64,000 nt of DNA from Methanohalophilus euhalobius. GTDB taxonomy: Archaea; Halobacteriota; Methanosarcinia; Methanosarcinales; Methanosarcinaceae. Both the position numbers and the translations under genes were made by a program. Below, piece after piece: positions 1-64,000 of the stretch (the first letter of the stretch is position 1; each line of letters opens with the position of its first letter). Where the stretch lies: NCBI RefSeq assembly GCF_900215215.1, contig NZ_OBDR01000003.1, positions 1 through 64,000 on the forward strand, written 5' to 3'. Under the pieces are notes generated by a model. The model searched no databases. It was not told the origin of the DNA and saw only the letters and a program-made list of their open reading frames with translations.

Positions 1-302
1 CTTGCTTTTTTATCTCCATTTTTGTGAATTCCAAAAAACAATTTATAATTGGCATCTAATTTACGCAAAACCATCTGACATGTTTTAGAATAAAGAATAT
101 TTATATCAGGATTTCCTTCTTTAATTTGTGGTAAATCATTCTGCTGTTTTGTATATGAAATGGATTTTTTATCATTTTTCCATGTGTCTTTTCTTTCAGA
201 TAATGCAATATTATAAAGATATGTACATGCATTGGATAACTCCCAAAGCATATCTTTTTGTAATTCAGTTGGATGAACTTTGTATTTCTTTGTTAATTGC
301 AT
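1..302 (-). CDS. tnpB: IS200/IS605-family TnpB, N-terminal part (runs off window)
   Basis: The first 100 or so residues of an OrfB/TnpB RNA-guided nuclease, read leftward off the window edge. It opens MQLTKKYKVHPTELQKD and contains the N-terminal TnpB pattern of a Leu/Trp-rich helix followed by YLYNIALSERK and, further on, CQMVLRKLDANYKLFF. The ATG at 302 overlaps the TAA of tnpA by one base (TAATG), the usual tight tnpA-tnpB coupling. The catalytic RuvC part lies outside the window, so integrity cannot be judged. Known role of the family: a transposon-encoded guided nuclease that helps retain the element. Identification rests on my reading of the N-terminus and the neighbouring tnpA. Confidence 0.8.
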   Translation of the reverse strand, partial: MQLTKKYKVHPTELQKDMLWELSNACTYLYNIALSERKDTWKNDKKSISYTKQQNDLPQIKEGNPDINILYSKTCQMVLRKLDANYKLFFGIHKNGDKKA

Positions 303-705
303 TATTTCCCCTGATTATCAACATATCTTTTCAAAACATCCAGCGTAACCTGTCCTGTCGTAGCCAAGAAATATGATCTTGACCAGAATGCATCTTTCCC
401 CAACTTCTCTTTTACTTCTGGAAATTTCCTTCTAATCTCTCTTGATGAAATTGTTTTGATCGCATTGATATATTTGGGTATGTCCAATGTTTGTTTTGAT
501 TTGAATATCATATGAAAATGGTCTTTATCGCACTCAATGTTAAGAACATCTACTTCAAAGTTTGCACTTATATTGTATATAGTTTTTTCAAACAATCAAC
601 TACGAGAGGATTCACCAAAGCATCTCTTCTATATTTTACACATTGCACAAAATGATATCGCAGTGAATATACAGAATGGCTACCTGTATCCAGTTTGTTG
701 TTCAT
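302..705 (-). pseudogene. tnpA: IS200/IS605-family TnpA (Y1 transposase), frameshifted
   Basis: Y1 HUH transposase, about 134 aa if repaired. The N-terminal part starts at the ATG at 705 (MNNKLDTGSHSVYSLRYHF) and runs to DCLKK. Reading then has to move to the frame that begins at 595, which carries the HUH-like DKDHFHMIF, the helix ISSREIRRKFPEV and the catalytic-Tyr region WSRSYFLATTGQVT. The break sits in a run of six A (minus strand) near 585; seven A would restore one frame. Either a one-base deletion killed the gene, the run is a slippery site, or it is a sequencing error. It is followed by tnpB with a one-base overlap. Confidence 0.85.
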
Positions 706-772
706 AGTTACATATATAAGCTTATAACTACAAATAACTTATACAATTATATTATTATAGCACGGCTTTCAT

Positions 773-793
773 CCCCTACCATACGGAAGGGGA
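773..793. repeat. End hairpin of the IS200/IS605-like element
   Basis: Short imperfect palindrome CCCCT..AGGGG with the inner sequence ACCATACGGA, about 70 bp upstream of tnpA. The same hairpin, with small changes, lies at 54094-54113 upstream of the solo tnpB and at 52873-52892 downstream of it. Subterminal hairpins recognised by TnpA are the hallmark of this IS family, so this marks the left end of the element. The exact tip cannot be fixed from one copy; the end probably lies between about 794 and 850. Confidence 0.65.
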
Positions 794-854
794 CTTCCCG
801 CCTGTTGAGTCAAATTTTCGCAAAACATGACAGGGGATGAAGCCAGAAGTGACT

Positions 855-1196
855 TCATCTATAAATCTTTTCATAGGCAAGTTTTCCTGAAAAAGGCAAC
901 CTGAACTTTGCACCCCTCCATGCCATAATTACAAGAATAAGGGTCAGGAAGAGGGAAAAGAATCCTGCAAATTCAGCAAGTATCCAGCCTACATAGGGAA
1001 TCCAGCCAATAAGGTAGATACCTATAGAAAGAGGTAAAAAGGTCAGTATAGACTGCAATGCATGGAATTGTACAAACCTGTTCTCCCTTTCTATGAGAAG
1101 GAAGATAAGACCTGTGATCCAGAAACCCACATAGCAAAGCACGGCTTCAACATTTTCATCCAATCCGGTAACTGTTGAATAACCAAGACGACTCAT
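855..1196 (-). CDS. Small membrane protein at the end of the Rnf operon (DUF4870-like)
   Basis: A 113-aa protein with three hydrophobic segments (about residues 20-40, 50-70, 76-95) separated by a short charged loop ERENRFVQFHALQS, the pattern of DUF4870/Tic20-like small membrane proteins. Start taken at the ATG at 1196, right after a GAGGTGAT ribosome binding site that overlaps the end of rnfB; a TTG at 1199 is the alternative. In Methanosarcina acetivorans the Rnf operon likewise ends in a small membrane gene of unknown role. Function is unknown; co-transcription with Rnf is inferred from spacing (4 nt). Confidence 0.8.
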   Translation of the reverse strand: MSRLGYSTVTGLDENVEAVLCYVGFWITGLIFLLIERENRFVQFHALQSILTFLPLSIGIYLIGWIPYVGWILAEFAGFFSLFLTLILVIMAWRGAKFRLPFSGKLAYEKIYR

Positions 1197-1200
1197 CAAA

Positions 1201-1998
1201 TCACCTCATTTCAATACAGCCCTGTGGGCATTTTTCCACGCACTTACCACAGGATATACATTTTTCCTGATCGATCTCTGCAAGGAATTTGGTTACATGT
1301 ACTGCATCCACAGGACATGCCTTCTCACAAAGTTTGCAACCAATGCAACCGTTTTCACATACCGCTTTTACAGTCTTTCCTTTGTCATGGGACATGCAAA
1401 CTACATGTACCTTTTCTGATTCCTTTGCAAATACAAGGATATCGTTGGGACAGGATTCAATACAAAGACCACAGCTTGTACACAAATTCTTGTTAATTTT
1501 GGGCAAACGTTCATCACCAATATAGATAGCATCGAATGGACAAGCCCGTACACAGGTTCCACGGCCCATACATCCGTAGTTGCAACCTTTTTCACCTTCA
1601 GAAAGCATCATTACGGCTTTACAATCTTCAATACCTTCATAATTGAATCGGTCCACACAGTGCACACCGCCATTGCATCTAACATAAGGGTATTCAGCTT
1701 CACCTTCAGAAACTTCCTGACCCAGAATACCTCCTATTTCCTTTGCCACATCAAAACCACCAACCGGGCATCCGGTAAGTGGGGCATTGTCTTCCACCAC
1801 ATGTTCAGCAAAGTCAGCACATCCGGCATAACCACATGCACCACAATTTACGCCTGGCAAAATTTCAGTTACTTCTTCTACAAGAGGGTTTACATCCACT
1901 TTGAATTTCTTGGAAGCAACAATCAACATAACACCGATTGCAAGGGCAAGGCCTCCAAGAGTGGCCATGGACTGGATAAGCAGGGTTGGCATGCTCAT
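1201..1998 (-). CDS. rnfB: Rnf complex subunit B, polyferredoxin
   Basis: 265 aa. One N-terminal membrane anchor (residues 1-28), then a Cys motif CGACGYAGC typical of the RnfB [4Fe-4S] module, followed by a C-terminal polyferredoxin part with several CxxCxxCxxxCP-type motifs (for example CTSCGLCIESCP, CIGCKLCEKACP, CISCGKCVEKCP). RnfB receives electrons from reduced ferredoxin at the cytoplasmic face and passes them into the Rnf membrane complex. The ATG at 1998 is preceded by GGTGAT at good spacing and overlaps the end of rnfA by four bases. It is the penultimate gene of the mmcA-rnf operon. Confidence 0.95.
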   Translation of the reverse strand: MSMPTLLIQSMATLGGLALAIGVMLIVASKKFKVDVNPLVEEVTEILPGVNCGACGYAGCADFAEHVVEDNAPLTGCPVGGFDVAKEIGGILGQEVSEGEAEYPYVRCNGGVHCVDRFNYEGIEDCKAVMMLSEGEKGCNYGCMGRGTCVRACPFDAIYIGDERLPKINKNLCTSCGLCIESCPNDILVFAKESEKVHVVCMSHDKGKTVKAVCENGCIGCKLCEKACPVDAVHVTKFLAEIDQEKCISCGKCVEKCPQGCIEMR

Positions 1999-2582
1999 AA
2001 GGGTATCACCTTGAAGTAATTAACAAAAGCCATTGAAAGCATTGCAGCAATCAGGAATGCCTGGGGAAGGCCCCTCATTGCAGAAGGAACTGGCAGGATG
2101 GTGGTTTTTTCCCTGATACTTGACATCATCACCATAACGATTGTATAACCCATGCCTGCCGATATACCAAATACAAGACTCTGCAGGAATGAATATTCAT
2201 TCATAACGTTCAGCAAAACCACACCTAGCACGGCACAGTTAGTGGTAATAAGGGGAAGGTAGATACCAAGCGACCTGTAAAGGGAAGGAATATTTTTCCG
2301 CACTACGAATTCTACAAGCTGCACAAGAGCAGCAATTACCACAATGAAACTGATAAGTCTCAAAAACTGAAGATCCAGTGGAATGAGGACGAAGGTATAA
2401 ATTACATATGAAACAATCGAAGCCATTGTCATTACAAAAATAACAGCGCCGGACATACCTGCTGCACTCTTGGTATCTTTGGTTACACCAAGGAATGAAC
2501 ACAGTCCAAGAAACTGTATTATAAGGAAGTTCTTTATGAAAAGACCTTCCATGAAAATGGCAAATAAAGCTTTTTCTACCAT
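1995..2582 (-). CDS. rnfA: Rnf complex subunit A
   Basis: 195 aa, six predicted membrane helices, with the motif NCAVLG near the middle and KNFLIIQFLGLC near the N-terminus, both typical of the RnfA/NqrE family. RnfA and RnfE are homologous and form the membrane core that holds an intramembrane Fe-S centre through conserved Cys (here in FLGLCSFLG and TNCAVLG). The ATG at 2582 lies two bases after the rnfE stop, with GGTGAA upstream. A longer reading frame back to 2612 overlaps rnfE and is not preferred. Confidence 0.95.
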   Translation of the reverse strand: MVEKALFAIFMEGLFIKNFLIIQFLGLCSFLGVTKDTKSAAGMSGAVIFVMTMASIVSYVIYTFVLIPLDLQFLRLISFIVVIAALVQLVEFVVRKNIPSLYRSLGIYLPLITTNCAVLGVVLLNVMNEYSFLQSLVFGISAGMGYTIVMVMMSSIREKTTILPVPSAMRGLPQAFLIAAMLSMAFVNYFKVIPL

Positions 2583-2583
2583 T

Positions 2584-3201
2584 TTATTCACCTCTTGCAA
2601 GTTTTTTTGCACGCCTGTGATTGATAATAGCCATAAGGATACCTATTGTAAGGAAAGCTCCCGGAGGCAATATCATATAAGAAGCTGGAGACATCATTGG
2701 AATGCTCACTATCATCTGGCCAAACACTACAATCTGACCTGTACCCAGAAGTTCACGGATACCACCTATTGTAACCAGAGCCAGCAGGAATCCTGCAGAA
2801 ATTCCCAATGCATCTATCAGGGAATAAAACATGTTATTCTTATTAGCATAAGCCTCTGCACGTCCAATAATTATACAATTTACTACAATCAAGGGAATAA
2901 AAACACCCAGTGCTGCGTATAAAGGAGGTGTATAGGCCTCCATAACCATATCCACGATGGACACAAATGTAGCAATAATGAGGATAAATATTGGAAGTCT
3001 TACAGTGGATGGAATATAATTTCTCAAAGCAGAAACCATTAGGTTTGCTCCAACCAATACAAAAGCTGTACCAGCAGACATTCCTATCGCATTATCAACC
3101 GATGTAGTTACCGCCAGAGCAGGACATAAACCCAGTACAAGGGCAAATATGGGATTGTCTTTTGTAATTCCACGAATGAATTCGTTGAATGCTTTACTCA
3201 T
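2584..3201 (-). CDS. rnfE: Rnf complex subunit E
   Basis: 205 aa integral membrane protein with about six helices. It carries GLCPALAVTTS at residues 25-35 and VNCIIIGRAEAYA near 110, both diagnostic of the RnfE/NqrD family, with the two conserved Cys expected to bind the shared Fe-S centre with RnfA. It ends in a basic tail (NHRRAKKLARGE). It lies between rnfG (13 nt upstream) and rnfA (1 nt gap), inside the operon. Confidence 0.95.
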   Translation of the reverse strand: MSKAFNEFIRGITKDNPIFALVLGLCPALAVTTSVDNAIGMSAGTAFVLVGANLMVSALRNYIPSTVRLPIFILIIATFVSIVDMVMEAYTPPLYAALGVFIPLIVVNCIIIGRAEAYANKNNMFYSLIDALGISAGFLLALVTIGGIRELLGTGQIVVFGQMIVSIPMMSPASYMILPPGAFLTIGILMAIINHRRAKKLARGE

Positions 3202-3214
3202 AAAATCACCTGTT

Positions 3215-3784
3215 TTACGTTTCTTGCTCCTCTATTTCATCGATCTTTGCGTTTAATCCGTCCACTACAGCCTGGGAGGATATCGTAGCACCGGTTATGG
3301 CGTCAATTGAACCGCCGGCACTAGAGATCTGAAGGTCACCTATGGGGAGTTGACGGAACTGGCCCTTAAAATCCTCTTCCGTAATTTTAGAACCAAGACC
3401 CGGGGTTTCAGAATGCTTCATTACTTCCATTCCTGTAACTTTATTGAAAGAAGCATCTACCCCACCGGCCAATTGAATCACATCCTGAGCACCGGATTGA
3501 GTCGTGAAGAAAGCATAACCTACCACATTACCCGATGAATCCAGTGCTTTGTAATAAAGAATCTTGCGATCTCCGTCTTCATTTACCTCATTACCATACA
3601 CTGGCTCAAAATCAGAAGCAGAAGGGACTACCTGGGACAGGGCTTCTTTTTTGGCTTCTTTTTCATTTTTCTCAAGCTGCTCCTGCGTAGGTACATAAGT
3701 CAGGCCTAGCAGTAGAGCTGCAACCAAACTAACAAGAACCAGCTTTCCTATGATTACTGCAATGTCTTTACGGGACTCAGTCAT
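3215..3784 (-). CDS. rnfG: Rnf complex subunit G, FMN-bearing
   Basis: 189 aa. One N-terminal membrane helix (about 10-30), then an extracytoplasmic FMN-binding domain. The covalent FMN attachment motif is visible as TGATISS near residue 165; the Thr accepts FMN as a phosphoester in RnfG/NqrC proteins. That modification needs an ApbE flavin transferase, and apbE sits divergently at the head of this operon. The ATG at 3784 is preceded by a GGGGGTGA site and overlaps rnfD. Confidence 0.95.
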   Translation of the reverse strand: MTESRKDIAVIIGKLVLVSLVAALLLGLTYVPTQEQLEKNEKEAKKEALSQVVPSASDFEPVYGNEVNEDGDRKILYYKALDSSGNVVGYAFFTTQSGAQDVIQLAGGVDASFNKVTGMEVMKHSETPGLGSKITEEDFKGQFRQLPIGDLQISSAGGSIDAITGATISSQAVVDGLNAKIDEIEEQET

Positions 3785-4700
3785 CAATTTTCACCCCCAG
3801 TTTTTCAAGGGGTATTTTATTCATCATTAAGCGGTATTTACGCTGAAGAAAGGATTCTTCCCCGAATGAGCGAGGCAAAGTGTTATTATCAATAAATGAT
3901 GCTACACAGTTTGCCAGGAATATACCATAGAAAACCGCAAATACATAGTTTGCAAAGTGACCATATATCACAGTCAACAGACCACAGAGAATACCATAAA
4001 TTATTCTTCCGTTCTTTGTCACGGGAGATGAAGGAGAATCAGTTGCAAGGAATAACACACCAAATATAAATGCACCAGTTACCACATGACCGATCTTATC
4101 CCCAATCAACAGGGCAAGCACAAGGGTTGTCAACGCATAAAAAAGCGGGATCTTCCATTCTACATATCTTTTAAAAATCAAATATAATCCGCCAACTAAA
4201 GCAATCGGGGATACACCGACAAGCATACCTGCTCCATTTTCCAGAAACAGATCGGATATGCCACCCAATTCGGGGAAAGATACAGGATACATAGCAGACC
4301 AGTAAGCCAGTTGCAGGAAAACCCAGGCAGCAAGCACAGGATTGAAAATGTATGAACCTATATCGCCAAAGGCGTGTTTTCCGATAGCCACTGCAAAAAA
4401 GGCGCCTACTATCGGAATCCATATAGGAGCTTCACCTGGCACCAGCAGGGCAACCATTAGCCCGATCAATGGGGCATGGCCATTAGCTACTGTAACTTCC
4501 TTTTTGAAGGCTTTCTGTATTACCACTTCCGTAACTACCGCCATACCAATTCCTGCAAGAATAAGGGCAAGGGCATATAGTCCGAAAAAGTAAACTGATA
4601 CAAGACTTACCGGCAGAAGGGTCAAAAATTTAATCCAGGTTATTTTTCTGAATGTAGTGTCTTGCTTGATATGAGGGGGAGCTGATATTGTAAGAGTCAT
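3777..4700 (-). CDS. rnfD: Rnf complex subunit D
   Basis: 307 aa polytopic membrane protein with about nine helices. GHAPLIGLMVALLVPG, FNPVLAAWVFLQLAYW and FLATDSPSSPVTKNGR are RnfD/NqrB family signatures; the last holds the region where FMN is covalently bound through Thr in relatives. The ATG at 4700 directly follows the rnfC stop; a longer frame to 4721 would overlap rnfC. The protein forms part of the ion-translocating core; in methanosarcinas the coupling ion is Na+. Confidence 0.94.
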   Translation of the reverse strand: MTLTISAPPHIKQDTTFRKITWIKFLTLLPVSLVSVYFFGLYALALILAGIGMAVVTEVVIQKAFKKEVTVANGHAPLIGLMVALLVPGEAPIWIPIVGAFFAVAIGKHAFGDIGSYIFNPVLAAWVFLQLAYWSAMYPVSFPELGGISDLFLENGAGMLVGVSPIALVGGLYLIFKRYVEWKIPLFYALTTLVLALLIGDKIGHVVTGAFIFGVLFLATDSPSSPVTKNGRIIYGILCGLLTVIYGHFANYVFAVFYGIFLANCVASFIDNNTLPRSFGEESFLQRKYRLMMNKIPLEKLGVKIDD

Positions 4701-4701
4701 G

Positions 4702-6057
4702 TTATTCACTTCCGCATGCACATCCTAATTTAAGATTCGATGATTCCTTTTCAAACATATCTTCATATGCTTTTGCAATCGCTTCCTTGGAATATTGCAG
4801 CAACTGCATTATGTGTATTTTGCTGGGACAGACCGAGGAACATCTACCACATTCTATACAATTTTCCACATGCATCTGCTTGCATTCATCAAAACGACCC
4901 TGATTTGCAAGAGCTGCTATCCTGTTTGGGATCAGGTCGACGGGGCATACATCGACACAACGGGCACAATGGATACATTCCTTTGAAATATCCTTTAGTA
5001 CTTCATCTTTACCCTGAACTATAATAGAGGTAGTCATTTTGGTAACCGGGACCTCTTCCTCATACTGTGCCACTCCTGTGATTACGCCATTTGAAATCAG
5101 TTTCGCAGGTTCACCACTATAACCACCACAGGCTTCGATGACATCTCTGAAAGTAGTACCTATTTTTACCAGTAGATGTTGAGGATTATTCACCTGACCG
5201 GATACAGTAACCACCGTTTCTATATATGGCATTCCGGTATTGACCAGGTCATGAATGGCTTTTGTGGATTTCACTCCACATATAGCAACCCCTGCGCTGG
5301 CCGGTGTGCAACGGAAAGGTACTTTCCTGCCTGTCACATTATAAGTGAAATATTCAAAAATATTTTTGCCGTATATCTTGTCCTGTGAAACTACGATAAT
5401 ATCAGTATTCTGGTCATTGAAATAATAATCAACCCTTCTTTTACCGATAAGAGGGGACACCATTATAGTTTTACCTTCATAATCCAGCCCATCAAAGGCA
5501 TCGATTGAATCCTTATCATCATTTCTCAAAACAATGACCCCCCGGCTGGCACCGGCAGCTTTCATCAACAATCGGAGCGAATCAAGCATCTGTGATGCGT
5601 ATTCCAGAGGAGTTTCATAATTATGACCAACCCATTCCGATGCGGTGGCATTGATCAAGACTGTATCTATATCACAATCCGGAGGATTCAATACCAGGTG
5701 AGTGGGAGTACCGTAATTTTCCACGATACCTGCCTCTTTGATAGCCGAGATTAATTGTTCCTTACCGGAATCTTTGAAGGGAGTGAAATCTTCACATTCT
5801 GTTTCTTCTATGGGCTGTATAACTACGCTGTTTATCCTGTTGCCGGATGGATGTGAACTTTCCTCAACTGAAACCACTTCCCCGCAGACGCTGGAATGGA
5901 TTGCAGCACATTTATCAGAAGGACACTCACCGATCTTCTGGCCAACCTTAACAACTTCCCCTTTACTTACAAGAGGTTCACAAATGTCTCCTTTGTGCTG
6001 CTTGAGAGGAATAATCATTTTTTCAGGGATTGTTTCCATTACATTAATTTCTGCCAT
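4702..6057 (-). CDS. rnfC: Rnf complex subunit C
   Basis: 451 aa soluble subunit. N-terminal barrel-sandwich/biotinyl-like region (IPLKQHKGDICEPLV, VKVGQKIGECP), a middle Rossmann-like domain, then two [4Fe-4S] motifs in the C-terminal quarter: CIHCARCVDVCPVDL and CIECGRCSSVCPSKI. In bacteria RnfC handles NADH; methanogen Rnf instead exchanges electrons with ferredoxin and the cytochrome MmcA, so the exact donor or acceptor at RnfC here is an inference. It lies 14 nt downstream of mmcA. Confidence 0.95.
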   Translation of the reverse strand: MAEINVMETIPEKMIIPLKQHKGDICEPLVSKGEVVKVGQKIGECPSDKCAAIHSSVCGEVVSVEESSHPSGNRINSVVIQPIEETECEDFTPFKDSGKEQLISAIKEAGIVENYGTPTHLVLNPPDCDIDTVLINATASEWVGHNYETPLEYASQMLDSLRLLMKAAGASRGVIVLRNDDKDSIDAFDGLDYEGKTIMVSPLIGKRRVDYYFNDQNTDIIVVSQDKIYGKNIFEYFTYNVTGRKVPFRCTPASAGVAICGVKSTKAIHDLVNTGMPYIETVVTVSGQVNNPQHLLVKIGTTFRDVIEACGGYSGEPAKLISNGVITGVAQYEEEVPVTKMTTSIIVQGKDEVLKDISKECIHCARCVDVCPVDLIPNRIAALANQGRFDECKQMHVENCIECGRCSSVCPSKIHIMQLLQYSKEAIAKAYEDMFEKESSNLKLGCACGSE

Positions 6058-6071
6058 TTGGTACCAGCTCC

Positions 6072-7655
6072 TTAGAATGCAGGCTCCCTTTCTACCTCAG
6101 GTGGCTTTGCCCCGGGTATTGTAATATCTATGGTCTTTGCAGAGAAATTGGTAGGAGGATCTGTTTCTGCGGGATCACTGTCATATCCAAGAGCCGCCCA
6201 GTCAATTACAGGCTGCACTTCATGACAGGTCAGGCAATCCGGCCTTTCCTCAAAGTGGACTTGCTGAAGGGTTTCCGAAGCAGAGACCCCATGACAGTCG
6301 TCACACATAAGGGGCTCTGCCATTCCGGTTTCAGACCCTGCAATGTTGTGTCCCAGCTTATAGTGAAGATCAACCTGCCTCAGGACAGCATTCGGATAAT
6401 CCGGTGTACCGTCACTGTCACCATCATAAGCCTGCATTTCTTCAGAAGTTACCGTCCCATCACCATTTGAATCAGCTGCCTTTACCTCAGGTGTCGGTAT
6501 CGGATCTCCTTTAGAAGCACTAGTATTAGGATTGTTAATGACCTCAGGATCCTGGCCTGCGTCCCACCAGCTGCCTGTCACTACATTGAAAGGAGCAAGT
6601 TTTACATCACTGTCATTCTTGCTGTCAGGTACCTTGACCTCACTTTCCTGCACACCATCGGACCAGGCAAGTTGTGGAGTAAAGTTTTCCATTCTGTAAG
6701 AATCCACACGTTCGCCCGAAGACCAGTTAAAAGACTTAAGGGGAGTTGTCCCGGGCAATTCACCCCCGGGCAGGGCCGGGATATGACACGACTGGCATTC
6801 CAGGAATTCCAGGTGTGCATCTGCAATTGGGCCGTGGGAGATTCCCTCATGACAATCTGCATCCTCACAGCTCTTCATGGTCACCGATTCACCATGCACC
6901 GACTCCTCTTGTCCACTGCTAATCTGATTATCTTCGGTTTCCGATTCAGGTATTTCACTACCGGCAATGATGTGCTCCTTTGCAGTGTGACATTCCACAC
7001 AATTGACTTCAGCGTGAACATCATATTCTTCATAATCCTCTGAAGCCCACATCACAGCAGTTGTCGGTACATCCTTTGCATGGCAACTGTCTATACAGGA
7101 GGTTTTGGCAGGAGCTGCGTTCACAGCATCATGGAAAGCTACAAGCATTGGCAGAGGTGTTACCACATCCAGAGTATAAGTGGCCACATGTATGGGATCC
7201 TGCTGGACCACAGGAATGGCGTCTTCCATAGCAGCATCGTTAGCAGCGGAGAAATTACCTGATTCAAAAGCCATTGCTCTCTTTTCAGCATCATATAAGC
7301 CATATTGTTCATGGCAGCTCATACAATCGATATCAACACCATATTCTTCCAGTTCACCCCCGCCCGGATGATAGCGACCATATTCTTTGACCCACTGTGT
7401 TTCTCCCTGTACATCAACATTATAATTGGTTAGGGGTTCCCACTGGGCGATGTCCCTCTGTACATGAGAGGATTCGGCAACTTCTTCATACACACCCATA
7501 TGACAGCCACCACAACTTGAGTTTGTCCATTCACCATCTGTCATATAGTGCTGTGCAAGAAGATCGTTTCCACTGTATCCCAAATACAGGTTTATCCCTG
7601 CTAATACAAGGATGATAAATGAAATCGCAACGAGACTTGCTTTTAAATTTGCCAT
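6072..7655 (-). CDS. mmcA: Membrane-anchored multihaem cytochrome c (MmcA)
   Basis: 527 aa. One N-terminal signal-anchor (residues 8-26), rest outside the membrane. Haem-attachment candidates: CxxCH at about 48, 111, 219, 287, 451 and 474; a CX3CH (CIDSCH) at 187; a CX4CH (CEDADCH) at 263. MmcA of Methanosarcina carries electrons between Rnf and methanophenazine or external acceptors. Odd feature: between the sixth and seventh motifs is an EF-hand-like loop DSNGDGTVTSEE (395-406) followed by a second Asp-rich DGDSDG stretch. Start taken at the ATG at 7655 because GTGATC lies just upstream; an alternative lies three codons earlier. First gene of the Rnf operon. Confidence 0.93.
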   Translation of the reverse strand: MANLKASLVAISFIILVLAGINLYLGYSGNDLLAQHYMTDGEWTNSSCGGCHMGVYEEVAESSHVQRDIAQWEPLTNYNVDVQGETQWVKEYGRYHPGGGELEEYGVDIDCMSCHEQYGLYDAEKRAMAFESGNFSAANDAAMEDAIPVVQQDPIHVATYTLDVVTPLPMLVAFHDAVNAAPAKTSCIDSCHAKDVPTTAVMWASEDYEEYDVHAEVNCVECHTAKEHIIAGSEIPESETEDNQISSGQEESVHGESVTMKSCEDADCHEGISHGPIADAHLEFLECQSCHIPALPGGELPGTTPLKSFNWSSGERVDSYRMENFTPQLAWSDGVQESEVKVPDSKNDSDVKLAPFNVVTGSWWDAGQDPEVINNPNTSASKGDPIPTPEVKAADSNGDGTVTSEEMQAYDGDSDGTPDYPNAVLRQVDLHYKLGHNIAGSETGMAEPLMCDDCHGVSASETLQQVHFEERPDCLTCHEVQPVIDWAALGYDSDPAETDPPTNFSAKTIDITIPGAKPPEVEREPAF

Positions 7656-7739
7656 AAAGATCACACATTATAATTTTGCAACTTCTTCAGATACTGGTCA
7701 TAATACCAATCGAGCCATTCAGGCAACAATATATTCCTT

Positions 7740-7749
7740 CTATATAACC
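7740..7749 (-). promoter_or_regulatory. Candidate TATA box for the mmcA-rnf operon
   Basis: On the minus strand this reads GGTTATATAG, a good archaeal TATA element, about 85-95 nt upstream of the mmcA ATG, which would leave a leader of roughly 60 nt. A second TATA-like stretch (CTATATACTC, 7781-7790) lies further up and could serve instead. Called from sequence pattern only. Confidence 0.4.
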
Positions 7750-7852
7750 TGCTTTCATATTAGGCATCCGCCATTGTGGCGAGTATATAGCCATAAAGCA
7801 GGAATGATGACATAATCATGATTCGTTATTATTAAGGCAGAACTGACCAATT

Positions 7853-7866
7853 GAATATATTTATAG
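7853..7866 (+). promoter_or_regulatory. Candidate TATA box for apbE
   Basis: GAATATATTTATAG, about 45-57 nt before the apbE ATG, predicting a transcript start near 7885-7890 and a short leader. The gene is divergent from mmcA, and the shared 250-bp region could allow coordinated control of Rnf and its maturation factor. Pattern-based call. Confidence 0.45.
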
Positions 7867-7909
7867 ATTTCGAATTAAGCTTAAGATAAAACACCTCATT
7901 TCCCTTCGC

Positions 7910-8932
7910 ATGAACCCGAAATACCTGTTAATTCTTACATTAATAATCATTATAACTGCTGGGTTTGCATACGTGCAATCCACCTCAGAAGATAATTCTG
8001 AAGAATACCGTACATATAGCCAGACAAGAATGCTGATGGACACAGATGTCACAATAACTGTTGTGGATAACAGTGAAGTACATGCATACAAGAGCATTGA
8101 AGATGCTTTCATGAAAATGGAAAGAGCATCCAATTTGCTTGATTCCTATAACAGCAGCAGTGAGATTTACAGACTCAACGAGCACAAGGAAATCCAAAAT
8201 GCCAGTGATGATTTAATATACGTAATTGAACGCGGAATTTATTATTCACAGATCAGCGACGGGGCATTTGACATAACTGTAAAGCCTGTACTGGACCTGT
8301 GGGCAAGCAAATTCGGACCCAATAAACCTAATATTCCCCCTACAGAAAAAGAGATAAACAACACCCTTTCCCTCGTAAATTCCTCGAATATTACCATAAA
8401 TGACAACACAATAATTATTGGAAAGAATATGGGAATCGTTCTTGGAGGAATTGCCAAGGGATATGCTGTAGACAGAGCAATAGTGAGCCTGCAGGAAAAC
8501 GGAATTGACAACGGATTTGTCAATGCCGGCGGAGACGGACGATATATAGGAGAAAAACCCGATGGACAGGAGTGGTCTATCGGGCTTCAGGACCCCGATA
8601 AGAAAGGAAAACCAATAACAATAATCAATGCCCGCAATGTAGCTGTTGCGACCAGCGGCAACTACGAACGCTACTACAACAAATCCGCCAGCGTATCACA
8701 CATCGCAGATCCCCGCACAGGCTACCCGGCTTCACACCTGATCAGTGCAACTATTATAGCTCCTACAGCCATGGAGGCAGATGCACTTGCAACTACTGTT
8801 TTTGTGATGAAAGAAGAAAAGGGGCTTGAAATGATAGAAAAACTGGAAGGTGTGGAATGCCTCCTTATAAATAGTGAAAAAGAGATTAGCAGGTCAAGCG
8901 GATTTGCTAAATACGAACAACTTAAAGATTGA
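7910..8932 (+). CDS. apbE: FAD:protein FMN transferase (ApbE)
   Basis: 340 aa, N-terminal signal-anchor (residues 4-22) placing the enzyme outside the membrane. ApbE hallmarks in order: MLMDTDVTITV, the helix AFMKMERASNLLDSY with SEIYRLNE, ISDGAFDITVKPV, VLGGIAKGYAVDRA, GFVNAGGDGR and SHIADPRTGYPA. The enzyme transfers FMN from FAD to a Thr on RnfG and RnfD. Its place beside the Rnf operon, divergently transcribed, fits that substrate. The 3' end overlaps the 3' end of convergent thpR by 11 bp. Confidence 0.94.
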   Translation: MNPKYLLILTLIIIITAGFAYVQSTSEDNSEEYRTYSQTRMLMDTDVTITVVDNSEVHAYKSIEDAFMKMERASNLLDSYNSSSEIYRLNEHKEIQNASDDLIYVIERGIYYSQISDGAFDITVKPVLDLWASKFGPNKPNIPPTEKEINNTLSLVNSSNITINDNTIIIGKNMGIVLGGIAKGYAVDRAIVSLQENGIDNGFVNAGGDGRYIGEKPDGQEWSIGLQDPDKKGKPITIINARNVAVATSGNYERYYNKSASVSHIADPRTGYPASHLISATIIAPTAMEADALATTVFVMKEEKGLEMIEKLEGVECLLINSEKEISRSSGFAKYEQLKD

Positions 8933-9467
8933 ACTGCCGGAGGGTTTCATATACAGGCCCTTCTGGAGTCAATATACTTTTTTTTAGCCTGAAATTGTCA
9001 ACCGTAAATTTCCCGAATTCGACATCCTCCATTTCCTTAACTGTACTGGTAAACTGGTTCATATTGGAGCGAGGAATGTGTCTTATTCGTGCAATGGTTG
9101 CATGAGCGGTAAATTCACGCGAATCGGGTTCAAAACCTTCTTTTTCAAGGTAGTATTCAACCTGCTTATGCAAAGGGTCAAAATTACCTTCGGTACCAAG
9201 CCATAATACACGCGGTTTTCTGACATTGGGGAACACCCCTGCCCCTTTTATAAGGCATTGGAAAGGCTCACAAGAAATATTTTCAAGTGATTGTTCTATA
9301 TCTGCAATTTTGCCTTCATCAACTTCGCCCAGGAATTTCAAGGTAACATGGACAAGTTCCGCAGGGACAATTTTCATTTTTCCCAGTTCCCTGAAATTTT
9401 CCTGCACCTCTTTTACTATGTGCGTAAAATCCACCGGGAACTCCACAGCAACAAATGTTCTTACCAA
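8922..9467 (-). CDS. thpR: RNA 2',3'-cyclic phosphodiesterase (LigT/ThpR family)
   Basis: 181 aa, a standard length for the family. The two catalytic HxTx motifs of the 2H phosphoesterase fold are both present: HVTLKFLG near residue 44 and HATIARIR near 122. The N-terminus MVRTFVAVEFP is typical. It hydrolyses 2',3'-cyclic phosphate RNA ends to 2'-phosphate; the physiological RNA substrate in archaea is not settled. It is convergent with apbE; no operon partner is evident on the minus strand. Confidence 0.92.
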   Translation of the reverse strand: MVRTFVAVEFPVDFTHIVKEVQENFRELGKMKIVPAELVHVTLKFLGEVDEGKIADIEQSLENISCEPFQCLIKGAGVFPNVRKPRVLWLGTEGNFDPLHKQVEYYLEKEGFEPDSREFTAHATIARIRHIPRSNMNQFTSTVKEMEDVEFGKFTVDNFRLKKSILTPEGPVYETLRQFNL

Positions 9468-9601
9468 ACCAAATCACCATAGTCAAATTAATGGTATTCT
9501 TTAATAGAATAACGACACAGGATACTAAACCTTATTTTATTATATAGACAAAAATTAATAGTAGCAAAAATATAATCTAAATAAAAGAAAACGGGGATGA
9601 A

Positions 9602-10471
9602 ATGGACACCGCTGACATACTTGTAAAATCCGCACTTGAAACTGCAACACAAATTAAAGCCTCTGCAATAATAGTATCAGGAGAAGTTGACAGGAATTTA
9701 TTTTGTTGTGACATACCCGTCTACTTTGCTGCAAACCCATCGAGAAGTGCCGTTGAAAGCCTGATACCTCTTGACGAAGAAGAAGGAAGGTTAAAACAAA
9801 TTGTCAACCAGATCCAGAGAGATGCCGCGGTTTCCATAGAAGATGTAGAAAATGCAGCAGCTATTGAAGAGGCAATCGGGAATATCAAAAAAGGAAAGGT
9901 TGTAGGACTGGTAATTACAGATGATTCAGGTGCTGTAATTGTCCACAATATTTCAGGGAATCCACTCTTAAAAACCCTGGAAAAATTTGAACAGAGAGTC
10001 TCCCCTGAAGTAATAAGAGCAGTTCTTAAAATTGCCCTGGAAATTGCTTCCACAGGCAGGGAAGGCAGCCCAGTAGGTACAGCTTTTATAATCGGTGATC
10101 TTGAAGAAGTGATGCAGCGCTCCCACCAGATGATCCTTAACCCTTATTCAGGCCATCCTGAAGATGAAAGGAATATCTTAAAGAAAAACAACCGGGAATC
10201 CATTAAAGAATTTGCTCTGCTTGATGGGGTATTTATAGTATCTAAAGAAGGAATAGTGCATGCCGCAGGTCGTTATCTGGATGTTGATGCAAAGGACATA
10301 GGGATAAATAAGGGATTGGGAGGCAGGCATGTATCAGCAGCTGCTATAACCAGGGACACCGTGGCAGTTGCAATAACTGTCTCAGAAAGTGGTGGCACAA
10401 TCCGGATGTTCATGGACGGCAAGGAAATGGCTTTTATAGAATGCAGCGACAGGGCCATTCGCAAACACTGA
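9602..10471 (+). CDS. dacZ: Archaeal diadenylate cyclase (DacZ-type, c-di-AMP synthase)
   Basis: 289 aa. The C-terminal half is a DisA_N domain: LLDGVFIVSKEGIVHAAGRY (the DGA-motif position, here Asp-Gly-Val) and GLGGRHVSAAAIT (the RHxS motif). The N-terminal half resembles the extra alpha/beta domain of archaeal DacZ proteins. The predicted product, c-di-AMP, controls K+ and osmolyte balance in other archaea; a K+ channel with RCK domains is encoded at 57.4 kb, but no link can be shown here. ATG at 9602 with GGGGATGAA upstream. It converges with pelA, leaving no gap. Confidence 0.88.
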   Translation: MDTADILVKSALETATQIKASAIIVSGEVDRNLFCCDIPVYFAANPSRSAVESLIPLDEEEGRLKQIVNQIQRDAAVSIEDVENAAAIEEAIGNIKKGKVVGLVITDDSGAVIVHNISGNPLLKTLEKFEQRVSPEVIRAVLKIALEIASTGREGSPVGTAFIIGDLEEVMQRSHQMILNPYSGHPEDERNILKKNNRESIKEFALLDGVFIVSKEGIVHAAGRYLDVDAKDIGINKGLGGRHVSAAAITRDTVAVAITVSESGGTIRMFMDGKEMAFIECSDRAIRKH

Positions 10472-11521
10472 TCAAACCTTAAATCTCAGGAGTGCGGCAA
10501 TTCCACCAAGCGCTTCCAGTTTTTGACCTGGTTCAAACTCTGTACTGAAAACCACAAGCTTACCCTGGGAATATTCTACATTCCTTATGAAAGAATCAAT
10601 TCCTCCACCTTCGCCTTTTTCCCGTTCATGCAGCAGGAATTCATCGGAAATGAGAAGCGTTTCAATTGCACCGTAATTGTTGGCCCGTTTAACTTCCTCC
10701 ACTCCATAAACAACCTTGCCGTCCATAGCTATTTCCTTTAGCAGGGAATCCATGAGGGATGCTTCCCGTGCTATACGGGATTGTTCCATAATCCTGTCAA
10801 CCGCCCCTCTGCGCAGCACTTCCTGAAAACCAGATGTGCCTATCGAGGAAGTATCCTCCACGATAATCCCTGCTGCAAGCTCAGGCTCATTTGCTTCAAC
10901 ATATTTGAGAAAATCATCCTTGGTAAAGCCGGGTCCTGCAACCACGACAGACTGAGAATCTGAAACTACATATTTGAGCTTGTTAAGAATCTCATTGAAA
11001 AAGACTTCTCTTAAAGTGCCTTCCCCTTTACCCGAAGACTGGCAGATGTGGGCATAGGATTCCACACCATAATGGCGCACAAGCCCGATGTCGGCATCCC
11101 CCTCCTCGACTGCAACAATTATTACTCCCGGTTTTTTTGAGGATGCCTCTGCCTCATTGATCCTTTCAATCTGGTCTTTTTTCCAGCGCTTTATTATGGA
11201 AATATCAACGCCGTCCTCGACATTCAGGGTATGATAAGAACCGGCATCCATTCCGTGCTCAATGGGACCATGGATCCTGAGACGGTTGGAAAATTTATGG
11301 AATTCCAGGTTTTCGACCCTGATCCCAAGTCGCACAGTCTTCTTCTCAGTCTTTTCAGGGCGGATCTTATCATTTGCAGAATCAGATTTGCGTTTGGTCA
11401 AGGCGAATACAAGGTCTCCTTTCTCGATTATGTACTTAAGGTGCCAGAGGTCATCCAGTGTCTCCGGTACGACGGTGATCTCCCCTTCATTTCCTTTCAG
11501 GTTTTTTTTGGTAACTCTCAT
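10472..11521 (-). CDS. pelA: Pelota, ribosome rescue / mRNA surveillance factor
   Basis: 349 aa, full length for archaeal Pelota. N-terminal Sm-like domain (MRVTKKNLKGNEGEITVVPE..LDDLWHLKYII), central eRF1 domain 2-like region without a GGQ motif (VIIVAVEEGDADIGLVRHYGV), C-terminal eRF1 domain 3 (YGVEEVKRANNYGAIETLLISDE). It binds stalled ribosomes and promotes subunit splitting with ABCE1. Start taken at ATG 11521 (MRVTKK, as in orthologues); a five-codon upstream extension would overlap rqcH. It follows rqcH closely, so stalled-ribosome splitting and nascent-chain handling are encoded together. Confidence 0.95.
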   Translation of the reverse strand: MRVTKKNLKGNEGEITVVPETLDDLWHLKYIIEKGDLVFALTKRKSDSANDKIRPEKTEKKTVRLGIRVENLEFHKFSNRLRIHGPIEHGMDAGSYHTLNVEDGVDISIIKRWKKDQIERINEAEASSKKPGVIIVAVEEGDADIGLVRHYGVESYAHICQSSGKGEGTLREVFFNEILNKLKYVVSDSQSVVVAGPGFTKDDFLKYVEANEPELAAGIIVEDTSSIGTSGFQEVLRRGAVDRIMEQSRIAREASLMDSLLKEIAMDGKVVYGVEEVKRANNYGAIETLLISDEFLLHEREKGEGGGIDSFIRNVEYSQGKLVVFSTEFEPGQKLEALGGIAALLRFKV

Positions 11522-11532
11522 ACAATCACGAT

Positions 11533-13521
11533 TCACTCTTTGATATCTGATTCACCCGGAGGCAGTACGTTGGCGATCTTGTCAGGGGATGCTATCTGTT
11601 TTACAAAATGCACATCCTTTATACGGTCCACATATATACGATAGATCTTCTTTGCTATATCGTTCTGGTTGAATTTGCCGGGTGTCAGTTCAACAACATG
11701 TTCACCCCTGGACCTCACAGAAGCCACGGGACCTCCGATTACCCGGGTCTCAGGTTTGAGTTCCAGACCCACCGCAGCCCTGACTGGTACATCCCTGTAA
11801 TAATTTCGCTCACCCCGGATAATAAAGGAGCCTTTCTTAAGGTACTCCCCGGCTTCCGGTGTCTTTGTGACCTGTTCGGGATAGATCCAGTAGCAATCCC
11901 CGCTAAACTGTCCTCCCTTCCAGATACTTGAGAATGAAACCACGAATTCGGATGCTTCCTGCAAAGTTGTGTCGGGAATGTCCTTTCCCCCTGTCTTGAC
12001 AACCGTAATCGGGGCTCCTGGTGCCTGAGTATGGAATACGATATCCCGTTTTTCCATGTACTTCTTTACAAGTTCCTCATTGGTTGTGGCATCCCTGCCA
12101 CCTACCACAAGGAAACCATCTGAAGAATAGAACCAGCGGAAACGTTCATACCAGTGTTTCTTATGCACTACCTTGAAATGCTTTTTAGGTGCAGCTTTTT
12201 TCTTTTGCATTGCCTTTTTCGTATCTTCGATTGCAGCAAGGGCCCCTTTACGCTTCTTTTCCAGTTTCTTGGCTTTCTCATAATAGCGCATGGCATTCTG
12301 GGGAACTGTCAGCCGTACATCAATATTCACCTTCTTGCCGTCAAGGTCCAGCAGTACAAGACCCTGTGAACCATCGATATTTATTATCTTTTTAGCCGCA
12401 GGCAGTCCATCCTTTGCATCCGAGATAATTGACTGGATTTCCTTCCAGGAATAATCTTTTTCACGGGCATCAAGCAGGGTTTGCAGTAATAGCTCTATGT
12501 CCTGATAGTGTTCATATATCTTCTCAGCAATGGAGGTATTTTTCTCTATATCCGTCTCAAATTTCTTGATGGCACTCTCTTGTTGTTTGAGCCTGCGCTG
12601 GAATACGTCTTCTGTTTTTTCTTTCACAGAGGCTTCCTTTTTTTGTTCCAGGGATTTTGCAGCTCTTTTGCCAAAGAAATCATCCAGTGCCTTATTGAAT
12701 GAATCATAGTAATTCTTTTCAAAGGCTGTGTATTTTTCAAGATCAAAGGGTACTACATCAAAGGTTTCTTTTGAACCCGGTTTGCTGACAGTACAGGGTT
12801 TTAACTGCCCTTTTTCCAGAGGGGAGAAAAGGACACCCATTGCTTCAATCAATTTAGAGGCGACCTGCGGATTAACTTCCGAAGCAGGAAGGGTTTTGTC
12901 GATACCACTTCGCAGACAGACTTCTTCTGAGAGGATGCCTCCCAGATTAAAACGCGTTGCCAGGGTTCGTACTACATCAGAATCGGAATGTGAAAACACT
13001 TCACACAATTGGTCCTCATTCACATCAAGAGGTGTCAACTGCGCTTCAGGGTACTGATAGATCTCACCACTCCTGATACGCCTGCCCTTAAAAGTAACAG
13101 GGTTCATAGGCAGAATGATTTTTCTATCGCAGTCAAGCAATATTATATTGCCCTGTCCAAATATCTCTATGACAAGAACGGTCTCATCGTCCCCTCTTTT
13201 TATACCAATCTCAATAATACGGTCAAAATCATATTGCCTGAAATAAGTTATACGCCCTCCCATTATATGTTTACGTAAAAGCATAGGAAAAGATTGCGGA
13301 TTTTTAGGGCTGGGAGGAATATATTCACTAAGGTGCAATCTGCTTCCGGCCTCAATTAAAAGATTGGCCTTACCTTTCTTAAAAATATAGAGGTGGATAC
13401 GCAGCAGGTTCTCACCGGGCTGATAAATCTTGCCGATCTTGGAATCGACCAGGGAATCCTCCCCTGTACCAAGTTCCGTTGCCAGTGCTGCCACATCCGC
13501 ACTTGTCATCTCTTCTTTCAT
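11533..13521 (-). CDS. rqcH: RqcH/NEMF-family ribosome quality control protein (NFACT)
   Basis: 662 aa. NFACT-N/fibronectin-binding-A-like N-terminal domain (MTSADVAALATELG, then GENLLRIHLYIFKKGKANLLIEAG), two HhH-like stretches, a charged coiled coil around residues 285-330 and 395-440, and the C-terminal NFACT-R (DUF814) domain with WYERFRWFYSSDGFLVVGGRD and HTQAPGAPITVVK. Family members bind the 50S subunit with peptidyl-tRNA and recruit Ala-tRNA to tail the nascent chain. It is 11 nt upstream of the preferred pelA start and divergent from priS. Confidence 0.92.
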   Translation of the reverse strand: MKEEMTSADVAALATELGTGEDSLVDSKIGKIYQPGENLLRIHLYIFKKGKANLLIEAGSRLHLSEYIPPSPKNPQSFPMLLRKHIMGGRITYFRQYDFDRIIEIGIKRGDDETVLVIEIFGQGNIILLDCDRKIILPMNPVTFKGRRIRSGEIYQYPEAQLTPLDVNEDQLCEVFSHSDSDVVRTLATRFNLGGILSEEVCLRSGIDKTLPASEVNPQVASKLIEAMGVLFSPLEKGQLKPCTVSKPGSKETFDVVPFDLEKYTAFEKNYYDSFNKALDDFFGKRAAKSLEQKKEASVKEKTEDVFQRRLKQQESAIKKFETDIEKNTSIAEKIYEHYQDIELLLQTLLDAREKDYSWKEIQSIISDAKDGLPAAKKIINIDGSQGLVLLDLDGKKVNIDVRLTVPQNAMRYYEKAKKLEKKRKGALAAIEDTKKAMQKKKAAPKKHFKVVHKKHWYERFRWFYSSDGFLVVGGRDATTNEELVKKYMEKRDIVFHTQAPGAPITVVKTGGKDIPDTTLQEASEFVVSFSSIWKGGQFSGDCYWIYPEQVTKTPEAGEYLKKGSFIIRGERNYYRDVPVRAAVGLELKPETRVIGGPVASVRSRGEHVVELTPGKFNQNDIAKKIYRIYVDRIKDVHFVKQIASPDKIANVLPPGESDIKE

Positions 13522-13602
13522 AAACTGTACTAATTGAGGAAGGGGCTATAAAGTTTTGTGCAATAGATTAATATCCCCGATAAAAATTAGAGATGGAGAA
13601 AG

Positions 13603-14829
13603 ATGAACACATCAACAAAACGCTATCTCAAATCAAGGTTCCATGATTATTACAGGGAAGCAAAGATACATGTTCCCCATTCCCTGACCAAACGTGAATG
13701 GGGATTCATATCGTATGATTCCATGCCTGAAACCATGATGTACAGGCATAAGGCATTCGGTACGGGAGGAGAACTCAGAGACTATCTTGTATCAATGCAA
13801 CCGGCCCATGTGTATCACTCGGTTGCCTTTTATGATTATCCCGATGCACCCACAATGAAAGAGAAAAAATGGAAGGGCGCAGACCTTATTTTTGATCTGG
13901 ATGCTGATCACTTGCAGGATGCACCTACTTCCTATGCAGCAATGCTGGAAATGGTAAAGAAAGAATCATTGAGACTGCTGGATTTTCTGGTAGATGATTT
14001 TGGTTTTGACGAAGATTATATAAAAGCCGTCTTTTCCGGTGGAAGGGGGTACCACTTCCATATAACTGACCCTCATATATGGAATCTGGAAAGTTCCCAG
14101 AGAAGGGAAATTGTGGATTACGTGGGAGGAAAGGGGATTAAATCTGAATATTTCTACCAGAAAGAATTCATGATCGGAGACCATGGAACCGGCACACGAA
14201 CCTTCAACGATCGAACGGAGATACTTTCCAAGTATGTCATCAAAAATCCCGATACAGGATGGGGAAAAAGACTTGCTGAGTATATTGCCTCATATCTTGA
14301 AGAAGAAGGACAAAAGGAAGAAAAAGAACGTTTTGCGGATATAAAGCACATAAAAGGATTCGGCAAAAAAACACAGCAACAGATGAACCGGATATCCAAA
14401 GACAGTAAAGCCCTGGAAGACATACGCAGAGGAAGACTGGATTTTGGGAAAATCAGGGATTTCAAAGCCATAATGGCCCAATTTTTTGATAATACAATCG
14501 ACCAGCATCGTGTCACGCTGGCGGGATCGGCACAGGTGGACGAACCGGTCACCGCAGATATAAAGAGATTGATACGATTACCGGGTTCCCTGCATGGCGG
14601 CTCCGGAATGAAGGTAATTCCATTAAGTCTGGAAGACATAGAGGATTTCAAACCACTTCAGGATGCTGTTGCTTTTTCGGACAGGCCGGTAACGTTAAAA
14701 GTCATAAAACCTTTTGAAGTACAAATGATGGATCTGGATATCCGGGTTGAAGAAGGAGTACAGGAACTTCCCGAATATGCAGCAGTGTATTTAATGTGCA
14801 GAGGGGTTGCCGAATATGGATCGTACTGA
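13603..14829 (+). CDS. priS: DNA primase small (catalytic) subunit PriS
   Basis: 408 aa, standard length. Catalytic Asp pair in FDLDADH (D98, D100), and the conserved SGGRGYHFHI and GSLHGGSGMKV motifs downstream. PriS with PriL makes RNA/DNA primers; priL is not in this window. It starts a tight plus-strand run and overlaps the next gene (GINS) by 14 bp, an arrangement conserved in methanosarcinas. Possible leaderless or short-leader transcript from the 80-bp gap with rqcH. Confidence 0.95.
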   Translation: MNTSTKRYLKSRFHDYYREAKIHVPHSLTKREWGFISYDSMPETMMYRHKAFGTGGELRDYLVSMQPAHVYHSVAFYDYPDAPTMKEKKWKGADLIFDLDADHLQDAPTSYAAMLEMVKKESLRLLDFLVDDFGFDEDYIKAVFSGGRGYHFHITDPHIWNLESSQRREIVDYVGGKGIKSEYFYQKEFMIGDHGTGTRTFNDRTEILSKYVIKNPDTGWGKRLAEYIASYLEEEGQKEEKERFADIKHIKGFGKKTQQQMNRISKDSKALEDIRRGRLDFGKIRDFKAIMAQFFDNTIDQHRVTLAGSAQVDEPVTADIKRLIRLPGSLHGGSGMKVIPLSLEDIEDFKPLQDAVAFSDRPVTLKVIKPFEVQMMDLDIRVEEGVQELPEYAAVYLMCRGVAEYGSY

Positions 14830-15484
14830 ACTAAAGAGTATTCTCCGTCAGGAAAACAGCTCGTCTTTAAATTCCCTTCCCTACAATTTTTATGAAAAGG
14901 TTGATGAATATATAAAGGAATTGGAAGAGGAAATCAAAAAGATCAACAATCCGCGATCAGTTGAATCAAAGATTTTAGAAGACGAAATGCAAAGTGCCCT
15001 CAATGATGTGGAAACGATCTTTATCAGGAGAATCCGAAAAATAACATCCAGAGCAACTTCAAATGCATTTTCCAATATCTCATCCAGACAGGATCTCGAC
15101 AAACTCCTGGAATCCGAACGCAAAGTTTTTGAGGCCACCCTTTCAGCAATCCAGATTGCAAGATCCGAATTGCTCGAACCTATCATGAACCCCCAGGATA
15201 GACAGGACAAGGGATTTGCGAAAGAAAGTATAATATCTGATGAAGCAGATGAAGAAGAGGAAATCGGGACCATCTCGCAGGAACTCCCTGCAGAGGAAGA
15301 AACGGGCAAAAACAATATAAGTAAGGAATACTTTGTTGTCCGAATATTGAAAGACCTTCCTACCATAAAAGCGATGGATAATCTCAATTATACACTTGCA
15401 GCAGAAGACGTTGTGGTTTTGCCTTCCATGAATGCTCAGGGACTGGTAAAACGCGGTGCTGCATATCCAATAAATCAGGAATGA
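14816..15484 (+). CDS. gins51: Archaeal GINS subunit (Gins51/Gins15)
   Basis: 222 aa from the ATG at 14816, which lies inside the 3' end of priS. N-terminal helical GINS A-domain ([20 protein letters not shown]..), an acidic low-complexity linker ([18 protein letters not shown], about residues 140-165), then a small C-terminal B-domain ([33 protein letters not shown]), the A-linker-B order of Gins51. It belongs to the replicative CMG-like helicase with MCM and GAN/RecJ. The coupling with priS agrees. Confidence 0.85.
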
Positions 15485-15510
15485 AAATCAACATTAAAGG
15501 TGTGAAGATA

Positions 15511-15789
15511 ATGAAGATCCCAAAAAGGTTCAGAACATACTGCCCTTACTGCAAAACCCATACAGAACATGTTGCTGAAAAGGTTAAAAAAGGCAGGGAA
15601 TCAATGACCACACGTATCAGAAGGCAGAAGAAAAGGCATACTGGTATAGGAAACAGTGGGAAGTTCTCCAAGGTCCCAAGTGGTGACAAACCAACAAAAA
15701 GAATTGCCCTGCGATACCGTTGCAGCAAGTGCAACAAGGCACATCAGAGACCCTGCTTCCGTGCAAAGAAATTCGATTTCAAGGAGTGA
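15511..15789 (+). CDS. rpl44e: Ribosomal protein L44e (eL42)
   Basis: 92 aa from the ATG at 15511 ([20 protein letters not shown]), which matches orthologue starts; the frame could open ten codons earlier but that overlaps the GINS stop. Zinc-binding pairs CPYC and CSKC are present, as is the conserved loop [18 protein letters not shown] near the E-site. Located directly upstream of rps27e, the usual archaeal order. Confidence 0.96.
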
Positions 15790-15795
15790 GCATAA

Positions 15796-15972
15796 ATGGC
15801 CGAACCAAACAGCAGATTTTTGAAAGTAAAATGCAATGATTGCTCCAATGAGCAGGTTATTTTTGGCAGTGCAAGCCAGAAAGTAAACTGTCTTGTATGC
15901 GGCAGGACCCTTGCAGAACCAACTGGTGGAAAATCTACAATTACAACACATATACTGGAAGTACTCGAATAA
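15796..15972 (+). CDS. rps27e: Ribosomal protein S27e
   Basis: 58 aa, the normal length for archaeal S27e. A zinc ribbon is formed by CNDC and CLVC ([15 protein letters not shown] and [17 protein letters not shown]). It starts with ATG at 15796 six bases after the rpl44e stop, with GGAGTGA overlapping that stop as ribosome binding site. Part of the rpl44e-rps27e-aIF2alpha-nop10 cluster. Confidence 0.96.
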
Positions 15973-15981
15973 GGGATATTA

Positions 15982-16779
15982 ATGGACAACAACAAATGGC
16001 CTGAAGTCGGTGATTTCGTAGTCTGTGCGGTAAAAAATGTCACTGACTTTGGCGCCTACACGACTCTTGAGGAATACGACGGAAAAGAAGGATTCATCCA
16101 TATATCTGAGATTAAGGCAGGATGGGTCAAATATGTCAGGGATCACGTCAGGGAAGGACAGAAAATTGTCTGCAAGGTCCTGAGAGTAGATACCTCACGT
16201 CGCCATATTGATCTTTCCCTCAAGGATGTAAATGAGCATCAGAAAAGGGCAAAGATCCAGGAATGGAAGAACGAACAGAAGGCTGAAAAATGGCTACAGT
16301 TCGTCGCAGAAGACGCAAGACTCGACAAACAGCAACTTCAGGAAGTAGAAGATGCTTTTGACACAGAATTCGGAAGCAAATATTCTGCCTTTGAAGAAGC
16401 TGCCATGCGCGGGGAAGCTGCCTTCAGCAACCTCAAGATCGATAAAAAAGTTGTTGAAATCATTATCAAACTCGCACAGGATAATATCAAACTGCCGTTT
16501 GTGGAGATTGCCGGACATATAGACCTTACAAGTTCTGCACCGAACGGGATCGAGATCATCAAGGAGGCCTTACGGGCCGCCAATGAAGTGAAGATGGAAG
16601 ATGTCCGTCTGGATATAACATATACCGGTGCACCCAGATATCGTATCAGGGTGATAGCTCCCGATTATAAGATTGCAGAATCTGTCCTGAAAGAATCTGC
16701 AGAAAAAGCCATCGAAAAAATAGAATATCTTGGCGGAGAAGGTGCCTTCCACAGGCATGCGGAAACTGCCAAGGCGTGA
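15982..16779 (+). CDS. aif2a: Translation initiation factor aIF2 alpha subunit
   Basis: 265 aa, full length. S1/OB domain at the N-terminus (GDFVVCAVKNVTDFGAYTTL, EGFIHISEI, GWVKYVRDHV), a helical middle domain and the C-terminal alpha-beta domain (DVRLDITYTGAPRYRIRVIAPDY). Binds aIF2 gamma in the Met-tRNAi ternary complex. The beta subunit gene is in this window too, at 42800, with a different set of neighbours. Confidence 0.95.
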   Translation: MDNNKWPEVGDFVVCAVKNVTDFGAYTTLEEYDGKEGFIHISEIKAGWVKYVRDHVREGQKIVCKVLRVDTSRRHIDLSLKDVNEHQKRAKIQEWKNEQKAEKWLQFVAEDARLDKQQLQEVEDAFDTEFGSKYSAFEEAAMRGEAAFSNLKIDKKVVEIIIKLAQDNIKLPFVEIAGHIDLTSSAPNGIEIIKEALRAANEVKMEDVRLDITYTGAPRYRIRVIAPDYKIAESVLKESAEKAIEKIEYLGGEGAFHRHAETAKA

Positions 16780-16785
16780 TAACGA

Positions 16786-16941
16786 TTGGGTAAAAAGATT
16801 TTAAAATGCATTTCCTGCGGGGAATACACCCTGCAGGAAACGTGCCCCAAATGCGGGGGAAGGACCATCAAACCTTCACCTGCACGCTATTCTCCCCGTG
16901 ACCCATACGGGAAATATCGCAGATTGAGCAAAAGGAATTGA
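16786..16941 (+). CDS. nop10: H/ACA RNP protein Nop10
   Basis: 51 aa beginning at a TTG six bases after the aIF2 alpha stop: MGKKILKCISCGEYTL, two CxxC zinc pairs (CISC, CPKC), then the conserved PSPARYSPRDPYGKYRR tail. Nop10 is part of the archaeal pseudouridylation (H/ACA) particle with Cbf5, Gar1 and L7Ae. The product is too short for a normal gene-length cut-off, but the match and its usual place after aIF2 alpha make it certain. The TTG start is the only in-frame start near the previous stop. Confidence 0.95.
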   Translation: MGKKILKCISCGEYTLQETCPKCGGRTIKPSPARYSPRDPYGKYRRLSKRN

Positions 16942-16946
16942 TTCCC

Positions 16947-25627: not shown

Positions 25628-27385
25628 TTATTTCTTATGATCCTTTTTAGACTTGAATTCCTTTGAATTTTTTATTAAACGATGCATTAATCCAAGCGTA
25701 GAATATATTTCATTCATCACATCCAATTTCTCTTCTTCTGAACAAGAATTAAACCATTCAAAACCTTTTTTTTCATGTTTGGTTGGATTTACTATAATGT
25801 CATGAAAAGTATATATTAGAAGACCTAAACGTGCATCTCTAGCGTCATTGCCTTTATCTCCAAGAGTTAAAATACGATTCCCTTTATTTATTCGTACATC
25901 TTTCCAACCATATGCTTCTTGGGTCAACTCTTTTATCTCGTCATCATGCCCAACCCGCTCTGCAAGCATTTCTCTTATAGGGTCAGTTATACTAATTTCT
26001 GGTATCAATCTTCCCTTTGAATTTGCGCGTTTGATACTCTTCTTTATATCATCTGGAAGACTATCAATTGTTGCATTTAATCGGTCCTTTTTAATTTTGT
26101 TTTTTGAGGGACTAGCCTTGGACTTTTGAATTTGTTCTTTTAGTTGTTTCAATGTGTCTGTGTCAGTTTGTATCTTTTTTTCTATATTCTTCTTGAGAGG
26201 CCCTAAATCAGGGTCTTTTGGATAATTCTTCACTCTAGTAACTTTTTCATGTGCTTTATTGATTTCATGTTCGGCACTTTTAATATTGCCCTCATTCAGA
26301 TACTTTTGAGCATTAGAAATATTAGAGGAAGGTACTTTAGATGATTGATAACGATTAAGACTATCAAGTGAACCTATGAATTCAGAAACCTGTTCATATA
26401 ATTTATCGACAAGTCCACTATTTAGCTCAAACTGGTTTCTTGCAGCGTTTTCAACGATTTCATTTGAAATAACATGAATTTCGCCGAATTGCCATTCATT
26501 GTATGACCCTTCATACAAATTTTTCACTAGATTTTCGTTTCCAATTGTGAAACCTTTCTTTTTGAAAAAAATACCCTTATTCGGAGATTTAAGTCCTTTA
26601 TTTGCTTGTGATGACAATATCCAACCTACGGCAACAAGCTTGTCACCTACAATAAAATCTTTAGTAATGACTTTTTCAAAAAAAGGTTCTGTAGTATAAG
26701 GTGGTCTATAAATTGTTTCATCTTCTAATTTGATATTTACTTTTGGAAACGCGACTCCTTTTTGCTGGAGATAATTCTCGATTTTTGAACCTAGTGTAAA
26801 TTCATTTGGGTTAAATGAAGCAGGAGTAACTTTTTGTAAGTACTCTTTTATATTTTCGGATTCAAATATATCTTTTTGAGGTCTTAAAATCCTTTCTAAA
26901 CGTATTATTGTAAATTGACCATCTAGATATGAATCATCTCTTCCTAAAGACAATTTTGAAATGTCTGTAGTTGAATTTTCTAGTATTTTTAAAATAGAAT
27001 TTGTATTGTTTATTTCTTTTCTGATTTTATTGTTATCAATTTCTATTCGATATTTCCCACTGTTTTTTTTCTTTGTAATTATCACTATCTTTTCACAAAC
27101 TGAAACTCCACTCCAAATTCCGATTCCTCTCCATCCAACATTAAATTCATTTTTGTTAGATATGCCTACATTTAAAGCATTTTCTAATTCGTTTAAGTCC
27201 ATTCCTGTTCCATCATCTTCTATTACTAAATTCATACCATTTTCAAATGAAACATTAATGTTTTTTGCTTTTGCATCAACGGAATTTTGTACATATTCCC
27301 TTACGCAATTTAAATTTCCATCATATAATCCAGAAGTAATTATATTTATTAAATGTGGACCAATTTTGTTTTCATCAAATTTCAT
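25628..27385 (-). CDS. Hsp90-like (GHKL) ATPase, fifth gene of the defence-like operon
   Basis: 585 aa. GHKL ATPase motifs at the N-terminus: VREYVQNSVDA (N-box, residues 25-35), IEDDGTGMD (G1 box, 52-60) and VGWRGIGIWSG (G2 box). After a long middle region with a coiled-coil-prone stretch (residues 370-440, NIKSAEHEINKAHEKV..., KKIQTDTDTLKQLKEQIQ) comes a C-terminal helical domain. It resembles the ATPase part of MORC/Hsp90-like proteins. It starts 38 nt after the 139-aa gene and is probably the last gene of the helicase-SMC operon. A role as a dimeric clamp is inference. Confidence 0.75.
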   Translation of the reverse strand: MKFDENKIGPHLINIITSGLYDGNLNCVREYVQNSVDAKAKNINVSFENGMNLVIEDDGTGMDLNELENALNVGISNKNEFNVGWRGIGIWSGVSVCEKIVIITKKKNSGKYRIEIDNNKIRKEINNTNSILKILENSTTDISKLSLGRDDSYLDGQFTIIRLERILRPQKDIFESENIKEYLQKVTPASFNPNEFTLGSKIENYLQQKGVAFPKVNIKLEDETIYRPPYTTEPFFEKVITKDFIVGDKLVAVGWILSSQANKGLKSPNKGIFFKKKGFTIGNENLVKNLYEGSYNEWQFGEIHVISNEIVENAARNQFELNSGLVDKLYEQVSEFIGSLDSLNRYQSSKVPSSNISNAQKYLNEGNIKSAEHEINKAHEKVTRVKNYPKDPDLGPLKKNIEKKIQTDTDTLKQLKEQIQKSKASPSKNKIKKDRLNATIDSLPDDIKKSIKRANSKGRLIPEISITDPIREMLAERVGHDDEIKELTQEAYGWKDVRINKGNRILTLGDKGNDARDARLGLLIYTFHDIIVNPTKHEKKGFEWFNSCSEEEKLDVMNEIYSTLGLMHRLIKNSKEFKSKKDHKK

Positions 27386-27423
27386 TGCATCACCAAATTG
27401 TTAAAAAATACTTTAAAGGGCGC

Positions 27424-27843
27424 TCATTCTTTATTGTTAATGTCTAACTGTCTGTACAGTTCGGCAATCTCTGATTCCAAATGTTTTTCAAGTGTACCAA
27501 GTTGAACAGAATTTACTTTGTCATATAGTATTTGAATTCCAGCATTCGCATATTCTTCTGCAATTGCATAAACTTTTTCTTTATCTGCAATAACTTCTAC
27601 AGAATCAGTTTCACTAATTGCTATCGAATTAAGTATAGTTTCATCTTCTGGTTGTAAGTTTTTTAATAAAAACATACCGTCTTTTTTGATTAATTTTCTT
27701 CTTACACCATTTTTGAAACCGACTGACATTGCCATAAAAAATTGTTCTTTTCTCGATTTCTCTTCTAATATATCTATTTCAGAATATAGTTTTTCTTTTT
27801 GGTCCTTCTCGACAAATATTCTATCAATTATTCTTCTAGTCAT
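27424..27843 (-). CDS. 139-aa hypothetical protein coupled to the SMC ATPase
   Basis: Mixed alpha/beta protein with no membrane segment; its first 45 residues are charged and helical (RIFVEKDQKEKLYSEIDILEEKSRKEQ), and a later helix reads AIAEEYANAGIQILYDKV. Its start codon overlaps the stop of the DndD-like gene (TAATG), so translation is coupled and physical interaction is likely. Its size and position beside a DndD-like ATPase recall DndE, but I do not see DndE sequence features. No function can be named. Confidence 0.65.
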   Translation of the reverse strand: MTRRIIDRIFVEKDQKEKLYSEIDILEEKSRKEQFFMAMSVGFKNGVRRKLIKKDGMFLLKNLQPEDETILNSIAISETDSVEVIADKEKVYAIAEEYANAGIQILYDKVNSVQLGTLEKHLESEIAELYRQLDINNKE

Positions 27844-29810
27844 TATATCCCTCTCACTAGTGTCTCTTTTTCGTCAGAGGACATTTTCAAAGAAACATGT
27901 GTATTTGCATAATTATTCAATATCTGGCTAATGTTTTCAGAATATTCATCTGGGGTAAATAGCAATATTGTTTGTTTATTTTCGCTAATATTAGCAAGAG
28001 CAATTCCAAAATTTTCTCGATGCTTGCTGGAGATCCTTGCAACAGGAGTATCTATTAAAATTGGTGAATCAAAACCAGAGACTTTATGTAAAGCCAAAGT
28101 GAAAGCAAGTGCCAAAAGTTCTCTTTCTCCTGCACTTATACTGCCTAAACATTCGTAATCCATGAAATGAATGAGACTTATGCTATAATCATCATTTATT
28201 TTCACATCTTTAAAGGTGGTCTTTTTCCATAGTAACTCGAAAAAGATTGCTTTTGTTTCTGCTTCTATTTGTTCTCTAGTATTATTCATTATTTTTTGCT
28301 TTGTACTCTTTACAACATCGTATGATTTTTTACAAAAATCAATCTGTGTTTTCAGCTCTTTTGCTTTCTGACCTTTTTCAATTTCTTTATCCAATTCTTC
28401 ATTTAATCTTTTTTGTTCATCAATGAATCCTTCATAACGTTTTTGCAAGACACCCTTTCGCATAGTTTCGTTTTCTAAAATACCTTTGAACTTAGTTTGC
28501 TCTTGATGCCATTCTTTAATTTTTGGTAGATTGTAACCTCCAATTTTTTTGTTAATGTCTTCTAGCTCATTCTCAATCTTTGTAAGATCTCCATCATAAG
28601 ATTTAATCTGTTCAGAAATAGTAACAAACTTATTCTGGAATCTTTTTAGCTTTTGTTCTATTTGAAATAAGGGAGCTTCCATTATTTGGAGGCCATGAGC
28701 TACTTGAGTAGATAATGTTATTTCATTTAATAACTTATTTACACGTGTTTTTGTGTTTTCATTTAGTGGATTTCCACATATTTTGCATATAGAATCTTCA
28801 ATCGTCCTTAACAGAAGGTCCTTGTCATAAGTTGGTGGCAATTCACCTTTATTCTTTTTCTCTTCAATAACTGCAATCGTTTTTTTAATTGCAGGCCATG
28901 TCCTTATAAGGATACCAACTTCAAAAAGCAACTCTTGCTTTTCTTTATAAGCAACTTTGTATAAACTCTTTTTATCAATTTTTTGCTTATCAAGTTCCTT
29001 CACTCTTTCCTGTAACTCACTTACATCAGGAACTCCTCTTAGATTCTCGTCACATTTTTGGAGTTGATTTTGTGCTATTTCTATTTGTTGCTTGCATGTA
29101 TCAATTTCCTTAATTGTATCTTTTATTTTATCAGTAACTTCTTCGTAACTCTTTCGTGTTTCTTCGATTTTTGGACTTTTTTTACCTGCCTCTCTTCTTA
29201 ATTCACTTAAACAATCATCAAGTTTTGATTCAAGGCGATTTTCCAATAAATCGATCTGAGAAATTTCAAAAATAGCATGACGAATGTTTTGACCAGTAGC
29301 TTCCTTGAAATATTGGTCGAGTCTTTCACCATCGAAGAAGAAAAATTCCCTTATATCTTTTGGAACAAAACGGCCAACATAACTAGCAGCTTTTTCATTG
29401 AAATGTATCTGTGTATTTCCATCGGAACCAACAATTTTGACATCAAAATTTATATTCGAAGGATCAACATTTTTTCCTAACTCAGGTTTTTTATAAATAG
29501 CATTCCGGCTGAAAATTATTGTAATTTCCTCATCAGTTTCAACCCAAACTTCAACTGCTACTTTTAGGTCTTCATCACCATACAATTCTTCAACTGCTTT
29601 AAGGTTAAATAGAGGTAACTTTTTGGAATCATTGGAAATATGGGGTTCCTCTCCATATAAACACCAGTTAATAGCATTCAATATATTTGTTTTTCCAGTT
29701 CCATTTTCACCAACTATTATATGTAAGTCGTTACTTGAAAATTTTTTAAATAAAATTTCTGTATTAATATGCTGGCGATAGTTTTGAATGGCAACTTTTT
29801 CAATTCTCAT
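27843..29810 (-). CDS. DndD-like SMC/Rad50-type ATPase
   Basis: 655 aa. Walker A GENGTGKTN at about 34-42, and FFFFDGERLDQY near residue 165, a stretch characteristic of DndD-type ATPases. Two long coiled coils (about 205-330 and 395-520) flank a zinc hook CKICGNPL near residue 345. The C-terminal lobe has SISAGERELLALAFTLAL (ABC signature) and ILIDTPVARISSKHREN (Walker B with the usual Asp-Thr). It overlaps both its upstream small gene (11 bp) and the downstream 139-aa gene. DndD proteins act in DNA phosphorothioate modification or restriction; no dndB, dndC or sspB homologue is seen here. Confidence 0.85.
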   Translation of the reverse strand: MRIEKVAIQNYRQHINTEILFKKFSSNDLHIIVGENGTGKTNILNAINWCLYGEEPHISNDSKKLPLFNLKAVEELYGDEDLKVAVEVWVETDEEITIIFSRNAIYKKPELGKNVDPSNINFDVKIVGSDGNTQIHFNEKAASYVGRFVPKDIREFFFFDGERLDQYFKEATGQNIRHAIFEISQIDLLENRLESKLDDCLSELRREAGKKSPKIEETRKSYEEVTDKIKDTIKEIDTCKQQIEIAQNQLQKCDENLRGVPDVSELQERVKELDKQKIDKKSLYKVAYKEKQELLFEVGILIRTWPAIKKTIAVIEEKKNKGELPPTYDKDLLLRTIEDSICKICGNPLNENTKTRVNKLLNEITLSTQVAHGLQIMEAPLFQIEQKLKRFQNKFVTISEQIKSYDGDLTKIENELEDINKKIGGYNLPKIKEWHQEQTKFKGILENETMRKGVLQKRYEGFIDEQKRLNEELDKEIEKGQKAKELKTQIDFCKKSYDVVKSTKQKIMNNTREQIEAETKAIFFELLWKKTTFKDVKINDDYSISLIHFMDYECLGSISAGERELLALAFTLALHKVSGFDSPILIDTPVARISSKHRENFGIALANISENKQTILLFTPDEYSENISQILNNYANTHVSLKMSSDEKETLVRGI

Positions 29811-29991
29811 GCTTTTCCCTCATTTTTGTATACTCACGTATTTTAGATCTGTAAGTATTTTTCCAGTGCCAATGGCCAGGATGTTCAACTTCTTCATACA
29901 TTAATTCAATCAAAAAATCCGCCACTAATTTGTCATTTGCTTCTTCTCTGATAGTGCCTAATATGTTTTCATTCACTTTGATGTTCGCCAT
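29800..29991 (-). CDS. 63-aa hypothetical protein between helicase and SMC genes
   Basis: Start taken at ATG 29991 (MANIKVNENILGTIREEAN), inside the 3' end of the helicase gene; a six-codon extension to 30009 is possible. It has helical, acidic character with an aromatic patch HPGHWHWKNTYRSKI. It overlaps the helicase by 19 bp and the SMC gene by 11 bp, so it is firmly part of the operon. Such a tiny conserved linker gene suggests an adaptor or inhibitor; that is inference only. Confidence 0.65.
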   Translation of the reverse strand: MANIKVNENILGTIREEANDKLVADFLIELMYEEVEHPGHWHWKNTYRSKIREYTKMREKHEN

Positions 29992-32135
29992 AATGTATCC
30001 CCCATGCATTTCACTTTGATAGCATAAATCATTTTCAATGCTTCAGCACTGTTTGTTGCAATGGTTGCAATTTCTTCACATCGTCTTAATTCTTTTTCAA
30101 ATATTTTCATTTCTATCTCTTTGATGTTGGGTGGCAGATAATCAAAAGTTGGTCTTATGATAATATCATATATTGTAGCTTCTTTTTTACTTGGATATCT
30201 TCTAATAACACGTCCAATTCTTTGAATATATTCTCTAGGATTTCCACTACTTGCCATTAAAATAGCTCTCTTTGCTGGAGGTACATCTACTCCTTCATCT
30301 AGACATTTCATTGCAATTAATACTTGGTAACTACCATCAGCAAATTTCTCTAAAATATATTCTCTTTCAGATTTTCCGTTATATTCTTTTACTGGACCTG
30401 GGTTTTCGTTCATCGTGAATTGATGTGCTATAATTTTTCTCTTTTTGATGATAGATAAAACTGGTATCATTTGTTCTGAAGTACAATATATTATTGTGTG
30501 AATTAGATCATCTTGGATTTCGTCCAAAACTTTCTCAAGAACGCTATATTTATTTTTGGCATTTTTTATTATATCGGCCCTTCTAAAAAGCAATGCTTCT
30601 AATATTTTATCTTTTTCTGCTTGTTTTTTTTGATTTGCATACTTTACTGCAATAGATTTGCTTTTTTGTATATATTCTTCCAATTCATCATCTTGTAGGG
30701 GCACGAACTTTGGTATATATCTATATCTTGTCAAATAAGGTTCGCTCGTTGCTGGATTTATAGTATTTATTGCATCTTCTAAATCTAATTTATAAACGAT
30801 TTTGTCAAAAAATTCATAGATTTCTTTAGTACCGATTTCATCAAACCATCTTTCAGGTGTAGCACTTAATCCTAACCGCCAATTGTATGCAGGGAGCATT
30901 CCCTTTTTGTTGAATGCCGCTCCAATACCATGGACTTCATCAGCGATTAAGAAAAATTCAAGGTTATTTTTATAATCCTCAACAATGGACTTGAAATCTT
31001 TTGAAGAAAAGGTGGTATGAGTAGTAATAACGATATTATTGCTATTTTCTGATGTTTTCATAATGGAATCAATATGCATATTCTGCAAAGTATCGACTAA
31101 TTCACTTTTCCATTTATGATTAGAACTATCAGCTATAATCAATTTGTCATATTCAATACCAAAATTATCTAATTCTCTCTTCCATTGTTGAACTAGATGT
31201 TGATATGGGCAAGTTATAATAGTCAAAAAATTAGATTCAATGTTTGTAAGTTTATCCAAGCAGCCTAATGAAGTAAATGTTTTCCCTGTTCCAGTGGCCA
31301 TTTCAAATATCCCTTTACGACCATTGTTAAACCAGGCGTCAATAGCTTTTTCTTGAGTTTCAAAAAGTTGCACCTTATTTTTCTTTTTACTCCACTTTTC
31401 AAGATTTATTTTGTCAAAATCATTGGGTGCAATATCTATCAATTTTGATTTTACTGCTGATGGTAGGTCTACTACATTTAGATTTTTGGATTTATTGTTC
31501 CAATACCGTTCAAATTTGCTGACATCTGCATCAACATACTCTTTTTGGTCTTCGTAAATATTCTGGAATACTTTGAATTCTTCAATATTGCCCGTCCATC
31601 CCATCGCAGTTTCATTTACTGAACCACTAAATGTAACAATGTTCCCTTCAGAATCTTTAAAGATTCCTACTTTTTGATGAAAAAGACCAACTTGTTGTAT
31701 TTGATTTGCAATTAAAAGGGAACCATAATCATCTCTAGCAATTGCAACTTTTATATCGATTTTATGATTTGCTAACATCCATCCTAAAGCAAAAACATGA
31801 TCTTTTACAAATTCATTTTCTAAATCTTCGAGTTCCAATAGCATTTTTTCTTGAATTACTTGTTCGGGAGATTTTATTGCTTGCTCAATTATATATATGT
31901 CCGCTTGATTAATTTTTGGCGAAACGATTATTCTCATCTTACCATCGTTTCTTATTAAACCTGTAACACCTCTGGCAGATATGGCCAAGCTAGTTGAAGA
32001 AAAAAATCCAGCAAGTCTATTGTATTCAATAGATTTTTCTAATACAGGAATATAAAAATCATTTAGTAGATCATCATCATCTGATGAATAAGCTCGTTTT
32101 AAATTTAGAGACCTTAACCCCAGTTTAACACCCAT
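29973..32135 (-). CDS. PLD-type nuclease fused to SF2 helicase
   Basis: 720 aa from ATG 32135 (a TTG at 32144 is possible). Residues 1-200: phospholipase D/HKD-like nuclease domain with H156-x-K158 in LFHQKVGIF and the following FSGSVNETA motif. Residues 255-700: superfamily 2 helicase with Walker A MATGTGKT (283-289), DEVHG (402-406), GLSATPER, and motif VI QRIGRVIRR near 640. Only one HxK motif is seen, so nuclease activity would need a dimer. First gene of the five-gene minus-strand operon, with over 500 bp of AT-rich sequence upstream. Helicase-nuclease fusions of this type occur in defence loci. Confidence 0.85.
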   Translation of the reverse strand: MGVKLGLRSLNLKRAYSSDDDDLLNDFYIPVLEKSIEYNRLAGFFSSTSLAISARGVTGLIRNDGKMRIIVSPKINQADIYIIEQAIKSPEQVIQEKMLLELEDLENEFVKDHVFALGWMLANHKIDIKVAIARDDYGSLLIANQIQQVGLFHQKVGIFKDSEGNIVTFSGSVNETAMGWTGNIEEFKVFQNIYEDQKEYVDADVSKFERYWNNKSKNLNVVDLPSAVKSKLIDIAPNDFDKINLEKWSKKKNKVQLFETQEKAIDAWFNNGRKGIFEMATGTGKTFTSLGCLDKLTNIESNFLTIITCPYQHLVQQWKRELDNFGIEYDKLIIADSSNHKWKSELVDTLQNMHIDSIMKTSENSNNIVITTHTTFSSKDFKSIVEDYKNNLEFFLIADEVHGIGAAFNKKGMLPAYNWRLGLSATPERWFDEIGTKEIYEFFDKIVYKLDLEDAINTINPATSEPYLTRYRYIPKFVPLQDDELEEYIQKSKSIAVKYANQKKQAEKDKILEALLFRRADIIKNAKNKYSVLEKVLDEIQDDLIHTIIYCTSEQMIPVLSIIKKRKIIAHQFTMNENPGPVKEYNGKSEREYILEKFADGSYQVLIAMKCLDEGVDVPPAKRAILMASSGNPREYIQRIGRVIRRYPSKKEATIYDIIIRPTFDYLPPNIKEIEMKIFEKELRRCEEIATIATNSAEALKMIYAIKVKCMGDTLWRTSK

Positions 32136-32144
32136 TATACCCAA

Positions 32145-32678
32145 TCATTTAGTTTTTAATAATAAATAATTTTAAAGTTTTTATATGTTTCGAAATTATC
32201 GAGATGAGATTAATTTAAAATAATTTTGACGGCACTTCTTTTTTCGGATATGATTTGTAACTCAAAATTTGTCTCTTTATTGAAATCTTCGAATATATTT
32301 AATAATTGTTTGATATCAACCTATGGAGCAATAGTTAAATATAATTCATGTTATCTTTTTTAGCATAAGTTTAAGTTAAGCAAAGTGAAAAATAGATGTT
32401 AGGCACCGAAGTGTGAGTTTGTGGCTCGCTACGGGCACTTGTTATGAACTAAATTTTATGGGTTTACACGACTAAACAATAAATATATTGTAGGCAGGGC
32501 TTAATTACTAATAAAAGGTTTGTGCTTTTTTACTAAAATCCGGCCCCCAACCCGGCGCTCAGACTATTTTTCAATAATTTTATTGACTTTTACCATTTTA
32601 ACTTCTTAAATTACTAATATAGTGATATCAAGATAAATATTATTAATAAGTTTTTTATTGTAAACTAATACATTCTAG
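32145..32678. other. AT-rich intergenic region at the right edge of the island
   Basis: No gene found. It holds the tRNA-Ser-like repeat (32546-32559) and must contain the promoter of the minus-strand operon; AT-rich stretches at 32155-32185 are candidates. A short GC-richer block (32400-32450) stands out but forms no clear structure. Confidence 0.5.
32546..32559 (+). repeat. attR-like imperfect copy of the tRNA-Ser 3' end
   Basis: CCCAACCCGGCGCT, identical to 19148-19162 except for one missing C, and preceded by AATC as in the tRNA T-loop side. It stands as a GC-rich block inside very AT-rich sequence, which makes chance less likely. Taken as the right attachment scar of the island. Confidence 0.5.
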
Positions 32679-32687
32679 TTGATAAAT

Positions 32688-33098
32688 ATGCTTAGAGAAG
32701 GAGAGACATACAAAAGAAGCAAGCTCCATGATGAATATGGTGGGAATAGACAAGGCGGAATTGCGAGCTGTAGGAAAAGTGATATGATTTTGCTTTTTAC
32801 AGGAAATTCTGGTAAAGAACATGGTTATGAAGATGGATGGAAAAGCAATGAAATATTTCACTACACTGGTGAAGGACAAGTTGGAGATATGGAATTTAAA
32901 CGCGGAAATAAATCTATAAGAGACCATCTAAAAGACGGCAAAGAGATCTATTTATTTGAACAATCAGGAGATGGTTTTGTCAAATGTTTAGGTGAAATGG
33001 AATATAATTGTCACCAAATACGAGAAGGAATTGATCGAAATAATCATAAAAGAAATATAATTGTTTTTGAACTCCACAAAAAACCTACTAAAAAATAA
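32688..33098 (+). CDS. Stand-alone SRA/ScoMcrA-N-like DNA reader domain
   Basis: 136 aa from ATG 32688. It carries YKRSKLHDEYGGNRQGGI, HGYEDGW, FHYTGEGQVGDMEF, GNKSIRDHL, IYLFEQ and IVFELHK, the conserved pattern of the N-terminal modified-DNA-binding domain of McrA-type HNH restriction enzymes. The HNH nuclease that normally follows is absent; the gene ends right after the domain (KKPTKK). The TAA is in place, so it is either a genuine lone reader or a truncated restriction enzyme. It is divergent from the helicase operon, 120 bp right of the att-like repeat. Confidence 0.65.
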   Translation: MLREGETYKRSKLHDEYGGNRQGGIASCRKSDMILLFTGNSGKEHGYEDGWKSNEIFHYTGEGQVGDMEFKRGNKSIRDHLKDGKEIYLFEQSGDGFVKCLGEMEYNCHQIREGIDRNNHKRNIIVFELHKKPTKK

Positions 33099-33142
33099 TG
33101 CCAAACTCCACAACAGGAGTACGGCATCCAAATCATCCATCT

Positions 33143-34000
33143 TCACTCAAGCACATTATCCGTCTGCAATTCAAAGGAATCCTGCACACCATTCACATCC
33201 ACGGTGTAATTACCCTTCTCCAGACCGTAGACATCAAGGGGTACGTTGATCTCGAAGGGCACAAGGGCCTGGGTGCATATGGCATCCTTAGGGCGCTTTG
33301 TAGGAATATGGACATTGAATGTGTTGCCTGTTTTTGCAGTTGTGATATTGGCCTCATCGATCACGGTGCAACCATCCTTAAAGTTACCGGTGGCATGGAC
33401 ACTGACCTGGACCGGGAAGGATTCCATCACCATTATGTCTATGTTATCCACATCGGCGGTGCCGTAGATATACTCGGTGTCATCGCCATCTGCAGGGACA
33501 ACCGGTTCTCCTTCAACTTCCAGTGTCAGGCTGAAAGTGTCTTCCTCACCCGTGACGTTTTCCCGGGGACGCTTGTAGATGGCATCAATCTGCTGTTTTC
33601 CGTTATCCATAATCCTGAAGGTCCATACACGGAAACCCGGTGCACCCACGACATCCTCATTTTCAGGCGATTCAAACTTATCTTCTACGATTTTGATGCC
33701 ATCGGAAGTTGTCAGGTTCCACTGGTACCCTGTGGAGGGATTTTCTTCCAGGCGTACTGAGAAATAATCCCCGGTGGAAGCATTCACTGTGCTACTGTCC
33801 CACTGGCCGGACAGTTCCGTACCGTTGTTCAACGTGTGGGCATCCACACTTTCATTCACACCTGTACCACCATCGTCCGCACACCCCGGGGAAAGGACAA
33901 CTGCGGCCACCACAACGATAAAAGCAATCAAAAGCAAACCTGCTCCTGCATGAGTGTTAATCTTCAAGTAACCATCTCCATGTGAATACATGGCATTCAC
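33143..34000 (-). CDS. Secreted lipoprotein with chagasin-like (I42) protease inhibitor domain
   Basis: 285 aa. N-terminal hydrophobic segment (about 20-37) ends in LSPGCAD, a possible lipobox; then a low-complexity Thr/Asn stretch. Residues 80-160 carry the chagasin loops NPSTGYQWN and GAPGFRVWTF, which block cysteine proteases in family I42. The C-terminal 120 residues (TEYIYGTADVDNIDIMVMESFPVQVSVHATG) form a separate beta-rich domain I do not recognise. Composition is like the host genes rather than the island. Start at 34000, or the second Met three codons on. Confidence 0.75.
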   Translation of the reverse strand: MNAMYSHGDGYLKINTHAGAGLLLIAFIVVVAAVVLSPGCADDGGTGVNESVDAHTLNNGTELSGQWDSSTVNASTGDYFSVRLEENPSTGYQWNLTTSDGIKIVEDKFESPENEDVVGAPGFRVWTFRIMDNGKQQIDAIYKRPRENVTGEEDTFSLTLEVEGEPVVPADGDDTEYIYGTADVDNIDIMVMESFPVQVSVHATGNFKDGCTVIDEANITTAKTGNTFNVHIPTKRPKDAICTQALVPFEINVPLDVYGLEKGNYTVDVNGVQDSFELQTDNVLE

Positions 34001-34044
34001 ATTATATATTTATTTTTTAAGCTGCAAACCCATTCGAACCTTTA

Positions 34045-35261
34045 TCACTGGGTCCGCAGGGCTTCCACGGGATCGAGTTTCGAGGCTTTGTTGGCAGGAT
34101 AGAGACCAGCAACCAATCCTATGGCCAGGGCAACCAGGAAACCCACAACAATGAGATAGAATGGGAAAATATAAGGTAAATCCAAAAAGTAACCTACACC
34201 ATAGGAAGCAGCAATACCCAAAACTGTACCCAGTATGCCACCAATAGCACTCAGAACCACCGATTCTATAAGGAACAGGGTCAGTATATTCGCACGGGCA
34301 AAAAACCCAGGGACTTGAGCAAGCCCACTTCCTTTGTCCTTTCAGTCACGCTTACAAGCATAATATTCATAATACCTATCGAGCCCACCACCAGGGCAAT
34401 CAGTGCTACAGAGGTCAGCAGGGTTGTCAGGGCACTGGAAAGCTGATTCAGGTTATCCAGGATATCCGTCTGGTTGAAGATCGAATAGGGTTTGGCATCC
34501 TCGTTATCAATATCCCTGCTGGGTACTCCCACCGAACGGGCAAGGTTTTCATCCACATCATCGGTAACCCTATCCAGGATTTCGAGAGAATCCGCTTTAA
34601 TGAAAAATCCCCCTATATCATCCCTGTGCTGCATCTGTTGCATGACAGCAAGAGGAATAAAAACACGTCCTGCAGGATCCACTTCAGGAGATACGAAGGA
34701 GGCATCCGGGTCCTGTATGATACCCTTTACACGAAACGTCCCTGTACTCATCCCTCCATCCACATTTCTTATACTGATATTTATAAAATTCTTGACAGAT
34801 AGATTCCGGTCAAACTTATCATAGGCCACATCCGAACCGATTACAGCCACGTTCCTGTCCTGACTGGTCAGAAACTGGCCGTGTTCCATATTTATGTTCC
34901 CCACTTTCTCATAATCGGGAAGGACCCCACTGACAGTTGCGGTACGCTCCGCTGATTGGTACTTCAGGGTCGCTGATTGCTGGTTAAGTGGGGAGACAGC
35001 AGCAACACCATTGGTATTTTCAACCACATTGAACTGGGAATCTCCGAATACATTGTTTTTCTGGGTGAATATAACGATAAAATTAGTACCCGATGCTCCT
35101 ATTTCTTCTTCGAAGTACTGCCCGAAACTGGTCCCCATGGATATGTTGGCAATTACAGCGGCCACCCCTATGATAATACCCAGGGTAGTCAGGGCAGAGC
35201 GCAATTTCGCACTACCTATGCTGGCAAAAGCTAACTTTACCGCCTCTGAAAGCCTGACCAT
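34045..35261 (-). pseudogene. MacB-type ABC transporter permease, frameshifted
   Basis: Two reading frames make one permease of about 405 aa. The first (35261 to about 34305) has the N-terminal helix (SIGSAKLRSALTTLGIIIGVAAVI), a MacB periplasmic core domain, then NIMLVSVTERTKEVGLLKSLGF. The second (34260 to 34045) gives the last two helices and the closing signature VAGLYPANKASKLDPVEAL. The switch lies in a run of six T (minus strand) at about 34301-34306; seven would restore frame. No ATP-binding subunit gene is adjacent. It could be a recent mutation or a sequence error. Confidence 0.85.
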
Positions 35262-35347
35262 AAGAGATTACCTGATCATTCCTTAGGATTCCATTTTCTG
35301 CGATACATATAGACAGCAACGACCAGCAGGACAAGCCCCAACAGTTA

Positions 35348-35440
35348 CTAACCATCCTTGCTGTATTCGTACTCAACCTCATTGCAGGGGTGTATCCTGC
35401 AAGCAGAGCTGCAAAAATGGACCCTGTAGAAAAGCAATAG
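35348..35440 (+). pseudogene. C-terminal scrap of another MacB-type permease
   Basis: Thirty codons before a TAG read LTILAVFVLNLIAGVYPASR then AAKMDPVEKQ, the end signature of MacB/FtsX-type permeases. No upstream sequence of the gene is present on this strand. It faces the broken permease at 34045-35261, so permease genes here have been deleted and rearranged. Confidence 0.7.
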
Positions 35441-35503
35441 CAACACATTAAGCATAAGAACAGGGGAAAAGTGTATATACGAGACTTACATAAGGGTGTA
35501 TAG

Positions 35504-35555
35504 ATGAGCGGGTTTTAATCCCTTTTTTAGTACCCCCACTCCCCAGCCCGCTCAT
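35504..35555. repeat. Inverted repeat, 9-bp stem
   Basis: ATGAGCGGG at 35504-35512 and CCCGCTCAT at 35547-35555 are perfect complements around a 34-nt loop that is itself rich in C (one strand) and includes a T6 run. It lies in the 400-bp gap between the permease remnants and cofD, about 110 bp past the cofD stop. It could be a transcript-end structure or a mobile-element end. The rest of this gap (35441-35666) holds nothing else that I can support. Confidence 0.45.
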
Positions 35556-35666
35556 ACCACCCCCATTAAGGTAAGCAAGCATTTTAGTATAGTAAATGAT
35601 AGGGAATGTTAACATATATACTCTTTGCTTCTGAATTTTAAGCATGTTTAAAATTTTCAAGCACAA

Positions 35667-36590
35667 TTATTCCAGGGACTCAAACAGATTCCTTACATAA
35701 CCTGCCAATTGTATACTTATATCTACAGAAGACATCATAGTATCAGCCTTTACTATACTGCAATCCATATTTTCAAAAGAATTACAAACCTGTGGATCAC
35801 GGATATCTGTTACAAACACATCCAGAAAGTCATGATAGCACCTTGCAACTTCATTTGAAGAAATACCGTAACCACATGCTTTCATAAGTTTACCAGCAGG
35901 ACCGCTAACAGGTTCATTCCCGATAATAGGACTGATTGCAACCACATTTTTACTTTTAAGGATTTCAGGCATTCCAGCAAGGGATATGATGGGCCCTATG
36001 CTTGTAATCGGATTGCTGGGTCCAATCAGGACATTGCTATCTTCCCGTAGTTTTTCCAGCACAGCAGGGGATATAGAAGCTTCACCGATCCCAACCATCT
36101 TAACTTCAAGTACATCGGGTTTGCCCTGATGCTTAATCCAGAAATCCTGGTAATGCATCCAGCCCTGGGGTGTGCGGATGATGGTGGATACCGGATCATC
36201 TGACATCGGCAGGATGTTGGCCTTGATACCAAAACTTGAACAAAGGTTTACAATTGCTTCAGTCAGGGTAGCTCCGTTGCGAATCATTTCAGATCTCATG
36301 ATATGCGTGGCCCGATCCCGGTCCCCAAGCATCATCTTTTCATCATAACCACAATCCTTCATAGCATTGAAAGTGCGGAATGTATCACCTGCAATACCCC
36401 ACCATTTATCGCGATCTATCATACCGGCAAAAAGGTAGAGTACTGTATCAATATCCGGTGTTACAAGATTACCCGATACCCACAGGTCTTCCGCGGTATT
36501 CACGACAACTGTAATTTCTTCTTCGTCCATTGTCCGCATCAGGCCATCAAGGAACTTGGGGGTGCCGGTTCCACCGGAAAATATTATCAC
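35667..36590 (-). CDS. cofD: 2-phospho-L-lactate transferase (CofD), coenzyme F420 biosynthesis
   Basis: 307 aa, full length. N-terminal SGGTGTPKFLDGL phosphate-binding loop, VVVNTAEDLWVSGN, TPDIDTVLYLFAGMID, GDRDRATHIMRSEM and IGPSNPITSIGPIISL are CofD signatures. It joins the activated phospholactate/phosphoenolpyruvate moiety to Fo in making F420, the hydride carrier of methanogenesis. Single gene; divergent from the HD phosphohydrolase with a 74-bp shared upstream region. Confidence 0.96.
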   Translation of the reverse strand: MIIFSGGTGTPKFLDGLMRTMDEEEITVVVNTAEDLWVSGNLVTPDIDTVLYLFAGMIDRDKWWGIAGDTFRTFNAMKDCGYDEKMMLGDRDRATHIMRSEMIRNGATLTEAIVNLCSSFGIKANILPMSDDPVSTIIRTPQGWMHYQDFWIKHQGKPDVLEVKMVGIGEASISPAVLEKLREDSNVLIGPSNPITSIGPIISLAGMPEILKSKNVVAISPIIGNEPVSGPAGKLMKACGYGISSNEVARCYHDFLDVFVTDIRDPQVCNSFENMDCSIVKADTMMSSVDISIQLAGYVRNLFESLE

Positions 36591-36664
36591 GATATTACCT
36601 CAATTTACTACCAAAATCACAACAAATCACAACATCATTATAATATGAACGGTTATTTAAAAAC

Positions 36665-37861
36665 ATGAAGGTCATGAGGGACCCCGTACACGGTCATGTC
36701 GAACTTGACGAACTTGCAGTATCCCTTATGGATACACCCCGCATGCAGCGTCTCAGGAGGATACGCCAGCTAGGACTTTCCAACCTGGTATATCCGGGTG
36801 CCAACCATACTCGTTTTGAACATTCACTGGGTGCACATCACCTGGCTACAACCCTTGCGGGAGAAATAGATTCAGTACAACAATCTGAAATCGATGAACT
36901 CAGGGTTGCTGCAATGTTGCATGATATAGGACACGGACCCCTTTCCCATGTGACAGAAGGCATCATCAAAAAATACACCCGCAGGGAGCATGAAGATGTA
37001 AAACACCTGCTGCGCAAAGGAGATATAGCAGAAGTTTGCAGTGATGCCGGCCTCAACATATCCAGGATCGCAGACCACATCCTGGGCAAAACCTCCCTCG
37101 GACAGATTATAAACAGTGAGATTGATGTTGACCGCATGGATTACCTCATTCGTGATGCACATTACACTGGCGTTGCATACGGTCTTGTAGATCATAGCCG
37201 CCTGATCCATAAAATGCAATTCTATGAAGATAAACTGGTTGTAACAGAAGGTGGACTCAATGCAGCCGAATCCCTGCTTGTATCACGTTTTTTAATGCAT
37301 CCTTCGGTATATTTCCATCATGTGACACGCATCTCAGAAACAATGATAACAAGAGGCATCGAATATTTGATAGAGCAGGAGAAACTCGATCCCTCCAGCC
37401 TTCAGGATATGGATGATTACCGCCTGTTTGAAACCATGCGCCAGGATGGTGGTTACGCCGGGGAGATGATCAACAGGATTGATGAGAGAAAACTGTACAA
37501 ACGTGCCCTTTATGTAGGGTTTGATGACGTTGATGAGAAGGTTTTGGGCTATCGCAAATCCATCCAGAGGGTGGAAAAAGAAATAGCAGAAGAGGTGGGA
37601 ATTGATGAAGAAGAAGTCCTCATAGATATTCCGAAATTGCCCCGTATAGAGGAAATGAAAGCATTGATCAAGGTCAACGGAAAGAAAATGACCCTTGATA
37701 AAGCCTCCCATCTTGTAGCAACTCTTGAAAAAGCACACCGTGATAACTGGAAGCTTGGGGTTTATACCCCCAGGGAACACAGGGAGAGTGTGAAGAAAAT
37801 AGCAACCGATTTTTTCGAGGTTAAAAAACAGACCCGACAATACAAGTTAACGGATATATAA
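36665..37861 (+). CDS. HD-domain phosphohydrolase (dGTPase-like, COG1078)
   Basis: 398 aa. HD-domain metal ligands visible as FEHSLGAHHLA (His), MLHDIGHGPLSH (HD pair) and later DVDRMDYLIRDA. The N-terminus VMRDPVHGHVELDEL is the family opening. Relatives are dNTP triphosphohydrolases of the SAMHD1 type or nucleotide hydrolases; the substrate here is unknown. Start ATG at 36665; it is followed by the LpdD-like gene 10 nt downstream. Confidence 0.9.
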   Translation: MKVMRDPVHGHVELDELAVSLMDTPRMQRLRRIRQLGLSNLVYPGANHTRFEHSLGAHHLATTLAGEIDSVQQSEIDELRVAAMLHDIGHGPLSHVTEGIIKKYTRREHEDVKHLLRKGDIAEVCSDAGLNISRIADHILGKTSLGQIINSEIDVDRMDYLIRDAHYTGVAYGLVDHSRLIHKMQFYEDKLVVTEGGLNAAESLLVSRFLMHPSVYFHHVTRISETMITRGIEYLIEQEKLDPSSLQDMDDYRLFETMRQDGGYAGEMINRIDERKLYKRALYVGFDDVDEKVLGYRKSIQRVEKEIAEEVGIDEEEVLIDIPKLPRIEEMKALIKVNGKKMTLDKASHLVATLEKAHRDNWKLGVYTPREHRESVKKIATDFFEVKKQTRQYKLTDI

Positions 37862-37871
37862 GGCGATATAA

Positions 37872-38207
37872 GTGGAAGTAATTGAAAAAAAAACTGGGAA
37901 AAGGAAACTTTTTCTTAGATGGCGCATTATTGGAGACAGTTTGCTTGTAACACTTACGGGCGGCGATGAGCATATAGGAGCAGTTGCTGTGGGTAATTCT
38001 GGTGCGTCCTCGGTCATTACCCTGCCCGGACACAGGGATGATGAAATTGCACACAGACAGGCAGGCCGCATTAACAGGAAAACCGGCAAGGATACTGTTT
38101 TCCTTGTGGGGATACATTTCAACAACATACAACCTGATGAGGTCAGGAAAATATGCGATACCGCAGAACTCATGGTTGACGAACTTATAGATATAATTGA
38201 GGAATAA
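37872..38207 (+). CDS. LpdD-like prenylated-flavin chaperone
   Basis: 111 aa from a GTG start at 37872. It contains GDSLLVTLTGGDEHIGAVAVG and LPGHRDDEIAHRQAGRI, matching LpdD-type proteins that help UbiD-family decarboxylases take up prenyl-FMN. It precedes ubiX with a two-base junction, which supports that role. No ubiD gene is in the window. Confidence 0.8.
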   Translation: MEVIEKKTGKRKLFLRWRIIGDSLLVTLTGGDEHIGAVAVGNSGASSVITLPGHRDDEIAHRQAGRINRKTGKDTVFLVGIHFNNIQPDEVRKICDTAELMVDELIDIIEE

Positions 38208-38208
38208 T

Positions 38209-38772
38209 ATGGAAGTTGTAGTGGGAATCAGTGGGGCCTCCGGGGCACAGTACGGAATCAGGCTACTTGAAATATTTGCAGAAAAGGGAATTTATACACA
38301 CCTTGTAATAACCTCTGCAGCCAGGCAAATAATAAATATAGAAACAAACTGGAATATCGAAGAGGTGGAAAAACTTGCCTGTGAGGTACACGAGGAAAAA
38401 GATTTTACTGCTTCTGTAGCAAGCGGATCGCATCCTTACAATGCTTTGATAATAGCCCCCTGCAGCATGAAAACTGCTGCTTCCATTGCACACGGAATCT
38501 CAGATAATCTCCTTACAAGGGCTGCTGATGTCTGCCTCAAGGAAGGCAGGAATGTTATCCTGATGGTGCGGGAGACTCCTTTCAGCCGAATCCATCTGGA
38601 AAACCTGCTCAAACTCAAGGAATCCGGCACCCAGGTTTTGCCTGCATGTCCTGCATTCTACAACAAACCGCAATCAATAGACGACTTAATTGATTTCATG
38701 GCCGGGCGGGTGCTGGATCTTCTGAATATTGATAATGACGTATATCCCAGGTGGGAAGGAGACAGCAACTGA
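38209..38772 (+). CDS. ubiX: Flavin prenyltransferase UbiX
   Basis: 187 aa from ATG 38209. Signature sequences: VVGISGASGAQYGIRLLE (FMN-binding Rossmann opening), ASGSHPYNALIIAPCSMKT, and LMVRETPFSRIHLENLL. It prenylates FMN with dimethylallyl phosphate to make the UbiD cofactor. Coupled to the LpdD-like gene upstream. A four-codon upstream extension beginning with TTG is not needed. Confidence 0.95.
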   Translation: MEVVVGISGASGAQYGIRLLEIFAEKGIYTHLVITSAARQIINIETNWNIEEVEKLACEVHEEKDFTASVASGSHPYNALIIAPCSMKTAASIAHGISDNLLTRAADVCLKEGRNVILMVRETPFSRIHLENLLKLKESGTQVLPACPAFYNKPQSIDDLIDFMAGRVLDLLNIDNDVYPRWEGDSN

Positions 38773-38857
38773 ACTAATTTTCACCCTCTTCTGCGCCCTT
38801 CAATAGTTAGATATATCTAGGAGAAGTGCATTTAGGGGGGATGCCCTTATATCATGT

Positions 38858-38935
38858 GGGATAGTAGGGTAGCCTGGCCGATCCTCGAGCGTTTGGGACG
38901 CTTGGACTGCGGTTCAAATCCGCGCTATCCCACCA
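38858..38935 (+). tRNA. tRNA-Pro(TGG)
   Basis: Acceptor GGGATAG/CTATCCC, anticodon arm GAGCG-TTTGGGA-CGCTT with anticodon TGG, T-arm GCGGTTCAAATCCGC, discriminator A, and encoded CCA at 38933-38935. No intron. A TATA-like TTAGATATATCT lies about 45 bp upstream. Confidence 0.95.
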
Positions 38936-39000
38936 TTATTCTTCATCTAACTACTAATTTTAACGAATATTTTATAAACCAGCCTGACGTGGGAAAAACT

Positions 39001-39276
39001 ATGGCTGCCAAGAAGGTTAGATTGTTTGCCAATGTCAGGGAAAAGGCCGGAACTTCTGAAGTAGAGGTCAACGGCGATACCGTTTCTGAGATATTGGATG
39101 AAATAATTGCAAAATACCCGAATCTTGAGGAACTTATATTTGAAGATGGCAAAAAACTCAGAGGATATATAAACATCCTGATCAACGGGGAAAATATCCA
39201 GCATCTTGAAGGTACAGACACAGCGATTACAGAAAAAGATGAAGTCGCCATATTCCCCCCGGTTTCCGGTGGATAA
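39001..39276 (+). CDS. Ubiquitin-like small modifier / MoaD-ThiS family protein
   Basis: 91 aa from ATG 39001. Beta-grasp fold pattern (KVRLFANVREKAGTSEVEV, SEILDEIIAKYPNLEELI, GYINILINGENI) and the C-terminal PPVSGG, whose diglycine is adenylated and thiocarboxylated. It can serve as a sulfur carrier (MoaD-like) or as an archaeal protein modifier (SAMP); sequence alone does not decide. A moaB gene is 2 kb away, but other MoCo genes are absent. Confidence 0.88.
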   Translation: MAAKKVRLFANVREKAGTSEVEVNGDTVSEILDEIIAKYPNLEELIFEDGKKLRGYINILINGENIQHLEGTDTAITEKDEVAIFPPVSGG

Positions 39277-39298
39277 ATAAAAATGGTGGGACAATCCC

Positions 39299-39667
39299 AT
39301 GGAATACCGGGATGTTACCAATCTCTTTTTAATAGGAACCGGTGGATTCCTGGGAGCGGTATGCAGATATGGCACGTTCACCATAATACCCGGTACCCGG
39401 GGAACACTGGTTGTGAACGTGGTGGGAAGTTTCCTGCTGGGATTGTTACTGTTCTACTCTGACTATATCGGTTACCTGACCCCACGCATCCGAATGTTTG
39501 CAGGCATCGGGTTTTTAGGCGCATTCACCACATTCTCCACATTCATTGTACAGACCGTGCAAATGCAGCCTGTATACGGGTTTGCAAACATGATGATAAA
39601 TCTGCTACCCGGCTTATTTGCAATCTTTCTTGCAAGAAGCCTGATAATATACATCGGAGGCAGGTGA
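39299..39667 (+). CDS. crcB: Fluoride channel subunit CrcB/Fluc (first copy)
   Basis: 122 aa, four helices. GTGGFLGAVCRYGTF, GTLVVNVVGSFLLG and GFLGAFTTFSTF are Fluc signatures (Asn, and the TTFSTF stretch lining the pore). The next gene is a second crcB with a one-base gap, so the channel is probably a heterodimer, as in other organisms with paired genes. Confidence 0.95.
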   Translation: MEYRDVTNLFLIGTGGFLGAVCRYGTFTIIPGTRGTLVVNVVGSFLLGLLLFYSDYIGYLTPRIRMFAGIGFLGAFTTFSTFIVQTVQMQPVYGFANMMINLLPGLFAIFLARSLIIYIGGR

Positions 39668-39668
39668 A

Positions 39669-40025
39669 ATGGATCCGACAGGCTATTTACTTGTTGGCAT
39701 CGGTGGGTTTATCGGTGCAACACTCAGGTATATAGTCGCGGGAATGACCCCTAAAAGGGGAAATGTACCTACAGGTACACTCACAGTAAACATAATTGGT
39801 ACAACAATACTCTCATATCTTACATATTCCCATTCCCTGCAGCATCTTTACCTGTTGAATATAGGTATTCTGGGTTCATTCACCACTTTTTCCACTTTTG
39901 CTTATGAATCATTTGCACTCCTGGAACAACAGACAAACCGGAGTTTTCTTACAAATATAATGCTTAACTGCATGTTCTGCATTGTCGGTGCCGGACTCGG
40001 GCAGTTAATGGCAAACCTAATTTAA
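39669..40025 (+). CDS. crcB: Fluoride channel subunit CrcB/Fluc (second copy)
   Basis: 118 aa, four helices, with GIGGFIGATLRYIVAG, GTLTVNIIGTTILSYL and GILGSFTTFSTFAYE. It differs clearly from the first copy, which fits two specialised halves of a dual-topology channel rather than a recent duplication. Followed by a DUF190 gene 30 bp on. Confidence 0.95.
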   Translation: MDPTGYLLVGIGGFIGATLRYIVAGMTPKRGNVPTGTLTVNIIGTTILSYLTYSHSLQHLYLLNIGILGSFTTFSTFAYESFALLEQQTNRSFLTNIMLNCMFCIVGAGLGQLMANLI

Positions 40026-40055
40026 AAATAGAATTGAACAAAGAAAGGGGACCAT

Positions 40056-40379
40056 ATGCAATCCAAAATACTGACAATTTATCTTAGTGAAAATGATACA
40101 TACAAAGGTAAAAGTGCCCATCAAGCCATCATCGAGTTCTTGCTTGAAAATGATGTTGCCGGTGCCACCGCAATCAAGGGAATCGAGGGATATGGAGTAC
40201 ACAGTGTAATCCATAAAGCAAGTATCCTCAGGCTTGGAATGGACCTCCCAATCATAGTACAGGCCGTGGATGAAGAAGAAAAGTTGCGTAACACCCTGCC
40301 CGAACTCAAGAAAATGGTTCCTGATGAACTCATTGTGATGCAGGATGTGGAAATCCTGGCAGGGCATAAAATGGATTAA
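40056..40379 (+). CDS. DUF190 family protein
   Basis: 107 aa. ILTIYLSENDTYKGKSAHQAIIEFL and AIKGIEGYGVHSVIHKASILRL are the DUF190 core, a PII-like ferredoxin fold. The family is commonly next to crcB genes, as here, and is presumed to modulate fluoride export. It ends directly against the end of the convergent YhbY gene. Confidence 0.9.
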   Translation: MQSKILTIYLSENDTYKGKSAHQAIIEFLLENDVAGATAIKGIEGYGVHSVIHKASILRLGMDLPIIVQAVDEEEKLRNTLPELKKMVPDELIVMQDVEILAGHKMD

Positions 40380-40637
40380 TTACCTGTAGAGGACTATCGC
40401 CCTTCCACGCACATCTATCAGGGTAGTGGATGTAAGAGAGGCCAGTTCCTCTGCAATTGAATCCATACTTTCACCGGGAAAACTTTTGAGGATTTTTACC
40501 TTGACAAGATGATTGGCTTTAATTTGTTTTTTCAATTCAGTTACAACCGCATCATCAATTCCCTTTTTACCCAGAGTAAGAATGGGTTTCAGGTGAGTTG
40601 CTTCTGACCTAAATTTCCTTATTTTATCCTTATCCAT
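40380..40637 (-). CDS. YhbY/CRM-domain RNA-binding protein
   Basis: 85 aa from ATG 40637 (MDKDKIRKFRSEATHLKP). The CRM fold is seen in ILTLGKKGIDDAVVTELKKQIKANHLVKVKIL (GKKG loop) and the closing DVRGRAIVLYR. These proteins bind rRNA and act in large-subunit assembly. A ten-codon upstream extension exists but lacks support. Confidence 0.92.
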   Translation of the reverse strand: MDKDKIRKFRSEATHLKPILTLGKKGIDDAVVTELKKQIKANHLVKVKILKSFPGESMDSIAEELASLTSTTLIDVRGRAIVLYR

Positions 40638-40699
40638 CAAATAACACCTGCCTATAGGGACCTGCATGAAGTATATATAACTAACTTAAAGAAAAGCAT

Positions 40700-41407
40700 T
40701 CAGTCTTCCTTTATGCCCTGAATGGATATAGAACCATCTTCCACCAAATACTCAAACCAGGGAGTGGGTTTGGAAGATATGCCTACTGCACGTAGGTAAT
40801 GACTGCCGTTTTCTTCCTGCACCTCAATCATACCATCATAAAGTTGTTTTAAGGTAGCAATTGTACGGGAGTCATGCATCTGGTCTTCAACTACGAATAA
40901 ACCAAGCCCCTTTATGGCTTTGATTCTGCCTGTGAACACGTGCATGAAACGAAATACCGTCTGGATATTAGAGTACATGAGAATGGTGGAGACAGAATTA
41001 ATACAGAGAATATTATGGGATATTTGACGTTTCATCCAGAATTGTTCAAAAAACTGACTTATTCGAACACCTATACCTGTAAGATCCACAGGACTAGAAG
41101 CACGTTTTATGTTATCAGTATCATCAGCTGCCATCCCCAGCGTCTTTGTTACACAATCCACAATCCCTATGTTGGAGACAGGTAGGGTTTTGTCAAAGGA
41201 GGTGAACCATTCCAGGACATGTTCACCCGGTTCTCTTGTAGAGACTATGACCGAAGATTCTTGCCTTTTGAGACCATTTTTAAGAATGTGGTATGCAACA
41301 TCTTCCTTTCCACTCATAGGAGGACCTATTACCATCAGATTGCTTCCTCCACGGATTTCCCCGATAATATTATCCAGCTCTTCAATGCCCAGTGAATAGG
41401 ATGTCAT
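40700..41407 (-). CDS. RecA-superfamily ATPase, KaiC/RadA-like
   Basis: 235 aa. Opens SYSLGIEELDNIIG, typical of archaeal KaiC-like single-domain ATPases. The P-loop is GPPMSGKED, with Glu-Asp where Thr/Ser is usual, so ATP hydrolysis may be weak. Walker B region: ILCINSVSTILMYSN. Similar to methanogen proteins of unknown role that may sense or signal. It stands alone on the minus strand, 62 bp upstream of the YhbY gene. Confidence 0.8.
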   Translation of the reverse strand: MTSYSLGIEELDNIIGEIRGGSNLMVIGPPMSGKEDVAYHILKNGLKRQESSVIVSTREPGEHVLEWFTSFDKTLPVSNIGIVDCVTKTLGMAADDTDNIKRASSPVDLTGIGVRISQFFEQFWMKRQISHNILCINSVSTILMYSNIQTVFRFMHVFTGRIKAIKGLGLFVVEDQMHDSRTIATLKQLYDGMIEVQEENGSHYLRAVGISSKPTPWFEYLVEDGSISIQGIKED

Positions 41408-41489
41408 ATACTCCAGTTGAACTCTCTATTTTAATTTATTATATAAGGATAGCCCTTAATAACATTATTCCTGATAATACCCTCAGTTA

Positions 41490-42026
41490 TTACGATCTTG
41501 CATGTTTTACTATATGTCCGGCTTCAGGAATTACGATTTCCTCAACTGCAAGTTCCACTGCCTTTGGAGAACCAGGAAGGCAGAAAACTGCACAACCCTG
41601 TATGATACCTGCAGTTGCCCTGCTCAATATTGTGGCAGACCCTATCTGATCCAGACTTTTAAGACGGAAAAGTTCTCCGAATCCTTCAAGTTCTTTTTCA
41701 AATAATGGACAAAGGGCTTCTATGGTCACATCGCAAGCAGATAAGCCTGTGCCGCCGGTAGTGATCACAACATCGGCTCCATTAAAGATCGCTGACAGGA
41801 CTTCTTTTCTTATATCTGCGATATTATCTGCCACAAGCCTGTAGCACAATACATTGTGATGGGCAGCCCCTATAAGATCTGACATTCGTTGCCCCGAGAC
41901 ATCATCCGCAGCAGAGGGTGATTCTGTAGATCCATATGTATTAAAACGAGAAGTTGAGATGGTTACAAGACTAAAGGCATATACTTTATCAGTTCCTTTT
42001 TTATGCTCTTTGGTGCTGGAGCTCAT
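41490..42026 (-). CDS. moaB: Molybdenum cofactor protein MoaB (MPT adenylyltransferase-like)
   Basis: 178 aa from ATG 42026 (MSSSTKEHKK). Motifs VITTGGTGLSACDVTIEAL and IQGCAVFCLPGSPKAVELAV are the MoaB/MogA binding loops for molybdopterin. A longer frame to 42050 is possible. In methanogens it contributes to the Mo/W-pterin of formylmethanofuran dehydrogenase. The region between it and rpl10e (42051-42254) holds no further gene. Confidence 0.93.
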   Translation of the reverse strand: MSSSTKEHKKGTDKVYAFSLVTISTSRFNTYGSTESPSAADDVSGQRMSDLIGAAHHNVLCYRLVADNIADIRKEVLSAIFNGADVVITTGGTGLSACDVTIEALCPLFEKELEGFGELFRLKSLDQIGSATILSRATAGIIQGCAVFCLPGSPKAVELAVEEIVIPEAGHIVKHARS

Positions 42027-42254
42027 AAAAGAACATATAGAAAACTGCATATATTATAATTTCTGCTGCATACCCTTTACAAATACAACAAATGACCGAT
42101 AAGACTTATTAACTACCAGACAATATGGAGGGGCAATATAAGATAGTACACCATCCCATCAATACATTAAAATATGTAAATCTCAATAAGAAACCAAAAC
42201 TTTCGAGAATGGGATAATTCTACATCATTATCATTCCAAGGAGGCTTTTAGTCC

Positions 42255-42773
42255 ATGACAAGAAAACCAGCAAGTATGTACAGGAACATTAAACAGCGCT
42301 CATATACACGCAGAAAGTACATGGGTGGTGTTCCGGGAAGTCAGGTAATACACTACGACATGGGAAATAAGACCGCAGATTTTCAGGTCAAGATGTCACT
42401 TATATCTGAAGAGAAATGTCAGATGAGACATACAGCTCTTGAAGCAGCAAGGATATCAGCTAACAGACATATGCTTTCCAAAGTGGGCCGTATCAGTTAC
42501 CATTTCAAATTAAGAGTTTACCCCCACGAGGTTCTGAGAGAAAACAAACAGGCAACCGGTGCAGGTGCAGACCGTGTATCCAGTGGTATGAGAAAAGCAT
42601 TCGGAAAAGCTGTAGGTACTGCAGCAAGAGTCTCTGCCGGGCAGAAGATATTCACTGTTTCTGTCAATAAGAAGAACTTCAAGCATGCAAAAGCTGCACT
42701 TAAAAGAGCAGGACAGAAGCTTCCAACACCAATAAGAATTGTTGTTGATGAAGGCGCAGAGCTGGTACAATAA
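42255..42773 (+). CDS. rpl10e: Ribosomal protein L10e (uL16)
   Basis: 172 aa, complete. The N-terminus [21 protein letters not shown] and the tRNA-facing loop [23 protein letters not shown] are diagnostic. It starts a second translation cluster with the aIF2 beta gene 26 bp downstream; GGAGG lies 12 bp upstream of the ATG. Confidence 0.97.
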
Positions 42774-42799
42774 AACCAGCTTTTGAGGAGGGGACACTT

Positions 42800-43414
42800 A
42801 TGGAAGATTATGAATCCTTGCTTGACCAGGCAATGGAAAATCTACCGGAAACCGAAACAAGAGATGAAGAACGTTTTGTAATTCCGGAACCCAAGGTTTA
42901 TTTTGAGGGAAAAACAACGGTACTGGACAATTTTGCACAAATTAGAAGTGTCCTTAACCGTGATGCTGATCATCTGATGAAGTACCTCACAAGGGAACTG
43001 GGTACCGCCGGTAAGGTCGAAGGTGGCAAGGCCATATTTCAGGGGAAGTTCCCTGTCCAGGCTATCAAGTCCAACATAACTGCATATGCTGATGAATATG
43101 TCATATGTTCGGAATGCAACAGGCCAGATACGAAACTTGTGAAGGTTGACAGAGTCCTAATGATGAGATGTGCCGCATGTGGTGCGCACAGGCCTGTCAA
43201 GAAAAGGAAAGCCACTGCACCTACCCCTGAATCAGCCCTTGAAGAGGGGAAAGAATATGAAGTCAAGATTGATGCTGTTGGTTCCAAGGGAGACGGAATC
43301 GCCAAGATGGCAAAATTCACGATTTTCGTTCCTGGTACTGCCAAGGGCGATGTCTTAAAGATCAGGATCAAAAAAATCAGTGGAAACCTGGCTTTTGCAG
43401 AGAAGGCTAATTAA
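42800..43414 (+). CDS. aif2b: aIF2 beta subunit with C-terminal TRAM domain
   Basis: 204 aa. Residues 1-135 are a canonical aIF2 beta: helical start, core domain [22 protein letters not shown], and a C4 zinc ribbon CSECN..CAACG. Residues 145-200 ([40 protein letters not shown]) form a TRAM domain, an RNA-binding fold. This fusion is seen in Methanosarcinales. The stop lies 13 bp before the next gene. The role in initiation is established; why it carries TRAM is not. Confidence 0.93.
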
Positions 43415-43427
43415 GGAGCAATACCCA

Positions 43428-44615
43428 ATGGCAGTCGATGAAAAGGGCCAGGGAATCAATATTTTTTCGATTCCCGGCCTAAACATTGACCTCGAAGATT
43501 CAAACGGCTCTTTACAGTTAAATTCCCGGGGCCAGCTTAGATATGCCTGCTCACCTATCCTGAAAAAAATTAATGAAAGATTAAGGGAAGAAAAGCCCGT
43601 ACATATTGGCAAGGACAGGGTAATTGCTTCTACCTGGCTGCCTCCAATTCCGAGCGGCCCTTTTAAAAGACTCCTTAATGCTGAAGTACAGCATGCTTTG
43701 GGGAGACGAGTACCTGAAACTGTTTCTTTTGAGATCACACGACAATGCAAATGTAATTGTGACCATTGCGTTATAAGTGGTGGAGAGGAAGATCTTGACA
43801 CAGAAACTGTCAAGAAAACCATAGATGATGCTCTTGATATGGGTGCATTCATAATTATTTTTACCGAAGGAGATCCTCTTCTCAGGGAAGATATTTTTGA
43901 ATTAATAGAGTATGTCGACAAGGAACGTGCAATTGTCAATATGTACACACCTGGAACAGACATGAATCCTCAAACGGCAAGAAAGCTAAAGGAAGCGGGA
44001 TTGCATAATCTTTTAGTCAGTATATATTCCACCAATCCCGAAAAGCATAATGCGGTAAGAAGACTTGAGGGTGCATTTGATATGGCTACAGCTGCCATTA
44101 AATATGGACTTGATGCCGATTTATTAGTCACTATGTGCACCCATGCCTCCCCGAAAAATATGGATGAACTCCCACAACTCTATGCTCTTGCAACAGAGAT
44201 GGGAGTGAGCGAATTTTCAATCTGGGAAAGCGCTCCGAAAAAAAAGGGTGATGCTATTATCTCATCTGAGGACAGGGAAAAAGTCCTTGAAATGCACCAT
44301 AAGGCCAATTCCACAGAAACGGGCCCCAGAATATTTACCAATAGTTATTTTGAAGGTGAGATGCTGGGTTGCATGGCGGCTCAGCGCTGGATGCATATCT
44401 GCGTGGACGGATCGGTCAAGCCCTGCCCATATATCCCATTCAGTTTTGGCAACATACAGGACCAACAGTTAAGAGACATCTGGAAGAACATGAAAAAAGC
44501 CCCCCGATTTGAATCCGGGGATGTATTCTGCCAGATGCAGATGCCACAATATCTTGAACTTGTGGAAAAGATTCCAGATGGAACTGTCCCTCCCTATCCA
44601 TTTGACAAAATCTAA
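43428..44615 (+). CDS. Radical SAM/SPASM-type protein
   Basis: 395 aa from ATG 43428 (AAGGAG eight bases upstream). The cluster motif is CKCNCDHC near residue 108, preceded by VPETVSFEITRQ. Later motifs: FTEGDPLLREDI, NMYTPGTDMN and a C-terminal CVDGSVKPCPYIPFSFGNI, a SPASM-like auxiliary cluster region. N-terminal 90 residues are a separate small domain. The family resembles haem/cofactor-maturing radical SAM enzymes of methanogens, but no substrate can be named. It sits between aif2b and trpS. Confidence 0.85.
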   Translation: MAVDEKGQGINIFSIPGLNIDLEDSNGSLQLNSRGQLRYACSPILKKINERLREEKPVHIGKDRVIASTWLPPIPSGPFKRLLNAEVQHALGRRVPETVSFEITRQCKCNCDHCVISGGEEDLDTETVKKTIDDALDMGAFIIIFTEGDPLLREDIFELIEYVDKERAIVNMYTPGTDMNPQTARKLKEAGLHNLLVSIYSTNPEKHNAVRRLEGAFDMATAAIKYGLDADLLVTMCTHASPKNMDELPQLYALATEMGVSEFSIWESAPKKKGDAIISSEDREKVLEMHHKANSTETGPRIFTNSYFEGEMLGCMAAQRWMHICVDGSVKPCPYIPFSFGNIQDQQLRDIWKNMKKAPRFESGDVFCQMQMPQYLELVEKIPDGTVPPYPFDKI

Positions 44616-44663
44616 TAAATCATACCAATGACAAAATAAACCAGATTAATCTTGAGGATATGC

Positions 44664-45962
44664 ATGAATGTGAAACTAGATCCCTGGGGCTCGTCAAATA
44701 TCGACGACTATTCAAAATTGTTCGATGAATTTGGAATACAGCGTTTTGATGAACTTCTGTTCGGGATTGAGCAACCCAGCTCTTACATGAGAAGGAAGAT
44801 TATCTTTGGCCACAGAGATTATGACATGATAACCCGGGCCATGAACGACAATGACCCGTTTGCGGTAATGAGCGGGTTCATGCCTTCCGGAAAAGTCCAT
44901 CTTGGTGGAAAAATGGTCATGGACCAGATCGTCTGGCACCAGCAGATGGGCGGTGAGGCTTTTGTGGGTATTGCCGACAGGGAAGCATATTCAGTTAGGG
45001 GATATTCCTGGGAAAAATGTAAAAAAATTGGAATTGAAGAATATATCCTTAGCCTGATTGCCCTGGGATTTGAACCAGAGGGACATATTTATTTCCAGTC
45101 CCAATCCAAAAATGTAAAGGATCTGGCCTTTGAAATGGGTGTCAAGGCAAATTTCTCGGAACTCAGCGCCATATATGGTTTCAATGGACAGACCAATATA
45201 GCACATATGGTCAGTGCCCTCTCACAGAGTGCGGATATCCTCCAGCCCGAACTTGAAGAATTCGGCGGACCCAAGCCGACAGTTGTTCCTGCGGGGGCCG
45301 ATCAGGACCCGCACATGAGACTCACCCGGGGACTTGCCAACAAAATGAACATGTTCCTTATCGAAAAAAGGACGGATAAGAATAACGTGCCCTTTGTCAG
45401 TGTCCGAAGCAAGACCGCACCTGTTGATGCACTTGAAGAGGTTTCAGAGGCATTGCCCTGGGATACGAAACTGTTCGAGGGGCATGTAGATATCTTTGGC
45501 GTGGACGACCTGACCAAACTTAAGGAAATCACAATGGAAGTCGAAATGAATAACGGAGGATATGGATTCCTTCCACCGGCTTCGACCTATCATCGCTTTA
45601 TGTCCGGTTTGCAGGGGGGTAAGATGTCAAGCAGTGTACCTGACAGCCTGATTGCCCTTACCGATGATCCGGATGATGCCGCCCGCAAGGTTAAGAAGGC
45701 AAAGACGGGCGGGCGTATGACCCTGAAGGAACAAAAGGAACTCGGGGGACAGCCCGACGAATGTTCGGTCTATGAGTTACTCGTATTCCATCTTAGTGAC
45801 GACGACGGGGAACTGGCACAAATTCATTCCGAATGTTTGGATGGCAGTCGCATGTGCGGAAGTTGCAAGGGACTGGCAGCAGAACGTATGGCAGAATTCC
45901 TCAAAGACCATCAGGAAAAAAGGGAACTGGCACGCGAGAGACTTGAAGAATACGGACTCTGA
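44664..45962 (+). CDS. trpS: Tryptophanyl-tRNA synthetase
   Basis: 432 aa from ATG 44664. Class I signatures: the HIGH region appears as SGKVHLGGK near residue 80 and KMSSS as GGKMSSSVP near 325. [14 protein letters not shown] is the adenylate-binding part of archaeal/eukaryal TrpRS. A C-terminal segment with two Cys ([11 protein letters not shown]) is typical of the methanogen enzymes. pheS follows 18 bp on. Confidence 0.95.
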
Positions 45963-45980
45963 TACTTAAAGGGAGATACT

Positions 45981-47456
45981 ATGGAAAACCTCAATCTTAC
46001 ACTGAATGAAAAGGAAGTACTTCTCTTCCTCGAAAAAAAAGGTACTGCAAGTCCCGCAGATATAGCCGATGGAACATCCCTGAAAATAGAGAATGCTACA
46101 CAGGCCTCTTTTTTGCTTGAAGAAAAGGGTCTTGCAGAAGTTAAGGATGAAGTATCGGAAAAATATCGCCTCAGTGCAGAGGGTGTGCAATATGCACAAA
46201 AGGGCCTCCCCGAGAGACAGGTGCTCAACAGGATTGACGGCCCCACTTCCATAAAGGACCTGCAGGAAATGCTTTCCCCCCAGATGGTGGGAATTGCAAC
46301 CGGATGGCTCAAGAGAAAAGGCTGGGCATCTGTTGAGAAAGGGAATATCATACCCGCAGCAGATGTATGCGAAACCGATGACGAGATCGCCCTGGCAAAA
46401 CTCGGTGAGACGGCAGTTCCCCTTGAAGAAACCGGAATTGACCAGAAGGTTATGAAAGACCTGGTCAAACGCAAACTGGTAGAAAAAGAAGAAACCAAAA
46501 GCCGTACTATCACAATTTCAGCCGAGGGCCAAAAAATCGCTGCATCCGGTCTAGAACTTACCGAAGATATCACCCAGCTGACCTCCCGGATGCTCAAGAG
46601 CGGGGAATGGAAAAACAAGACATTTCGCTCCTACAATATCGATAAACCGCCAAAGAAAGTTTTTGCAGCAAAGGTCCATCCCTACCAGCGCCTGATAGAC
46701 CAGATGCGCCAGATATTCCTGGAAATGGGATTCACTGAAATCAAGGGAGATATTATACAGAGCTCCTTCTGGAACTTTGATGCCCTTTTCCAGCCACAGG
46801 ACCATCCTGCCCGGGAAATGCAGGATACATTCCATCTGGAATCCCGTTCACAGTTGCCGGATGAATACGTGGAAACGGTATGTTCCATGCATGAAAAGGG
46901 CGGTGACATTGAATCCAGGGGATGGGGCGGCAAATGGGATAGTGATGTCGCAAAACGCAACGTATTGCGCACGCATACCACCTCGGTCAGTATCAAACAC
47001 CTGGCAGATAATCCCGAACCACCGGTCAAAGCTTTCTGTATAGACAGGGCCTATCGCCGGGAAACAATTGACCCCACACATACCCCGGAATTCGAGCAGC
47101 TGGAAGGCGTGGTAATGGACAGGAACATGTCCTTTGCCAACCTGCTGGGATGCCTGAAGGAATTCTATCACAGGATGGGATTCGAGAACGTCAGGTTCAG
47201 GCCCGGGTACTTCCCCTATACCGAACCCAGTGTCGAACCCGAGGTATATATTGAGGAGCTTGGATGGGTTGAACTCGGCGGTGCCGGAATATTCAGAAAA
47301 GAGGTCACTGAACCTCTCGGCATCAAAGAACCGGTTTTGGCATGGGGTCTGGGTGTCAGCCGCCTGGCAATGCTGAGATTGGGTTTGAAGGACCTGCGTG
47401 AATTATACCAGTCCGACATTGAGTGGTTGCGCAAAAGCCCTGTCTGCAAACTCTGA
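45981..47456 (+). CDS. pheS: Phenylalanyl-tRNA synthetase alpha subunit
   Basis: 491 aa. N-terminal winged-helix DNA-binding-like repeats ([23 protein letters not shown]), then the class II core with motif 2 ([19 protein letters not shown]) and motif 3 ([21 protein letters not shown]). The beta subunit gene is not in the window. It ends the housekeeping run; accessory DNA begins about 90 bp later. Confidence 0.96.
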
Positions 47457-47544
47457 TTCAAAGCAGTCGGGCCAGCAGTGACTTCCTGTGAAGAGAGATA
47501 AAGCAAAAGTCAATTATCTCAGATATTTCATTGATCTTATTTAA

Positions 47545-48144
47545 AAAATAGATTTTAAAAATAAGTTTCTTTGCTTGGACAGAGAGTTCTATTTAGTAGA
47601 TGTCTTTGAGTTTTTGCAAGATAAAGAAAATCCTCATATTACTCCAGTCGTAAGAAGAGGAAACAATATCAAGCAGATGTTTATCGGGAGAAAAGCAAGG
47701 TCTGCTGAATATGTAATGAAGAATGCTCAAAGACAAGAAGTTCAGCTGGATATTGTAATTGATGTGAAGTATCTGAAAGGTAAAAGAGGAAAATATGAAT
47801 GTGAAAACCTTGGGTTTGTTGTTTATGGAGTTAAGTGGTCTCCAAGGAAGGTTAGTAACGTCTACAAAAGACGGTTTGCTATCGAATCATCTTACAGGAT
47901 GAGAAATATTGTTAAACCAAGGACATCAACAAAAGATGTAACTTTCAGATATTTCTTTACAATAATATGATTCCTGCTCAGAAATGTATGGCTATATCTC
48001 CAGAAAAAGCATTTTACCAGAGTGAAACAAGGTCCTCCTACTATCAATGAGGATATGTTCAGGTTCGATAAATTCTTTCTCTTGATAGAGGATTGGCTTA
48101 GGAGAAAGTTGAGGATTCGAGTAGTAGTGGAGTGTTTGAGGTGA
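47545..48144 (+). pseudogene. Transposase fragment (ISH3/IS4-like C-terminal part)
   Basis: An open run of 200 codons interrupted by one TGA at 47968-47970. It has no N-terminal catalytic region. It contains LDREFYLVDVFEFLQ (the second catalytic Asp region of DDE transposases), then YKRRFAIESSYRMRN (the YREK-like Glu region), and after the TGA LLRNVWLYLQKK and FLLIEDWLRRKL. The TGA falls where relatives usually have a bulky residue. The piece starts at a stop codon 90 bp after pheS and marks the start of an accessory patch. Confidence 0.8.
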
Positions 48145-48281
48145 TATAATCGATTAAATACAAAAAAAGGAAAAATTAGTGAACTACTGAATTTTTATGG
48201 CCATTTCATTTGTCTGTCCTTTGCAAGATTCATGGCATTGGCAGAAAGTATTTATTATGTGACATAGTTAGAACATAATGC

Positions 48282-48352
48282 AACATCATAACGATGTTAG
48301 TGGGGTTCAGCCAGTCTTGACGGAATAACTGAACCCCATGCCCGGAGGCATG
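48282..48352 (+). ncRNA. Possible structured RNA or element end: three adjacent hairpins
   Basis: Hairpin 1 pairs AACATC (48282-48287) with GATGTT (48293-48298). Hairpin 2 is a perfect 9-bp stem, GGGGTTCAG (48302-48310) with CTGAACCCC (48329-48337), around an 18-nt loop. Hairpin 3 pairs ATGCC with GGCAT (48338-48342, 48347-48351) over a CGGA tetraloop. All three abut with almost no spacer and sit 75 bp upstream of the secreted-protein gene. No known RNA family is recognised. It could also be the end of a mobile element. Confidence 0.4.
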
Positions 48353-48391
48353 ATTATGTTGGCTTTGAGGATACTTAAAGTTTGGCTTATC

Positions 48392-48403
48392 TTGCCTCTG
48401 GAG
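48392..48403 (+). repeat. 12-bp direct repeat, left copy
   Basis: TTGCCTCTGGAG, identical at 49427-49438. The two copies flank the secreted-protein and small-membrane-protein genes, and the right copy lies at the point where the DUF362 coding sequence is cut. It may be a target duplication or a recombination scar. Confidence 0.45.
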
Positions 48404-48425
48404 AATGAAATTGAGGTAAGAAGAA

Positions 48426-49153
48426 ATGAAGAATGGTAAAGGTATAAGAATAGGCTCACTTTTCATGGCGATGCTTATTTTGAGTATGGCTTTTGTTCCT
48501 GGTGTGATGGCACAAGCTGAAATGTCAGAAAAAGATGAATATGTTAATACAATAGACATTACAGATGAAGTATCATTGTCTAAAGAAGAAATTGTACAAA
48601 AATCAAAAAATATTAAAGTACTAAAAGAAACTGAATACGAAAAAATTGTATCAATCAATGCAGATGATGGGTCAGTTGCATATGCGATTTCTTGGGCAGA
48701 TGACAAGAATCCTAAAAGAACTAATTTTGCATTTGTAAACAAGAGCGAGCTGAAATCTGTTAAAAAATTATCCTCGGAGCAATTCAACGATGATTTATTA
48801 GTTGCCTCCACAATCTCAGCAGCAAGATCTGAATTTGGAATGGAAGTTATGTGGAATCATATGGAGATGAATTGACAGGCGGTGTTCATATATATTTCTC
48901 CCCTCGTGATGCATCATATGTTGCGAATGTGGGTTCCGTTTGTGCAGGAGCTTTGGCATCTTCACTAGATGGAGTACTTCCATTTGCTGATATAATAGCT
49001 GCAGTGCTGGTTATTGCAATACAGACGGTATATTGGTCAGAACAAAATTCAGATGAGAGCCTGGATGTTAAAATACCTTATGCAGACGCACTTAGTTATC
49101 CCACATTAGGATTCGGTTATGTTAAAATAGGTTCTAATTGGTATAAGATTTAA
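48426..49153 (+). pseudogene. Secreted protein, split by a one-base deletion
   Basis: The first frame (48426-48875) has a clear signal peptide (residues 8-30, MAMLILSMAFVPGVMAQ). The second (from 48851) begins in VESYGDELTGGVHIYFSP. Adding one A near 48839 gives continuous FGNGSYVESYGDEL and a protein of about 242 aa. After a GGVHIYFSPRDA motif comes a long hydrophobic hairpin (YVANVGSVCAGALASSL, ADIIAAVLVIAIQTVYW). This resembles secreted bacteriocin-like proteins with a membrane-inserting hairpin, but the family is not certain. The following gene is a tiny membrane protein. Confidence 0.6.
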
Positions 49154-49206
49154 ATAAAGTAACTTGGCTGATTTTCAAATCAGCCTATTTAATTTTGGTG
49201 ATACAT

Positions 49207-49389
49207 ATGAAGAACACTAAATTATGGGGTATTCTACTTCAATCTTTTGTATTAATTGCAATGATTTTTTTCAGTATTTTTTTGCCACGATATGAAAATG
49301 TAACTTTTCTTGCTGTTTGGATCGGTTTTTTTTGTGGAAGTCTCTTTAGATATGCTAGTTACTATCGAAAAACAGGCAAATATTATTAA
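49207..49389 (+). CDS. Small two-helix membrane protein, possible immunity protein
   Basis: 60 aa from ATG 49207, with GGTGAT just upstream. Two membrane helices (residues 6-25 and 33-50) and a basic tail SYYRKTGKYY. It lies 50 bp after the secreted protein on the same strand. Small membrane proteins beside secreted toxins often give self-immunity; here that is inference. It lies opposite the meaningless read-through tail of the DUF362 gene. Confidence 0.55.
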   Translation: MKNTKLWGILLQSFVLIAMIFFSIFLPRYENVTFLAVWIGFFCGSLFRYASYYRKTGKYY

Positions 49390-50085
49390 CCTTTTGACTT
49401 TAAAATTTTTATAATTGGTAATAAGTTTGCCTCTGGAGGGACCATCCCCCTCCATTCCCACAACCGCATCAATAAGTGATAGTTGTGGAGTTGCCACATT
49501 GTAAATATCCAGGAGAATTTCACTAAATATCAGAGGGTCAGCCATCATATGTGCTTCCTTCCTGATGCGCAGCGGAACAGCACCGAACATATTTTTCACT
49601 GCACCTGTCATCGTTGTGAGTTCATGGGTCTTGAGTTTGGGCAGGTTAATGATATAATCAGCATCCAATACGCTGTCACTCACATAGATCTCATCCAAAC
49701 GCAGGGGGTTTTCAGGTTTTACTTTACTAAAACCTGCAGTCTGGAAATTTACAACTTCACCCCCACCCTCCAGAGCAGCCTGCTTTATACCGGATTTCTC
49801 GAGTGCTTGTGCGGTTGCTCCGGCAGATGTAATACCGGCACAATCCCCTACAACAGGATGAGCACCCGCTTCCTTTACAATTTCACATACGGCACGGACA
49901 AGAGAGGGATGGGTCGTAGCTGCATCTTCTGGTTCCCGGGCAGTAAGCACATTGGGTTTAATCAAGATGCGCATACCTGCTTTGATTTCATCAAAACAAC
50001 CAAGCAGGTCGATTGCTTCCCTGACTGCCTGTTTGGAGGTGGAATAATCCATACAGCGAACTAATGCTACCCGGTTATGACTCAT
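49252..50085 (-). pseudogene. DUF362 protein, 3' end lost
   Basis: The first 218 residues are a good DUF362 protein: ILIKPNVLTAREPEDAATTHPSLVRAV, VVGDCAGITSAGATAQALE, YIINLPKLKTHELTTMTGAVKNMFG and LIDAVVGMEGDGPSRG. Relatives continue for well over 100 residues after GPSRG, but here the frame runs into AT-rich accessory DNA and ends in an unrelated basic tail. The cut coincides with the 12-bp repeat at 49427-49438. The missing 3' part is not found on the far side, so material was lost as well as inserted. Relatives act in Fe-S or cofactor-linked roles not well defined. Confidence 0.8.
49427..49438 (+). repeat. 12-bp direct repeat, right copy
   Basis: TTGCCTCTGGAG, the second copy of the repeat at 48392-48403. 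On the minus strand it encodes the PSRG of GDGPSRG in the DUF362 protein, and homology to that family stops here. Confidence 0.45.
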
Positions 50086-50096
50086 TGTAGGAATTA

Positions 50097-50666
50097 TCAG
50101 GAAAAGTGCTTAAAAGATTTATGGGACTTGTGCTTATTACTTTTTATTCCCTCGACTATGCCCATGATATAGGCAGGGATTGCTCCCATAGCCGTACATG
50201 TTTCACAGGAAGTACCCCCACTACTTATATCAAGATGATTGGGGGCCTGTTTTATAATTGATTTTGGCAATCCTTTCCTGCCAAGTCCAACGAGGAAGAG
50301 GTAGGAATCATGATGCAATATTCCCTGTGCAGCATCCATAGCTGTCATTCGTTTTGATTCGTCTGCTCTGGAAGTGGTTGCAACAGGTTTGCCAAAATGT
50401 GCCGGAAAACCTTTTTTTGGAAGGTCCTGTACAAAAAAATGATGGTCTTCATTGAGCTGTTGCAGATAGGCGCCTGATTCCCCTATTGTTGTCTTTTCCA
50501 CAACATACTTCACAAGTTCATCTTTTTCCATATCAAAAGGAAAATCAAAAAGGGCAAGGCTAAAACCAAATATCTTGCAAATCGGGGCTGCCCGTGCAAT
50601 AGCCCTATAATGGGCATCAAGGACCTTTATACGATCATAAGTATTGACAATTCCAAGGGTCTGCAT
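50097..50666 (-). CDS. DUF531 family protein (SPOUT-like)
   Basis: 189 aa. Opening MQTLGIVNTYDRIKVLDAHYRAIARA and the motif DSYLFLVGLGRKGLPKSII..HLDISSGGTSCETCTAMGAIPAYIMGIV fit DUF531, an archaeal family thought to have a SPOUT methyltransferase fold. Function unknown. The start at 50666 has a strong GGAGGAG site, and that site plus start region is duplicated 72 bp upstream. It follows the GNAT gene and precedes the broken DUF362 gene. Confidence 0.88.
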   Translation of the reverse strand: MQTLGIVNTYDRIKVLDAHYRAIARAAPICKIFGFSLALFDFPFDMEKDELVKYVVEKTTIGESGAYLQQLNEDHHFFVQDLPKKGFPAHFGKPVATTSRADESKRMTAMDAAQGILHHDSYLFLVGLGRKGLPKSIIKQAPNHLDISSGGTSCETCTAMGAIPAYIMGIVEGIKSNKHKSHKSFKHFS

Positions 50667-50768
50667 ATTATTCTCTCCTCCACACCATCACGTGCTATAT
50701 ATCATTATGCTAAAATGTGCGGGTCCTGGGGTCTGCATATTATTCTCTCCTCCACACCATCACGTGCT
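50657..50768. repeat. 40-bp direct repeats, 72-bp period (duplicated initiation region)
   Basis: Positions 50657-50696 and 50729-50768 are identical over 40 bp. Each copy holds the last codons of the GNAT gene, the GGAGGAG ribosome binding site and the ATGCAGACC start of DUF531 (minus strand). The 72-bp tandem duplication therefore gives two initiation sites in series. It is a sharp, recent-looking duplication with no changes inside the repeat. Confidence 0.9.
50688..50738 (-). other. Short leader open frame made by the duplication
   Basis: From the upstream copy of the start codon (50738) a 16-codon frame reads MQTPGPAHFSIMIYST and ends at TGA (50688), just before the downstream ribosome binding site. 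It has an excellent GGAGGAG site, so ribosomes should start here before the real DUF531 start. The product itself is probably meaningless. Confidence 0.5.
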
Positions 50769-51168
50769 GGCTGCAATTTTCCAGATATTCACAACATGCA
50801 CAATCATCCCACAATTCTTCTCTGGAGGGAATGATTACTTCAATAAAACCTGATTTCCTGAAAAAGGATGGTGCTGTGGTTCTTGCATATACTGCATTTC
50901 CCGATGAGAAATTCAGGGCATTGGAGACCAGCAAAGCACCTATTCCCTTTTTCCTGAATGAAGGGTGTACTGCAACACTATGCACCTCCTCAACGTTATC
51001 CCTTACAAATGCTACTGTGCCCACTATCTTATCATCAACTCTTGCCAGCAGAAAATTCCCTGTATCCAGATCTTCCCCATCGAGAAAATAGGTAGATAGC
51101 AACGAGTCTATAGCTGTCCTATCATCCGCAGCTGCCTGACATATTGTAATGTCCTCTGTAAGATGCAT
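50740..51168 (-). CDS. GNAT-family N-acetyltransferase
   Basis: 142 aa. Acetyl-CoA loop region VHSVAVHPSFRKKGIGALLVSNAL (Rx2GxG/A-like RKKGIG) and the closing FFRKSGFIEV. It has a Cys cluster at the C-terminus, DDCACCEYLENCSQH, seen in archaeal ArgA/NAT-like proteins. The substrate is unknown. The stop overlaps the duplicated leader region. Co-directional with DUF531. Confidence 0.88.
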   Translation of the reverse strand: MHLTEDITICQAAADDRTAIDSLLSTYFLDGEDLDTGNFLLARVDDKIVGTVAFVRDNVEEVHSVAVHPSFRKKGIGALLVSNALNFSSGNAVYARTTAPSFFRKSGFIEVIIPSREELWDDCACCEYLENCSQHVMVWRRE

Positions 51169-51318
51169 GATCTCTGAATCCTGTCCCTGAGGAGAGGGGT
51201 TTTATATAAATAGGTGTTGCAGATACCAGCCGCCAGTTATAAATATAAATCCATTTATTCCTGCCTTCAATCTTTCTTCCATCCAGGAAGACGATTCTTC
51301 TCATTATCGGGGTGAAAT

Positions 51319-51891
51319 ATGTTAGAAATACTCAAGAAATCCCTGAAAAAAGCCCCTATTGTAAAACGAGGTAAATATTCCTATTTCATACATCCGATTA
51401 CAGATGGTGTACCTGCAATAGATCCCAGACTGCTTGATGAGATCAGTGACTACATCATAGAGTACTGCGATATGAACGTCGACAGGATCCTGTCTATTGA
51501 AGCGATGGGAATTCCCCTTGCAACAGCAATATCCCTGAAAACAGGCATCCCATTTTCTATCGTGCGCAAAAGGCAATACCAATTGCCCGGTGAAATAAGG
51601 ATATCCCAGAGCACAGGATATTCTAAAGGTGAACTTTATATAAACGGCGTTGAAAAAGGTGAACGTATACTGCTTGTTGATGACGTAATCAGCACAGGAG
51701 GTACCCTGCGCTTTCTGGTAAAGGCCCTGGAAGAAAAAGGAGTTACTATAAGCGATATAGTAGTTATTATAGGTAGGGGAGATGGTGTACAGCAACTTGC
51801 AGGACAAGGAATAAGGGTCAAAACACTTGTAGATATAGCTGTGAATGAGGACGGGGTTTCAATACTGGAGGACACCGGTGAAACTAATTGA
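51319..51891 (+). CDS. hpt: Hypoxanthine/guanine phosphoribosyltransferase (archaeal type)
   Basis: 190 aa. The PRPP-binding motif is [12 protein letters not shown]; the N-terminal [20 protein letters not shown] and the loop [29 protein letters not shown] are typical of archaeal Hpt/Apt-like enzymes for purine salvage. Start ATG 51319 with GGGGTGAAAT upstream. It overlaps dph2 by 14 bp. Confidence 0.92.
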
Positions 51892-52861
51892 GAATTTTGA
51901 CATTGACCTGGAATCCATTGTTAATATGATTGTTCAGGAAAAAGCCACAAAGGTCGGCCTCCAGCTGCCTGAAGGCTTCAAACGCCAGGCAATGAAGATC
52001 GCGGGATATATAGAGGATAATACCGATGCAGAAACTCTCATTTCAGGCAACCCCTGTTATGGGGCATGTGATCTTGATATACAACTTGTCAAAGATACCG
52101 ATCTTGTATTCCACTTCGGCCATTCCAGGCTTGAACCTTTTGAAAATGTAGTTTATATTGAAGCACCCTCACACCTCGATATAAGTAATGTGGTTTTTCA
52201 GGCTGCAGACAAACTTAAAGGAAAAAGGATAGGCCTCCTTACGACTGTACAGCACGTGCATAAACTGGAAGAAGTCAGGAAAATCCTTGAAAAAAAAGGA
52301 TTCGAAACCATTATCGGAAAAGGAGATGGAAGGATCGTGCATCCGGGACAGGTACTTGGCTGCAATTTTTCAGCTGCATATGACATAACCTGTGAAGAAT
52401 ACCTGTATATTGGCGGCGGGAAGTTTCATCCGCTGGGTATAGCCCTTTCAACAGGCAAACCCATACTCTGTGCGAATCCGTTTACTTCATCCGTAGAGTA
52501 CATCGACCTCAAGCAAATCATGAAACAGAGATATGCAGCAATTGCAAAAACCATGGAAGGAAAGAGGTTCTGTATACTGGTGTCCACTAAACCCGGTCAG
52601 GAAAGAATGGAACTTGCCAGGAATATAAGGGACATTGCCAGGGAAAAAGGAAAAGAGGCATCAATTGTAACAATGGATCTCATAACACCCGACCAGCTCC
52701 TGCAATTCCAGGCGGATGCATATGTCAATACTGCATGTCCCAGGATTGCAATCGACGAGGCAGGGAGATTCCCGGCCCCCATGTTAACTCCCCCTGAATT
52801 TGAGATCGTACTGGGGATACGTGAATGGGAAGAACTGGTTTTTGATGAGATAAGGGAATGA
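51878..52861 (+). CDS. dph2: Diphthamide biosynthesis radical enzyme Dph2
   Basis: 327 aa from a GTG start at 51878, chosen because GGAGG lies 8-12 bases upstream inside hpt. Three widely spaced Cys bind the atypical [4Fe-4S] cluster: [20 protein letters not shown] and [11 protein letters not shown]. It makes the 3-amino-3-carboxypropyl group on His of aEF2. The solo tnpB element begins within 15-40 bp of its stop, separating it from the methyltransferase-csl4 run. Confidence 0.95.
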
Positions 52862-52872
52862 TAGGTCAACTA

Positions 52873-52892
52873 CCCCTCCCTGCCGGAAGGGG
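52873..52892. repeat. Right-end hairpin of the solo tnpB element
   Basis: CCCCT..AGGGG around CCCTGCCGGA, 12 bp from the tnpB stop. The match to the hairpins at 54094-54113 and 773-793 places it as an IS200/IS605-like end. The guide (omega) RNA of TnpB normally comes from this 3' region; its scaffold would overlap the end of tnpB. Confidence 0.6.
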
Positions 52893-52904
52893 CTTGTAAG
52901 TAAA

Positions 52905-54026
52905 TCATTGTGCTGTATCCTGTACAGTACTCATCCCTACATTCGGCTGGTTGACAGACAGCCTACTCAGGCAAGTTATACCTGCATGAGCAATGTTTCG
53001 TGCAGCGTTGAGGTCAGCATGTATTTGAAATCCACAATTGCGACAACGGTAAGAACTACCATCCCTGTTTCCCCTATAAGTATGTCCACATTTGGAACAC
53101 TTCTGACTGGAATACCGGGGGTCAACAGAAATAACCCGTTTTCCAAGGGCTTCTGCCTTATAGCGAATAAACTGTTCCAGTTGATAAAAACTCCAATTGC
53201 TGAGTTTCCTGTTAAAATTCTTACCCTTTCGATTCTGGACACGAATACTTGTCAAATCTTCAAGAGCAATCACATCATAAGGCATATTGACAATTTCTTT
53301 GGCAATACAATGATTAACATCAGTCACAAACCGTCTTTCCTTTCTGCGAATCTTCTTCAAGAGACGTTTAGCAGATTTGGTGCCTTTGGACTGAAGTTCC
53401 TGCCTGAGATGTGCATATTTGGCCCTTGTGTTTTTGACCTCTTTACTGTTAAAAAAGACATTATTAGAACATACAGCAACATTAACAATCCCTCTGTCTA
53501 CACCCATAACAGTATTACCAGTTGGTTCAGGAGATTCTTTTCGAAGAGTTACATGCAGATAGAACACATCGTTTGCTGTGTCATACCTAAGTGTAGAACT
53601 CCTGATTTCCCAATTGATATATTGTTTGTAGTATTCAGGGAGTGTAAAGTGGACCTTCACTCTGCCATCAGCAGATGCAATAGAAGCAAATCCATGTTCA
53701 AAAATAATACGGATAACACGTTTATTGTATCTGATTGCAGAGAAAGGTTTACTCACAGGAAGGCGCATTTTCTTAACAGCCTTGAGTGCTTCACAGGCAA
53801 CATCCCTTGCACCCTGAACAAGTGCAGAAGGAAGTTGTGGATACTGTTCTCTAATGTCTTTGTAAGTAGCGTGATGGATAGAGACTTTGGAATGAGTATG
53901 ATTGGCAAACCCATACTCAGCAACTATGTTGAACACATTGTTAAAACAAACAACAGTGTTTTTGAGACTTGTTTTGTCTTCCTCAGACATATCAAGTTTC
54001 AATTTAATAGTCCTATCCATACTCAT
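52905..54026 (-). CDS. tnpB: Solo TnpB, IS200/IS605-family RNA-guided nuclease
   Basis: 373 aa, apparently intact. RuvC residues: Asp in GVDRGIVNVAV, Glu in IALEDLTSI and Asp in HADLNAARNIA. The zinc finger is CSKCGHTYRG..CRNCG. The N-terminal region and the linker KSAKRLLKKIRRKERRF are typical. No tnpA lies with it, so it is a non-autonomous IS1341-type unit that may be moved by a TnpA such as the one at 302-705 if that were functional. It lies on the minus strand inside a plus-strand operon, between dph2 and the methyltransferase gene. Confidence 0.93.
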   Translation of the reverse strand: MSMDRTIKLKLDMSEEDKTSLKNTVVCFNNVFNIVAEYGFANHTHSKVSIHHATYKDIREQYPQLPSALVQGARDVACEALKAVKKMRLPVSKPFSAIRYNKRVIRIIFEHGFASIASADGRVKVHFTLPEYYKQYINWEIRSSTLRYDTANDVFYLHVTLRKESPEPTGNTVMGVDRGIVNVAVCSNNVFFNSKEVKNTRAKYAHLRQELQSKGTKSAKRLLKKIRRKERRFVTDVNHCIAKEIVNMPYDVIALEDLTSIRVQNRKGKNFNRKLSNWSFYQLEQFIRYKAEALGKRVISVDPRYSSQKCSKCGHTYRGNRDGSSYRCRNCGFQIHADLNAARNIAHAGITCLSRLSVNQPNVGMSTVQDTAQ

Positions 54027-54093
54027 ATATTAACCACAATAACATAAATAGTTCACGTGATAAGTATGCAAAACAAAAGTAAGAAACATTCCT

Positions 54094-54113
54094 CTCCTAC
54101 CTTACGGAAGGAG
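54094..54113. repeat. Left-end hairpin of the solo tnpB element
   Basis: CTCCT..AGGAG around ACCTTACGG, 70 bp upstream of the tnpB start. It is nearly the same as 773-793 upstream of tnpA, so both elements share end recognition. The stem lies inside an open extension of the next plus-strand gene, which shows that this extension is element sequence. Confidence 0.65.
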
Positions 54114-54131
54114 TCTCCTGTTTCAAAAGAG

Positions 54132-54737
54132 ATGAAACAGCGAAAACTCGAGATGTTATTGCAAAAGGTCAGGGGGTTTGAGGATCCCGATCCTGCACTG
54201 GAACAATATGCCACACCCGCACCTCTTGCTGCTGAATTATTACATTTCGCATACATGAAGGGAGATATTGAAGGTACGGTTTTTGATATGGGATGTGGCA
54301 CCGGGATACTTGCAATCGGTGCCGCATTGCTGGGAGCCACAAAGGTTGTCGGATATGATAGTGACCCGGAAGCAATAAATGTTGCAAGAGAAAATGCCGT
54401 GTTGATGGATGTTGAAGTCGAATTTGTTAATTGCCCTATAGAAAAGGTAAATGGAAAAGCGAACACTGTTGTAATGAATCCCCCGTTTGGCGCCCAATGT
54501 AAGGGAAATGACAGACCTTTCCTCTCAGCTGCCCTAAATGCAGGGAATACTATCTATTCGATTCATAACAGCGGAAGTTTTAACTTTATAAGACAATACA
54601 TAAAGCCATCAGTTGTTACCGAGTGGTATACTACATCTTTCCCGCTAAAAAGAACATTTAAATTCCATAAAAAAGATGTAGAACGAATTGAGGTAGAAAT
54701 ATACAGAATAAACTCCTTATCACATCATAATTATTGA
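54132..54737 (+). CDS. METTL5-like rRNA/tRNA adenine methyltransferase
   Basis: 201 aa from ATG 54132 ([19 protein letters not shown], as in archaeal relatives). SAM motif [20 protein letters not shown] and the catalytic NPPF in [10 protein letters not shown] mark a class I N6-adenine methyltransferase, similar to the METTL5/HemK-like archaeal family that modifies rRNA. The open frame extends upstream to 54057, but those 25 codons come from the tnpB element end (Ser/Lys-rich). With the element so close, the promoter and ribosome binding site may have changed. The stop overlaps the csl4 start. Confidence 0.87.
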
Positions 54738-55510
54738 AACCAAGAGGGATTATTATTAGGATACGCAACAAGAAGAAGGCCACCAGAAGGAAAATTAAAA
54801 GTTCTTCAAAGAAGGACGAAAAAGAAGAAAATCAAAATCCCAAAAACAATGGCCAGCAAAAAGAAAAGAGAGAGGCCAAGGGGAAGAATCCTGAGAACCT
54901 GAAAAAGGAGAAAACTCAAAAGCACCTCAAAGAAGAAGCTGAAAAACACATTGAAGAGCAGTTTGTGCTGCCCGGTGATGTTGTTGGTACTAACGAAGAG
55001 TTTGAAGCCGGTGAAGGGACCTATACATTAAGAGGAAACATATATTCGACCAGAACAGGAAATGTTGAGGTTGACAGGAAAAAGCGTAGTGTTTCCGTGC
55101 GGGCTACATCCGAACTTCCACCTGTAATAAAGAAAGATGATATTGTAGTCGGCAATGTGGTGAATGTACGTGATTCTATGGCACTTGTACAGATAGCGGC
55201 CATAAAAGGTCATGGAGAAAGGGAAGTCAACAATCCGGGAATTGCCGCCATCCACATATCAAATATCAAGGAAGATTATGTCAAAAACATAGCCAATGAG
55301 CTTGCTCTCATGGATGTTGTTAAGGCAAAGGTGATTGATACTGATAGCATGCGCCTGAGTATTGCCGCCAGGGAACTGGGTGTTATGTCCGCAATTTGTG
55401 GCAGATGTGGTGAACCCCTGGCTATTGAAGAGGGGAAACTGAAATGTCCCGCCTGTGGCAAGACTGAAAAGCGGAAACTTTCAGCTGATTATGGAACAGG
55501 AATTATCTAA
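54734..55510 (+). CDS. csl4: Exosome subunit Csl4 with a long Lys-rich N-terminal extension
   Basis: 258 aa from a TTG start overlapping the previous stop. The core (from about residue 76, [17 protein letters not shown]) has the N-terminal domain, S1 domain ([27 protein letters not shown]) and C-terminal zinc ribbon CGRCG..CPACG. Residues 1-75 are almost all Lys, Glu, Asn and Gln ([22 protein letters not shown]), an extension not usual for Csl4 (about 180-190 aa). Csl4 caps the RNA-degrading exosome and helps bind substrate. The start is uncertain: a later in-frame start would remove the tail, but none with a good ribosome binding site is seen. Confidence 0.88.
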
Positions 55511-55534
55511 CACAACAGGGACAGGAGATTTATC

Positions 55535-55810
55535 ATGGAACTGAAGATCATTGAGAAAAAGGATGATGAGATTAAAGTGGAAATAAAGGGAGAAAGCCAC
55601 ACCTTGCTGAACATGCTTAAGCATTTCCTGCTTGAAGATGAACATGTGGATATCGCAAGTTACGATATGCTTCACGTAAGTATCAGTGAACCTATCTTCT
55701 ATGTCAGGACTGATGGCAAAGACCCTGTGCAGGCAATCAGGGATGCAGCGGTGAAACTCACTGCAGAATGCGATGAGTTCAGTGGTGTTTTCGAAAAAGC
55801 CCTTGCATAA
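55535..55810 (+). CDS. rpo11: RNA polymerase subunit Rpo11 (L)
   Basis: 91 aa. GESHTLLNMLKHFLLEDEHVDIASYDMLHV is the Rpb11/RpoL dimerisation fold that pairs with Rpo3. It lies 24 bp after csl4 and 23 bp before SepCysS. The short products and order csl4-rpo11 are common in euryarchaea. Confidence 0.95.
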   Translation: MELKIIEKKDDEIKVEIKGESHTLLNMLKHFLLEDEHVDIASYDMLHVSISEPIFYVRTDGKDPVQAIRDAAVKLTAECDEFSGVFEKALA

Positions 55811-55827
55811 TCTGGCAGGAGACCTGA

Positions 55828-56991
<1,164 letters not shown>

Positions 56992-57059
56992 GGGGCAGAG
57001 GGCAATGCCTTCTCCCACGAAACCTTTATTATCTACAGAATCCATTGAATCTTGATTGA

Positions 57060-57131
57060 GCGGCTGTGGTTTAGTGGCTATGACCTGAGCTTCCCAAGCT
57101 TAGAACCCGGGTTCGAATCCCGGCAGCCGCA
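57060..57131 (+). tRNA. tRNA-Gly(CCC)
   Basis: Acceptor GCGGCTG/CAGCCGC, anticodon arm TGAGC-TTCCCAA-GCTTA with anticodon CCC, T-arm CCGGGTTCGAATCCCGG, discriminator A. 72 nt, no intron and no encoded CCA. The 283 bp that follow to the next gene show no other feature. Confidence 0.95.
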
Positions 57132-57414
57132 TTTTATTTTAGGTGTTATAGGTAGGAGTGAAAAAATGAATCATAAAATGGTTGCATATAAATAATATAG
57201 TGCAGAAAATTATTTTGAAAAGTAATGTCATAGATAGATATGATAAATAAATTCCAAAAAACACAGGAATTAGGTTGAAAAAATTAAGTGAAAGTTGTTA
57301 TCTCATAATCTTGATAAGTATATTTCTATTTCAGTAATTATTCAAATGTGGTTTTCTACAGAGCCGGTTGCAGGATAATTTTTAAATAAATGCATGTGAA
57401 TTTCAAATGATAAT

Positions 57415-58401
57415 ATGGTACTCTGGCCGCTTAGGAAAATTAAGAAGTCCATCCTTGGATTAGTGAAGGGAAAAGAATACCGTGAACGGGAAGTCGCAGC
57501 TGTTTTTCTTGTAAGTGCCATAGCCCAGATTCTTATTCTCTATATGATAGACGGGAAAACCTTAAATGAGGCAATATACGGCACAGTTGCAACCCTGACG
57601 ACCGTGGGATTTGGAGATGTGGCTCCCTCTTCTTCTCTTGCAAGATATCTTTATATCCCTTTTATGGTTACCGGGGTCCTGATGCTACCTACAGCAGCTG
57701 TATTGGTTTATGACATACATCGAAAGAAGGTGAGAGGATTGAGCCGATCAAAACAACAAAATCATGTGGTTGTGCTTGGAGATTCCAACGAGATTATAAA
57801 ATCAATTGTAATGGAGATGGACAAGAAGTATGAAATCTGCCTTGTTTCAGAATTGTATGAAACAAATCCTTTCAAAGAAAGGGTTCACTTTGTAAAGGGA
57901 GATCCTCTGGAAAAAGAGGTGTTAAGGAAGTCGAATATCGAAACTGCCAGTCATGCTATTATTGCAACTGAAAATGACAGTACAACCATCCTCGCCACAG
58001 CAATGGTTAGGGAATTAAACCCTGATGCAAACATCATTGCAACTATCGTGTCTGAAGAAAAAGTGGAGACTATAAAAACTATAGGTGCAAATCATGTGAT
58101 CAATACCGATTCTGTAACCGGCCGGTTACTTGCATCAGGTGTCCATGAACCCAATGTCGTGGATCTGATATCAGATATAACCAGCTCCCTTGAAGGTCAC
58201 GATGTTATAGAAGTTAACTTCCCTGCAGAATTGCACGGAAAAACAATTGAGGATGCAGTAATGCACCTGAGAGTAAATAGAGGAATGACACTTCTTGCTT
58301 TGAACAGGAATGGGAAAAACATGGTTAACCCCCCGCTTGAAAACATCATTGAAAAAGGGGATAAAATGGTTGTTCTGGCCAATTCAGGTAAGACTAACTA
58401 A
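57415..58401 (+). CDS. Potassium channel with RCK (TrkA-N/TrkA-C) domains
   Basis: 328 aa. Two membrane helices around the pore, with the selectivity filter TLTTVGFGD, followed by RCK-N (VVVLGDSNEIIKSIV..., a Rossmann domain) and RCK-C (VIEVNFPAELHGKTIEDAVMHLRVN). This is an MthK-like ligand-gated channel; RCK-C domains can bind c-di-AMP in some proteins, and this genome makes that signal (dacZ at 9.6 kb), but binding is not shown. Monocistronic. Confidence 0.93.
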   Translation: MVLWPLRKIKKSILGLVKGKEYREREVAAVFLVSAIAQILILYMIDGKTLNEAIYGTVATLTTVGFGDVAPSSSLARYLYIPFMVTGVLMLPTAAVLVYDIHRKKVRGLSRSKQQNHVVVLGDSNEIIKSIVMEMDKKYEICLVSELYETNPFKERVHFVKGDPLEKEVLRKSNIETASHAIIATENDSTTILATAMVRELNPDANIIATIVSEEKVETIKTIGANHVINTDSVTGRLLASGVHEPNVVDLISDITSSLEGHDVIEVNFPAELHGKTIEDAVMHLRVNRGMTLLALNRNGKNMVNPPLENIIEKGDKMVVLANSGKTN

Positions 58402-58497
58402 GTCTTACCTGTCGGCTATTATGTAAATTGATATTTCGATTAATATTAAATTTCCATCAGCTTCAATATTATCTATTGGATTTAATATATACAATCA

Positions 58498-59142
58498 ATG
58501 TTTGGAGAAGAAAACTTGAATCATGATCTAAAGGGTGACCTGGAACGCAAAGCCATACATGTACTCTCAGGTCTTCTGTATATCCCACTTATATACATTT
58601 CAGGTGATTTTGCACTTGAAATTTTAATACTGCTTACATTGTTATATGTTTTTGCAATACTAGTAGTTTTAATTCTTCGCAAAATGCATTACCAACCCGT
58701 TTGTGAAATGACAGAACGTTGGAGTCGTCGACATGAGAATTACATTCCTTTAAAACCAACACTTTTATTGCACATTGGTATTAGCATATCGCTGTTACTT
58801 TTTCCAACCTCTATCCTCTATGCTTCAATCGCGATAACTGCCCTGGGAGATGGGATTGCAACGATTTCTGGAAAAATGATCGGTAAGAATAAACTGCCCT
58901 ATTCCAAAAGGAAATCATTTGAAGGAACAATTGTAGGAGCATTAGCTGCTTTTTCAGGAGCAGTATTTTTTGTTTCATCTCTGCAGGCACTTGTAGCAAG
59001 TACAGGAAGTATGCTGCTGGAAAGCATAATCGGGAGAGACATGAAGACTAATTCTTCTATGAGGCAAGTACTCAACCTTTTGAAAAATGACAATCTTATA
59101 CTACCTATCTTTTCAGGTTATTTGATGATGTTAGTAGGATGA
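58498..59142 (+). CDS. Dolichol/polyprenol kinase-like CTP-transferase family membrane protein
   Basis: 214 aa, six to seven membrane helices. DLERKAIHVLSGLLYIPL and ITALGDGIATISGKMIGKNKLPYSKRKSFEGTIVG are the hallmark motifs of the SEC59/DGK1/CTP-dependent kinase family. It could phosphorylate dolichol, a diacylglycerol-like or other polyprenol. It converges with the antiporter gene (3-bp gap). Confidence 0.83.
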   Translation: MFGEENLNHDLKGDLERKAIHVLSGLLYIPLIYISGDFALEILILLTLLYVFAILVVLILRKMHYQPVCEMTERWSRRHENYIPLKPTLLLHIGISISLLLFPTSILYASIAITALGDGIATISGKMIGKNKLPYSKRKSFEGTIVGALAAFSGAVFFVSSLQALVASTGSMLLESIIGRDMKTNSSMRQVLNLLKNDNLILPIFSGYLMMLVG

Positions 59143-59144
59143 AT

Positions 59145-60101
59145 TTAACCCCTTTGTATAATAAAAAGGACGTACCCTATATACATCGTCACAAAGATTA
59201 TTGCTTCCCATCTTTCTAAGCTGTGTTTTTTTCCTGTAAACATGAATAAAAAACACAAAAACGTTGCTATGGCCAGGATACTTAGATCTGTGTTGACACC
59301 TGTGGGCACCATCAAAGGAGAAATCGTTGAAGAAATTCCCATTACAAGGAAGATGTTGAAAATATTCGAACCTATTATATTTCCCATGGATATGTCCATT
59401 TCCTTTTTAATAGCAGCAGAAACCGAAGTTACCAATTCTGGTAATGACGTCCCTGCTGCTATTATTGTTGAAGATATAAGAAAATCACTAATCCCCATAT
59501 CTCTTGCAATAGAAACTGCACCATCCACAGTCATTCTTCCACCTATGATCAATGAAGTCAATCCACCTATAAGCATGAGTGAAATATTCATCCCCGAATA
59601 TTTTTCGACTTTGTTGGAAGGACTGACTTTATTGTTTTTTATGGATTCAAATATGTAATACACGAAAATTAAAAAGAAAAAAAGCAATATGAGTCCATCC
59701 ACTCTAGTAAGGACATTTATTGAATCATCAGCTAAAGCAATTTTGTTTGATAAGACCACCAAAACAAGGACAGCAAGCATTGAGAGAGGAATTTCTTTCC
59801 AAACAGTTGAACTTTGTACAGATAAAGGCGCTATTACCCCCGCAAGACCTAATATTAGAAGAGTATTGATAAGGTTACTCCCTATAATATTTCCAAATGC
59901 CATTCCGCTGTTTTCCTGAAAGGAAGCCATAATGTTTACAATAAGTTCTGGTGCAGATGTTCCGAATGCGACAACTGTAAGACCGATTACCAATGAAGAT
60001 ATACCAAGCCGTTTGGCAAGGGCAGACGCCCCTTCAACAAACCAGTTACCTCCCATATATAGAAAGACGATTCCAAGAATAATAAGCAGGTAACTTATCA
60101 T
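59145..60101 (-). CDS. Calcium/sodium antiporter (CaCA family)
   Basis: 318 aa, about ten helices in two inverted halves. Each half has the alpha-repeat: GTSAPELIVNIMASFQENSGMAFGNIIGSNLINTLL and GTSLPELVTSVSAAIKKEMDISMGNIIGSNIFNIFL. The Glu and Asn in these repeats bind Ca2+/Na+ in NCX_Mj. Single gene. Confidence 0.94.
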   Translation of the reverse strand: MISYLLIILGIVFLYMGGNWFVEGASALAKRLGISSLVIGLTVVAFGTSAPELIVNIMASFQENSGMAFGNIIGSNLINTLLILGLAGVIAPLSVQSSTVWKEIPLSMLAVLVLVVLSNKIALADDSINVLTRVDGLILLFFFLIFVYYIFESIKNNKVSPSNKVEKYSGMNISLMLIGGLTSLIIGGRMTVDGAVSIARDMGISDFLISSTIIAAGTSLPELVTSVSAAIKKEMDISMGNIIGSNIFNIFLVMGISSTISPLMVPTGVNTDLSILAIATFLCFLFMFTGKKHSLERWEAIIFVTMYIGYVLFIIQRG

Positions 60102-60424
60102 GGTTCTTCTCCAATGTCAGTTTATACAGCATCATTGAGTTACTATATGTATAACCCCATTTTGATGCCATTCATTCCATTTAAATATGATTAATACACA
60201 ACTGTTTTTATAGTAAAAAAGTTCCTTGATTTTGTTTGTACTGATCTTTTATCATTGTCATGGGTTTATATGTATATAAGAATCATGGATTATTTTCTAG
60301 AAATTAGTATAATGTTTCTATATGTTATATTTCAAAAAAGTTGTAATATTTTAGAAAAATTAACTGCTCTTTTAGATTATGGCAATTACCAAAAAAAATA
60401 TTAGTTTGGGATTCATTGGCGGCC
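60102..60424. other. Intergenic region, nothing but AT-rich promoter sequence
   Basis: 323 bp between two divergent genes (antiporter on the minus strand, FKBP on the plus). Very AT-rich, with TATATG-like stretches around 60260-60330. No gene, repeat or RNA seen. Confidence 0.5.
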
Positions 60425-61039
60425 ATGATGATACGAAAAAATCTGCTCATAACCTTGGCATTGCTTGGAAGTATTGTCCTTTTTAGCGGTTGTGCCGAAA
60501 TAAGCAATCTTTCGACAGAGAAATCTGTTGAAAAAGGCGATATTATTACAATGAATTATACTTTGATGGATGAAAATGGTAATATTATTGAAACATCCAT
60601 TGAAGAAATTGCTGTAAAAAATAATATAACTCCACCGGCATCTCCACTTGAATTTAAAGTTGGCTCAGAAAAAATGCTTTCTGGTATCAATGAGGGGGTT
60701 ATAGGTATGGTTGAAGGAGAGGAAAAGATCTTGAACCTTTCAGCAAAGGAAGCTTTTGGACCCTATAAGAATAATCTTGTACAGGCTGTCACGATTGACA
60801 AGTACCAAAATGTGACCGGTACAAATACAACCCCTTCAGAAGGTAAAAAACTGAAAACACAGATGGGTATCATTACAATAAAGGACGTAAATAGTACTCA
60901 TGTTGTATTGGATGCCAATTCTCCACTTGCAGGTGAAAATGTAGTTTTTGATATAACAGTGGAATCCATTGAAAAAGCGAATACTACCTCTACTAGCTTT
61001 GAGAATTCTACTGGAGATGGTAATGCTTCTAAGAATTAA
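60425..61039 (+). CDS. FKBP-type peptidyl-prolyl isomerase, lipoprotein
   Basis: 204 aa. Hydrophobic signal (residues 6-22) with lipobox-like LFSGCAE. The FKBP core is VEKGDIITMNYTLMDENGNIIETS, ..SPLEFKVGSEKMLSGINEGVIGM..EGEEKILNLSAKEAFG, with the large insert (SlyD-type) from PYKNNLVQ to the end. It acts outside the membrane, aiding folding of exported proteins. A TTG three codons earlier is an alternative start. Confidence 0.9.
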   Translation: MMIRKNLLITLALLGSIVLFSGCAEISNLSTEKSVEKGDIITMNYTLMDENGNIIETSIEEIAVKNNITPPASPLEFKVGSEKMLSGINEGVIGMVEGEEKILNLSAKEAFGPYKNNLVQAVTIDKYQNVTGTNTTPSEGKKLKTQMGIITIKDVNSTHVVLDANSPLAGENVVFDITVESIEKANTTSTSFENSTGDGNASKN

Positions 61040-61164
61040 AAACCTACGTTATTTTGAAGGAAATTATATCTGCTACAATCAAAGTTAACAATTTCCTCTC
61101 AATTATATTTTTTAAATAAAAATATAAAATAAAAAGTAAAAACATTCTGTTTTTAAAATATAAA

Positions 61165-62328
61165 TCAATTTGGTCTAGTTCCCAGTTTCACCTCCGTTGT
61201 CATCTTTTCTCCGTTTCTATAGTAATCAACCTCTATAGTCTCTGATGGCCTTTTTTTGTCGATATAGGTAATTATTTGATCACTTTCATACATCTTTTTA
61301 TCATCGATTGCAACTATGATGTCACCATTGACAAAAGCCATTTGATCATCGATTTCTATACTTTTAGCACCTTTCAACCCGGCATCATAGGCCGGTCCAT
61401 CCTCAATGACGGCAGCGATCATAACACCTCTTGCAGCTTCATCATTGAGATTCATAAAATCTGCCATTTTAGAACTTACAGGAAGCATCTGCACCCCCAG
61501 CCATGAATGTTCATATTCACCTTTTTCAATTATAGCATTCGCAACTCTTTGGACTTTATTGGAAGGGATAGCAAACCCAAGATTATCCCCGCTCTTTGCT
61601 CTATTTACACCAACTACCTGACCTGAAAGGTCAACTAAAGGGCCTCCAGAATTTCCTGGATTTAAAGGGGCATCTGTCTGTATCATGTTTGGGATTGAAA
61701 ATCCATTGGAAGTAGACATTGTTCTTCCTGTGGCACTAATTATACCATGAGTTACACTACCTTCAAGTCCATGTGGTGTGCCTATAGCCATAGCTATTTG
61801 TCCGGGCTTTATTTCGGATGAATTAGCCATTGGAAGTGGGTGAGCTGTGAAATTTTTATTAGAAGGATCTTCTTTTACCTTCAAAACTGCAATATCAGAA
61901 TATTTATCGGTCCCAATAATCTTGGCTTTTCTTACGATATCGTTGCTGAAATATACTTCTACTGAATCAGCATTATCCACAACATGCTGATTTGTAATTA
62001 TGTGTCCTTTTTCATCGTAAACAAATCCCGATCCTCCACTTTTAAATTGATTTCCGTTTATTTCTCCCTGTACTTTTACAGAAACCACAGAGTCAATAAT
62101 TTGTTGATATAATATTTTATATGTTTCACTTGAATTTTTATTGGAACTTGTTGCATATGTTACATTGTCTATACTATTTTCTCCGGCAAAATCAACAGTA
62201 CTGCCTCCCTGATAAAAAAATGTCATCAAACCTACTCCAAGCACAAATCCTATCAGGAGAAATAGTACTGCTGCTAGTGGCAGCATTTTTCCTGCTTTCC
62301 CTCTGAATAAAGATATTGGCTTTCTCAT
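61165..62328 (-). CDS. HtrA/DegP-type serine protease with PDZ domain
   Basis: 387 aa from ATG 62328. One membrane anchor (about residues 10-32). The catalytic triad is visible: His in IITNQHVVDNAD, Asp in KYSDIAVLKV and Ser in NPGNSGGPLVD. C-terminal PDZ domain (residues 280-385, LPVSSKMADFMNLNDEAARG...). A periplasmic-side quality-control protease, co-located with an FKBP chaperone gene that it faces. A GTG start four codons earlier is possible. Confidence 0.94.
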   Translation of the reverse strand: MRKPISLFRGKAGKMLPLAAVLFLLIGFVLGVGLMTFFYQGGSTVDFAGENSIDNVTYATSSNKNSSETYKILYQQIIDSVVSVKVQGEINGNQFKSGGSGFVYDEKGHIITNQHVVDNADSVEVYFSNDIVRKAKIIGTDKYSDIAVLKVKEDPSNKNFTAHPLPMANSSEIKPGQIAMAIGTPHGLEGSVTHGIISATGRTMSTSNGFSIPNMIQTDAPLNPGNSGGPLVDLSGQVVGVNRAKSGDNLGFAIPSNKVQRVANAIIEKGEYEHSWLGVQMLPVSSKMADFMNLNDEAARGVMIAAVIEDGPAYDAGLKGAKSIEIDDQMAFVNGDIIVAIDDKKMYESDQIITYIDKKRPSETIEVDYYRNGEKMTTEVKLGTRPN

Positions 62329-62404
62329 AATAGTCCCCACTGAAGGCGATATTAATATTTTTTACGGCCAATTGCAGAATCCTTGTTATAATCTTCTTTT
62401 TCAA

Positions 62405-62800
62405 TTACCAGACTTTCTTTTTGTTTTCCTGTAAATCTCTAATAAGCATATCAGTATTATGCTTGATGGTATCCATCAGTAATGTCAATACCTCATCGCC
62501 ACTATCTGTATGTTCACCATACTTTTGGCAGTTAATGTCATGCCGCATTTGCTGCAGAACCCAGCAGTTGGGCCGGTGGTGGTGTCACAGAGGGGTACAT
62601 TTTATAAGAATTAGTCTCTGTTTCTCATTCTCTTCATTCTCTTTCATCTCCCTTGCGATTCCAAATTCGGAGATTATGTTTAGTTTTTTGCTCACGTCCA
62701 CATTTTCTGTGTAAGTTCCAGGATAAACATTGGTCGTATTGCTATAATTTGCTGCGTTTATGGCATCATGTATCGTGATGTAAGTAGTTGATCCTTGAAC
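62405..62800 (-). pseudogene. Composite remnant: beta-helix surface protein and integrase-like tail
   Basis: Read leftward, the first part is HDAINAANYSNTTNVYPG then TYTENVDVSKKLNIISE, a NosD/S-layer beta-helix repeat. It continues into FGIAREMKENEEN and, after a frame change, CDTTTGPTAGFCSKCGMTLT, a zinc-ribbon tail like those on methanosarcinal tyrosine recombinases. A third frame ends VLTLLMDTIKHNTDMLIRD before TAA at 62405. At least two frameshifts, so this is gene debris, probably from two unrelated genes joined. Confidence 0.6.
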
Positions 62801-62869
62801 AGATCCAGTTGGCCATCAAGTAGGTCAAGACCATTGCAGTCAACATTGGAATATCAAAATCCCAGGGGA

Positions 62870-62968
62870 ATGACATACAACCAATTGTGTGATCTTAAGG
62901 CCATGGGATATATCGAAGAAAAAGATGAGTATTCGATAACAGAGGCAGGAAAGATTGCTGTAATCTGA
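62870..62968 (+). pseudogene. C-terminal fragment of a winged-helix regulator
   Basis: 32 codons, MTYNQLCDLKAMGYIEEKDE then YSITEAGKIAVI, the end of an ArsR/winged-helix transcription regulator (helix, wing turn, end helix). No N-terminal half is present upstream. It lies among other debris. Confidence 0.6.
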
Positions 62969-63382
62969 TTTTTTCAGCTATTAAATCGTGAATTTGTGTA
63001 AAGTCCATTTATAGCATAGGGGATGTTTAATTACCTAAAAATTAGAAAATAAAGTTATTTATATAATTTTAGCAAAAACTCAAATTTAATATCTTTATTT
63101 TCCAGTTTATCTTAAATAGATTTCAATTAATTTTAACCATGACACCTTTTCAATATGATAAGCTAGATGCATAATTAATATAACTGATTTTTTTAAACTG
63201 AATCATATAAAGTTTATTAATTTTTAGAAGTTGTGGTTTTCTAGCCTACCTATAATTCCGCATATTATTTTGTAATTGTTAGATCATAAAATACACCTAG
63301 ATGATACCAGAAAATCTTGTAAAAGACGATTTTTTCAAATTGAATCCCCATAATATATAAAGATTTAAACCAATTATACAGT
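62969..63382. other. AT-rich gap before the rhodanese gene
   Basis: 414 bp without a supported gene. A TATA-like AATATATAA at 63352-63361 lies about 22-31 bp before the rhodanese ATG, which would give an almost leaderless transcript. Confidence 0.45.
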
Positions 63383-64000
63383 ATGAGGAAAATTACAACT
63401 AAACAGTTAGCAGAAGACTTGGACTACTATAAGGTAATTGATATAAGATCCATTGACGCCTATAATGGATGGAAAGAAGGGGCAGAGGCAAGAGGCGGAC
63501 ACATAAAGGGCGCAAAGTCACTGCCCTATAAATGGCTACACTATATTGACTGGATAGAGATAGTCAGAGTTAAAGGAATCCTGCCAGAGGATTCTCTGGT
63601 AATTTATGGGTATGACAGCCAGAGAGTAGAAGAAGTAGCAAAACAGTTTGAAAGGGCCGGATACTCCGACGTAACTGTTTTCAACGATTTTTATGAATGG
63701 GCAGAAAAAGATTTGCCCATGGAGCATCTTGAAAGATATAAGCATCTGGTTTCAGCGGATTGGCTTAACCAATTGATCACAACAAATAATGCTCCCAAAT
63801 ACAATAATAATAAATTCGTGATATGTCATTCTCATTACAGGAACCCTTCGGATTATGATGAAGGCCATATTCCCGGAGCAATCCCAATTGATACAAACTC
63901 CCTTGAGTCTCCAGAGACATGGAATCGCCGCTCACCTGAGGAATTAAAGAATGCACTGGAAGAGGCAGGCATAGCACATGATACAACAGTCATACTTTAT
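63383..64000 (+). CDS. Tandem-rhodanese thiosulfate sulfurtransferase (runs off window)
   Basis: At least 206 residues from ATG 63383. The first rhodanese domain: LDYYKVIDIRSIDAYNGWKEG and GHIKGAKSLPY, with a YGYDS loop where the catalytic Cys would sit (so this half is probably inactive). The second begins near residue 115 with VSADWLNQLI and has HYRNPSDYDEGHIPGAIPID. Its active-site loop, which should hold the Cys, lies beyond the window. Sulfur transfer from thiosulfate or a related donor is the family reaction. Confidence 0.88.
   Translation, partial: MRKITTKQLAEDLDYYKVIDIRSIDAYNGWKEGAEARGGHIKGAKSLPYKWLHYIDWIEIVRVKGILPEDSLVIYGYDSQRVEEVAKQFERAGYSDVTVFNDFYEWAEKDLPMEHLERYKHLVSADWLNQLITTNNAPKYNNNKFVICHSHYRNPSDYDEGHIPGAIPIDTNSLESPETWNRRSPEELKNALEEAGIAHDTTVILY

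Follow-up and report, generated by a model that had tools for sequence, protein, structure and literature searches.

PbeABCD, an archaeal antiviral cassette, was described in 2019 as part of the DndCDEA-PbeABCD system (Xiong et al., PMC6459918). In the tested system protection depended on phosphorothioation (PT), cleavage of viral DNA was not seen, and 58% of PbeAC pairs had no dndCD nearby. The cassette was re-annotated in 2024 (NAR 2024, PMC10853773); cytosine methylases replace phosphorothioation in some members of CxC ABC-ATPase/DndE clade 2. Phosphorothioation genes are missing from more than half of the PbeABCD cassettes known so far, and the locus analysed here offers a testable answer to how these distinguish self from non-self.

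The locus lies in the first 64,000 nucleotides of a Methanohalophilus euhalobius contig (NZ_OBDR01000003.1), hereafter the window. What is new is a Pbe cassette without DNA-sulfur genes that is coupled to a GHKL ATPase and to a radical SAM enzyme recurring beside unrelated defence systems. A search of an open literature library found no published description of a radical SAM/GHKL coupling to these systems, nor of DISARM with a radical SAM gene. Such a coupling points to a possible new means by which microbes label their DNA as self.

Gene layout and genomic island

An initial annotation had proposed a five-gene operon within an AT-rich island. An ORF check of the window recovered all five reading frames on the minus strand, together with the overlaps and the gap: PbeA and PbeB overlap by 19 bp (counted from the ATG of PbeB at 29991), PbeB and PbeC by 11 bp and PbeC and PbeD by 1 bp, and 38 bp separate PbeD from the GHKL gene. 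A sixth gene on the same strand had been overlooked. It encodes a radical SAM enzyme (25561-24419) and begins 66 bp downstream of the GHKL gene. Spacings of 38 bp before and 66 bp after the GHKL gene are compatible with one predicted operon.

The island (19166-33063) was confirmed, with a G+C content of ∼30% against ∼43% in the flanks. It is missing from a genome of the same genus (G004), in which the two flanks are 5 bp apart at the same site; in G001, G003, G006 and G007 the site is occupied by different inserts. Next to the insert is a gene resembling tRNA-Ser(CGA), which the island adjoins at its 3′ end; this gene was identified by eye and was not called by ARAGORN or Rfam. Other defence-like genes are also found within the island.

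The first four genes are PbeABCD

Genes one to four correspond to PbeABCD, in order. PbeA (29973-32144, minus strand; 723 aa from a TTG start, with an alternative ATG at 32135) joins an N-terminal HKD (PLD) nuclease domain to an SF2 helicase. It matched the PADLOC PbeA profile at 1e-231, ResIII and Helicase_C in Pfam, PLDc_2 weakly (below the Pfam cut-off) and TIGR04095 (dnd_restrict_1) at 1.5e-121, under the curated cut-off. An H156xK motif is present, as is SGSVNE, seen in the translation. PbeB (29800-30009, minus strand; 69 aa from the ATG at 30009, alternative ATG at 29991) had no match in the PADLOC, Pfam and NCBIfam profile libraries and is assigned by its place between PbeA and PbeC. 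Homologous ORFs of 54-76 aa occupy this place in 22 loci, and identity to the counterparts in L013, L014, L015 and L018 is 38-51%.

PbeC (27843-29810, minus strand) is an ABC ATPase of the CxC/DndD clade with a Rad50-like zinc hook. In PADLOC it scored best as PbeC (E=0) and not as DndD (2e-46); Pfam returned AAA_23, and the motifs include FFFFDGER at residue 156 and the CKIC zinc hook at 342. The DndE-like PbeD (27424-27843, minus strand; 139 aa) matched TIGR04062 (dnd_assoc_4) at 5e-7, under the curated cut-off. Its AlphaFold2 model (pLDDT 84) is predicted to contain two beta-alpha-alpha repeats, and the best Foldseek matches were DndE structures (5wtu and 4lrv), at weak scores (E ∼1-8, TM ≤0.66). 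The locus accordingly holds every component of the PbeABCD/CxC-DndE group: PbeA, PbeB, PbeC and a PbeD of the DndE-like double RHH type.

The initial annotation had recognized no known defence layout, and this view has to be given up: four of its five genes match a described system component by component. Its broader reading, a defence operon that combines a helicase-nuclease with two ATPases, one SMC/Rad50-like and one of the GHKL type, is supported by the profile matches, and the motifs that it named in the PLD-helicase, the DndD-like SMC and the GHKL protein are present.

The likeness to DndCDEA-PbeABCD (PMC6459918) comprises the four genes, their order and domains, and similar sizes (66 versus 69 aa in the window for PbeB; 152 versus 139 aa for PbeD). 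Unlike that system, the window's genome has no dnd cluster or other PT modification genes, and the cassette is followed by genes for a GHKL ATPase and a radical SAM enzyme. The absence of DndB and DndC beside the operon, noted initially, was borne out, and DndC was not found above the cut-off anywhere in the 99.96% complete genome (best score 28.5 versus 290.4 bits). Because the genome is without DndC, the locus is a solitary Pbe lacking phosphorothioation genes. Nor does it belong to DndABCDE: of the modification core DndC-DndD-DndE, DndC is absent, and the ATPase of the window scores best as PbeC rather than DndD. DISARM does not apply either, as DrmA had no match in the genome at 1e-60 and none among the window proteins. 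The core of HKD-SF2 protein, small protein, CxC ATPase and DndE is common to the window and CxC ABC-ATPase/DndE clade 2; in contrast to the window, the available part of the clade's description (PMC10853773) names radical SAM for DndC chemistry only, and has no radical SAM or GHKL partner.

A GHKL ATPase associated with a radical SAM enzyme

The GHKL protein (25628-27385, minus strand; 585 aa) is of the Hsp90/MutL/MORC type, with a HATPase_c_3 match at 2e-18 and intact motifs (E30/N34/D37, D57DGTGM and G84WRGIG); no nuclease domain was found outside the ATPase part. Its best NCBIfam match (3e-13) was NF050001, the GHKL restriction enzymes BbrUII/HgiDII, in which the shared ATPase domain is linked to restriction-modification, yet its 49 bits fell short of the cut-off of 550. 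Among 64 loci, 19 have the gene directly beside a radical SAM gene and in the same direction. The plasmid records that contain the GHKL gene number 12, every one of them with the radical SAM gene as well; the reciprocal search returned the same 12 records. The GHKL gene therefore associates with the radical SAM enzyme, not with Pbe.

This pairing leaves unsupported the initial proposal that an SMC sensor and a GHKL clamp recognize DNA ends or structure, followed by PLD cleavage and without any self-mark. The Rad50-like zinc-hook ATPase and the PLD domain on which it draws are indeed present. However, a modification enzyme, either DndC or a methyltransferase, is general in Pbe loci, and both the need for the PT mark and the lack of visible viral DNA cleavage in the tested system (PMC6459918) make such a mechanism very unlikely.

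The radical SAM enzyme (24419-25561, minus strand; 380 aa) carries CX3CX2C at residues 140-147 in a TIM-barrel core, as is characteristic of the superfamily, and C140, C144 and C147 were invariant among 20 relatives. Pfam recognized Radical_SAM and B12-binding, both under the cut-off. The AlphaFold2 model (pLDDT 91) had MgmA, TsrM, MiaB, AprD4 and TokK as Foldseek neighbours (E ∼1e-11). Its N-terminus, the part that binds cobalamin in cobalamin-dependent radical SAM methylases, has a B12-binding-like fold that lacks DxHxxG; TsrM is among the fold matches. A MiaB-type methylthiotransferase with a conserved second cluster was not supported, the only invariant cysteines being the three cluster residues.

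Radical SAM genes beside PbeABCD

Members of the radical SAM family adjoin PbeABCD in eight further genomes (L013, L014, L015, L017, L018, L021, L075 and L078), which span archaea and bacteria and differ in the placement of the gene. DndC occurred in none of the nine radical SAM-Pbe genomes, the window's included, versus 17 of the 35 other Pbe genomes (Fisher p=0.008, kinship ignored; not significant within the window's phylum alone, p=0.25). In most of the other Pbe loci without DndC, a DNA methyltransferase adjoins Pbe. The main methyltransferase calls were rechecked with Pfam, which confirmed eight, because a 735-aa protein of L014 flagged by motif proved to be a carbohydrate-binding protein. 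That the radical SAM gene simply replaces the methyltransferase as a rule was dropped: two Methanobrevibacter loci (L017 and L021) carry both beside Pbe, so replacement is not absolute. In the viewed region of several other Pbe loci (L088, L098) no modification gene was seen.

These last loci, the frequency of PbeAC pairs without dndCD (PMC6459918) and the other defence-like genes of the island would fit a solitary PbeABCD that needs no partner or relies on a methyltransferase encoded elsewhere; the GHKL and radical SAM genes would then be separate neighbours in a defence island. We regard this as unlikely, since the radical SAM gene recurs by Pbe in eight other archaeal and bacterial genomes in several placements, and the same gene recurs by DISARM and HerA-NurA.

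Instead we lean, with some reserve, towards a PbeABCD system in which the radical SAM enzyme and its GHKL partner supply the self-mark in place of the Dnd phosphorothioation genes. The whole would resemble a restriction-modification system. Scanning of DNA would fall to PbeC and PbeD, the ATPase and the DndE-like protein, while the radical SAM enzyme, with the GHKL clamp as its loader or gate, would modify host DNA at a base, a sugar or the backbone. Unmarked DNA would be blocked or cut by PbeA, a translocating helicase with an HKD nuclease, acting with PbeB. If the enzyme does mark DNA, this would be a new DNA-modification chemistry serving as a host mark.

The radical SAM family beside other defence modules

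DISARM cores are adjoined by the family in ten loci, and in the phylum panel all nine DrmA matches with E<1e-140 have a member adjacent. There it sits by DrmA-DrmB-DrmC, the usual place of DrmMI or DrmMII; the window, in contrast, has no Drm gene. No adjacent DNA methyltransferase was seen in these nine loci, a contrast that rests on linkage and not on exclusion because a methyltransferase was in view in only two of seven control DISARM loci. Some of the DISARM loci with a radical SAM gene encode a 1060-aa protein, which was considered as DrmE and gave no BLASTP match; one such locus does carry a DrmE-type gene.

The family also adjoins HerA-NurA pairs and, repeatedly, DndB-family (DGQHR) genes. 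Within one genus, one genome has a DGQHR-radical SAM cassette linked to PbeABCD and a second genome has it linked to DISARM, with 77% DNA identity over 2.5 kb confined to the cassette. The radical SAM tree gave seven changes for eight Pbe rows and eight changes for nine DISARM rows. Radical SAM, GHKL and DGQHR genes are repeatedly linked to, and swapped among, restriction modules. The chances seem to us about even that the radical SAM gene, with the GHKL gene, the DGQHR gene or both, forms an exchangeable DNA self-marking module serving PbeABCD, DISARM, HerA-NurA and an uncharacterized rhizobial plasmid system, which would constitute a third class of mark beside methylation and phosphorothioation. 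If the radical SAM enzyme marks DNA, hidden modifications are predicted in methyltransferase-free DISARM organisms, in methanogens and in viruses with the same enzyme.

The target of the enzyme might alternatively be RNA or one of the system's own proteins; it could, for instance, activate PbeA or PbeC or alter tRNA on infection, and its fold neighbours do include MiaB, which acts on tRNA, and the protein methylase MgmA. Such a target appears distinctly improbable: it fails to explain why one enzyme should work with Pbe, DISARM and HerA-NurA, systems that have few proteins in common, or the repeated pairing with a DndB-family DGQHR protein.

In some viruses the radical SAM gene occurs with none of the other modules. 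Viruses also carry orphan methyltransferases, and because of this resemblance the virus-borne genes were counted in favour of a self-mark. They also bear on whether the enzyme makes an antiviral nucleotide, the other genes forming a separate layer. Prokaryotic viperins are likewise radical SAM proteins of antiviral loci. In contrast to viperins, the window-type enzyme has its best fold matches among B12-type and MiaB-type enzymes and is mostly tied to DNA-targeting modules or phages, and carriage by viruses is easier to reconcile with self-protection than with a poison directed against them; a viperin-like role is hardly to be expected.

Weighing against the self-mark reading, 22 of the 58 radical SAM rows had no recognized partner, and these include the enzymes most closely related to that of the window. 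The family is rare in Bacteroidota, where it was present in 2 of 247 genomes.

The first four genes encode PbeABCD

The five minus-strand open reading frames of the operon were recovered at the positions and with the overlaps of the initial annotation. Its further claim, that they match no defence layout, does not hold for the first four. These agree component by component with PbeABCD, whose order is PLD-helicase, 66-aa protein, ATPase and 152-aa protein (Xiong et al. 2019, PMC6459918), and are therefore the known part of the locus. PADLOC identified the PLD-helicase (29973-32144) as PbeA (1e-231) and the zinc-hook ATPase (27843-29810) as PbeC (E=0). Homologs of the 69-aa protein (29800-30009) occupy the same position in 22 loci. 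The 139-aa protein (27424-27843) weakly matched dnd-associated protein 4; its predicted structure contains two beta-alpha-alpha repeats, and DndE gave the best solved-structure matches, with weak E-values and a consistent ranking. In a 2024 reappraisal (PMC10853773) PbeC was assigned to the CxC-type ABC ATPases and PbeD was re-annotated as a DndE.

The phosphorothioation gene DndC was not found in the window's genome (27 contigs, 99.96% complete), the best match reaching 28.5 bits where the cut-off is 290.4, and this Pbe is thus a solitary one. No dndCD lay near 58% of PbeAC pairs in the work of Xiong et al. (PMC6459918), which left their partners open.

The operon lies in a genomic island

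As initially noted, the stretch around the operon is AT-rich (∼30% G+C versus ∼43% in the flanks). It is a true insertion: in one same-genus genome (G004) matches to 14001-19165 and 33064-34508 lie only 5 bp apart, and four further genomes of the genus carry other inserts at the same point. A gene resembling tRNA-Ser(CGA) (∼19041-19163) has its 3' end at the left edge; it was read by eye, has an insert in the D-arm region and was not called by ARAGORN or Rfam. The island probably also contains a second defence pair, distinct from the operon: an OLD-like ATPase (AAA_15 and DUF3696; PADLOC NsnB, 2e-73) lying four bases upstream of a 296-aa protein without a family (21854-24314, minus strand). 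A 542-aa protein (19638-21266, minus strand) gave a PADLOC match to PDC-S19 and a weak one that is HEPN-like.

A radical SAM gene adjoins Pbe

On the same strand, 66 bases past the GHKL ATPase gene (25628-27385), a radical SAM gene (25561-24419) forms a new part of the locus. Among the PbeC relatives fetched, PbeABCD is adjoined by such a gene in L013 (a Lokiarchaeote), L014 and L018 (unplaced MAGs), L015 (a Bacteroidota MAG) and L017 and L021 (both Methanobrevibacter); the gene is downstream, upstream or reversed. A phylum-wide panel added genomes G195 and G346. DndC was present in none of the nine radical SAM-Pbe genomes, the window's included, versus 17 of 35 other Pbe genomes (Fisher p=0.008, uncorrected for kinship; phylum panel alone p=0.25). 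At most remaining Pbe loci a DNA methyltransferase adjoins Pbe (eight confirmed). Since both Methanobrevibacter loci carry both genes, exclusivity is a tendency and no rule.

The partner of the GHKL gene is the radical SAM gene. Of 64 radical SAM loci, 19 have GHKL directly adjacent, in every case on the same strand. A plasmid search with the GHKL protein retrieved 12 records, identical to the 12 best records for the radical SAM protein; they do not represent 12 independent lineages. Across 23 members the GHKL protein keeps its ATPase motifs but varies in its C-terminal part.

The family recurs beside other restriction modules

A profile search (E≤1e-25) found the radical SAM family in 29 of 393 genomes. 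Neighbourhoods fetched for 20 of the places revealed three more settings: DISARM cores, NurA/HerA-like genes and DGQHR proteins.

The DISARM cores comprise DrmA-DrmB-DrmC (PADLOC and NCBIfam). In the reverse search all nine DrmA matches with E<1e-140 adjoined a radical SAM gene, and no DNA methyltransferase was found by motif in these loci; seven weaker matches were without a radical SAM gene, two having a cytosine methyltransferase. A tenth DISARM-type locus lies on a viral-collection contig (L149). In six loci (L122, L125, L127, L130, L133 and L136) DrmC is followed by a 1040-1110 aa protein, some copies being clipped by the end of the fetched stretch; the L125 copy had no Pfam, PADLOC or NCBIfam match.

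In L138-L140 and L173, GHKL and radical SAM genes come after NurA-like and HerA-like ones. In Marinitoga camini virus 1 (L108 9995-13821) a radical SAM relative with 48% identity adjoins HerA-/NurA-like genes.

The DGQHR proteins are DndB-family members, scoring above cut-off for TIGR03187 and PF14072. On plasmids of rhizobia and Novosphingobium, DGQHR-radical SAM pairs also occur, accompanied by PIN and GHKL genes and in some cases by helicase genes. The plasmid operon PIN_8, GHKL, DGQHR, radical SAM, GHKL (L109 5078-15558; L110 5209-14762, where a helicase adjoins) looks like an undescribed defence system; viral-collection contigs L150, L155-L158 and L166 hold similar gene sets. G346 carries the radical SAM-DGQHR cassette twice (L123 on C4, L078 on C8; 83% and 71% protein identity), with PbeABCD beside the L078 copy only.

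Mapped onto a 58-protein radical SAM tree, Pbe (8 rows) required 7 changes and DISARM (9 rows) required 8, barely below shuffled labels; the GHKL plasmid and HerA-NurA groups each cluster. G195 (Pbe) and G295 (DISARM), of one genus, are 77% identical in DNA over a 2.5-kb stretch; it spans the DGQHR-radical SAM cassette only, and the adjoining restriction genes differ. No other single finding speaks as strongly for a cassette that works with either Pbe or DISARM.

No report linking radical SAM to Pbe, DISARM, GHKL or DGQHR defence was found in the open-licence literature; because only such papers were covered, novelty is provisional. A radical SAM family, not necessarily this one, was noted in a 2014 survey (PMC4158269) for its enrichment in archaeal dark-matter islands, where it had no conserved context.

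Fold and proposed role of the radical SAM enzyme

The window's protein carries CX3CX2C at 140-147, and its model is confident (pLDDT 91). Most of the nearest solved structures (MgmA, TsrM, MiaB, AprD4 and TokK) are radical SAM enzymes of B12 or MiaB type. The protein has no DxHxxG motif, and the family alignment no other invariant cysteine; fold matches and motifs do not name the chemistry. We infer that DNA is the likeliest substrate and a self-mark the likeliest role, because the gene occupies the place of Dnd genes or methyltransferases, has DndB-family proteins as partners and, in some viruses, is present on its own. The enzyme would then modify host DNA as a self-mark. In viral contigs L144, L145, L146, L148 and L152 the part in view includes the gene but lacks GHKL, DGQHR, Pbe and Drm; there the enzyme may serve self-protection of viral DNA.
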